Positions 1-39,965 of a DNA stretch of 39,965 nucleotides are shown here, piece after piece (position 1 is the stretch's first letter; every line of letters begins with the position of its first letter). Under the pieces are notes generated by a model, which searched no databases, was not told the origin of the DNA, and was given only the letters and a program-made list of their open reading frames with translations. Position numbers and translations under genes: made by a program. Source of the stretch: Roseivirga sp. UBA6061 (lineage in GTDB: Bacteria > Bacteroidota > Bacteroidia > Cytophagales > Cyclobacteriaceae); the NCBI GenBank assembly GCA_002427745.1, contig DIYF01000122.1, positions 1 to 39,965 on the forward strand. Reading direction: 5' to 3'.

Positions 1-22
1 AACGTATTAAATATGAACTGTA

Positions 23-1135
23 TTAGATGATCGTACTTAATCCTGCTTCTATATTGCTCTGAGAACCAGACTCTTCTCCGTCAAGAATTCGGTTCACAAT
101 AAAATCTCCTACTCTGTCCGTTCCATATCCCTGATCTTTGGCCAGGTCTTCTGTAACCATACCGTTTCTCAAAGAAGCATTTACGGCCTGTCTCACTTCA
201 ATCGCCTCATCGATCAGGCCTATATGATCCAGCAACATGGCTACTGACAGGATGGTAGCCAGTGGATTTGCGATGTTTTTACCTGCTGCCTGCGGATAAG
301 AACCATGAATGGGTTCGAACATACCTGTTTTATCTCCGATAGAAGCACTGGGAAGCAGCCCCAGAGAACCACCGATCACACTCGCTTCATCTGAGATAAT
401 ATCTCCGAACATATTCTCCGTCAGGATTACATCGAACTGCTTAGGGTTCTGAATCATCTGCATGGCTGCATTGTCCACAAACATGGCCTCCAGCTCTACC
501 TCAGGGTAGTCTTTGGCAATAGCCGATACCCTTTCGCGCCATAACCTGGAGGTTTCCAGTACATTGGCCTTGTCGATCAGAGTCACTTTCTTGTTTCTGT
601 GAATAGCGGCTTTGAATGCCAGATGTGCCATGCGGTCGATCTCATAATTTGAGTAAGTGCAATGGTCATAGGCACCATCTTCCGTACGTCCTTTCTCTCC
701 GAAATAAATGCCTCCGGTGAGCTCTCTGTACACCACAAAATCAGCCCCCTTCACGCGATCTACTTTCAGCGGAGACATGTGTAAAAGGCTGTCATAAGCC
801 GTGACAGGTCGAATATTAGCAAAAAGCCCAAGGCTCTTTCTAAGCTTGAGCAGGCCCTGCTCCGGTCTTACTTTTGCCGATGGATCATTATCGTACTTTG
901 GATCACCAATGGCACCAAACAAAAAAGCATCTGACTGCTCGCACACAGCCAGTGTCTCATCCGGTAAGGGGGTGCCGGTATTGTCAATGGCAATAGCGCC
1001 AACATCTCCGTAGGCAAACTCAAAGGTATGACCAAAACGTTCTGCTATGGCCTCCAGTACTTTTCTTCCCTCTGCTACCACCTCAGGACCTATACCATCC
1101 CCGGGCAGCATTCCGATTTTCTTCTTAACTCCCAT
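23..1135 (-). CDS. leuB: 3-isopropylmalate dehydrogenase
   Basis: This NAD-dependent cytosolic enzyme oxidises and decarboxylates 3-isopropylmalate to 2-oxoisocaproate, the last pathway-specific step of leucine synthesis. The 370-residue protein opens with the family motif GDGIGPEVV. It also carries ELTGGIYFGEKGR, the YDHCTYSNYEIDRMAH region, and the NMFGDIISDEAS and GSLGLLPSAS segments, which bind metal, substrate and cofactor. Its length fits the family. The ATG overlaps the leuD stop by one base (TAATG), so translation is probably coupled. It is the last gene of leuA-leuC-leuD-leuB. The LeuB assignment over the related isocitrate or tartrate dehydrogenases is secure because of the operon. 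Confidence 0.97.
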   Translation of the reverse strand: MGVKKKIGMLPGDGIGPEVVAEGRKVLEAIAERFGHTFEFAYGDVGAIAIDNTGTPLPDETLAVCEQSDAFLFGAIGDPKYDNDPSAKVRPEQGLLKLRKSLGLFANIRPVTAYDSLLHMSPLKVDRVKGADFVVYRELTGGIYFGEKGRTEDGAYDHCTYSNYEIDRMAHLAFKAAIHRNKKVTLIDKANVLETSRLWRERVSAIAKDYPEVELEAMFVDNAAMQMIQNPKQFDVILTENMFGDIISDEASVIGGSLGLLPSASIGDKTGMFEPIHGSYPQAAGKNIANPLATILSVAMLLDHIGLIDEAIEVRQAVNASLRNGMVTEDLAKDQGYGTDRVGDFIVNRILDGEESGSQSNIEAGLSTII

Positions 1136-1722
1136 TATATTGTTATCGCTGAGGCTTCATAGGCCTCTATTTCGTCTTTTATACTTACCAGATAGTCAAT
1201 GTCATCATAGCCATTGAGCATACATTCCTTTTTATAGGCATTGACTTCGAAAGTGGCCTCATTTCCATTGAAACTGATGGTCTGATTCGGTAAATCCACA
1301 GTCACCTCCGTAGCCGGATCAGCCTTTATGGCCGCAATCAGCTCTGCCAGATAATCATCCGACACCTGAACAGGCAACAGTCCGTTGCCCAGGGCATTCC
1401 CCTTAAAAATATCCGCAAAAAAGCTGGATACAACTACTTTGAAGCCATAATCAGCAAGGGCCCAGGCCGCATGCTCTCTCGAGGAGCCACATCCGAAGTT
1501 TCTGCCAGCCACCAGAATCTGTCCCGAATAAGTATCATCATTCAGTACAAAATCAGCCTTGGGGCTATCATCGCTATTGAATCTCCAGTCGCGAAACAGG
1601 TTATCGCCAAAGCCCTCCCTTGAAGTGGCTTTCAGAAACCTTGCCGGTATAATCTGATCAGTATCCACATCCTCATTCGGAAGTGGCACTGCCTTTGAAA
1701 TTACTTTGCTAAACTTCTCCAT
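1135..1722 (-). CDS. leuD: 3-isopropylmalate dehydratase small subunit
   Basis: This is the small subunit of the LeuCD isomerase, which interconverts 2- and 3-isopropylmalate. The 195-residue protein contains the hallmark swivel-domain motif [17 protein letters not shown] and the N-terminal [11 protein letters not shown] segment, both typical of LeuD. It starts one base after the leuC stop and its own stop overlaps the leuB start. Stoichiometric expression with LeuC is therefore expected from one transcript. Nothing is truncated or unusual. Confidence 0.97.
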
Positions 1723-1723
1723 C

Positions 1724-3118
1724 TCAGTTCAGGTGTTTGGTAATGTCCACAATCTTTCCTTCTACCGCTGTGATAGCGGCTACCAGCGGGCTGGCCAGTA
1801 AGGTCCTGGCTCCGGGTCCCTGTCTTCCTTCAAAGTTTCGGTTGGAAGTGGAAACGCAGTATTCACCTGCCGGCACCTTGTCTTCATTCATTCCCAGACA
1901 AGCCGAGCAGCCTGGCTCTCGCAATACAAAACCTGCCTCCATCAACACTTTATCCAGCCCTTCTTCTATGGCTTGTTTCTCTACCTGTTTGGAACCGGGC
2001 ACAATCATAGCATTCACACCATCTGCCTTCTTTTTACCTTTTACATAGTCGGCCACAATCCTCAGGTCTTCAATGCGGGAATTGGTACAGCTACCAATAA
2101 ATACCCAGTTTACTTCTTTGCCCAGAAGCGACTCTCCCGGACCAAAGCCCATGTAATCCAGAGACTTACGGAAGCTGTCCTGATTACCTTCTCCCAGCTT
2201 CTCAGGTACCTTGTCATTGATCTTAATGCCCATACCGGGATTGGTACCATAGGTGATCATAGGAGCAATATCTGCTGCATTAAAGTTGTATTCTTTATCG
2301 AACTTAGCACCTTCGTCCGTTTTTAGTGTTTTCCAATAAGCCAGGGCCTTTTCAAAGTCTTCGCCATGAGGAGCAAACTCGCGTCCTTCTATATAATCAA
2401 AGGTGGTTTGATCCGGAGCAATCATGCCTCCCCTGGCCCCCATTTCTATGCTCATATTGCATATGGTCATACGAGCTTCCATAGAAAGCGACTCAATAGC
2501 TGAACCCGCATATTCCACAAAGTAGCCTGTGCCACCTGCAGCCGTAAGCTGAGCGATGATATACAGAATGATGTCCTTGGCCAGTACACCTTTGGCAAGC
2601 TCACCATCTACAGTAATGCGCATGGTTTTGGGACGCGTTTGTAGTAAACACTGACTCGCCATTACCTGGGCTACCTGGCTTGTGCCAATACCAAAGGCTA
2701 TCGCACCAAAGGCTCCGTGTGTAGAGGTATGGCTGTCTCCGCAAACCATTGTCCGGCCAGGGAGGGTAACACCCAATTCAGGTCCTATTACGTGCACAAT
2801 TCCCTGAAAAGGATGTCCCAGGCCGTAAAGCTCTACATTGAACTTTTCACAATTCTTGATCAGCGTATCTACCTGATGCTTTGACAAGGCATCTCTGATA
2901 GGCAGGTGCTGATTTTCAGTGGGTACATTATGGTCAGGTGTTGCCACCATCTGCTCTTTTCTGAAAAGAGGCAGGTTTCTTTTTTCCAGCTCCGCAAAGG
3001 CCTGCGGACTGGTGACCTCATGTATCAGATGTCTGTCGATATACAGCACATCGATATTGCCCTCGAGCTGTTTTACCACATGGGCATCCCAGACTTTATC
3101 AAATAAGGTTTTTGCCAT
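1724..3118 (-). CDS. leuC: 3-isopropylmalate dehydratase large subunit
   Basis: This is the aconitase-family large subunit carrying the [4Fe-4S] cluster used by LeuCD. The 464-residue protein is normal in length. It begins [14 protein letters not shown], as in the family, and contains [19 protein letters not shown]. The cluster cysteines are visible in [11 protein letters not shown] and in the CSACLG motif. The gene lies two bases after leuA and one base before leuD. This is the form specific for isopropylmalate rather than homoaconitate, judging by the leuA and leuB neighbours. Confidence 0.97.
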
Positions 3119-3120
3119 TT

Positions 3121-4284
3121 TTAAACTGCCAGTTTCACTGTTGACTCAACTAATTGATGCAGATCCTCGTCCTGCACTTCTTTCTTTTCATCTGCCACTT
3201 TCAAAAAGCCGGCATAGAAAACATCAAGTTCGTCTCTTGTCAGTTCATGTCCAATGTTTTTCATGCGATAAGCTAATGCGGCACGGCCACTTCTGGCAGT
3301 CAGTACAATGGACGAATGGTCGACACCTACATCTTTAGGGTCGATTATCTCATAAGTTTCTCTCTTTTTAATCACCCCGTCCTGGTGTATTCCTGAAGAG
3401 TGCGCAAAGGCATTGGCCCCTACAATGGCCTTATTAGGCTGTACCGGCACACGCATGGTGTCAGATACATACCTGCTGAGTTCGTTCAACTGTCGTGTAT
3501 CCACATCGGTGTATTTCAGCAAATCAGGATGTTGCCTGAGCACCATCACTACTTCTTCCAGCGCTGTGTTACCGGCCCTCTCTCCTATACCATTGATGGT
3601 GCACTCAATCTGTGTGGCACCGTTAATCACACCGGCAATGGAGTTAGCCGTAGCCATTCCCAAATCATTATGGCAGTGTGTGGATATGCGCACATTATGC
3701 ACACCTTTCACATTTTCTTTCAGGTACTTGATTTTAGCTCCGTATTCCTCCGGCAGGCAGTAGCCTGTTGTATCAGGAATATTCAGTACGGTTGCTCCTG
3801 CTTTTACCGCTTGTTCGCATACATGTGCGAGAAAAGCATTGTCGGTTCTGCCGGCATCCTCAGCATAAAACTCTACATCCTCCACAAAGCTCTTGGCCAG
3901 TTTTACAGCAGCCACAGCTCTCTCCACAATCTTTTCAGGAGTGGTTTGTAGTTTGTATTTGATATGGGACTCGGAGGTACCGATTCCTGTATGTATTCTT
4001 GGTCTTTTCGCTTTGGCAAGTGAGTCCGCAGCAGTAATGATATCTTTCTCCACAGCACGGCTTAGTCCGCACACGGTGGCATTTTGTACCACGGATGCAA
4101 TAGCCGCTACTGATTCAAAATCTCCGGGGCTTGAAATAGGAAACCCCGCCTCAATCACATCCACCCCCAGTGCTTCCAGTCGCTTGGCTACATCCACTTT
4201 TTCCTTTGTATTCAGCTTGCAACCAGGTACCTGCTCTCCATCCCGGAGTGTGGTGTCAAAGATTTGTATTTTTTGTCGATCCAT
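3121..4284 (-). CDS. leuA: 2-isopropylmalate synthase, short form
   Basis: This enzyme condenses acetyl-CoA with 2-oxoisovalerate, the committed step of leucine synthesis. The catalytic TIM barrel is clear: [13 protein letters not shown] near the N-terminus, [11 protein letters not shown], and the metal-binding [15 protein letters not shown] and GIGERAGN motifs. HSSGIHQDG and the accessory helical region follow. The protein is only 387 residues, whereas feedback-regulated enzymes are about 500-570. The C-terminal leucine-binding regulatory domain is absent and the gene simply ends two bases before leuC. It could instead be a homocitrate or citramalate synthase paralogue, but the operon makes LeuA most likely. 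It is the first gene of the operon and is divergent from the gene at 4457. Confidence 0.93.
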
Positions 4285-4415
4285 CGTTTATTTGGTCTCT
4301 GTTCGATTACAGTATTCTCTTTTCTCTTAATCAAATGAATATAAAGTGCCTTCTGTGGTCGACAATACCAGAAGGCCGGACTTCTACTATTTCAATTTGA
4401 AGTTCTTTTTTATGT

Positions 4416-4438
4416 AAAAAACTGACTATCAGTTTTTT
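4416..4438 (+). repeat. perfect 10-bp inverted repeat in a 5' leader
   Basis: The arms AAAAAACTGA (4416-4425) and TCAGTTTTTT (4429-4438) are separated by CTA. The hairpin lies 18 bases before the ATG at 4457. Its A-tract and T-tract ends resemble a bidirectional intrinsic terminator, but it sits in the divergent leuA/4457 promoter region. It may instead be a leader hairpin or a regulator site. Function is not established. Confidence 0.5.
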
Positions 4439-4456
4439 AAACAGGCTGTAAATACA

Positions 4457-6001
4457 ATGGCAAACCAGAAAAGAGACCCGCTTTTTGACCTCATAAAATC
4501 GCTTACCAAAACGGAGAAGCGACACTTCAGACTCTTCGTCAACAGAAGTGGTAATACGGATGATGTGAAGTTCATCAAACTCTTCGATGCCATGGAGTCT
4601 ATGAAACTGTATGACGATCAGGCCATTCTGAAGAAAGTCCCCAGCATTAAAAAAATTCAATTTTCGAATCAAAAGGCGAACCTGTATAAACAGATTTTAT
4701 CAAGCCTCAGGCACTATCATATCGGGCAGAATCTGGACATTCAACTACGCGAAAACCTCGATCACGCCAAGGTACTTTATAACAAAGGTTTTTATAAACA
4801 GGCCCTCAAGCTGCTGGATAAGACCAAGAACGTAGCCAGAGATACGAAACACTTTACCATCAGTCTGGAGGTAATGGAGTTTGAGAAACTTATCGAGTCC
4901 CAATACATTACCAGAAGTATTGAAAACCGGGCCGATGCCCTGACCCGTGAGGTGGATGAAACCACCAAAATCATTACCTCCTCACATCAGCTGTCAAACC
5001 TGACGCTTAACCTCTACAGTCTGTTCCTTAAAAAGGGCTATGCCCGTGACGAAGCAGACTTTAATGAGGTAAGCGAATACTTCAGACGCAACCTGCCAGA
5101 TGTAAAGCTCGATCAGCTCAGCTTTTATGAGCAATTGTACTACCACCAGTGCCATGTCTGGTATAATAAAATTGTGCAGAATTTTCCCAATACCTATAAG
5201 CATGCACAGGCCTGGGTAGACCTGTTTAAGCAACACCCTGAAATGGCCGAAAAACAGTCTGTACAGTTTATTAAAGGATATCAGAACCTATTAGGTGCAC
5301 TGTTTCAACTACAGTATTACAGCAGACTCTGTGAGGCCATTGTAGAAGTAGAAACCCTGGCCGAAAACAAAAACATTGTTCGCGATCTCAACACGGAAAT
5401 ACTCGTTTTCAAGTTCCTCTACATCTCCAAAGTGAACAAACACTTTATGGAAGGAAGCTTTGATGAAGGGGTTAAGCTTATTCCGGAAATTCTGGATAAA
5501 CTAAAGCTCTATGAAGGCAAGATAGATCCTGAACGTGTGCTGATGTTCTACTATAAAATTGCCTCTCTTTACTTCGGCAATGCCAACTATCGCAAGGCTA
5601 TTTTCTACCTGAATCAGATCGTTTACTTTAAGGATGTAAACCTCAGGGAAGACATACATTGCTTTGCCCGCATTCTTAACCTGATTGCACACTTTGAGGA
5701 GGGACAGGACTTTCAGCTGGAGTACCAGATTAAATCTACCTTTCAGTTTATCGGTAAGATGAACGATCAGCAAGCCGTACAAAAAGAAGTATTCCAGTTT
5801 CTCAGAAGATCTGGTAAAATCAAGCCCAATGAGCTCAAAAGTGAGTTCCAGATGCTCTACGATCGTCTAGTGCCCCTGAATGATGACCTTTTTGAGCGCA
5901 GGCCTTTCCTCTATCTGGACATACTCTCCTGGCTGAAAAGTAAGATTGAAAACAAACCCGTTCAGGAAGTAACCAAAGAAAAGTTTAAGGGACTGAAGTA
6001 G
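4457..6001 (+). CDS. conserved helical-repeat protein of unknown function
   Basis: This 514-residue cytosolic protein has no signal peptide or membrane segment. It is almost entirely predicted helical, with repeated amphipathic pairs such as YNKGFYKQALKLLDKT and YFGNANYRKAIFYLNQIVYF that look like degenerate TPR units. The N-terminus (DPLFDLIKSLTKTEKRHFRLF) is a pattern seen in hypothetical proteins of Bacteroidota (recalled, not searched). No catalytic motif is visible, so a scaffolding or protein-binding role is the only reasonable inference. It is divergent from leuA and monocistronic. The ATG follows an AT-rich leader containing a hairpin. Confidence 0.85.
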   Translation: MANQKRDPLFDLIKSLTKTEKRHFRLFVNRSGNTDDVKFIKLFDAMESMKLYDDQAILKKVPSIKKIQFSNQKANLYKQILSSLRHYHIGQNLDIQLRENLDHAKVLYNKGFYKQALKLLDKTKNVARDTKHFTISLEVMEFEKLIESQYITRSIENRADALTREVDETTKIITSSHQLSNLTLNLYSLFLKKGYARDEADFNEVSEYFRRNLPDVKLDQLSFYEQLYYHQCHVWYNKIVQNFPNTYKHAQAWVDLFKQHPEMAEKQSVQFIKGYQNLLGALFQLQYYSRLCEAIVEVETLAENKNIVRDLNTEILVFKFLYISKVNKHFMEGSFDEGVKLIPEILDKLKLYEGKIDPERVLMFYYKIASLYFGNANYRKAIFYLNQIVYFKDVNLREDIHCFARILNLIAHFEEGQDFQLEYQIKSTFQFIGKMNDQQAVQKEVFQFLRRSGKIKPNELKSEFQMLYDRLVPLNDDLFERRPFLYLDILSWLKSKIENKPVQEVTKEKFKGLK

Positions 6002-6062
6002 TTTGCCAGGCTTCTCCTCTACTGGCGTATCGTTGTATTGCATTCAGGCTATCGCAGCCAGG

Positions 6063-6077
6063 TATTACCAGGTAATA
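6063..6077. repeat. inverted repeat upstream of the toxin-antitoxin pair
   Basis: TATTACC (6063-6069) and GGTAATA (6071-6077) form a perfect 7-bp inverted repeat around a single A. It lies about 80 bases upstream of the antitoxin start and 60 bases past the preceding stop. It may be an operator half of the toxin-antitoxin promoter. The short spacer makes an RNA hairpin terminator unlikely. Confidence 0.35.
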
Positions 6078-6108
6078 AGCGTTGTATGAAAAATGCGTTT
6101 ACTTTCAT

Positions 6109-6131
6109 ATATTGACAAATATTGAATATTG
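6109..6131. promoter_or_regulatory. direct repeats, candidate antitoxin operator
   Basis: ATATTGA occurs at 6109-6115 and 6119-6125, followed by ATATTG at 6126-6131. The array also contains a TTGACA hexamer (6112-6117). ParD-type ribbon-helix-helix antitoxins usually repress their own operon by binding short repeats in this position. The site ends 23 bases before the ATG at 6155. Binding is inferred; the repeats are directly seen. Confidence 0.45.
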
Positions 6132-6154
6132 TTTCGTAAGCAAGAGAGTTGATT

Positions 6155-6421
6155 ATGTCCAAATTATCTCATTCACTGAATTTACCCTTAACGGATGAAC
6201 TCAAAAAATTCATCAATGAGAGTTCTGGCCAGGGTACTCTATATAGTACCCCCAGTGAGTTTGTTCGTGACCTGATCAGGAAAGAAAAAAGGAATCAGGA
6301 GGCTCTGGCGTTAAGGGCCAGCATCATCGAAGGTTACCAGGATGCCATTCAAGACAGAACGCTTGAGTTTTCAGGTGATTTGCGCTCAGACTTAAAACGC
6401 TATAAGGATTTAAAGAAGTGA
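6155..6421 (+). CDS. ParD-type antitoxin
   Basis: This antitoxin (88 residues from the ATG at 6155) probably neutralises the downstream ParE-like toxin and represses its own promoter. The N-terminal half (LSHSLNLPLTDELKKFI, then SEFVRDLIRKE) matches the ribbon-helix-helix dimerisation and DNA-binding domain of ParD. The C-terminal half (EGYQDAIQDRTLEF) is the flexible toxin-binding tail. A TTG two codons upstream (6149) is possible, but the ATG is preferred. Its stop overlaps the toxin start in GTGA, a classic translational coupling. No recognisable partner genes such as a partition system are nearby. Confidence 0.88.
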   Translation: MSKLSHSLNLPLTDELKKFINESSGQGTLYSTPSEFVRDLIRKEKRNQEALALRASIIEGYQDAIQDRTLEFSGDLRSDLKRYKDLKK

Positions 6422-6774
6422 CCAGAATCAGGCTCACCTACCGGGCATTAGATGATCTGGATACCATCTATAACGGGTCGCTGGAAAAATGGGGAGAGAA
6501 GGTTGCGGATGAGTATCTTAGTCATATTGAGGAATCTCTGAAACTTCTTGCTGAGTCCCCCCTACTTCTAAAAACAAATGACAATGTGTCGAACCGCTTC
6601 AAAGTCTACCCTGCGTCCAGACACTTTCTGATCTGTGATACGCTGGGAAATGATATTTATGTACTCACTATTCAACATATGAGTGCTGACCTGATCAATA
6701 CTTTACAGGACATGGCTCCCACTCTGGAAGAGGAAGCTAACGTACTTCATGAAAGGCTCAGGAGAAGCCGTTGA
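6418..6774 (+). CDS. ParE/RelE-superfamily toxin
   Basis: This 118-residue protein starts at a GTG overlapping the antitoxin stop by four bases. The sequence RIRLTYRALDDLDTIYNGSLEKWG followed by the helix ADEYLSHIEESLKLLAESP, and the later FKVYPASRHFLICDT and DIYVLTIQHMSAD strands, fit the ParE fold. Known ParE toxins poison DNA gyrase, while RelE relatives cleave mRNA on the ribosome. The target here is not determined. At 118 residues it is slightly longer than typical ParE (about 95-105) because of a C-terminal tail. It converges on the GPP34-family gene, six bases from its stop. Confidence 0.87.
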   Translation: MTRIRLTYRALDDLDTIYNGSLEKWGEKVADEYLSHIEESLKLLAESPLLLKTNDNVSNRFKVYPASRHFLICDTLGNDIYVLTIQHMSADLINTLQDMAPTLEEEANVLHERLRRSR

Positions 6775-6779
6775 TAAAC

Positions 6780-7463
6780 CTAATTATTACTCGTAATCAC
6801 CGTAGTGACCACCATGGTAGTGGCAATGGAGATCATAATGGCCGTCTGAATCTCCCGGATGCTCTTATTGATAGCCTGGCTGATTCGGATGTCTTCTGTT
6901 ACTTCTTTGATCTTTCTTTTTACCTCCTTGTAGTCGGATTGATCGCGAAAGGCCTCTTTGGTAAGGTCAGAAACATCAATCAGACTGAGCAGCATGATAT
7001 CACGAGGCTCTGACTGTCCTCCATTCAGAATCACATTGTTCAGCCGTTCACGTACCTTGTTCTCCGGGTTGCTATTGCTGGTGGGGTACTTATTATTAGG
7101 AATAATCCAGAGGATTTTATGCTCTTCTTTTCGCAGTACTCCCCTTTCGATTAAGCGCTGAAGAGTCGCCTCCTTCATTTCACCGGCCTTTCTTGCCAGT
7201 ACATCCAGCCAGTGTTTTACTTTTTTGGTCTTGTCGCTGGCACTGATCAGGCTCATTGCCTGGTTGAGGGCTTCCTCAGGTTCGCGTGCACTGTCTTTTA
7301 CCCGCAGGTAGTCTCCATCAATATCGATTTTTTCCCGTACTGCCAGTTCCAACAATACCGCTCCTGCAAAACCATAATGCAAATGGGTAGAGTCTGTCAC
7401 AAAGACACCCTTATCGTCATCCAGCGCGATAAGCAAAAACTCTTCAACTAAATTTAATTCCAT
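6780..7463 (-). CDS. GPP34 (Golgi phosphoprotein 3-like) family protein
   Basis: The 227-residue protein begins MELNLVEEFLLIALDDDKGVF and continues with FAGAVLLELAVREKIDID, the conserved start of the GPP34 family. Eukaryotic GOLPH3 binds phosphatidylinositol-4-phosphate. Bacterial members have no settled role, though a membrane-surface association is plausible. The last 30 residues (IQTAIMISIATTMVVTTVI) are hydrophobic and may contact membrane. An upstream in-frame TTG at 7559 would add 32 residues. The ATG at 7463 is preferred because the family homology starts there. It is divergent from the racemase-like gene and converges with the toxin gene. Confidence 0.82.
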   Translation of the reverse strand: MELNLVEEFLLIALDDDKGVFVTDSTHLHYGFAGAVLLELAVREKIDIDGDYLRVKDSAREPEEALNQAMSLISASDKTKKVKHWLDVLARKAGEMKEATLQRLIERGVLRKEEHKILWIIPNNKYPTSNSNPENKVRERLNNVILNGGQSEPRDIMLLSLIDVSDLTKEAFRDQSDYKEVKRKIKEVTEDIRISQAINKSIREIQTAIMISIATTMVVTTVITSNN

Positions 7464-7566
7464 GACCGATTCTTTACCGAAAACAGGTCCTGAAAAAATA
7501 CCTGATCCGCCAATCCAAAGGTCGTACTTTTTTAGTTCCGGTTCAATCAGTTCCTGCAAAGAGACT

Positions 7567-7574
7567 TAACTTTG
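7567..7574 (+). promoter_or_regulatory. candidate -7 promoter element TAACTTTG
   Basis: TAACTTTG matches the Bacteroidota -7 consensus TAnnTTTG and lies 22 bases before the ATG at 7597. A clear TTG -33 element is not visible at the expected distance, so this rests on one half of the promoter only. It would drive the racemase-like gene and the following acetyltransferase. Confidence 0.45.
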
Positions 7575-7596
7575 CCCTCCTCTCATTCACACCATC

Positions 7597-8295
7597 ATGA
7601 AGAAACCCGGAATCATTGCAGGCATAGGCCCTGAATCTACCATTCAATACTATCGGTCAATTATCCGATTGTACCAACAAAAGCTGGATACGAAAGATTA
7701 TCCTGAGATCAGCCTGGAAAGTATCAATATGACCAAAATGCTCGGCTTTGTCTTCCGGGAAGACTTTACAGAGCTTGTACAGTTTCTCAAGGCCAGGGTG
7801 CTGCTGCTGGAAAAATCAGGGGCTGATTTCGCCATTCTGGCCTCCAATACACCTCATATCGTGTTTGACCAGTTGGCTCAGGAAGTGGATATTCCCATGA
7901 TCAGTATTGTAGAAGAGACCGCGAGATATGTAGCCGCCACAGGTTTAGAGAAGGTTAGTCTTTTTGGTACACAGTCAACCATGAGTCGCGGCTTTTACCA
8001 ACAAAAAGCAGGAGAACATGGTGTAGAGATTATTGCACCGGATGAAGAACAACAGGCCTATATACATGATAAGTATATGAATGAACTCGTATTTGACAAC
8101 ATCATTCCTGAAACCAAAGAAAAGCTGGTGGCCATAGCCGAAGATCAAATGACCAAAGATGGTATTCAGGGCCTGATCCTGGGGGGCACAGAACTACCCC
8201 TGATTTTGAAACAGGACGACTTCCCGCACCTGAAAATCTTTGATACTACCCAAATTCATGTCCAAAGCGTGGTTCACATGATGCTTAACGACTGA
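7597..8295 (+). CDS. aspartate/glutamate racemase-family protein lacking both catalytic residues
   Basis: This 232-residue cytosolic protein has the two-domain Asp/Glu racemase fold. It shows GIIAGIGPESTIQYYRSII at the N-terminus, ASNTPH around residue 83 and LGGTELPLIL around residue 197. In amino-acid racemases of this family two residues, usually cysteines in C-N-T-x-H and G-C-T-E, act as the acid/base pair. In E. coli YgeA one of them is threonine. Here they are Ser83 and Gly197, so ordinary two-base racemisation looks impossible. The substrate pocket (NTPH, TELP) is kept. It may be an inactive binder or catalyse another reaction. The acetyltransferase starts three bases after its stop. 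Confidence 0.85.
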   Translation: MKKPGIIAGIGPESTIQYYRSIIRLYQQKLDTKDYPEISLESINMTKMLGFVFREDFTELVQFLKARVLLLEKSGADFAILASNTPHIVFDQLAQEVDIPMISIVEETARYVAATGLEKVSLFGTQSTMSRGFYQQKAGEHGVEIIAPDEEQQAYIHDKYMNELVFDNIIPETKEKLVAIAEDQMTKDGIQGLILGGTELPLILKQDDFPHLKIFDTTQIHVQSVVHMMLND

Positions 8296-8298
8296 TGT

Positions 8299-8763
8299 AT
8301 GAGCATGATAGATATAAAACAAGCACAAGCTGAAGACCTTGACGCCCTTTTCGAAATGATGAGGGAAATTGCTGATTATCATGACCAACTGCCATACCTG
8401 AAGACTGACAAAGCGGAGCTTTTAAGTGCCGGCTTTAACCATAACCCGGATTTCGGAGCCATTATGGCCACATATGATGATGCACCCACTGGTTACATCA
8501 CTTATACATTGAATTATTCTATATGGCAGGGAAAGAGGTTTATGAACATTGACGATGTTTTTGTGAAGGCTGGTTTCCGGGGCAAAAAAATTGGCGAAGC
8601 CATGATGCTTCATATCAAAGGCCTGTGCCGGGACATGAACATTGACCGGGTAAAGTGGGAGGTTGAAGAAGATAATACCCCTGCGATCCGGTTTTATAAA
8701 CGCCTTGGGGCCACAGTCACCATCAAGGGCGTCTGCCACTGGGACCTCTCCTCTCTCCGCTAA
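8299..8763 (+). CDS. GNAT-family N-acetyltransferase
   Basis: This 154-residue acetyl-CoA-dependent acetyltransferase is of unknown substrate. The acetyl-CoA pyrophosphate-binding motif A is VFVKAGFRGKKIGEAMM (R-G-x-x-I-G). The C-terminal motif B NTPAIRFYKRLGA is typical. The strand NIDDVFV precedes the motif, as in diamine or spermidine acetyltransferase-like members. The gene follows the racemase-like gene with a three-base gap, so the two are probably co-transcribed. A link to amino-acid or peptide modification is a guess. The ATG at 8299 is followed by a second in-frame ATG two codons later; either could serve. Confidence 0.88.
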   Translation: MSMIDIKQAQAEDLDALFEMMREIADYHDQLPYLKTDKAELLSAGFNHNPDFGAIMATYDDAPTGYITYTLNYSIWQGKRFMNIDDVFVKAGFRGKKIGEAMMLHIKGLCRDMNIDRVKWEVEEDNTPAIRFYKRLGATVTIKGVCHWDLSSLR

Positions 8764-8807
8764 TCCCTCCATTCGAAAAAGGCAATGTGCAAATTTCTTA
8801 AAATTCA

Positions 8808-8870
8808 AATACTACAATATTGTTTTAATCACCTATACCCTCTATAATTGTAACACTACAATTTAGTATT
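8808..8870. promoter_or_regulatory. symmetric operator array upstream of padR
   Basis: Three nested symmetries are visible. AATTGTA (8846-8852) and TACAATT (8857-8863) form a 7-bp inverted repeat around ACAC. AATACTA (8808-8814) and TAGTATT (8864-8870) form an outer inverted repeat. ACAATATTGT (8814-8823) is a perfect palindrome. ACTACAAT is repeated at 8811 and 8855, exactly 44 bases or about four helical turns apart. A TATAAT hexamer (8843-8848) overlaps the inner repeat. The array ends five bases before the padR ATG, as expected for autorepression by a dimeric winged-helix regulator. Confidence 0.7.
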
Positions 8871-8874
8871 AACA

Positions 8875-9207
8875 ATGGGGAAATTTCAGATCGGTGAGTT
8901 TGAAGAAGTAGTTTTACTCACTGTAGGCATACTACATGGCAATGCCTATGGTGTCACCATCCGCAAAGAACTGGAGGAAAGACTTGGCCGAACAGTCAGC
9001 GTGGGTGCGCTGCAAATAACCCTCCGCAGAATGGAAGAAAAAGGCTACCTGCAATCTGTACACGGAGAAAAAACAGAAAGAAGAGCAGGTCGGCCGAAGC
9101 TCTATTTTACCATTACACCTGCCGGAAAAAGAGCCATTACCTATACACGTCAAACGAGAAACGCTCTGTGGGATTCGCTGCCGGAGCTCGTATTAAATCT
9201 GGATTAG
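8875..9207 (+). CDS. PadR-family transcriptional regulator
   Basis: This 110-residue winged-helix repressor has the PadR signature: GEFEEVVLLTVGILHGNAYGVTI, then TVSVGALQITLRRMEEKGYL as the recognition helix and wing, and GRPKLYFTITPAGKRAI. It lacks a long C-terminal helical domain, as in the short PadR subfamily 2. Its start is five bases from a symmetric operator array, suggesting autoregulation. Its TAG stop overlaps the GTG start of the large permease by one base. PadR/permease pairs of this sort recur in Bacteroidota and probably form a regulated export or envelope-stress unit. The inducer is unknown. Confidence 0.92.
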   Translation: MGKFQIGEFEEVVLLTVGILHGNAYGVTIRKELEERLGRTVSVGALQITLRRMEEKGYLQSVHGEKTERRAGRPKLYFTITPAGKRAITYTRQTRNALWDSLPELVLNLD

Positions 9208-11873
9208 TGAAGCATAAACCCAAAAGACCTCCCCTGTTTGTACTCCGCTTGCTCAAGTGGTTTTGCAGGGAAAAATATCACGCTGATATAGAGGGTGATA
9301 TTATAGAGTCCTTTCAGGAAAACTCTGAAACGAGAGGCTCCCGCTCAGCCAAATGGCTTTTGTTAAGGGACATGCTGCAGCTTTTTCGGCCAGGCATTAT
9401 CAAGCCTGCGCCAGTACCGGGCAAGCCTTCTTTTGGCTTATGGAAGAACAACCTGAAATCAGCCCTGAGAAATCTGGTAAAGAAGAAAGAGTATAGTTTC
9501 GTAAATATACTTGGCCTCTCAATGGGCATAGCCTCTACCCTGCTGGTACTGCTCTATGTTCGGTATGAACAGTCATATGATAAATTTATGCCACAGGCAG
9601 AGCATGTCTTTAAACTGGTAGAAAACCGGACCTCCCCTGAAGGCACGAGTTTTAGCAGAACAGTTCCGTATAGTTTTGCCAGAATTCTCAGAGAAAACTA
9701 TCCTGAAGTAGCTAGTGCTACCGCTTTTTCAGGTCCTTACAGTGGTCAACAGGTTTTTATAAAGGACGCTCAGGGGCAGCGCATAGATTTTCTGGAAGAC
9801 CATGTATTGCTGGCAGATGATCAGTTTTTATCTGTTTTTAACCTGGAACTTCTCAGTGGAAATCCTGCGACAGCCCTGAAAGAACCCAATAGTGTGGTAC
9901 TAACAGAAAGTACCGCCAGGCGATTCTTTGGAGATACCGACCCGCTAGGTCAATTCATTTCTGCAGCGGGTAAGAACTCCATTGTTACGGGGGTATGCCG
10001 TGACCTGCCTGAAAACTCACACCTGAAGTTTAGCTATCTGGTGTCATCCACTTCTGTGGCATGGTTTAAAAGTGAGGATTTTACCCTCAGATCCACACAT
10101 TGTTACCTCCGGCTCCATCCTGAATCCAGTGCAGGTCAGCTGCAAGCCAGGTTTCCGGAAATGGTAAAAACTCATATGGTCATCGCGATTGAACGTGCCA
10201 ATGAAACATCCTGGGAGGCTTATCAGGCCGCAGGAAACGACTTTCACTTTTTCCTCAAACCACTGACAGCCATTCACCTTGACGCTGACAATCCAGGGGG
10301 TATGAAAGCCGGTGGCAGCAGACGCACCATGAATGTGCTCATAGCCATAGCCATTCTCATCTTTTGTATCGCCTGTGTGAACTTTGTCAACCTTGCCACC
10401 TCCAGGTCTGCTGAAAGAGCGAGAGAGGTGGGCGTGAGAAAAGTAATGGGATCTCAACGAAGTCAGCTGATCGTTCAGTTTCTGACCGAATCTATAGCAT
10501 TAAGCATATTGAGCAGCCTGGTGGCATTGGCTATTATCTACATGACCCTGCCCTACTTCAACCAGTTTGTAAACAGACAACTGACCTTCAGCCTTGATGC
10601 TGATCTGATACCCGGTTTACTGGCCCTGGGCGGATTTGTCGGTATACTAGCCGGGTTATACCCTGCCCTGGCCCTTTCTTCATTCAAACCTGTTTCGGTA
10701 CTCAAAGGCAGCTTTACAACCAGTGCTCGTGGAAGAGGCTTCAGAAACGGCCTTGTCATATTTCAGTTTTGTACCGCCATTGTGCTGGTCATCAGCACCC
10801 TGACCCTTCAACAACAACTGAATTTTATGGCTCAGAAAGACCTGGGGTTTGATAAAGACCAGCTGGTCATCATTGAGGGTACTTTTGACCGCAAGGGAAA
10901 TTTTGCAGAGCCTTATTTACAGGAAATCAAAAACCTTCCCCAGGTAAGTGGTGCTGCAGGCTCTCTTTGGGTTCAGGGCCTGAGAGGTACACGACATGAG
11001 CCTTATATGGCTGAAGGAGCTGACCATGAAGTCAATCTCCAAAGGGTTACCATGGGTGATGACTTTGCCAGGGTCATGGGGCTAGAGCTGGTGAGCGGGG
11101 CATTTTTCGCTCCCGGTATGACCGACTCAAATAAGGTATTGCTCAACGAAGTAGCTGCACAGAAGCTGGGCCTTGAAGAGCCTGTGGGCAAAAGAGTAGC
11201 GATGATCACCCATGAAAACGGTTTGACCCAACGAACCTACTTTACCGTGAAAGGCCTGATCAAAGACTTTCACTACGCCTCGCTGAAAGAAGAGATCGCA
11301 CCGATGATCATACTCAGCAACGAGCTTTACGCCAACCGCATGAGCTTTATTGTGGCACGACTCAATTCTGCAGGACCACAAGGCCTGGCTGCCCTTGAGC
11401 AAAAATGGGAGCAAATGGTTCCGGACCGCCCTTTCCGGTACAGGTTTTTTGATGAAATCATTGACGGTCAGTATAAAAGCGAGCAACGCAACGGAAAAGT
11501 TCTTTCTCTTTTCGCCAGTCTCAGCATAGTCATTGCCATTATGGGACTCTTTGCCCTTTCAGCCTATACCCTGAGTATAAGAAAAAAAGAGATCAGCATC
11601 AGAAAAGTGGTGGGCGCCAGTGTTCTGTCTATCCTGCGGCTGCTATCCCTAGATTTTTTCAAGATGATTATGGTAGCCCTGCTTATCGCCTTTCCTATCG
11701 CCTGGTATTGCATGGAAAGCTGGCTCAATGACTTTGCTTACAGGATTAACCTCAGTCCTGTGGTTTTCCTGCTGGCAGGAGGCCTTATCCTGGTTATTAC
11801 CTGGTGTACCATTAGTTATCAGTCGCTGAAAGCAGCCAGGACCAACCCGGTAAAGTATATCCACAGAGATTAG
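9207..11873 (+). CDS. FtsX/MacB-type ABC transporter permease with N-terminal prefix domain
   Basis: This inner-membrane permease has about 888 residues. The cytosolic N-terminal prefix (about 70 residues, RPPLFVLRLLKWFCREKY and IEGDIIESF) is characteristic of prefix-domain permeases encoded next to PadR. Then comes a MacB-like first transmembrane helix (YSFVNILGLSMGIASTLLVLL), a periplasmic domain, and an FtsX block of helices with AREVGVRKVMGSQRSQLI. A second periplasmic domain and a second FtsX block with KKEISIRKVVGASVLSILRLL follow. No ATPase gene is adjacent, so it must borrow one or act alone. The GTG at 9207, overlapping the padR stop, is chosen. An upstream GTG at 9168 would lie inside padR. 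Confidence 0.9.
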   Translation: MKHKPKRPPLFVLRLLKWFCREKYHADIEGDIIESFQENSETRGSRSAKWLLLRDMLQLFRPGIIKPAPVPGKPSFGLWKNNLKSALRNLVKKKEYSFVNILGLSMGIASTLLVLLYVRYEQSYDKFMPQAEHVFKLVENRTSPEGTSFSRTVPYSFARILRENYPEVASATAFSGPYSGQQVFIKDAQGQRIDFLEDHVLLADDQFLSVFNLELLSGNPATALKEPNSVVLTESTARRFFGDTDPLGQFISAAGKNSIVTGVCRDLPENSHLKFSYLVSSTSVAWFKSEDFTLRSTHCYLRLHPESSAGQLQARFPEMVKTHMVIAIERANETSWEAYQAAGNDFHFFLKPLTAIHLDADNPGGMKAGGSRRTMNVLIAIAILIFCIACVNFVNLATSRSAERAREVGVRKVMGSQRSQLIVQFLTESIALSILSSLVALAIIYMTLPYFNQFVNRQLTFSLDADLIPGLLALGGFVGILAGLYPALALSSFKPVSVLKGSFTTSARGRGFRNGLVIFQFCTAIVLVISTLTLQQQLNFMAQKDLGFDKDQLVIIEGTFDRKGNFAEPYLQEIKNLPQVSGAAGSLWVQGLRGTRHEPYMAEGADHEVNLQRVTMGDDFARVMGLELVSGAFFAPGMTDSNKVLLNEVAAQKLGLEEPVGKRVAMITHENGLTQRTYFTVKGLIKDFHYASLKEEIAPMIILSNELYANRMSFIVARLNSAGPQGLAALEQKWEQMVPDRPFRYRFFDEIIDGQYKSEQRNGKVLSLFASLSIVIAIMGLFALSAYTLSIRKKEISIRKVVGASVLSILRLLSLDFFKMIMVALLIAFPIAWYCMESWLNDFAYRINLSPVVFLLAGGLILVITWCTISYQSLKAARTNPVKYIHRD

Positions 11874-11920
11874 TACCCATCAGGATACTTTTCCCTCTTA
11901 TACTATACGAACAGATCAGT

Positions 11921-11928
11921 TACCTTTG
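11921..11928 (+). promoter_or_regulatory. candidate -7 promoter element TACCTTTG
   Basis: TACCTTTG matches TAnnTTTG and lies 15 bases upstream of the ATG at 11944. It overlaps the alternative TTG start at 11926, which argues that translation begins at the ATG. No -33 TTG was found at the right spacing. Confidence 0.45.
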
Positions 11929-11943
11929 TCGAAATCTGTTACT

Positions 11944-13281
11944 ATGTCCGGCTTTGAAGACCTTAACTTATCAAACCAACTGCACAATGCACTGGCAGAC
12001 TTGTCCTTCGATAAGCCCACCCCTATTCAGTCTGAAGCTTATCCGGTAATTCTATCAGGGAAAGATCTGGTAGGCATTGCACAAACCGGTACCGGAAAAA
12101 CTTTTGCCTACCTGCTTCCTCTTTTGCGGAATCTCAAATTCTCAAAGCAGGTGAATCCCAGAATACTCGTGCTGGTACCTACCCGCGAGCTGGTGCTGCA
12201 GGTGGTGGAACAAGCGCAGTTACTGACTGAATACATGTCGGTCAGGATTGTCGGGGTATACGGAGGAACCAATATCAATACCCAGGGACAGGAAGTAGCG
12301 CAGGGAGTAGATATACTGGTGGCCACTCCGGGGAGACTCTACGACCTTACACTCAATCGCCTGCTACAGCTTAAGTCGGTGAACAAAGTAGTAATTGATG
12401 AGGTGGATGTTATGCTGGATCAGGGTTTTCGTTTTCAGCTGCAAAACATCTTTGAGCTGCTGCCTGAGCGCAGGCAGAACATTATGTTTTCGGCTACCAT
12501 GACCGAGGAAGTGGATGACCTGATTGCCGACTATTTCGTCAATGCGCAGCGTATCTCCATTGCCCTGAGTGGCACCCGGCTGGATAATATTACACAACTC
12601 AGTTACCCTGCTCAGAACTTTCACACCAAGGCAAACCTGCTGAGCTATCTGCTGTCAGACAAACAGGTGTATAAAAAGGTACTCGTATTTGTAGCCAGTA
12701 AAAAGATAGCCGATCGCCTTTATGATACTCTGCTACCCGGGCACGGATCAGAACTGGGTATTATTCACTCCAACAAAAGCCAGAATTTCAGAATCAGGGC
12801 CATTGAAGATTTTGACAGTGGTCGTCATCGTATACTCCTGGCCACAGATGTTATTGGCCGGGGACTGGACTTTGATCAGATCAGCCATGTAGTGAATTTT
12901 GACGTGCCCCATTATCCTGAAAACTATATGCACCGTATTGGTCGTACGGGCAGAGCGGAACAACAAGGCACTGCTATCCTGTTTTTCAGCCCGAAAGAGC
13001 TGGAAGAAAAAGCTGCCATAGAAGCCTTGATGGACTATCAGATTCCGCAGGAAAACTTCCCTCCTCAGGTTGAGGTAACTACCACGCTCATTCCTGAGGA
13101 ACGTCCTAAAAACAAAGAAATTAATAGCCGGCATAAGGTCTCTAAGGCCTATACTCCGGGAGCAGCCTTTCACGAAAAGAAAGAGAAAAACAAAAAGCAG
13201 AACCTGGGCGGCTCCTACCGCAAGGAGATGGCCAAAAAGTATAAAAAGCCCAAAACCAAAGGAGGGAAAAAGAGAAGATGA
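11944..13281 (+). CDS. DEAD-box ATP-dependent RNA helicase
   Basis: This 445-residue helicase is probably involved in ribosome assembly or mRNA remodelling. Motifs in order are: F plus Q-motif KPTPIQSEAYP, Walker A AQTGTGKT, PTRELVLQVVEQ, TPGRLYDL, motif II DEVD (instead of DEAD), SATM, ATDVIGRGLDF and HRIGRTGRAEQ. The tail after residue 390 is lysine-rich (KKEKNKKQN, KKPKTKGGKKRR), as in RhlE-like proteins that bind RNA through basic extensions. An in-frame TTG at 11926 would add six residues but overlaps the promoter element. Its stop overlaps the esterase start by four bases (ATGA). Confidence 0.94.
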   Translation: MSGFEDLNLSNQLHNALADLSFDKPTPIQSEAYPVILSGKDLVGIAQTGTGKTFAYLLPLLRNLKFSKQVNPRILVLVPTRELVLQVVEQAQLLTEYMSVRIVGVYGGTNINTQGQEVAQGVDILVATPGRLYDLTLNRLLQLKSVNKVVIDEVDVMLDQGFRFQLQNIFELLPERRQNIMFSATMTEEVDDLIADYFVNAQRISIALSGTRLDNITQLSYPAQNFHTKANLLSYLLSDKQVYKKVLVFVASKKIADRLYDTLLPGHGSELGIIHSNKSQNFRIRAIEDFDSGRHRILLATDVIGRGLDFDQISHVVNFDVPHYPENYMHRIGRTGRAEQQGTAILFFSPKELEEKAAIEALMDYQIPQENFPPQVEVTTTLIPEERPKNKEINSRHKVSKAYTPGAAFHEKKEKNKKQNLGGSYRKEMAKKYKKPKTKGGKKRR

Positions 13282-14117
13282 TGAAGTGTTTCAGATTTCT
13301 GTTGGTCCTTTGCTATCTGTCTGTTACACAGCTCCTGGTGGCTCAAAGTGAAGTATCGGTTGATAACAGAAAGCCCTTCAGTATTGGTGAGACAATCGGG
13401 TTTGAGTCTGATATATTGGGTGAGACCCGGCAACTGAATATTTATCTGCCACAGAGCTACCATGACAGCACCACAAAGCAATACCCTGTTATTTACCTGC
13501 TTGACGGATCGGAAGATGAAGACTTCATTCATATCGCGGGACTCGTTCAGTTCGGCTCTTTTTCCTGGATAGGTATGATCCCGGAGTCCATCGTGGTAGG
13601 CATAGCGAACGAGGACCGAAGAAGGGATTTCACCTATCCCACTCAAAACAAGCGAGACAGAAGGGACTTCCCGACCGCAGGACATTCTGCAGCATTTATT
13701 GAATTTATCAACCGCGAGCTTCAGCCTCTGATTCAGCAGGAATATCGGGTGAGCAATACCAGAACGCTTATCGGGCAGTCGCTGGGTGGGCTACTGGCAA
13801 CCGAGGTGCTGTTTAAGGAGCCACAACTCTTTGATCACTATATTATCGTAAGTCCGAGCCTTTGGTGGGATAATGAGTCTCTGCTAAAAGCAACTCCCAA
13901 AACTATTACATCGCATAAGTCAGTCTTTATCGCGGTGGGTAAAGAAGGAAAGGTAATGGAAAGAACTGCCAGAGCTCTTTACGACAAGCTAAAGCGCTCC
14001 GATAATACAGACAGCAGGCTATATTTTCAGTTTTTAGAAGAGCAGGATCATGGAGATGCGCTGCACCTGGCTGTCTACAGTGCTTTTGAAAAAATCTTCT
14101 CCCGGGAAGATAAATAA
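13278..14117 (+). CDS. secreted alpha/beta-hydrolase, esterase D/Fes-like
   Basis: This 279-residue protein has an N-terminal signal peptide (FRFLLVLCYLSVTQLLVAQ) and so is exported. It belongs to the putative-esterase (esterase D, IroE/Fes) group. It shows TRQLNIYLPQSY and PVIYLLDGSEDEDF near the oxyanion region, the nucleophile elbow GQSLGG with Ser about residue 168, and the C-terminal histidine in EQDHGDALH. Substrates in this family include ferric-siderophore esters and acylated sugars; the substrate here is unknown. The ATGA overlap with the helicase suggests co-translation, though the two activities are not obviously related. Confidence 0.87.
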   Translation: MMKCFRFLLVLCYLSVTQLLVAQSEVSVDNRKPFSIGETIGFESDILGETRQLNIYLPQSYHDSTTKQYPVIYLLDGSEDEDFIHIAGLVQFGSFSWIGMIPESIVVGIANEDRRRDFTYPTQNKRDRRDFPTAGHSAAFIEFINRELQPLIQQEYRVSNTRTLIGQSLGGLLATEVLFKEPQLFDHYIIVSPSLWWDNESLLKATPKTITSHKSVFIAVGKEGKVMERTARALYDKLKRSDNTDSRLYFQFLEEQDHGDALHLAVYSAFEKIFSREDK

Positions 14118-14206
14118 GGCCAAACCGGCCTGTCGCCTGTTTCCGGTCCTTCTTCAGAAAATTTAAACAATTTCCTCAGGGGGGAATGCTGCCTCCTCAA
14201 CATAAC

Positions 14207-14234
14207 AGACCGTATTTCAGGGAAAGCACGGTCT
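14207..14234 (+). repeat. 7-bp inverted repeat abutting a start codon
   Basis: AGACCGT (14207-14213) and ACGGTCT (14228-14234) pair perfectly around a 14-base loop. The right arm ends one base before the ATG at 14236. In the mRNA the hairpin would partly bury the ribosome site. It could equally be an operator. No T-tract follows, so it is not a standard terminator. Confidence 0.4.
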
Positions 14235-14235
14235 C

Positions 14236-16164
14236 ATGAACTCAACTGGTATTCACATTCCTAAAATCGCAATATGCTCTCTGCTCTGCTCTTTCTTGCT
14301 AAGTATCACTTCCTGCGGTCAGGTGGCAGCCAATGCCGGCAGCCACAGTACATCCATTAAAGATGCCCGGGAAGCTTTTGAACGAAGAGAGCATGCTATC
14401 GCTTACGATATTTTCAATGACATCTGGAATGACCAGCAACAAAGCCTGCGGGACCGCACACTGGCCGGCCAGTACCTGGTTAAAATGAACTGGAGACTCT
14501 ACGGTACCCCTGAGAAAGCCCATGAAGTACTGAAACAACTGGAAGCACAGGAATATGAACGAAGTACAGCATATGTGCTGAGAAGTCGTATTCTGGCCGA
14601 TGAAGGAAGACTGGATGAAGCCATAGCTATGGCTCAAAAGGCCATAGACAAAGCTCAGTCAGAAACAGAGTCATATCATGGTCACATCACTTTCAGTAAG
14701 CAGGTGCTGACCAGAAGCCGTCAATTTCTCGATGATAACCCCCAAGGTTTTGATTCAAAAAACGCAGACCTCCTCAGTGCTCATAACACGCTCAAAGAGC
14801 TTTTGGCAGAAAACCCAAGAGATGTAGAAGCTGCCGAGCTGTATCTGTCATCTTCTCTGTTATTGAAAGACGGCTCCGAAGCCTTCAGAGCCTGGATGCT
14901 GTTTTATCATCACAAAAACATTGTGGACATTCACCCCAGTCTCCTATCCGAGCCTGAAAAATTCAGAAAGGCACTGATGAGTTATAGCCTGGCATCTGGA
15001 GATGATGAGGAAGTGACTACCGCAATCAAAGGACTGGCGGAATCCGGCTTCTATCATGCGGCCACACTCTTAAAAATCAGAGAGTTGGGCCTTAGCCCCT
15101 ACAAAGACCGGGAGATCAATGACATTATGCGATATGAGGGCTTTCTTAACGAGGTAAAGCGGATAACTCAGGACTTTTATCGCCAGACCGTTGCCGGCAA
15201 TGTAGCCATCTACGACTATACGGCTCAATACAATGAGCTGGCCACGAAGCTTTGGGATGACCTGGCCCGTGACGATGTGCACCCCACATTTTCAAGACAG
15301 GCCTTCAACCGCACTTTAGCCGCGCGATTCAAAACACTGATCAACTTTATGACCTCCGGTAATCACTATGGGCTTCATATGGGACATGTCATTCTGGACG
15401 ATCAGAGGACCATCAGCCAGTACGGGTACAGTGCTGATTTCCGCTATAAGGTGATAGACCATATGGTTTCCAATGGATTTTCAGCCTGGTTTTCAGATGG
15501 TAACAGTCAGGTTGGTGGCTGGGCCACAGATGACGGCTCCTTTCTGCAGGTACGTGCCGGGCTGGGAAAAGAAATGACCCGGATCTGGCTGCTGCTTACT
15601 GATCCGGTAGAATCACGCAAAGTACTCAACGACATGGAGCGTTTCACCAGCATGGAAGATGCCATGGCTGAGGAAAACCCCTACGCCTTTCTACCCTCGC
15701 TCAAACTCAGGCTTATCTACCATGAAAGCACAGCTATTCTGGACTCTCTGAAAGCCACAGGACTTACAGGGCCTCAGCTCAGGGTCGGTTTTATCAATCT
15801 GACAGAGAAAATTGCCCTGGACTCAAAAATCTATGCCCATGAAGGGCGCCATTCCATTGATTTTAAGCGGAACTACTCCAAAAGCTCAAAAGAACTCGAG
15901 TTTACAGCCAAGCTTTCTGAAATCTACTTCTCTGCCAGACCCAAGCTTCTTCTGGGTACGATTATAGGACCGAATATGGGAGACGGCACGGCACATGGAG
16001 AGGCCAATCTCAGACTGATCAAAGGACTGGTACATTGGGCGGATCAGCATCAGACAGAGATTGCCGGCTTTGATACATCGCGTCCTACCCAGCCACAGCT
16101 GGATAAGCTTAGCAATGCTCAATTGCGACAGGCGGTTAGATCTATGGACCCTATGGCCAATTGA
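14236..16164 (+). CDS. lipoprotein with TPR-like region and HExxH (zincin-like) motif
   Basis: This 642-residue protein is of unknown family. A lipoprotein signal ends at Cys27 (lipobox ITSC). Residues about 40-270 are TPR-like, with helix pairs such as YVLRSRILADEGRLDEAIAM. The C-terminal half holds HEGRH at residues 535-539, matching HExxH, in the context YAHEGRHSIDFK. The acidic helix KELEFTAKLSEIYFSA follows 12-25 residues later and could supply the third metal ligand of a gluzincin. Proteolytic or lytic activity at the envelope is an inference. The motif could also be fortuitous, although the flanking hydrophobic spacing resembles true zincins. The gene stands alone after the esterase. 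Confidence 0.75.
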   Translation: MNSTGIHIPKIAICSLLCSFLLSITSCGQVAANAGSHSTSIKDAREAFERREHAIAYDIFNDIWNDQQQSLRDRTLAGQYLVKMNWRLYGTPEKAHEVLKQLEAQEYERSTAYVLRSRILADEGRLDEAIAMAQKAIDKAQSETESYHGHITFSKQVLTRSRQFLDDNPQGFDSKNADLLSAHNTLKELLAENPRDVEAAELYLSSSLLLKDGSEAFRAWMLFYHHKNIVDIHPSLLSEPEKFRKALMSYSLASGDDEEVTTAIKGLAESGFYHAATLLKIRELGLSPYKDREINDIMRYEGFLNEVKRITQDFYRQTVAGNVAIYDYTAQYNELATKLWDDLARDDVHPTFSRQAFNRTLAARFKTLINFMTSGNHYGLHMGHVILDDQRTISQYGYSADFRYKVIDHMVSNGFSAWFSDGNSQVGGWATDDGSFLQVRAGLGKEMTRIWLLLTDPVESRKVLNDMERFTSMEDAMAEENPYAFLPSLKLRLIYHESTAILDSLKATGLTGPQLRVGFINLTEKIALDSKIYAHEGRHSIDFKRNYSKSSKELEFTAKLSEIYFSARPKLLLGTIIGPNMGDGTAHGEANLRLIKGLVHWADQHQTEIAGFDTSRPTQPQLDKLSNAQLRQAVRSMDPMAN

Positions 16165-16478
16165 TCGGGAACATAACTGGCTAATCCTGTCTCATATTAA
16201 CCCCTGAATACCATTGACAGACAAAACTTTATTGTTACCAAACCTCTGTTACTGTCTCAATCTGATACAGGACAGTCAACAAGAACTTTCCAAAAACCCT
16301 TGATCAGGGCGTTTCAACGCTGATTTCTTCCTTTTCTCTAAAACAAATCTTCTCCTCTGAAGAAGTTCTCTGCTGTTATTTGAAAAAATCCTGTGTACAG
16401 GGGTAACCCTTTTACTGCCCATAGTATTAACCGGCAACAATTACCAAAACACTTTTTCCATCATAAACCCATACCATT
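16165..16478. other. 314-base intergenic region, no gene seen
   Basis: No coding frame with a convincing start was found on either strand. It contains the near-palindrome CCTGTGTACAGG (centred near 16395) and pyrimidine-rich stretches, and probably holds the promoter of the gene at 16479. No TAnnTTTG element was found. Confidence 0.5.
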
Positions 16479-17255
16479 ATGAGTACAGACCAAAGTACCG
16501 GATTAATTACCCCAACCCTTACCCTTCCCTTGTCTGTGAACAATTCTGAGGGAGTACATATCGGACAGGTAGAAGTTTTCAAGCTTTTCGCTTCCATTGC
16601 TGCCAATGACGATAAGGGGATTATTATCGACAACGTGCTGCCCGGAGACGAAATCATCATTTATGATGCCTCGGGCATTGCCTCCTTTCGCATGACGAGC
16701 ATGAAAGCTGTAAAAGCTGCCGTGGGCATAGCCAATGCTGTGGCCACCAAAGCACTGCTGTACGCCACTGATGGTGCAGCCCTTCCCTTTACCAAAGCCT
16801 GGAACAGCGCACTGGATAAAATCGGTGATGCTGTGGGAGACAGCAAAATCAAACATTCCAGAAGAGATCCTTATGGCCTCGATCCCGGAACAGATGACTA
16901 TGCCAAGCATGAAGGTGGCCTGATTGTCTGCATGCCCAAAGCCAGGAAGGCTATCTACGCCAGCGACAGCTACCACCTGACGGGAGATACCAAAAACAAG
17001 GGAAGAAAGGAGAAATACTACCCGAAGAAGGCCATTGAAAACAATGTCTTTTACCCATGTAATGTCGATGGTGGTCGTATGTCAGGCGTTGCCCAGGAGG
17101 CCGGAGCGATTCACATACTGGCCTTTGATGATAAATTCAGCGATAATGCCGGATCTTACACCGTGGGTATGATCGTTCTGAGGAAGGACAGGCCCAGCGG
17201 AAAGTCAAAAGATGAACTGATCAGGGAAATACACAGCTCCCCCTGCTCCTTGTAG
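16479..17255 (+). CDS. PA-IL (LecA)-like carbohydrate-binding-fold protein
   Basis: This 258-residue protein has no signal peptide. Three segments match the order and spacing logic of Pseudomonas LecA. LPGDEIIIYDASGIASF (from residue 54) resembles its NPGD...GWASYG strand. DPYGLDPG...GGLIVC (about 130-150) resembles its GPQGDREHPDQGLICHD loop. FDDKFSDNAGSYTVGM (216-231) resembles its calcium and galactose loop NDVPGTYGNNSGSFSV. A helical insertion (residues 70-125) makes it about twice LecA's length. Calcium-dependent galactoside binding is therefore plausible but unproven, since the loop is about two residues shorter. It could be another member of the galactose-binding-like beta-sandwich group. 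Confidence 0.6.
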   Translation: MSTDQSTGLITPTLTLPLSVNNSEGVHIGQVEVFKLFASIAANDDKGIIIDNVLPGDEIIIYDASGIASFRMTSMKAVKAAVGIANAVATKALLYATDGAALPFTKAWNSALDKIGDAVGDSKIKHSRRDPYGLDPGTDDYAKHEGGLIVCMPKARKAIYASDSYHLTGDTKNKGRKEKYYPKKAIENNVFYPCNVDGGRMSGVAQEAGAIHILAFDDKFSDNAGSYTVGMIVLRKDRPSGKSKDELIREIHSSPCSL

Positions 17256-17268
17256 TTATTTCTACATG

Positions 17269-17304
17269 ATAATTCACCCTTGCCTTTGTTCAGGGGTGAA
17301 TTAT
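17269..17304. terminator. bidirectional hairpin terminator
   Basis: ATAATTCACCC (17269-17279) and GGGTGAATTAT (17294-17304) form a perfect 11-bp stem with a 14-base loop. It lies between the stops of two convergent genes, ending at 17255 and 17312. The A/T ends of the stem provide short T tracts in both directions. This is the expected place for a shared terminator. Confidence 0.7.
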
Positions 17305-17311
17305 TCTTCTG

Positions 17312-18103
17312 CTAAACTCCCTCTTTAACCCAGGTTATAAAGCCGGGGGTTTTAGCGCGGCTTACAGAAAGCTGCTCCGGAAAGGTCTTCAGGTGGAGCT
17401 CCAATGTATGGTTCGACTGTCGCTCAAAGTGGTCAACGGCCATTTTGTTAACGATATACTGACGGTTGATTCTGAAAAACTGCTGCTCAGGCAGGCTTTG
17501 TTCAAGTTCAGTAAGCGATTGCGTCATCAACAGTACAGCACCTTTCGCAAAAGCATAGGTCACCTTATTTTCTGTATAAAGACATTCGGTTTGTTCAAAG
17601 CTCACATACACCGTCCTGCCCTTTTGTTGTGCCTTCAACATATTTGACTTACCTGCAGACTGTTTCTTTAGGCCCATAAGGAAAACCCTCAGTCGCACAT
17701 AGCTTACCGTCAACACCAGCCCCACACCATACACTAATCCGACCGTGCCTGGGTCAGACGTTTTCTCAATCAGAAAAACCACCAGGCTCTGTAGCAGCAG
17801 ATACGCCAGTATAGCAGCCATCAGCATTTTTGTGTGATCCTTCCAACCCTCCCAGGCTAGCTTTAAAACTCCTGAAATGGCCTGTCGCAATGCCAGGACG
17901 AAGAAGGCCGAATACAACACATTCATGAAGTAGTTATTCCAGCTCCAGGTAAGTCCCGGATTACTCAACCTCCCCAGATACCACATGACCAAAGCCACCA
18001 TGGGGATAAAAAGGCCGGTCAACAATAATTCTACACTCAGGGGAGTCTGACCGTTGGGTCCTGATTCTTCTACCGTTCGGGAATTTTGAGTGGTCTGGGC
18101 CAT
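17312..18103 (-). CDS. membrane-anchored LytTR-family regulator
   Basis: This 263-residue protein has about four N-terminal transmembrane helices, with hydrophobic stretches near residues 25-45, 55-75, 90-112 and 120-140. A C-terminal LytTR DNA-binding domain follows (residues about 165-260): VYVSFEQTECLYTENKVTYAF, then FFRINRQYIVNKMAVDHF and LSVSRAKTPGF. There is no receiver domain, so the membrane part probably senses a signal directly. Such solo LytTR proteins are frequent in Bacteroidota. Targets are unknown. The divergent neighbour at 18154 starts 50 bases away and is a candidate target. Confidence 0.88.
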   Translation of the reverse strand: MAQTTQNSRTVEESGPNGQTPLSVELLLTGLFIPMVALVMWYLGRLSNPGLTWSWNNYFMNVLYSAFFVLALRQAISGVLKLAWEGWKDHTKMLMAAILAYLLLQSLVVFLIEKTSDPGTVGLVYGVGLVLTVSYVRLRVFLMGLKKQSAGKSNMLKAQQKGRTVYVSFEQTECLYTENKVTYAFAKGAVLLMTQSLTELEQSLPEQQFFRINRQYIVNKMAVDHFERQSNHTLELHLKTFPEQLSVSRAKTPGFITWVKEGV

Positions 18104-18153
18104 AATGAGCGGCCTGAAATTAGAAGGTTTGCCAAAAACAAAGAATAGAACTC

Positions 18154-19326
18154 ATGAAAATATCTGCAAGTATTAAAACAGTATTGGTACTACTCAGCCT
18201 TACACTGAGTTGTAAATCAGACGATGCCAGCCCAAAGGCTTATCTCGAAGCTACCGTTCTTGACCAGATCAGCACAGAAAACATCAGGGACTACTGGGGT
18301 CAGAATCCGCAGGCCCTGCCCTTTATCAGGCATAATGTATCAGTTGTCAGAATCACCTACCTGACTGAAGACCTGGCAGGCAATAAAATTGAAGGAAGCG
18401 GAGCCATTCTGATTCCTGAAGGTGTTACATCACCCCAGGTAATCAGCCTGCAACATGCCACTTTCTTTGCTGACGAAGAAGCGCCTTCTGAAAACGGAGC
18501 CTTCTCGGTAGTCAGCCGTAAATCTATTTTTGCCGCCAATGGAGCCATCGTGATCCTGCCCGATTACCTGGGTTACGGTGTATCCAAAGACCAGGTTCAC
18601 CCCTATCATCACGCAGCAAGTCTCAGCCGACATTCATTGGATATGCTCAATGCCAGCCTCGCTTACCTGAAAGACAAGGCCATCCCTCATCAGGAAGGTA
18701 TAACCCTGGCAGGGTATTCTGAAGGAGCCTATGCCACCCTGGCACTGGCCCGCAGAATAGAAGCTGAGCAAAGCCCGATAGAGATAAGTTATATTTCACT
18801 GGGAAGTGGCGGATACAACCTCCTTGAGTCATTTAACTACTTTTATGGCCTCCTCGATGATACTACGGGATGTCTGCCCTGTAATGGCTTTTTAATTTAC
18901 AGTTACTGGTCTCTGTCAGGCAGAGAACGCCCTGTCACAGATTACTTTCAGTCGCCATATGCGGAACGCATCGAAAACGGTCTTTTTGATGGTGGTTTTA
19001 ACAGTCAGCAGATTGATGAAGCTCTTCCTGAAAATATGAGATCACTTTTTGCCCCTGATTTTCTGCAAAGAGTGGCCAACGGACAGGAAGCGAAAATATT
19101 AGGGCTCCTGGGGCAAAACAGTTTACACAACTATTTCCCGAACGTTCCCATACTGATCACCCATGGCACAACGGATACGGTTGCTCCTTTTTTTAACAGT
19201 GAGAATTATGCGGAAAGGGCTAAAGATCTGGAGCGAAACATAGAGTTTGTTCCGCTGGCAGGGGTTAACCATTTTGATGGTATCTATTTCTGGGGCATAC
19301 ATACCATGAACTGGTTGAACAACTAA
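18154..19326 (+). CDS. lipoprotein alpha/beta-hydrolase (secretory lipase-like)
   Basis: This 390-residue envelope protein has a lipobox ending at Cys20 (LTLSC). It has an alpha/beta-hydrolase core with the nucleophile elbow GYSEG (Ser about residue 189), the charge-relay Asp in ITHGTTDTVAPF and the His in AGVNHFDG. The central DYLGYGVSKDQVHPYHHAASLSRHSLDML segment matches secretory-lipase or prolyl-oligopeptidase-like esterases. Substrate is unknown; short-chain esters are likely. It is divergent from the LytTR regulator. A strong hairpin follows its stop. Confidence 0.87.
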   Translation: MKISASIKTVLVLLSLTLSCKSDDASPKAYLEATVLDQISTENIRDYWGQNPQALPFIRHNVSVVRITYLTEDLAGNKIEGSGAILIPEGVTSPQVISLQHATFFADEEAPSENGAFSVVSRKSIFAANGAIVILPDYLGYGVSKDQVHPYHHAASLSRHSLDMLNASLAYLKDKAIPHQEGITLAGYSEGAYATLALARRIEAEQSPIEISYISLGSGGYNLLESFNYFYGLLDDTTGCLPCNGFLIYSYWSLSGRERPVTDYFQSPYAERIENGLFDGGFNSQQIDEALPENMRSLFAPDFLQRVANGQEAKILGLLGQNSLHNYFPNVPILITHGTTDTVAPFFNSENYAERAKDLERNIEFVPLAGVNHFDGIYFWGIHTMNWLNN

Positions 19327-19337
19327 TGTAAACGGGC

Positions 19338-19358
19338 TCACCCTGAAAATCAGGGTGA
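19338..19358 (+). terminator. hairpin terminator after the hydrolase gene
   Basis: TCACCCTGA (19338-19346) and TCAGGGTGA (19350-19358) form a perfect 9-bp stem with loop AAA, beginning 12 bases after the stop. A run of T is lacking (pyrimidine-rich CTCCACCCCTCC follows), so efficiency is uncertain. Confidence 0.6.
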
Positions 19359-19380
19359 CTCCACCCCTCCTCGTCTTTTG

Positions 19381-19392
19381 GAGAATATTCTC
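19381..19392. promoter_or_regulatory. 12-bp perfect palindrome, candidate operator
   Basis: GAGAATATTCTC is a gapless palindrome centred about 35 bases before the ATG at 19422. A dimeric repressor could bind here, but no partner can be named. Confidence 0.3.
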
Positions 19393-19421
19393 TAACTTCA
19401 GGTCTCACCAGAATTGTACCC

Positions 19422-20831
19422 ATGCGATCTTCACTTTCGCTCCTTTTTCTTCTGGCAATTTGCCTGCCTGTCTTCAGCCAAAATGGCTACGAAATAAAAG
19501 TCAATGTTGATAATTACACTGAGGATGTTCTCTACCTGGCGTACCACTATGGTAACAAGCAGTATTTACAGGATACGGCCAAACGACAGCCGGATAACTC
19601 TTTTCTGTTTACGAATGACGAGTCACTGGCCCCTGGTACCTATAGCCTGGTAATGGCCCCGGATAACTATACGCTGGACTTTCTTATCGATGAAGATGAA
19701 CAACGCTTTGGGCTCAGCTTTGACCGGGAAAATGCCATAGAAACGCTTGAAGTAACAGGAGCATCCAGGGAAAACCAGATCTTCTTTGGCTATCTCAGGT
19801 TTCTTGAGCAAAAAAGGAACGAGGCTGAAAAGGTGACAGGAAAGGACACTGAGAGCAGCAATAAGAAGAGCGAGGCAAAGCAGCAAAAACGAATGGATGC
19901 GCTGACTAAAAAAGTAAAGGCTTACCAGGACGGGCTGATTGCTGATCACCCCGCTTCTCTGGCAGCAGCCATTGTCAAAGCTTCATTGACTGCAGAGTAC
20001 CCCGATTTTGAAGGTACAGAGCAGGAAAAACAGACCAAACTCTGGCGTTATGCTCAGGCCCATCATTTTGATAATATAGACGTGGCAGACCCGCGTATGC
20101 TCCGGACTCCCGTACTTCAGAGCAAGGTGGACTACTTTATCCAAAAACTACAGATTCAACACCCTGACACGATCAGCATGGCCATCGATCAGCTTTTGGC
20201 CCAAATGAAGCCAGCGAAAGACACGTATGAGTTCTTTGTTATTCACTTTCTGAATGAGTATGCCAAATCGAAAATCATAGGTATGGATGCCGTCTATGTG
20301 CATATGGTGGAGAACTACTATACCGGGGGCAAAGCTCCCTGGGTAGACTCCGCTCAGCTTGAAAAAATTCTGGATAATGCAGCCAGACTCAAACCGCTGC
20401 TTATTGGTAAAACAGCGCCAAACATTAAGCTAAGCCGCCCTGATGGTTCTGAATTCAGCTTACACGATGTAGAAGCTGAATATACCATACTTTACTTCTG
20501 GCGATTTGATTGTGACCACTGTAAAAAGAGCACTCCTGACTTGTCTGAATTCTATACCCGATTCAAGGATAAAGGTGTGAAAATGCTGGCCGTATGCACC
20601 AAAGACCCAGGCGAGCTACAGGGCTGTTGGGACTATGCAGATGAAAAGAACCTGGATGGCTGGATTATGGCCGGCAGTGCTTCAGGAAGCAGCCTGGAAA
20701 GAGGTCCTTTTCACGTACGGTCTACACCTCTGATCTTTGTACTGGATCAGAACAAAGTGATAAAAAGCAAAAGGCTGGGTGCCTCTCAACTTGCTGAAGT
20801 AATATCAGGATTGATGAAAGTCTCACAATAA
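19422..20831 (+). CDS. exported thioredoxin-fold protein, TlpA/DUF5106-like
   Basis: This 469-residue periplasmic protein has a signal peptide ending near LPVFSQ. The N-terminal beta-rich domain (residues about 22-120: YEIKVNVDNYTEDVLYLAY) is DUF4369-like. A charged helical linker and a helical domain resembling DUF5106 follow. The C-terminal thioredoxin domain has the active site CDHC at residues 364-367 (FWRFDCDHCKK). Its cis-proline region is STPLIFVLD. The likely role is reduction or rearrangement of disulfides in exported proteins, as with TlpA/ResA relatives. It converges with the histidine kinase gene, ten bases apart. The partner electron donor is not nearby. Confidence 0.87.
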   Translation: MRSSLSLLFLLAICLPVFSQNGYEIKVNVDNYTEDVLYLAYHYGNKQYLQDTAKRQPDNSFLFTNDESLAPGTYSLVMAPDNYTLDFLIDEDEQRFGLSFDRENAIETLEVTGASRENQIFFGYLRFLEQKRNEAEKVTGKDTESSNKKSEAKQQKRMDALTKKVKAYQDGLIADHPASLAAAIVKASLTAEYPDFEGTEQEKQTKLWRYAQAHHFDNIDVADPRMLRTPVLQSKVDYFIQKLQIQHPDTISMAIDQLLAQMKPAKDTYEFFVIHFLNEYAKSKIIGMDAVYVHMVENYYTGGKAPWVDSAQLEKILDNAARLKPLLIGKTAPNIKLSRPDGSEFSLHDVEAEYTILYFWRFDCDHCKKSTPDLSEFYTRFKDKGVKMLAVCTKDPGELQGCWDYADEKNLDGWIMAGSASGSSLERGPFHVRSTPLIFVLDQNKVIKSKRLGASQLAEVISGLMKVSQ

Positions 20832-20841
20832 GAAACATCTG

Positions 20842-23268
20842 TCAGGCTAAAACCTCATCTATCAGCCCCCGGAAACGTTCTTCATTTCCGTGTAAAGCTG
20901 CGGTCCACAGGTCATCCTGCCAGGCCGTTTGTACTTGTTCCTTTTCCAGCAGATCAAGTACCTCCTTGATCTGTTTCAATTGGTAAACCTTTAATTTATT
21001 GAGTTCCTGAGCATATTTATGGAGCTCCTGACGTTCCTCTTCTTCCATTACCGGAACACTGGATTTGACTTCGGAAACCTGTTGCTGCAATGCGGTATTC
21101 CGTATCAGAGCTACATCATCTGGTTCTAACGGGAGACTAAAGGAAACTGTCAGCCCCTCTCCTTCCGGAGACGTAGCCTTGATTTTACCGTCATGGGCCT
21201 CTACTGCCAGTTTACAAAAGTTAAGCCCCAGTCCGCTTGAACCGGTAAAGCCCAAAGGCCTGGCATCGGCCTGTACAAACTTCTCAAATATGGTTTCCAG
21301 GTATTGAGATTCGACTCCTTCTCCCTGATCAGTAACCGAAATAAGCGCTTCTCCTGTATTCTGACCAATCTCAAATGTCGATTGCAGCGTAATCATACTC
21401 CCATGAGGAGCGTATTTTACCGCATTGGTAAACAGATTGATGAGTACCCGGGAGATCAATTCAGGATCAAAGCGAAAACTGGCCTTTCTTTCAATCTGAA
21501 TAGTGAGTTTCATACTTTTCGACTGAAGCAGTGGCAGGATTTGTTCGTGAACACTGTCAATAAGCTGGTCAATCGGAAACCTCTCTTTTTCAATACTCAC
21601 CCTGGTTTCTTCAAATTTCTGAACATCCAGCATATTTGAAACCAGATTGAGAATACTGGAACCAGCCAACCGCACCAGATTTGATTTTTTACTATCCATT
21701 GGTTGGGCATCTTTACTCAATCCCAGAATCGTATTCAGGGAGTTCTTCATGTCATGAGCTATCATATTGATAAGCCCTTCTTTGAAATCAGAAAGTTGCT
21801 CTATTTTTTGCGATGACACCAGGAGCTGACTGTTCTTGGCACTGATAATCTCGTTTGTCTTTTTCCTTCGCTGGTTAGACCGGTAGAAGTTAACAGCCAC
21901 CAGTAATACAAGAAAGGCTATAGCGAGTACAGCATACTGGAAGGTTTTTCTACGCGCCAGTTCTCCCTCCAGAACCAGTTGTTCCTTTTCATTGGCAGCC
22001 ATTAAGGCTCTTTTCTCACTTTCGAAGTTAAACTCCATTTCCAACCGGGCCATTTGCCTGGTCGTTTCAATGTTATACAAACTGTCGCGGGAGACCGCCC
22101 ATTCTTTCAGATAATCAAGGGCCTTTCTGTTCATTCCACGTGCCAGGTTTATCTCGTATAGCCTGTAGGCTGCATTAAGAAACTCATTGTTCAGCATGTT
22201 TCTGTCTTTTGCTGTCTCATAAGCCTTCTGATAAAACTGCTCAGACTGGTCATACTGTTGGAGGCCGTCAAAGATCTGGCCCAGGTCATGGCTACTAAGA
22301 GACTGTACATATTCGTCATTCACCTCTTCAGCCAGCTTCAGGGCTTTATTGAGATAGTAACGAGCAGAATCCATATTCCCCTGAGCCATATGGATATTGC
22401 CAAGGTTATAAAAAGGATACCTCTCTATGAAGGCACCTTCCGTTGAAGGCTGTTTTAGTGCAGCGAAGAGATAAGACTTTCCACGCTCAAAATCCCCTGC
22501 TTTAGCCAGGAGTCGACCAACATTATTGGCAAGCACCTGACTCATCACATAAGGTTTGCCTTGCAGTTCAGCATCAGCCTTCATCGCGTCCGCGGCTTTA
22601 AGACAATATTCCAAAGCCTTTTCATAGTCTTTCAGATCATCAAAGGTAGACCCCAGGTTGAGCAAAGCCGATCCTTTAATACCAGGCCTGCTTACCTGTT
22701 CTGCTAACTCAACTGATTGAAGAAGTACAGAAACAGCCCCTACATAGTCCGAATCATGGTTGAGAGAAACCCCCAGGCGGTTATAGCCCAGGGCAAGGTT
22801 CACCGTATCGGACAGTTGAATGGATACCTGAACGATTTTCTCAGCGAAGAGCCGGGCAGGATCATTTTGTCCCAGACGGTAGTAGTCTACATTCAGCCTC
22901 CTGTATAGCTTACTTCTGAGTTTAAGACTGTCGGGAGAGAGTTTTGAAAGCCCTAACTGATCATAATACATGGCACTGTCGGGGTTTTGCCTTTGTACTG
23001 ATCTTCCCTTGAGATAATTCCCGTAAAACAGTCCCCATTCAAAACCCAGCTTACCCGACTCTTCTAAAACCAGTTCCCCCATAATAAACAGAGAATCCAG
23101 GGGGCCATTGTTTCGAAAACTTCTTAATGAGCGTCCTGTCACCCCCTTCACCCAACTGGTGTCTCTGTCAGAGCGCTGTAATAGCTCTTTTAATTGGTCC
23201 CTGGGATTTTGGCTATACAAATCACAGCTTATCAACAGCAACAGTAAAGTTAGTCTTATGAGTCTCAT
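20842..23268 (-). CDS. TPR-containing sensor histidine kinase
   Basis: This 808-residue protein has a signal peptide (LTLLLLLISCDLYSQ), followed by periplasmic TPR repeats (residues about 60-400, for example YEKALEYCLKAADAM). One transmembrane helix (FQYAVLAIAFLVLLVAVNFY) leads to a cytosolic kinase core. His about residue 505 lies in MIAHDMKNSLN. The N box is NLFTNAVKYAP, with G boxes DQGEGV and SSGLGLNF. After the kinase there is an extra tail of about 80 residues (RQELHKYAQELNKLKVYQ...). No response regulator is adjacent, so its partner is elsewhere. Ligand sensing by the TPR region is an inference from similar Bacteroidota kinases. Confidence 0.9.
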   Translation of the reverse strand: MRLIRLTLLLLLISCDLYSQNPRDQLKELLQRSDRDTSWVKGVTGRSLRSFRNNGPLDSLFIMGELVLEESGKLGFEWGLFYGNYLKGRSVQRQNPDSAMYYDQLGLSKLSPDSLKLRSKLYRRLNVDYYRLGQNDPARLFAEKIVQVSIQLSDTVNLALGYNRLGVSLNHDSDYVGAVSVLLQSVELAEQVSRPGIKGSALLNLGSTFDDLKDYEKALEYCLKAADAMKADAELQGKPYVMSQVLANNVGRLLAKAGDFERGKSYLFAALKQPSTEGAFIERYPFYNLGNIHMAQGNMDSARYYLNKALKLAEEVNDEYVQSLSSHDLGQIFDGLQQYDQSEQFYQKAYETAKDRNMLNNEFLNAAYRLYEINLARGMNRKALDYLKEWAVSRDSLYNIETTRQMARLEMEFNFESEKRALMAANEKEQLVLEGELARRKTFQYAVLAIAFLVLLVAVNFYRSNQRRKKTNEIISAKNSQLLVSSQKIEQLSDFKEGLINMIAHDMKNSLNTILGLSKDAQPMDSKKSNLVRLAGSSILNLVSNMLDVQKFEETRVSIEKERFPIDQLIDSVHEQILPLLQSKSMKLTIQIERKASFRFDPELISRVLINLFTNAVKYAPHGSMITLQSTFEIGQNTGEALISVTDQGEGVESQYLETIFEKFVQADARPLGFTGSSGLGLNFCKLAVEAHDGKIKATSPEGEGLTVSFSLPLEPDDVALIRNTALQQQVSEVKSSVPVMEEEERQELHKYAQELNKLKVYQLKQIKEVLDLLEKEQVQTAWQDDLWTAALHGNEERFRGLIDEVLA

Positions 23269-23391
23269 AAAAGAGCTTGGCTGATTGAGCTTAGGTTATT
23301 TCATCCTAAGATATTGGTTTTTGGGCTATTTGATAATCAGCTGATAAATCAATTATATAAATACCACCCAGGCCTGCTATCTTTATGAAGT

Positions 23392-23880
23392 ATGAAACCC
23401 AAAACATCTCCTAAACTGCCTCTGACTGATCCGGAAAGAGCGAGTCTGCGGAAGAACAAAGTCAAAATCCGTGACATACTCGATTACGCTCCCGATGAGC
23501 TGGAGGTACTGCTTGGAGTTGAGCCGGAACGAGCAAAGGAGCTCTATGCACTGGCAGAGTTTCAGACTATTCCTTCCGTGGGTATCAAATTCGCTGAAGA
23601 TTTGGTTTTTCTGGGCTATTACTCGATTAGTGAACTCAAAGGAAAAGATGGTGCGGAATTAACCAACCTCTACGAACGAAAAAAAGGATTCTGGATAGAT
23701 TCCTGCGTTGAAGATCAGTTCAGGCTCGTAGTTCACTATGCCAATACCCGAGATAACAGCAAAAGCTGGTGGAACTTCACCCCAGAACGCAAGGCTTTTC
23801 GAGCTCAATACGGATATCCTGATGACAGGCCAGAGACTTGCTGGTATGATGTATATAAAGCAGGCAAAGAGGGCAATTGA
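23392..23880 (+). CDS. helix-hairpin-helix protein, pathogenicity-locus (Cdd1) family
   Basis: This small 162-residue cytosolic protein contains a helix-hairpin-helix-like segment: FQTIPSVGIKFAEDLVFLGYYSISELKGK. The C-terminal CVEDQFRLVVHYAN and KSWWNFTPERKAFR are typical of the Cdd1 family. The family is named from a Clostridioides difficile locus and its biochemical role is unknown. DNA binding through the hairpin motifs is plausible. TATCTTTA at 23378-23385 is a one-mismatch match to TAnnTTTG, seven bases before the ATG. The gene is divergent from the kinase and unrelated to the DinB gene that follows. Confidence 0.82.
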   Translation: MKPKTSPKLPLTDPERASLRKNKVKIRDILDYAPDELEVLLGVEPERAKELYALAEFQTIPSVGIKFAEDLVFLGYYSISELKGKDGAELTNLYERKKGFWIDSCVEDQFRLVVHYANTRDNSKSWWNFTPERKAFRAQYGYPDDRPETCWYDVYKAGKEGN

Positions 23881-23933
23881 TTACCCTATCCTGATCAAAA
23901 AACTCACTCTCCAGTAAACAGGCTTAAGTCTAC

Positions 23934-24428
23934 TCAGACAAGGTACTTTTCCCTGATCACCTTTATATGGTGCATTTCATGCCCGATGACAGTTCTGAGA
24001 AAATCCTCCAGCGTCACCTCAAACTGGCGGGCATTTCCCTTAATTTGCATCTGCTCCGGAGACAGGGAGGCCACAAAACTGGCAGAGGCTTTTCTTACAT
24101 TGAGGTAATCAGTTACCAGCTGAGTCAGGCTCAGTTCTTCGAACCGGCTGTTATTCACCAACCCGTTTTGGTCATAGCCCCAAAGCTCTACAGACTCTCT
24201 CCTGCTCAGAAAAAAAGCCCTGGCCATCTTGATTCTCTCATGGTCAGTAATATGTCCGATAACTTGCTTCACAGACCATTTACCAGGGGCATAACGAAAA
24301 TTGCCCTGCTCCTCGGTAAGCGTCTCAAGCCAGGCAGAAGTGGATAAAGAGGTAAAAAGAGACAGACAGTCCTCTCCCTTCACAAACTCCAGGTAATAAG
24401 GAAAGCCATCTTCGGGTGTATAAGTCAT
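23934..24428 (-). CDS. DinB-fold metal-dependent hydrolase-like protein
   Basis: This 164-residue four-helix-bundle protein belongs to the DinB/YfiT superfamily. The three histidines that usually bind the metal are visible: KQVIGHITDHERIKM (residues about 55-69) and GHEMHHIKVI near the C-terminus. Relatives include thiol-dependent transferases and stress proteins; no substrate can be given. It is separated from its neighbours and convergent with the 23392 gene. Note that a second DinB-like protein is encoded at 31016. Confidence 0.88.
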   Translation of the reverse strand: MTYTPEDGFPYYLEFVKGEDCLSLFTSLSTSAWLETLTEEQGNFRYAPGKWSVKQVIGHITDHERIKMARAFFLSRRESVELWGYDQNGLVNNSRFEELSLTQLVTDYLNVRKASASFVASLSPEQMQIKGNARQFEVTLEDFLRTVIGHEMHHIKVIREKYLV

Positions 24429-24498
24429 ACTGTGATCGTTGTGATATAATAAGCGTTTTGAGCAGAATTTAATTCCTCAACAAGTGATCTGACTGCTA

Positions 24499-24765
24499 TT
24501 AGTCATTCCAACGTGCATAGTCCTGATGCTTTCGGTTATCTTCTTCAGTCTGTGGCTCAACATCTTCAAAACAGGTAGAGTTAAACTCAACTCCGGGTAC
24601 CTCCTGCAATACAACATCGGTAGATTCAGAATGGACCTCTGTATAATCAACTGTGTAAACCTCTCCCACTTTTAAGTACTTTTCGGCCCTTTCTGTCTGA
24701 TAGTGATAGCCGGAACTTGTATTAGTCAGTCTTATTTTGTGTCCTCTGAGTGCGTAGATGTTCAT
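24499..24765 (-). CDS. conserved small hypothetical protein
   Basis: This 88-residue soluble, acidic protein has no signal or membrane segment. IYALRGHKIRLTNTSSGYHYQ, then KYLKVGEVYTVDYTEVHSES and LQEVPGVEFNSTCFEDV, look like a small beta-barrel domain. The pattern is seen in short hypothetical proteins of phages and Bacteroidota (recalled, not searched). The C-terminal 20 residues are highly charged. No function can be assigned. It is encoded between the DinB gene and the divergent lipoprotein gene at 24847. Confidence 0.75.
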   Translation of the reverse strand: MNIYALRGHKIRLTNTSSGYHYQTERAEKYLKVGEVYTVDYTEVHSESTDVVLQEVPGVEFNSTCFEDVEPQTEEDNRKHQDYARWND

Positions 24766-24846
24766 TAGCTCGTTTATTCACTGAAAGCAGTAAATAATAG
24801 ACTGGAAGGGAATAAGCCAAGGACATTCCCCTAAATTAGATTCATT

Positions 24847-25728
24847 ATGAAAAGGCTATTTGAGAGAAAAAAAGTCCCGGGTTCTATCATGTTTATCATT
24901 CTTGCATTTGGCTGTTCGAACATGGAGACTGGAGCACAGTCTGGCTATGCCAGGCTTATCAAGGGAGACTGGATTACCGAGCTTCCCGGGGACAACGAAT
25001 ATCACAATATGCTCACTTTTTCGTTTCAGGATACTCTGGTCTCCTACCCGTTTTCACATGGTAGGTTAACCAGATATACCGTCCTTTCAGACACCTTGAT
25101 AATAGAAAAAGGAGAAGATCGACTAAGATATGTTGACTCTCTAAGGCATATTCCTTATCGATACAAAATTCTTAAACTTAACAGTAAAGAACTTCAACTT
25201 TCTCCTTTGACTCTCGAAACAAAGGAGCTTCTCAAATTTTCAAGGCGAATGAACTTTAAAACAGTGAATACCAGAAGAATTGATCAGAAAAACGACCTCA
25301 GCATAGATAGAATAGCCTTCTACAGTTCAATGTGCTATGGTACATGTCCTTCTATCTATTTGGAGATTGACAAAAATGGCAATTTTTTATTTCATGGCAG
25401 AGCCTTCACCGATATGGACGGACTGTACCGTGGTAAACTTCCCGAATCTGAACTTGTGATCATTGAAAGGAAAATCAGGAATATTGATTTTGAAAACCTG
25501 AAAAAAGACTATCAGGTAAACTGGACCGATGATCAGACGTGTGGCATAAAAGTGATCACCGATAAAGGAGTATTTTCCAGTAACGCCTATGGTAGTTATG
25601 AAGAGCCTTATACCCTCAGGCTCCTCTTTGATAAACTCATCGAAGTCTACAAACAAGTAGAACTTAAACCAGACTCCACTGTAGCTGATGATTTTCTTCT
25701 AGAGACATTTGAGTATGACAGAGACTAG
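24847..25728 (+). CDS. lipoprotein with DUF6438-like domain
   Basis: This 293-residue protein has a lipoprotein signal at Cys23 (AFGC). The C-terminal domain (from about residue 150) reads IDRIAFYSSMCYGTCPSIYLEI, with the MCxGTCP motif and following GNFLFHGRAFTDMDGLYRG that mark DUF6438. A paired cysteine, C-x3-C, sits in this motif and could be redox-active or metal-binding. The N-terminal part resembles a lipocalin-like beta-barrel (GDWITELPGDNEYHNMLTFSF). Function is unknown. An imperfect GGGAAT/ATTCCC repeat lies at 24808-24830 upstream. Confidence 0.78.
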   Translation: MKRLFERKKVPGSIMFIILAFGCSNMETGAQSGYARLIKGDWITELPGDNEYHNMLTFSFQDTLVSYPFSHGRLTRYTVLSDTLIIEKGEDRLRYVDSLRHIPYRYKILKLNSKELQLSPLTLETKELLKFSRRMNFKTVNTRRIDQKNDLSIDRIAFYSSMCYGTCPSIYLEIDKNGNFLFHGRAFTDMDGLYRGKLPESELVIIERKIRNIDFENLKKDYQVNWTDDQTCGIKVITDKGVFSSNAYGSYEEPYTLRLLFDKLIEVYKQVELKPDSTVADDFLLETFEYDRD

Positions 25729-25779
25729 CAACCTGATAAGATCTAACATGACAGCAGCACTAAGTAAAAAGCATTAGAT

Positions 25780-26073
25780 GTGAATGAGTCCCAAACCGCT
25801 TGTGCTCTCTGTGAAAGAGAACGCCCACTCACCTTCCATCATCTTGTGCCCAAAAAGGTGCACAAGAAGTCAATATTACTTAAGAAATTCACCAAAGAAG
25901 AAATGCAGACGATGGGGCTTATGCTCTGCACTGATTGTCATAAAACCATACACCGCCATATAGACCATATTGAACTGGGCAGATTCTATCATACTCAAGA
26001 AGCTCTGCTGGGACATCCTGAGATTAGTAAGTTTGTGAAGTGGGTGGCAAAACAGGACAAGAAGGTAAAGTAG
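25780..26073 (+). CDS. small HNH-type zinc-binding protein
   Basis: This 97-residue protein starts at GTG; no ATG is available in frame nearby. CALCERERPLTFHHLVPKKVHKK supplies C-x2-C and the first HH of a beta-beta-alpha-metal finger. LCTDCHKTIHRHID supplies the second C-x2-C and the catalytic-type histidine. This fits the HNH nuclease superfamily, small solo type. Such proteins can nick DNA or be regulators; nothing here shows a restriction partner. It is followed by the DUF4303-like gene in the same direction. Confidence 0.8.
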   Translation: MNESQTACALCERERPLTFHHLVPKKVHKKSILLKKFTKEEMQTMGLMLCTDCHKTIHRHIDHIELGRFYHTQEALLGHPEISKFVKWVAKQDKKVK

Positions 26074-26163
26074 TACGCTCATCTGTGAGACCCGTAGTTG
26101 TACTGATCCTGCCTTTTGCGATCCCTTGGAAAGAGTTGTTCTGAGCTTTATTTTAAAAGTCTT

Positions 26164-26709
26164 ATGGATAAATCAGCTTTGATCAGACAGATAAGGGCAT
26201 CGGCAGTACTTCATTATAAGCGTATAACCGCACAAAGCCCTCTGATTTCATTCGGCATTTATTCTGATGGAGATGCCGGCACCATAGGCTTTTACTATAA
26301 TACCCGGCAACACTTGTCGGGCCATATGGAAAACGCTGCCAATGAAGACTCAGACCCGCCCGCAGCATATTACGTCTTCTGCATGGAAGAATGGCAGGAA
26401 GATATAAGCTACAGCCTGCGCGATAAAAAGACAGAAGCACTGAATGATCAGCTTTACCACTTCGGTACTTCCAGCAGAGAGAAAGGCCATGAAGACTACA
26501 GGGATGAGGTCTTTGACATGTTCTGTAAAACACTCCTCGAACTGAAGGAAGAAGGTCTCTTTGAAAACGAGGCTCCTGATTTTTTTCTTCATATGGATGT
26601 ATCTGACTACCGGATTGACGAAAAGATGCTCAAAAGAATATCTGACTTAATGCCTGAAGAGCGGTATGAGGCTTACAAGGCCTATGCGGACTATTATAAT
26701 GCTTACTAA
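26164..26709 (+). CDS. DUF4303-like protein
   Basis: This 181-residue soluble protein is counted from the ATG at 26164. A TTG at 26116 would add 16 residues of no conserved look. IRASAVLHYKRI...SFGIYSDGDAGTIGFYYNT and the C-terminal EAPDFFLHMDVSDYRIDE resemble the DUF4303 family, a SMI1/KNR4-neighbourhood group found among toxin immunity proteins. No toxin gene is adjacent, so an immunity role is unproven. It is rich in acidic residues. Confidence 0.65.
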   Translation: MDKSALIRQIRASAVLHYKRITAQSPLISFGIYSDGDAGTIGFYYNTRQHLSGHMENAANEDSDPPAAYYVFCMEEWQEDISYSLRDKKTEALNDQLYHFGTSSREKGHEDYRDEVFDMFCKTLLELKEEGLFENEAPDFFLHMDVSDYRIDEKMLKRISDLMPEERYEAYKAYADYYNAY

Positions 26710-26799
26710 TCGATTCTTTATCTAAAAGATATCTCTAAGCACTGGAAATAGTGACCAGTTTTGCGGAAATTGAATAACACACAAAACACCATTTTTTCC

Positions 26800-27483
26800 A
26801 TGAAAAACAACAGATCCATTCAGTTGCCGCAAGCCACAATAGACCTGAACAATCTGTCTACCTCCTCTCCGGCTCAGGACTCTTTGTTCTGGCACATGTG
26901 GAATTCCTGTAAAGATATCGCTGAAGGCGCCCTGGCCACTGACTTTGTGCAGGGAATCAAAGATGGAAACCTCAATCCCCAAACCTACGGAGCCTTTAAT
27001 GTCAGCGATGCCTATTACTGCTTTCACGGTGCTGAGGATTATCAGGTAGCGGTAGACAAAGCTGCTCACCCGGTACTCAAGGCCTTCCTGCAACAAAAAC
27101 ATGACAGCTATCAGCAGTACAACGAGACTTTTCCTGATACCTGGCGGGTAAAAGACGGCTCCAGCATTGTGCCTACAGCCGTCTGCCAGGCTTATGCCGA
27201 CTTCGAGTCCCGCACCTGCATCAATGAAGAGGCCATTTATGCCCTGATTGTGATGCTTCCCTGCGAATACCTGTGGGTCTGGTTGGGACAGCAATTGGTG
27301 TCTTATCAGGAAGATAATCTCTATGCAGACTGGATTAAATGGAATCAGGACCCTTCGGGGGCATTTGCCATGGGGAATTTCATTGAAGAGTACCAGAAAA
27401 CCAGCCCTGTCAATGAAGGAAAAGCCATGGACATTTATCAGCAGGCCATTACCTACGAACGGGATAATTTTGCTACTGCCTGA
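26800..27483 (+). CDS. TenA/THI-4 family protein
   Basis: This 227-residue all-helical, haem-oxygenase-like protein is the fold of thiaminase II (TenA), which salvages thiamine breakdown products. VSDAYYCFHGAEDY carries the pyrimidine-binding Asp and Tyr. MLPCEYLWVWLG carries the catalytic Cys (about residue 155), but the usual Tyr four residues later is Trp. YERDNF near the end is the acid region. It may therefore act on another amino-pyrimidine or be a divergent TenA. Start is the ATG at 26800; a TTG at 26761 would add 13 residues. No other thiamine gene is adjacent. Confidence 0.78.
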   Translation: MKNNRSIQLPQATIDLNNLSTSSPAQDSLFWHMWNSCKDIAEGALATDFVQGIKDGNLNPQTYGAFNVSDAYYCFHGAEDYQVAVDKAAHPVLKAFLQQKHDSYQQYNETFPDTWRVKDGSSIVPTAVCQAYADFESRTCINEEAIYALIVMLPCEYLWVWLGQQLVSYQEDNLYADWIKWNQDPSGAFAMGNFIEEYQKTSPVNEGKAMDIYQQAITYERDNFATA

Positions 27484-27635
27484 ATTGTTGCAGGATTTGT
27501 TACCGTATGTAAGAAAGAGTACCCGGCATCGGCAATTGTTCCATATTGTTTGCGTTTCTTATGCTAATGTGGTCATACAAGGCTTCTTATTTATAACTTG
27601 ACCATCATACGCTTTCAACCAAATACTGCGGACTT

Positions 27636-29021
27636 GTGAACACGGTCAGACTCACCTTTCTCTTATTTATTACGCTTCTCTGCTGCCCGGTATCAGCACA
27701 GAGTATCTTCAGAACAGCCTGTGGAGGTAACCAACCCAGACTGGACAGTCTGCTGACTGAAACGCCCCTGGATACAACAGATGACCGGGGCAGGTCTCTT
27801 TTGCACTGGGCCGTAGCATGCAACAGATCCGGTATTGTTGATTTCCTGATAGCCAAAGGCATAGCCGTTAATTCCGGAGATGATGAAATGGTCACTCCCC
27901 TGCAAATGTCAGTGCGATTTAACCGTACCGGCCTCTTTGACCTGCTGAGAGTATTGCCGGAATACAAGGGTTGGCAGACACAATATGGTGCTGTATTGCT
28001 CGAAACAGCCATTCTGAGAAAGAACCCGGACTTTGTAAAAAAGCTCATTGAAGCAGGCACTGATATCGATGTAAGAAACAACCGGGGCAGCACTCCGCTG
28101 GAAATAGCTGAAAGAATCGGTGCCTCTGATATCGCCAGCTGGCTTCTCGATCAGGGGGCTGATAAGCAGCTGGTAAGAAGTTTTTATCTGAAAGGGCCTT
28201 ATCTGGGGCAAAAGCCACCGGGCATGATACCTGAGCTGTTTGCTCCCAATATCATCTCTACAGAAGAGTCAGAGTTTGGTTCAGTCTTTAACAAAGATGC
28301 CTCCGAGTTTTACTATGCAGTAGATGTGAACGGCAAAAATGAGATTCGCTTTTCCAGCCTGGTCCAAGGCAAATGGAGTAAGCCCGAAGTCATTCTGTCA
28401 CATGAGCAATACAGCTACAATGACCCCTTCCTCTCCCCTGATGAGCAGCGACTTTACTTTATCTCGCGAAGGCCGGTTACCGGTACTGAACGCATGCCCT
28501 TCCATGATATATGGTATGTAGAAAGAACTACTCAAGGCTGGTCTGAGCCCATTAATGCCGGACAGAATATCAATTCTGAAGCCAGCGAGTTTTATATCTC
28601 CTTCACTCATGAAGGCACCATGTACTTTTCCTCAAGTGTACAGGCCCCGGAAGACCAAAGACGCACAGACCTGGATATCTACTACGCAAAGTCTGTCAAC
28701 GGACAGTTTCAGAAACCGGTGCGACTCGATGATTCAGTGAACACGCCTGCCTATGAAGCCGATGTATTCGTCAGTCCCGATGAGTCCTATATTATCTTTT
28801 GTGGTATCAGAGAAGAAGGCCTGGGCCGGGGCGATTTATACATCAGTTTCAGAAATGAAGATGGTAGCTGGACCCGGGCTGTAAATATGGGTGATAAAAT
28901 CAACACGAAGGGCTACGAATACTGCCCCTATGTCACCTCAGATGGTAAGTACCTCTTCTATACCAGCCAGCAGGATATCTACTGGGTAGATGCGCGTATT
29001 ATTGAGGAATTCAGAAAGTAA
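27636..29021 (+). CDS. exported ankyrin-repeat and PD40 (WD40-like) protein
   Basis: This 461-residue protein starts at GTG; a signal peptide (LTFLLFITLLCCPVSAQ) follows. Residues about 25-190 are ankyrin repeats: GRSLLHWAVACNRSGIVDFLIAKG and GSTPLEIAERIGASDIASWLLDQG. The rest is a TolB-type beta-propeller with PD40 blades: YNDPFLSPDEQRLYFISRR, then VFVSPDESYIIFCGIREE and YVTSDGKYLFYTS. The combination suggests a periplasmic protein-binding scaffold; no enzyme motif is seen. The SDR gene begins three bases after its stop. Confidence 0.85.
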   Translation: MNTVRLTFLLFITLLCCPVSAQSIFRTACGGNQPRLDSLLTETPLDTTDDRGRSLLHWAVACNRSGIVDFLIAKGIAVNSGDDEMVTPLQMSVRFNRTGLFDLLRVLPEYKGWQTQYGAVLLETAILRKNPDFVKKLIEAGTDIDVRNNRGSTPLEIAERIGASDIASWLLDQGADKQLVRSFYLKGPYLGQKPPGMIPELFAPNIISTEESEFGSVFNKDASEFYYAVDVNGKNEIRFSSLVQGKWSKPEVILSHEQYSYNDPFLSPDEQRLYFISRRPVTGTERMPFHDIWYVERTTQGWSEPINAGQNINSEASEFYISFTHEGTMYFSSSVQAPEDQRRTDLDIYYAKSVNGQFQKPVRLDDSVNTPAYEADVFVSPDESYIIFCGIREEGLGRGDLYISFRNEDGSWTRAVNMGDKINTKGYEYCPYVTSDGKYLFYTSQQDIYWVDARIIEEFRK

Positions 29022-29024
29022 AAA

Positions 29025-29723
29025 ATGAAAAATGTATTGATAACAGGCGTTGGCAAAGGTCTGGGTAAAGAGCTTTTTAAGTCTTTTACTTCAAAAGGCC
29101 ATTTCGTATTCGGAGTAGTGAGAAAAGCCTCTGATGTAAAGACACTCGAAGCAATGGCTCCTGAAAACTCCAGGGTCATTGTCGCTGATCTGGCTTCTGA
29201 TACCTCAATCGGGTTGATCCGTGAGGCCGTTCAGGATGCCCCGATAGACCTCCTGATTAACAATGCAGGAATTGCCGGCAGTAGTTATCAGCTTCACCAT
29301 GTCGAATCAGCAGAAATCAATAACCTCTTTAATGTGCACTGTCTGGGTGTGCTGCGGACTGTTAAGGCATTACAGAACAACCTTCTGAAAGCCGATAAAC
29401 CGACTGTTTTGAACCTGAACAGCAGATTAGGGTCCATCTCACGCCAAAGTGCAGGGGTTTATGATCACCTGGCGATCAGCTACTCTTACAGAGTTGCCAA
29501 GGCAGCTCAGAACATGCTTACGAATTGTTTGCGATCTGAATTCAGGGATCAAATTCAGTTTATCAGCCTGCATCCGGGAAAAATGAAAACGGAGATTGCC
29601 TCAAGTGACGCAGATGCAGATCCGGCAGAGGTAGCTCATCGCATTCTGAGTCATTTTGAAACAGGAAGGCTTGTGGAAGAAAACGGCATCACAGAGCTGG
29701 AAAAGGAGATTATCCCCTGGTAA
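29025..29723 (+). CDS. short-chain dehydrogenase/reductase
   Basis: This 232-residue Rossmann-fold oxidoreductase is of unknown substrate. The cofactor site is TGVGKGLG near the N-terminus. NNAGIAG, the catalytic Ser region NLNSRLGSIS and YRVAK (Tyr-x3-Lys) follow in the usual order. Cofactor preference cannot be read with confidence; Arg in VVRKAS hints at NADP(H). It lies three bases after the ankyrin/PD40 gene, so co-transcription is likely but the functional link is unclear. Confidence 0.9.
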   Translation: MKNVLITGVGKGLGKELFKSFTSKGHFVFGVVRKASDVKTLEAMAPENSRVIVADLASDTSIGLIREAVQDAPIDLLINNAGIAGSSYQLHHVESAEINNLFNVHCLGVLRTVKALQNNLLKADKPTVLNLNSRLGSISRQSAGVYDHLAISYSYRVAKAAQNMLTNCLRSEFRDQIQFISLHPGKMKTEIASSDADADPAEVAHRILSHFETGRLVEENGITELEKEIIPW

Positions 29724-29907
29724 AATACCCGTAGTCAAACGGCCTGTGATTGCTTATGCTCTCATTAAAACCTAACTTATTTGCAGGAAAAACTTCTGCG
29801 GGTAATCCAATGATTTACCGGCCCTGATGTGGCTGAGGAGAACGGGTTGATTAAGGTAGAAGCATTAGCCAAACTACAGCCCCTACCAGATATCAAAAAC
29901 ACACAAT

Positions 29908-30246
29908 ATGACTACTGAAGAATTCGTCAAGGGTTTCCATCTCCACAAGCAAGAAATGCTTCAGGTGTATCTAAGCCACGGCTCCGATACCCATGTAGGT
30001 CAGTTAATTGAAAAGCTCAATTTGAGCGAGGAACAAAGGGCTACTTTTGAAAAGCTTTTAGACGCATCATTTAATGACTTAATGTATAGTATCCTGCTGG
30101 CATTCGATGGTTCAACATCTATTGGCAATCTGGAACAACAGCTCTATACCATTTTTGACGAAAAGGGTAATCAATTGGGAGGAGAAGAACAATGTGGTGA
30201 TATCGAAGCTTTGGCTTATGAATATTTTCATGAGGGTAACTCCTGA
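29908..30246 (+). CDS. conserved hypothetical protein
   Basis: This 112-residue acidic soluble protein has no signal peptide. It is mainly helical, with EEFVKGFHLHKQEMLQVY, EEQRATFEKLLDASFNDLMYSILLAFDG and a C-terminal DIEALAYEYFHEG. No motif was recognised. The central DLMYSILLAFDGSTSIG pattern resembles small immunity-like or uncharacterised proteins, but this is only an impression. It is preceded by 184 bases without a gene. Confidence 0.7.
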   Translation: MTTEEFVKGFHLHKQEMLQVYLSHGSDTHVGQLIEKLNLSEEQRATFEKLLDASFNDLMYSILLAFDGSTSIGNLEQQLYTIFDEKGNQLGGEEQCGDIEALAYEYFHEGNS

Positions 30247-30392
30247 TACTTTCAGGAATTTTCAGTGTCAAAGCCGGGCTATCTCAAACAGACGCTTTCA
30301 CTACAACCTTATTGATTTGTTTTAGCATATTTAATTAGTGGAATTGACCAGAAGTTATCAATTCTCAGCTCATTGCTCACGACTATTGAAGC

Positions 30393-31019
30393 ATGATACA
30401 AGCCATAATCTACGATCTGGACCATACGCTTTTCGATCCCGGAAGTATTGACAAGCAGATATTTGAGTCGGCTTTTGAATGGCTGGAAAGTGCAGGAATG
30501 TTCAGCAGTGAAGAAATGACCATGATCAGAAAGGATTTCTTTTCAATTTCGCTGAATGCCTTTATTGATAAGCACCTGACTGACACTACCAGGGAAGCAT
30601 TTGTCACAAAACTCAAAAACCTGCCGCTCCTACCCAAACTGGCCACCTATCGTGATGGCCATGTAGTCACAGGAATAAACGTTACGAATTACCTTGTCAC
30701 TTCCGGGCTCACAGAGTTTCAAAATCAGAAAATCGATGCCCTGGGAATCAGAGACTGGTTTGCTGAAATATTTATTGACGACCCCCTAAGGCTGACATGG
30801 CAGGATAAAGAAGAGATTATGAAATGCATCATAGAAACCTATGGCTATCAGCCCTCGGAGCTATTAATTGTGGGAGACAATCCTCATTCAGAAATAAAAG
30901 CCGGAAACAACCTGGGGATACAAACCATCCAGATTTTAAGAGAAGGCATTATAAAATCGAATCTGGCTGATCAATGTATTCAGACCTTAGCGGCATTACC
31001 CAAAATCATAGACAAATGA
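30393..31019 (+). CDS. HAD-superfamily hydrolase
   Basis: This 208-residue cytosolic phosphatase-type enzyme has the catalytic DLDHT at residues 8-12 (nucleophile Asp8, acid Asp10). A helical cap follows. The motif II-like threonine lies in LVTSGLTEFQ, the lysine in the WQDKEEIM region, and motif IV is VGDNPHSEIKAGNNLG. Substrate is unknown; small phosphoesters are likely. Its stop overlaps the start of the DinB-like gene in ATGA, implying translational coupling. Confidence 0.88.
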   Translation: MIQAIIYDLDHTLFDPGSIDKQIFESAFEWLESAGMFSSEEMTMIRKDFFSISLNAFIDKHLTDTTREAFVTKLKNLPLLPKLATYRDGHVVTGINVTNYLVTSGLTEFQNQKIDALGIRDWFAEIFIDDPLRLTWQDKEEIMKCIIETYGYQPSELLIVGDNPHSEIKAGNNLGIQTIQILREGIIKSNLADQCIQTLAALPKIIDK

Positions 31020-31492
31020 AAGCAACAAAAGCACTGGCAAAACGCCTTAAAGAAGTAATCATAAATGGTAAATGGGTGGCAGGGACCAATGTGAAAGAAC
31101 AAATTGAAGACCTGACCTGCGAGCAGGCACTGATTGAGATAAGCGGATTGAACAGCATTGCTGCCCTGACCTTTCATATCAACTACTATATTTCCGGTGT
31201 ATCAGACTTTTTTGAAAACGGAAAGCTCGTAATCCGGGATAAATATAGTTTTGACCTCCCACCCCTTGAATCAGAAGATGACTGGCAGAAACTGAAGAAC
31301 GATTTATTCAGCAACACTGAAAGACTTGCCTCACATATCGAAAATCTGGCCGATTCAGACCTGGAAAAGGTTTTTGTCGATGAAAAATACGGTGACTACA
31401 ACAGGAACATGGCGGGCATTATTGAGCACTGCTACTACCACTTTGGTCAGATAAGACTTATTAGAAAGCTGCTACCTAATTTCCATAGTTGA
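31016..31492 (+). CDS. DinB-superfamily protein
   Basis: This 158-residue four-helix-bundle protein starts at the ATG overlapping the HAD stop (ATGA). Fourteen extra in-frame residues upstream from 30974 lie inside the HAD gene and are rejected. FHINYYISGVSDFFENG and the C-terminal GIIEHCYYHFGQIRLIRKLL contain the spaced histidines of DinB-like metal sites. The 3' end overlaps the convergent membrane-protein gene by 17 bases. Its activity is unknown; pairing with a phosphatase may indicate a detoxification or repair-like pathway (inference). Confidence 0.83.
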   Translation: MKATKALAKRLKEVIINGKWVAGTNVKEQIEDLTCEQALIEISGLNSIAALTFHINYYISGVSDFFENGKLVIRDKYSFDLPPLESEDDWQKLKNDLFSNTERLASHIENLADSDLEKVFVDEKYGDYNRNMAGIIEHCYYHFGQIRLIRKLLPNFHS

Positions 31493-32141
31493 GAATCTCA
31501 TTGGCGCTCTTGATGTTTTCATGCTTGATACCAAAGGTGATATTGTTCACCCGATCAATCTCTGTATTAGTGGCTGAAATAAACTGACCAGGACTGATAA
31601 CCTCTGTCTTGCCCTCTACCATGCCTCCGGTGACGAGGTAATTGTAAATTCTCAGCTGTATGGAAGAGAAAGCCAGGTATGACTTTAAATTGGTCGCAAT
31701 ATTTCCCTTATGATCAAGTACTTTGATAAGGATCCCGAAAAAAGCGGTGAGACATAACAGGGAGTAGAAAATTGCCTGGAATGTCTCAGTCTGATCTTTA
31801 ATACCATCTTCGGCCATCATAAGTATTTGCAGTCCCAGCGCGATGGTAAGTATGGTCAGGGTCAATGTCGATGCGAAATAGTAAGCATTCATCAGCTTGG
31901 CCACTTTCATATGATGTTCCTTCTTGCTTTCTATTACTTCATATTGGGTCGTAAGTGTATTAAGTTGCTGCTCTTCCATGAATTCGACTGAAGCCTTTAC
32001 CTGGCTCAGGTCTTTTTTAATCAACTCGTCTCCATGACTATATGGCTTGAGTATATCCTTAGCAGAAAGTTTGGCAGCAGTTACCTGCAAATAGAAAAAA
32101 ACAAGGGTTCCCAGGACAATATACAGGCAGGTCAACAGCAT
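31476..32141 (-). CDS. membrane protein with SLATT-like topology
   Basis: This 221-residue protein has one N-terminal transmembrane helix (LLTCLYIVLGTLVFFYL). A coiled-coil-like cytosolic stretch (SVEFMEEQQLNTLTTQYEVIESKKEHHMKV) follows, then a two-helix membrane hairpin (residues about 85-135). Conserved-looking amphipathic helices come last (NLKSYLAFSSIQLRIYNYL). This layout resembles SLATT-type 2TM effector domains that accompany nucleotide-signalling defence enzymes, but no such enzyme is adjacent. The resemblance is topological only, so unknown membrane protein is the safe call. Confidence 0.75.
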   Translation of the reverse strand: MLLTCLYIVLGTLVFFYLQVTAAKLSAKDILKPYSHGDELIKKDLSQVKASVEFMEEQQLNTLTTQYEVIESKKEHHMKVAKLMNAYYFASTLTLTILTIALGLQILMMAEDGIKDQTETFQAIFYSLLCLTAFFGILIKVLDHKGNIATNLKSYLAFSSIQLRIYNYLVTGGMVEGKTEVISPGQFISATNTEIDRVNNITFGIKHENIKSANEILNYGN

Positions 32142-32329
32142 AAATCAGAATGATAAGGTCAAAATTGAATCATTAAATATAAAAATATCCCGAAAAGCAG
32201 GCTTAGATCTGAGGCCCCTGATCATCACACAACTTACCAGTAACAATTTCACCTCATTAAGTTCTTTTAGACCCTGATTAATTAAGAATTAAATAACCTC
32301 TGGCTCCGGTAGTCTCGCTTATCTCGCTT

Positions 32330-32337
32330 TAACTTTG
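32330..32337 (+). promoter_or_regulatory. candidate -7 promoter element TAACTTTG
   Basis: TAACTTTG matches TAnnTTTG and lies 30 bases before the ATG at 32368, a suitable leader length. It overlaps the alternative TTG start at 32335. No TTG -33 box was identified. Confidence 0.45.
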
Positions 32338-32367
32338 ATCCAGTCAAAGATTTTTTTCCCTCCCGAC

Positions 32368-33954
32368 ATGAAAAACAGAATTCAATTTTTTGCCCTGAGT
32401 TTACTCTTTATTCACCTGGCCACTCCTAAAGTCCATGGACAGGAGCTGGTGGTGCAGCCCTATCTGCAACATGCTTCCCCCACCGGTATCCATATCATGT
32501 GGGAAACCTCCACAGGTGGCAAGAGCCAAGTACACTGGGGCATAAATAAAGAGCTTTCCCATACTTCTGAGAGGGTCTTTTCTATTGTGAACAACAGGCC
32601 TTCTGAAATACACCGTGTTGAACTGACCGACCTCACCCCCTCTACCACTTATTACTATAAAGTCATCACCGGCAAAACGGAATCAGCCATCTACCACTTC
32701 ACCACTCCCCCCTTGCCGGCAGAGGACAAGAACTTCCAGTTGGTAGCGCTCAGTGATATGCAGCGCGATGATGAGCACCCCCAAAAGTTCAAAGAGATCG
32801 TTGAGGATGGCGTACTGGCCTATCTCGAAAACAAAACCGACCAGGACGACATTTTTGAAAACCTGGGTATGGTACTGGTGCCGGGTGATCTGACCAAAGA
32901 CGGACTTAACTATACAGACTGGACCAACGACTTCTTCGGTCAGTCGAAAAACCTGCTGCCCTATGTTCCTGTTTACCCGGTTCTGGGCAACCACGAAAGG
33001 AACAGTGACTTCTATTTCAACTATTTCCACCTGCCCGACAATGGAACACCAGGCTATATGGAGCACTGGTACTACAAGGATTATGGCAACGTCCGGATCA
33101 TCGGCCTCAACTCGAACGATAACTACAGAATTCAACAGCAGCTGGACTGGCTGGCGGACGTTTTGAAAGATGCCGCACAAAAGGATGAGATAGATTTTGT
33201 TTTCGCTCAGCTTCACCATCCACACAAATCTGAGCTATGGATAGATGGCGAAAGGGATTATACAGGAGAGGTGATAGTTCAGCTGGAAAAGTTCTCAACA
33301 CGTACCGGCAAACCTACCATCCACTTTTACGGCCATACCCATGGTTATTCCAGGGGGCAGTCAAGAGATCATACCCACCTCTGGGTAAATGTAGCTACGG
33401 CCGGTGGCAAAATTGATGGCTGGGGCGAATACGAACAGACCAACTATGATGAGTTTTCTGTAAGCCACAGCGACTACGGTTTTGTACTGATGGACGTCTC
33501 AGCTGGTGATGATCCTAAATTCAAGCTCGTCAGGGTAAGCCGCGGTGATATTGCCAACCCAAAAGACAATGAGGTAAATGATGTCATCGAAGTAAAGAGG
33601 TACAGCATCAAACCTGAGACACCTGTTTGCCTGTCTCCTATTGAAGAAGCGAAAGTAAAAACGAGCGAGCTTCTCCTGAAAGCCTCAACATTTAAAGTCA
33701 GCGATGGAGCTGAGCACGGGCAGACCCAATGGCAGGTAGCCCGCACCTACAATTTTGCCAATCCTGAGGTAGATGTCTGGAAAAATCATGAAGACTGGTA
33801 CGGCAATAAAGACCTGAACGCGGGTATTGACTTAACGCAACTAAGGGTCACTTCACTGGAGAAAAAGACGACCTATCACTGGCGAGTGCGCTACAGAACC
33901 AAAGGACTGGTATGGAGTGACTGGTCAGAGCCCCAGAAGTTTGTTATCAAATAA
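32368..33954 (+). CDS. exported calcineurin-like phosphoesterase with N-terminal FN3-like domain
   Basis: This protein of about 528 residues starts at the ATG at 32368. A signal peptide (FFALSLLFIHLATPKVHGQ) is followed by a purple-acid-phosphatase-type beta-sandwich (VQPYLQHASPTGIHIMWETS). The metal-binding motifs appear in order: LVPGDLTKDG, LGNHER, FAQLHHPHKS and FYGHTHGYSRG. The first motif is SDMQ rather than the usual D-x-H, so one metal ligand may be changed. A C-terminal domain of about 130 residues (TTYHWRVRYRT) is FN3-like. It is probably periplasmic or surface-located and acts on phosphate esters. Confidence 0.88.
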   Translation: MKNRIQFFALSLLFIHLATPKVHGQELVVQPYLQHASPTGIHIMWETSTGGKSQVHWGINKELSHTSERVFSIVNNRPSEIHRVELTDLTPSTTYYYKVITGKTESAIYHFTTPPLPAEDKNFQLVALSDMQRDDEHPQKFKEIVEDGVLAYLENKTDQDDIFENLGMVLVPGDLTKDGLNYTDWTNDFFGQSKNLLPYVPVYPVLGNHERNSDFYFNYFHLPDNGTPGYMEHWYYKDYGNVRIIGLNSNDNYRIQQQLDWLADVLKDAAQKDEIDFVFAQLHHPHKSELWIDGERDYTGEVIVQLEKFSTRTGKPTIHFYGHTHGYSRGQSRDHTHLWVNVATAGGKIDGWGEYEQTNYDEFSVSHSDYGFVLMDVSAGDDPKFKLVRVSRGDIANPKDNEVNDVIEVKRYSIKPETPVCLSPIEEAKVKTSELLLKASTFKVSDGAEHGQTQWQVARTYNFANPEVDVWKNHEDWYGNKDLNAGIDLTQLRVTSLEKKTTYHWRVRYRTKGLVWSDWSEPQKFVIK

Positions 33955-33993
33955 CAGATTCTACTGACTGTTAACCACCCGGTATTGGTATTT

Positions 33994-34016
33994 CATTTAG
34001 CATTATAAGCTAAATG
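33994..34016. repeat. inverted repeat 1 of the structured intergenic region
   Basis: CATTTAGC (33994-34001) and GCTAAATG (34009-34016) form a perfect 8-bp stem with a 7-base loop, 40 bases after the phosphoesterase stop. It could be that gene's terminator, although no T-tract follows. Confidence 0.5.
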
Positions 34017-34049
34017 TAGTAAGGCGATGCGCTTATCTCGTTGAAGTGT

Positions 34050-34090
34050 CAAGTCTTGCGACCTTATGGGTAACAAGCCCAAAAGACTTG
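34050..34090. repeat. inverted repeat 2, with nested inner stem
   Basis: CAAGTCTT (34050-34057) and AAGACTTG (34083-34090) form a perfect 8-bp outer stem. Inside lies TGGG (34067-34070) pairing with CCCA (34078-34081). A two-tiered stem like this suggests a structured RNA or a recombination or binding site rather than chance, but conservation cannot be checked here. Confidence 0.5.
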
Positions 34091-34127
34091 TCATTAGAAT
34101 CACACGGTTGAGAGCTGCGGCCATGTT

Positions 34128-34154
34128 CCTGAATAGATTGCTCGCTTATTCAGG
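34128..34154. repeat. inverted repeat 3
   Basis: CCTGAATA (34128-34135) and TATTCAGG (34147-34154) form a perfect 8-bp stem with an 11-base loop. Confidence 0.5.
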
Positions 34155-34158
34155 CATC

Positions 34159-34177
34159 TGATCTGTAAAACAGATCA
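34159..34177. repeat. inverted repeat 4, compact hairpin
   Basis: TGATCTGT (34159-34166) and ACAGATCA (34170-34177) form a perfect 8-bp stem with loop AAA, four bases after repeat 3. It lies about 130 bases before the next start. Confidence 0.55.
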
Positions 34178-34304
34178 AATCTGTGCTAAAATTGATTAAA
34201 TACGGCAATCGGTTCAGAGCGGCTTGTCCTATCTTGGCATTTCACGAATCCTCTGTATACTCTTGAATTCTCTCTTTACAAAACAAAGACGCTTAACCAG
34301 GGAT

Positions 34305-35765
34305 ATGAAATACCCCGGCTACTTTTACATTGTTTTATTCCTCATACTGGCCGCCTGCAGTGACAAAAAGTCTGTTTTAACAATTGATACCCAAGATGAC
34401 TGGACTCAAAAAACAGCCCGGTCTGAGAATGTAAGTATTGAAAAAAGTACCGACCTAAACGGTGTGGAAGACCTTATGGGCAATGGCGGTCTGATGCTCA
34501 CCAAGAAAGAAGTCGGAAAACCCTTTCAGAAAACAACCGAATTCTCTGCTAGCGGCACCTGGTCATCCGGCTGGCAGTCCTTAAATGGCAGGAGTCTTCG
34601 CTCAGTGGAATCAGAAGTTATCAATTACGGTAACCCTATCGATATGAGAGCAGATTGGGTCAAATTCTCCGGGAACCCGGTGCTTTCAGGTGAAAACACG
34701 CTTTTACCACTGAACAGGAAGAATATAACTGACCAGACCATTCTGCTCCCCTCTCCCGGTGGTGTACCGCAAGATCAGTCCATACTCAAGGGCACGGGCC
34801 AATGGAAGGGAAAATGGCTTCTGTTTTTCAATCATACCCCCGATAAATGGCCAAATGACTACTACTGGAGCTTTGCCGTAGCAGACAGCCTAACTCCCCT
34901 TAAGAAGGGGCAAAACCCATTTTACATCGATACAACCGCCTTTCCGCTATATGGGCCCATTGACGGACAGGCCCCCAATGACTGGCTTGAGGTTGACGGA
35001 ACCTTCTATGCCCCTGATGAAACTCATGATGGCGAATCTCATATGTGGCTGAGCAAGGACATTATCAACTGGACAGACCTTGGTCCTGTCACGGGTATAC
35101 TGGGGGGCGATCCCGGTATGGTTTACGATGGCAAAGACTTCTTTCTCTTTAATGAAAATGGCGATTACCTGACTTACAACCAGTTGGACAAAAACCTTAC
35201 AGATGTAATTAAGGGCGATACAGTACTCCATGTAGGAGACCACACCGGTGATCCGGATATCGGCTTTTTCAATAACCAATGGCATATGTTTTTTGATGAC
35301 GGGGAGCACTTGCACTACAACATTGGCTATGCCGCGACCAGTGCTGAGCGCTTTCCTTATGGCTGGCAACTTGAAAATGACATTTACGGCCCCTATAACC
35401 CTGATCAGGGCCAGACCTGGGACAATGACAACAAGGAAGGAAATGATTTTGGTACAGGAGATGCCGACATTGCCCTGGAAGACAATACCCTATATCTCTT
35501 CACTGAAAGACCCATTGGCGCTGCGTACCGTGACCTCAAAGAAATCTATGAGAATACCGGACAAAGCGTTCAGCTCAAAGTAGAAGTAGATCAAAACGGA
35601 GACAACACGGCTGACGATTCCACGGATTGGATGGAGCTGACAATGGGCAGCCATAGCATTGACCTGGACAAGAAGCTGAAAGGCAAGCAGTACAGACTCT
35701 TACTGAAGCTCAGCAGCAATGATCATAATACCAGTCCCTTGGTGAGGTATGTAACCATCAAGTAA
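34305..35765 (+). CDS. lipoprotein, GH43-like beta-propeller (putative glycoside hydrolase)
   Basis: This protein of about 486 residues has a lipobox ending at Cys18 (ILAAC); the ATG at 34305 is chosen because the signal peptide starts there. After a beta-rich N-terminal region, propeller-like blades are evident: QWKGKWLLFFNHTPDKW, DWLEVDGTFYAPDETHDGESHMW, GMVYDGKDFFLFNENGDY and DPDIGFFNNQWHMFFDDG. These resemble the five-bladed glycosidase fold of GH43/GH32/GH117-type enzymes. Acidic residues at blade starts (for example GDPDIG, GDADIAL) are candidate catalytic sites. No family can be fixed by eye. It is followed after one base by the TIM-barrel lipoprotein. Confidence 0.75.
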   Translation: MKYPGYFYIVLFLILAACSDKKSVLTIDTQDDWTQKTARSENVSIEKSTDLNGVEDLMGNGGLMLTKKEVGKPFQKTTEFSASGTWSSGWQSLNGRSLRSVESEVINYGNPIDMRADWVKFSGNPVLSGENTLLPLNRKNITDQTILLPSPGGVPQDQSILKGTGQWKGKWLLFFNHTPDKWPNDYYWSFAVADSLTPLKKGQNPFYIDTTAFPLYGPIDGQAPNDWLEVDGTFYAPDETHDGESHMWLSKDIINWTDLGPVTGILGGDPGMVYDGKDFFLFNENGDYLTYNQLDKNLTDVIKGDTVLHVGDHTGDPDIGFFNNQWHMFFDDGEHLHYNIGYAATSAERFPYGWQLENDIYGPYNPDQGQTWDNDNKEGNDFGTGDADIALEDNTLYLFTERPIGAAYRDLKEIYENTGQSVQLKVEVDQNGDNTADDSTDWMELTMGSHSIDLDKKLKGKQYRLLLKLSSNDHNTSPLVRYVTIK

Positions 35766-35766
35766 C

Positions 35767-36627
35767 ATGAAGGGACCTACCGTCATACTGCTTTCAGTCA
35801 TGTTGATACTCCATTCCTGTAAGACACCAAAGGAGGAGTCAGGTATTGACCCTGAAAAGCTATATGCCTGGTGTATTGTACCCTTTGACAGCCTCAACCG
35901 AACCCCGAAAGAAAGAATCGCTATGCTCCAAGGGCTGGGAATGTCTAAGTATGCCTATGACTGGCGACAGGAACATCTGGAAACTACAGCTGAAGAGCTT
36001 AAGCTTGCCAAAAGAAACGGCATAGAAATCAATGCACTCTGGCTTTGGATAGACGACAACTGGGATGCTGTTGGCAAACTCAATGAGGCCAATGAAAGAC
36101 TTTTCCGGATCATCGAAGAAGAAGCTTATCACGGGCAGATATGGGTGAGTTTTAATGCCAACTTCTTTGAAAACCTCACGGACCAGGAAGCGGTAGAAAA
36201 GGGTGCCGAAATGATCGGCTTTCTCAGCAAAAGAGCACGGGCCCTGGGCTGCCGGCTGGCTCTGTACAACCATGGCGACTGGTTTGGGGAACCTGAAAAT
36301 CAGATTAAGATCATCGAGGCCCTGTCCGATGAAGACCTGGGCATCATTTTCAATTTTCATCATGCTCATCAGCAGATAGACTATTTTCCGGAGATGGTGG
36401 ATAAGATGTTACCCTACCTGTGGAGCGTAAACCTCAATGGTGTGAGAAAGAGCGGCCCTAAAATCCTCTCCATAGGGGAAGGAGATCATGAAGCACAAAT
36501 GATCAGACTCCTGCTTGACAAAGGCTACCAGGGTGATTTCGGCATCCTGGGTCATGTCGAAAATGCTGATGTGGAAATGATACTCAAAGCCAACCTGGAC
36601 GGACTTAAGAAACTAGCCACTCCCTGA
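35767..36627 (+). CDS. lipoprotein, sugar-phosphate isomerase/epimerase-like TIM barrel
   Basis: This 286-residue protein has a lipobox ending at Cys18 (LILHSC). The rest is a xylose-isomerase-like TIM barrel. KYAYDWRQEHLETTAEELKLAKRNGIEINALWLW, LALYNHGDWFGEPENQIKII and LGIIFNFHHAHQQIDYFPEM show the usual order of acidic and histidine metal ligands. Being lipid-anchored it acts outside the cytoplasm, so a free sugar or sugar-acid substrate is more likely than a phosphorylated one. It starts one base after the propeller lipoprotein, and the two almost certainly work together on an exported glycan. Confidence 0.83.
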   Translation: MKGPTVILLSVMLILHSCKTPKEESGIDPEKLYAWCIVPFDSLNRTPKERIAMLQGLGMSKYAYDWRQEHLETTAEELKLAKRNGIEINALWLWIDDNWDAVGKLNEANERLFRIIEEEAYHGQIWVSFNANFFENLTDQEAVEKGAEMIGFLSKRARALGCRLALYNHGDWFGEPENQIKIIEALSDEDLGIIFNFHHAHQQIDYFPEMVDKMLPYLWSVNLNGVRKSGPKILSIGEGDHEAQMIRLLLDKGYQGDFGILGHVENADVEMILKANLDGLKKLATP

Positions 36628-36798
36628 ACTCTTAAAACCCTTCCCTGTTTTCTTTTAAACTTTTTATAGGGTACTCGTAAAGCCAGGTGTTTGAATTTTA
36701 AGGAGCATCCCCACTCATGTCCGTTTAAGTCTGCACAATGACTTAATAGCGATATTCCACCAGGTATTCCTATCATTCAATCTCAAATCTGATAGATT

Positions 36799-36843
36799 AT
36801 TTTATAATTTAATCAATACAATAAACATAAATAATTATAAAAT
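36799..36843 (+). repeat. 11-bp inverted repeat in an AT-rich leader
   Basis: ATTTTATAATT (36799-36809) and AATTATAAAAT (36833-36843) pair perfectly around a 23-base loop. The right arm ends ten bases before the presumed start of the small secreted peptide. The region is nearly all A/T, so chance pairing is easier, but eleven matches in a row is still notable. Confidence 0.35.
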
Positions 36844-36853
36844 TATTTTAAGG

Positions 36854-37105
36854 ATTATTAAACCTAACAGGCTCAGACTTACAGCCCTCATTGGTCTCTT
36901 TGCCCTGACCTCTTTCAGCTCTCACGCAGTTCAGTGCCATGGTAGTGTATTCTACCATAAAACGCTGGCAGAAGCACTTGCTGCCACCAGAGATGCAAAG
37001 CTGAACTGCTGTGCGGGTTCAACCATTACTACTATCAACCTGGTTACAGGTAAGCGAGGGCTTATCACCATCCATGAAGACGGCTTCAATTCAAGCTGCT
37101 TCTAG
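36854..37105 (+). CDS. small secreted cysteine peptide without ATG/GTG/TTG start
   Basis: An open frame encodes IIKPNRLRLTALIGLFALTS, then FSSHAVQCHGSVFYHK, LAEALAATRDAKLNCCAGST, and a tail ending HEDGFNSSCF before TAG at 37103-37105. The first 25 residues form a typical signal peptide (basic start, hydrophobic core, SHA cleavage site). The mature part of about 55 residues has four cysteines. The frame holds no ATG, GTG or TTG at its start; ATT at 36854 is the best guess, in a very AT-rich leader. It ends nine bases before the DUF4221-type lipoprotein. NVEALA-type export peptides of Bacteroidota commonly precede such propeller lipoproteins (recalled). A decayed gene or a sequencing error are the alternatives. 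Confidence 0.55.
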   Translation: MIKPNRLRLTALIGLFALTSFSSHAVQCHGSVFYHKTLAEALAATRDAKLNCCAGSTITTINLVTGKRGLITIHEDGFNSSCF

Positions 37106-37114
37106 GACTAAGCT

Positions 37115-38224
37115 ATGCGCCAGCCCTGTTTACTTCTGGCCTTCCTGAGTATTGTCTTTCCATTCCTTATACTCTCCTGCAGAGAAGATCGATCAGATAA
37201 CCGAGACATTGTGTCTTTGCAAAAAGGCGAAGTCATTCTGGATCACGAAGATCTTATCCTGTCCTGGCCACCGGCTTTTATGAAAACTGTAGGCCGGGAC
37301 AGTCTTCTCACCTATGATGAACAAACACACAGGTTCACCCTGTTCAGTCTTCGACATAAAAAACCAGTCTGGTCAGATAGCTTTGAGCTGAGCGGTCCTG
37401 ATTTCATAGAGCAACCTATTCTTGATGCCGAGGTAAAGGGCCATGAACTCATACTGCTATCTCCATCATTTCTGATGATTTCAGATATGAACGGGGCGAT
37501 TAAAAAGAGAATAGCGATCAACGATATCTCAGGTGGCTATTCCAAATCGCTACTCAGAAGCTTTATTGCCAGAAATAAGAACAAGCTGATCTTTCCAAAA
37601 CTACTGCGCGCAGCCGTGAGCCCGGCAGACTTCAGTGATACCACCTCAACTATATTTCTGGAATACGACCTGCCTTCGGGTATTGCAACAGACTTACCCA
37701 TCCCGTCTCCGCCCGAAACGCTGATCTACAACCCGGAAAGCGGTTTTTACAATCACCTTGCTCAACACAACGGCTTGCTTTTGGGAGATAACCTGTATTA
37801 CAATTTCCAATTCTCTTCCAGTATATATCGCTACAACCTCACAACACAACAATCAGATGTATTTCAGGCAAAAACGCGTTTTACACAAAACCGAAGGTCT
37901 CCCATAAACAGGAGACATTCCCCTGAAGAACTGATACGCTATCAGTATTCAGGCGCTTTCTTTCTTCCACTTCTCTATGATGAGACCAGCGGTTATTTCA
38001 TTCGGCTCCACTCTCAGTTTCACAAGGCCTCTGATGGTACCGATGTACTTCATAAATACATCATGATCTTTGATAAGAAGTTCAACTGTCTGGCGGAGAT
38101 TGAAGTGCCTCACAAGGTTTTTGAAGACATACAGGTAGACCAGGGAACTCTCTATCTCTGGAAGCTTGACCAGGAAACAGAGCATGGCTATGAACTTATC
38201 ACCTATACTATCATGGGAGGCTAA
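37115..38224 (+). CDS. DUF4221-type beta-propeller lipoprotein
   Basis: This 369-residue outer-envelope protein has a lipobox ending at Cys22 (LILSC). The rest is beta-strand rich, with repeated short strands ending in acidic turns (HRFTLFSLRHKKPVWSD, GDNLYYNFQFSSSIYRYN, KYIMIFDKKFNCLAEIEVP). This matches the DUF4221/BF3164-like six-bladed propeller lipoproteins of Bacteroidota. No enzyme residues are apparent, so ligand or peptide binding is the likely role. It begins nine bases after the small secreted cysteine peptide, suggesting a functional pair. It converges with thrC. Confidence 0.8.
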   Translation: MRQPCLLLAFLSIVFPFLILSCREDRSDNRDIVSLQKGEVILDHEDLILSWPPAFMKTVGRDSLLTYDEQTHRFTLFSLRHKKPVWSDSFELSGPDFIEQPILDAEVKGHELILLSPSFLMISDMNGAIKKRIAINDISGGYSKSLLRSFIARNKNKLIFPKLLRAAVSPADFSDTTSTIFLEYDLPSGIATDLPIPSPPETLIYNPESGFYNHLAQHNGLLLGDNLYYNFQFSSSIYRYNLTTQQSDVFQAKTRFTQNRRSPINRRHSPEELIRYQYSGAFFLPLLYDETSGYFIRLHSQFHKASDGTDVLHKYIMIFDKKFNCLAEIEVPHKVFEDIQVDQGTLYLWKLDQETEHGYELITYTIMGG

Positions 38225-38296
38225 CTCGACATACCAGCTTCATTTTCTACAGCAGGGCCCGATCTTACCTCATCTAAGTTTGCAACGCGGATGGTT

Positions 38297-39577
38297 CTAC
38301 TTCATCAACCACTCTCTGAACTCTTCGAACCCCTTCCCTATCTTATCAGCAACTTTCTCACGTTTTATCAGGTCGGTCACAAAGCCTGGCATATGCAACT
38401 CCTGTCCCAGGGCCTTTGCCATGGTCGGGGCAAACTTGATGGGATGGGCTGTTTCCAGGAAAATACCTCTTTGTCCCGGTTTGCAGTGCTCTTTGAGGGC
38501 CGCATAGCCAATGGCTCCATGCGGATCGAGCAAATACCTGCTCTCTCGCCTGCAATCAGCAATGGTCTGCAGTATCTCCTCATCTGAGAGCGTAAAGCCT
38601 CTTACGTCTTCTTTAATGGCCTCATAGGAGCCGTCATACAGCTCCTGCATGCGAGGAAAGTTGCTGGGCTTGCTCACATCCATGGCGTTGGCATAAGTGG
38701 CTATGGTAGGCTCAGGTTCATAGCCTCCCGTTTGCAGGTAGCGCGGTACTACATCATTCGCATTAGAGCAGGCCAGGAAGCTACCCAGGGGAAACCCCAT
38801 GCGCCTGGCAAACATAGCTGCCGTGATATTACCATAGTTACCGCTTGGTACCGCTATCAGCAGGTCTTCAGAGGCCAGTTGTGTAAGCATCCAGGCATAA
38901 TAGATAGATTGTGGCATCCAGCGGGCAATGTTGATGGAATTGGCTGAAGTAAGGCTCAGCTTCTCGTTCAACTCCTTATCCAGAAAAGCCTGCTTTACCA
39001 ATGCCTGACAATCGTCAAAATCTCCGGCTACTTCCAGGGCTGAGATATTACCGCCCAGGGTAGTGAGCTGCTTTTCCTGCAGGTCGCTCACCTTACCGGA
39101 AGGATACAGAATCACCACCTTTACGCCCTCCACGCCATAAAAACCATTGGCTACCGCACCTCCTGTATCACCGGAGGTAGCCACCAGAATAGTCACTTCC
39201 TCCTGCTGATCCTGCGAGAAATATCCCAGGCAACGTGCGAGAAATCGCGCACCCACATCTTTGAAAGCATAGGTAGGCCCATGGTAAAGCTCCAGCGAAT
39301 AAATGTCTTCTGCTACCTGAACCACCGGGATATCAAACGAGAGCACTTGCTCCAGAATCTGAAACAAATCGGCCTCAGGAATATCGGTAGCAAAAGGCTT
39401 CATCATCTCAAAACCCAATTCAGGCAAAGCAAGGCTGGTAAAATCGCTAAGTACTTCGGGGCTAAGTGTGGGGATAGACTCCGGAAAATAAAGGCCGTTA
39501 TCAGAAGGCAGGCTGTTGATTACTGCTTCTTTAAATCCGACTGCGGGTGCTTTTCTATTGGTACTGAAAAATTTCAT
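38297..39577 (-). CDS. thrC: threonine synthase
   Basis: This PLP enzyme converts O-phosphohomoserine to threonine. The 426-residue protein has the family start FFSTNRKAPAVGFKEAV, the lysine motif LYHGPTYAFKDVGARFLAR that holds the cofactor, SGDTGGAVANGFYG and the SANSINIARWMPQSIYYAW segment. Its length matches the short (class of about 430) bacterial form. It follows thrB, separated by 53 bases that contain a large hairpin. The thrB-thrC order is typical of threonine operons, with thrA expected further upstream outside the window. Confidence 0.96.
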   Translation of the reverse strand: MKFFSTNRKAPAVGFKEAVINSLPSDNGLYFPESIPTLSPEVLSDFTSLALPELGFEMMKPFATDIPEADLFQILEQVLSFDIPVVQVAEDIYSLELYHGPTYAFKDVGARFLARCLGYFSQDQQEEVTILVATSGDTGGAVANGFYGVEGVKVVILYPSGKVSDLQEKQLTTLGGNISALEVAGDFDDCQALVKQAFLDKELNEKLSLTSANSINIARWMPQSIYYAWMLTQLASEDLLIAVPSGNYGNITAAMFARRMGFPLGSFLACSNANDVVPRYLQTGGYEPEPTIATYANAMDVSKPSNFPRMQELYDGSYEAIKEDVRGFTLSDEEILQTIADCRRESRYLLDPHGAIGYAALKEHCKPGQRGIFLETAHPIKFAPTMAKALGQELHMPGFVTDLIKREKVADKIGKGFEEFREWLMK

Positions 39578-39597
39578 TTTTCGAATGTTGAGTTTTG

Positions 39598-39638
39598 AAT
39601 GTTAAATGTTGAATGAGGCATTCCGAACATTTAACATT
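39598..39638. repeat. large intercistronic hairpin between thrB and thrC
   Basis: AATGTTAAATGTT (39598-39610) and AACATTTAACATT (39626-39638) form a perfect 13-bp inverted repeat. The loop contains a second stem, GAATG with CATTC (39611-39615, 39619-39623). The right arm overlaps the last codons and stop of thrB. GAATGTT-type units also recur as direct repeats just beyond the left arm. It may tune thrC relative to thrB or protect mRNA ends. Confidence 0.7.
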
Positions 39639-39965
39639 TAACATTTACAATCTCTACTCCTCTGTGGTTGATCCCTGACTCGTGGAACTTGATACCAATG
39701 CCTGCCTCTGTATAGATGCCTTCGATCACGGCTTTTAGCTCATCCGTATTCGTCTGCGCCTGAAAGAGTCCGAACATAGCCGGACCGCTGCCGGAAATGT
39801 TGAAGCCTATACAATCATGCTGATAAGCCAGATCACTGATCTGATCATAATGAGGAATCAGCTGTTTGCGATAGGGCTGTGCAAACTCATCATGCAGCGA
39901 ATTTTTGATCAGTTCATAGTCACTGCGCATCAGGCCCGTAATCAGGCCCGCCATATTCGCGGATT
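39631..39965 (-). CDS. thrB: homoserine kinase, C-terminal part (truncated by window edge)
   Basis: Only the last 110 or so residues are present; the 5' end lies outside the window. ANMAGLITGLMRSDYELIKNSLHDEFAQPYRK and GFNISGSGPAMFGLFQ are the typical GHMP-kinase C-terminal segments of ThrB, the latter holding the glycine-rich phosphate loop. The frame stays open to position 39965, so the ATG at 39954 is internal. The enzyme phosphorylates homoserine, giving the substrate for ThrC downstream. Confidence 0.93.
   Translation of the reverse strand, partial: SANMAGLITGLMRSDYELIKNSLHDEFAQPYRKQLIPHYDQISDLAYQHDCIGFNISGSGPAMFGLFQAQTNTDELKAVIEGIYTEAGIGIKFHESGINHRGVEIVNVKC

Follow-up and report, generated by a model that had tools for sequence, protein, structure and literature searches.

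Small exported-type cysteine peptides encoded next to DUF4221 propeller lipoproteins, with a copy lacking its ATG start in Roseivirga sp. UBA6061

Results

The window, a stretch of 39,965 nucleotides from contig DIYF01000122.1 of Roseivirga sp. UBA6061, carries on its forward strand a short frame at 36854-37105 that the initial annotation had proposed as a hidden gene encoding 83 residues with a signal peptide and four cysteines, ending in TAG and devoid of ATG, GTG, and TTG. A check of the translation established that the frame is real and has these properties. Its cysteines are residues 28, 52, 53, and 82, and the open frame extends upstream of 36854 to a total of 136 codons, again with none of the three start codons. 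The widest likely extent of this NCC-peptide gene (named below) is 36842-37105 (+), with a putative start at ATT 36842 or ATT 36857 and the TAG at 37103-37105 as its end. A signal peptide, IKPNRLRLTALIGLFALTSFSSHA, is predicted from the sequence at 36857-36928 (+), the cleavage site before VQC having been set by eye. It is followed by the mature domain (36929-37102, +), which was delimited with alignments and an AF2 model of the relative P0008 and has the four-cysteine form, with codons for C1 at 36935-36937, C3 at 37007-37009, C4 at 37010-37012, and C6 at 37097-37099. Nine bases separate the TAG from the ATG (37115) of the partner gene, which encodes a DUF4221 β-propeller lipoprotein (37115-38224, +) assigned by Pfam profile and fold. 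Upstream, an AT-rich leader is apparent in the sequence downstream of the preceding gene (36628-36841, +). The leader of the peptide showed no special fold, and the Bacteroidota-type promoter element TAnnTTTG is absent from 36628-37115, the region before the lipoprotein on the window strand.

Codon usage gives the window frame a score of 0.075 bits per codon, which is only weakly like that of coding DNA. Scores at least as low occur among 9% of 1122 true in-frame pieces and scores at least as high among 6% of 5610 off-frame ones, and one reverse frame comes out the same (0.079). Codon usage was dropped as proof of coding for this frame because the signal is too weak. The frame is nevertheless taken to be more than chance, since homologues have the same placement in other genomes.

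Within the genus (19 genomes, counting the window's), the raw window peptide finds its best match outside its own genome in G016, directly before the gene that is likewise the best DUF4221 relative outside the window's genome. Searched over the window's family (295 genomes), a profile built from six peptides, the window's included (A2), had at least 24 matches at E 0.01 or better; four of them lie inside frames of more than 800 codons and were set aside with their neighbors unchecked, which left 20. In 390 genomes of the order, a wider profile (A4) matched at E 1e-4 in at least 15 places spread over 12 genomes, six of the places being new. Altogether the family comprises at least 26 loci, namely the window and at least 25 others from its family and order, with E values down to 8.7e-33, all locus counts being lower bounds because no more than 18 (A2) or 14 (A4) candidates from a first look were scored in any one genome. 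Within the order, which was the range of the search, the peptides are present in the window's family and in one other. The protein database contains 24 members with A2 and 19 with the profile A3, 29 altogether, none of which has a Pfam domain; those with a named organism come from Algoriphagus, Belliella (two), and Echinicola and are annotated as hypothetical proteins. Intact pairs include those of Echinicola marina (P0006) and Algoriphagus hitonicola (P0004).

Judged by these matches, the window frame belongs to an unnamed family of small exported-type cysteine proteins, here called NCC peptides. It has the defining features of the family, which are a signal-peptide-like start, C1, the motif NCCxG[SD], a last cysteine, and a position before a DUF4221-type gene. 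Its mature part is 83% identical to that of P0008, and the corresponding lipoproteins (window and P0027) are 63% identical; P0008 and P0027 are both reported on one contig of 15,736 bases. Conservation between the window peptide and P0008 is confined to the mature part, the signal-peptide part being divergent. Four of the 21 undamaged loci (L073, L074, L259, and L260) lack C4 and C6 and have a different C terminus. A tblastn search of plasmids with P0008 gave no match, and no credible match turned up in Pfam or among solved structures. A Pfam match to IL13 (best E 0.023) was taken as chance, as was the only NCBIfam match among four peptides scanned, that of L026 (E 0.014, far under the cut-off).

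The cysteines of the family were counted with the requirement of an NC preceded by an upstream cysteine, and the universal presence of C1 and C3 is thus partly by construction. The damaged copies G208, G287, and G637 were omitted, rows L062 and P0010 were corrected by eye, and L032, L042, and L056 were admitted by alignment instead of a profile match. Of 49 distinct sequences, 44 have both C4 and C6, four have neither, and one is discordant (L032, truncated); for C2 and C5, the corresponding counts are 25, 23, and one (P0024). In the 36-row set, C2 and C5 agree in all rows (15 present, 21 absent), and the six-cysteine state changes six times on the tree, at least four of these changes being forced by supported branches. 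Because these cysteines are gained and lost in pairs, the natural reading is that disulfides would join C2 to C5 and C4 to C6 and, by exclusion, C1 to C3; C2 and C5 are absent from the window peptide. An AF2 model from the 36 rows, with P0008 as the first, has a pLDDT of about 95 in the mature part and a β-α-β-β arrangement. Compared with the PDB, this model gave no convincing match and no fold relative stood out, from which novelty of the fold does not follow.

At 21 of the 26 loci, which are all the undamaged ones, the homologue is a full frame started by ATG, and this ATG aligns with ATT 36857 of the window. The remaining five copies are damaged, each next to a lipoprotein frame that is open (320-383 codons): the window copy is without ATG, G018 lacks a start and is shifted in frame, G287 has no ATG before the signal segment, G637 contains two stops, and the N-terminal part of G208 is missing. 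The nearest relative, P0007 (NCBI/ENA, 8.27-Mb contig), is 98% identical to the window peptide, with two of 83 residues different. In P0007, which is known from the protein alone, the family ATG position is occupied by Ile as in the window, the Met aligns with ATT 36842, five codons upstream of the family ATG, and the chain continues two residues beyond the window TAG. Since the Ile is seen in the protein of P0007 too, its loss of the family ATG is not simply a sequencing error. A scan with the window peptide for DNA of the P0007 relative, intended for a synonymous-site test, confirmed nothing, and near records possibly lie outside the searched set. The window lipoprotein differs at 18 of 369 residues from P0026, which is on another contig and maybe in another genome. 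Tails beyond the last cysteine range from zero to seven residues in A3, so the early TAG of the window is probably harmless. As the start codon has degraded to ATT, the window copy probably yields little peptide or none.

The window partner matches DUF4221 (PF13970) over the cut-off (36.8 bits versus 23.4), and in a fold comparison it has the propeller fold of PDB entry 3s9j, the DUF4221 protein BVU_1028 of Bacteroides vulgatus. The two are alike in profile and fold, whereas their identity is 13%, and the title of 3s9j names no function. The proposal that an export-type cysteine peptide precedes a DUF4221 propeller lipoprotein came with its own check, a look for homologous frames before other DUF4221 genes, and was borne out by it: among the matches listed, the next ORF of at least 150 codons on the same strand is of DUF4221 type at all 26 NCC loci, the window included, and none of the 26 is without a partner. 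The call was made by Pfam for the window, L060, L061, L068, and L073 and by an HMM for the other 21 (14 in round one at E 1.6e-11 or better and seven in round two at E 1e-24 or better). This HMM matched none of 217 control ORFs in either round, and Pfam alone lists DUF4221 for five of 17 partners scanned. Six of the 26 loci were found via DUF4221, the other 20 independently of it.

Starting from the lipoproteins, we used a detector for an ATG-started ORF of 40-125 residues just upstream with a signal-peptide-like start and at least three cysteines, which is blind to the window and G018 copies as these have no ATG. It was positive for 14 of 38 DUF4221 loci in 30 genomes and for none of 227 control genes, including none of 20 lipoprotein-like ones, in 400 kb of the window's genome. 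Because it was negative before the other 24 DUF4221 genes, the propeller would also work alone or with another partner. Four of the nine DUF4221 genes of the window's genome are detector-positive. One of these peptides (L056) resembles NCC peptides by alignment, and three (L051, L055, and L057) look unrelated. Although the three share with NCC peptides the slot, a signal-peptide-like start, and at least three cysteines, they are absent from the NCC profile matches listed (best 18 of 53 candidates), where the window alone matched. The peptide and lipoprotein genes overlap by 4 nucleotides at two loci. Peptide and lipoprotein distances correlate with r 0.67 over 22 pairs and with r 0.27 (2 of 5000) without three near copies, both values ignoring the species tree.

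NVEALA peptides (PF14055) were the precedent on which the initial annotation drew, and its statement that they lie beside propeller lipoproteins was confirmed in two genomes of the class, with the peptides in the same slot. NVEALA exceeded its cut-off in two of 198 genomes of the class, neither of them in the window's family. The genes 3′ of NVEALA were scanned at five of 11 loci, and all five belong to propeller families: DUF4221 in L213 (E 8e-44), the TolB-like six-blade family PF15869 in L210 and L216, and the six-bladed family PF17170 in L215 and L217. Like NCC peptides, NVEALA peptides are short, of exported type, and directly before propeller lipoproteins. The analogy is therefore a good one, as the position before DUF4221 and other propellers is taken by genuine NVEALA peptides in these genomes, and the NCC loci have this arrangement of a short exported-type peptide before a propeller lipoprotein. 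NCC peptides differ, however, in having no NVEALA motif, another cysteine pattern, and no profile similarity. The suggestion that LAEALAATRDAKLNCC stands at the place of NVEALA did not survive, since the segment lies between C1 and CC in a predicted helix, whereas the NVEALA motif follows shortly after the hydrophobic N-terminal segment (A6) and is absent from A3 and A4. The EAL of the window recurs in A3 solely in P0007, P0008, P0013, and P0014. Checking the family of the window peptide with the NVEALA profile likewise gave no link, with none of 36 A4 members listing PF14055 at E 0.1 or better. A comparison of NCC and NVEALA by hhalign gave a probability of 13 over five columns, and the one-to-one E value of 0.0022 came from aligned columns of the MKK start only. 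Membership in NVEALA was rejected on profile, motif position, and profile-profile comparison, and we take the likeness of the window's LAEALA to NVEALA to be chance. A literature search for NVEALA and DUF4221 found no paper; one on PF14055 returned nothing relevant in titles and the beginnings of abstracts, mostly of malaria papers, where the matches are probably gene names. By sequence, the peptide family appears to be new, with no named family found, and its arrangement resembles the known but unexplained NVEALA/propeller pairs.

Discussion

We put at about 0.5 the probability that the NCC peptide is an exported, disulfide-bonded mini-protein that works with the DUF4221 propeller lipoprotein as its cognate ligand or small partner, the window holding a weak or silent copy. 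Peptide and lipoprotein would be made from one transcript, and the peptide would be exported and fold as a small β-α-β-β domain stabilized by the disulfides C1-C3 and C4-C6, to which the six-cysteine form would add C2-C5 as a third. The propeller lipoprotein would then retain its cognate peptide on the cell surface or at the outer membrane. In the window strain, degradation of the start to ATT would have left the peptide scarce or absent and the lipoprotein retained. A ligand or partner role explains the gene order, the pairing, and the asymmetric loss. Against it stand the reduced r of 0.27, the 24 of 38 DUF4221 genes before which the detector was negative, the weak codon usage, and the failure to see a TAnnTTTG element.

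The tight gene order with its 4-nucleotide overlaps at two loci, the correlated distances, and the CxxC lipoproteins found 3′ of the propeller in three loci of the window's genome would also suit a peptide whose role is confined to the producing cell, where it would serve the propeller lipoprotein as an obligatory small subunit, help it mature, or inhibit it. We consider this unlikely, as the window, G018, G287, and G208 keep a lipoprotein frame of 370-383 codons beside a damaged peptide, and a structural subunit, although it fits the gene order, fits the loss of the peptide alone less well. Asymmetric loss would also be accounted for by a bacteriocin/immunity pair, in which the peptide would be secreted as a bacteriocin-like effector, against which the propeller lipoprotein would give immunity at the surface or block the receptor. 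Peptide copies decay beside an open partner frame (5 of 26) and every peptide locus has its partner, which recalls orphan immunity genes, and peptides missing from the NCC profile matches listed occupy this slot elsewhere in the genome. No known toxin fold was matched, however, the detector was negative before 24 of 38 partners, and conservation in the closest sub-family is strong (83% identity in the mature part) with no visible diversification, and we regard antagonism as quite unlikely.

A second set of readings concerns the window copy. AUU starts occur in bacteria, for example in infC of E. coli, and AUU might be a used, weak start codon in the window lineage, which is a reading that overlaps the other models. 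The family ATG has become Ile in both the window and P0007 with the rest of the frame intact, and the peptide has two differences in 83 residues, the lipoprotein 18 in 369 (window versus P0007 and P0026). Such use is doubtful, however, with the start of P0007 placed at an upstream Met that has no counterpart in the window, ATG present in all 21 undamaged loci, and damaged copies common in the family. If ATT 36842 and the early TAG were assembly or sequencing errors, the gene would be normal; the window comes from a single draft assembly of 188 contigs, and both codons differ from those implied by the protein of P0007. We nevertheless find this improbable, since the loss of the family ATG at 36857 is common to the window and P0007, a separate record, and the window N terminus is therefore unusual in any case. 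A chance open frame has next to no credibility; ambiguous codon usage speaks for it, but homologues likewise placed at at least 25 other loci already refute it.

Through these peptides DUF4221, a domain with a solved structure (3s9j) but no assigned function, gains a testable partner that is small and foldable and for which disulfide linkages are predicted. The peptides constitute a conserved secreted-type family that is unnamed in the family libraries searched, and the placement of the family suggests a peptide-and-partner system, of which the window copy may be off. Since NCC and NVEALA share the slot, one binding result could assign function to several families. More tentatively, propeller lipoproteins of Bacteroidota could be receptors or carriers in general, a class in which interchangeable, unrelated families of exported cysteine peptides (NVEALA, NCC, and others) take the upstream slot, with several pairs per genome, and together they might form an unrecognized system of extracellular signaling or antagonism.

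Several other arrangements were seen around DUF4221 genes. In L109 (G000:C120), L127 (G011), and L128 (G013), a cassette that joins a cysteine peptide and a DUF4221-type gene to a third lipoprotein (212-215 residues) lies among ribosomal protein genes; in L109 and L127 it is flanked by the S10 and L3 genes, and in L128 the L3 gene is downstream and an S10 gene was not seen just upstream. In the window's genome, the small CxxC lipoproteins 3′ of DUF4221 genes (L110:6470-6943; L112:5759-6205, minus strand; L114:6518-6982, minus strand) look thioredoxin-like by eye, gave no Pfam match at E 0.05, and are possibly thiol partners of the cysteine peptides. In L113 (G000:C143), a secreted-looking cysteine peptide of 91 residues is placed 3′, not 5′, of the DUF4221 gene. 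Four DUF4221 genes stand in tandem at G146:C7:298679-303076, and by eye there are apparent terminator- or attenuator-like hairpins between the peptide and DUF4221 genes of L039 and L036.
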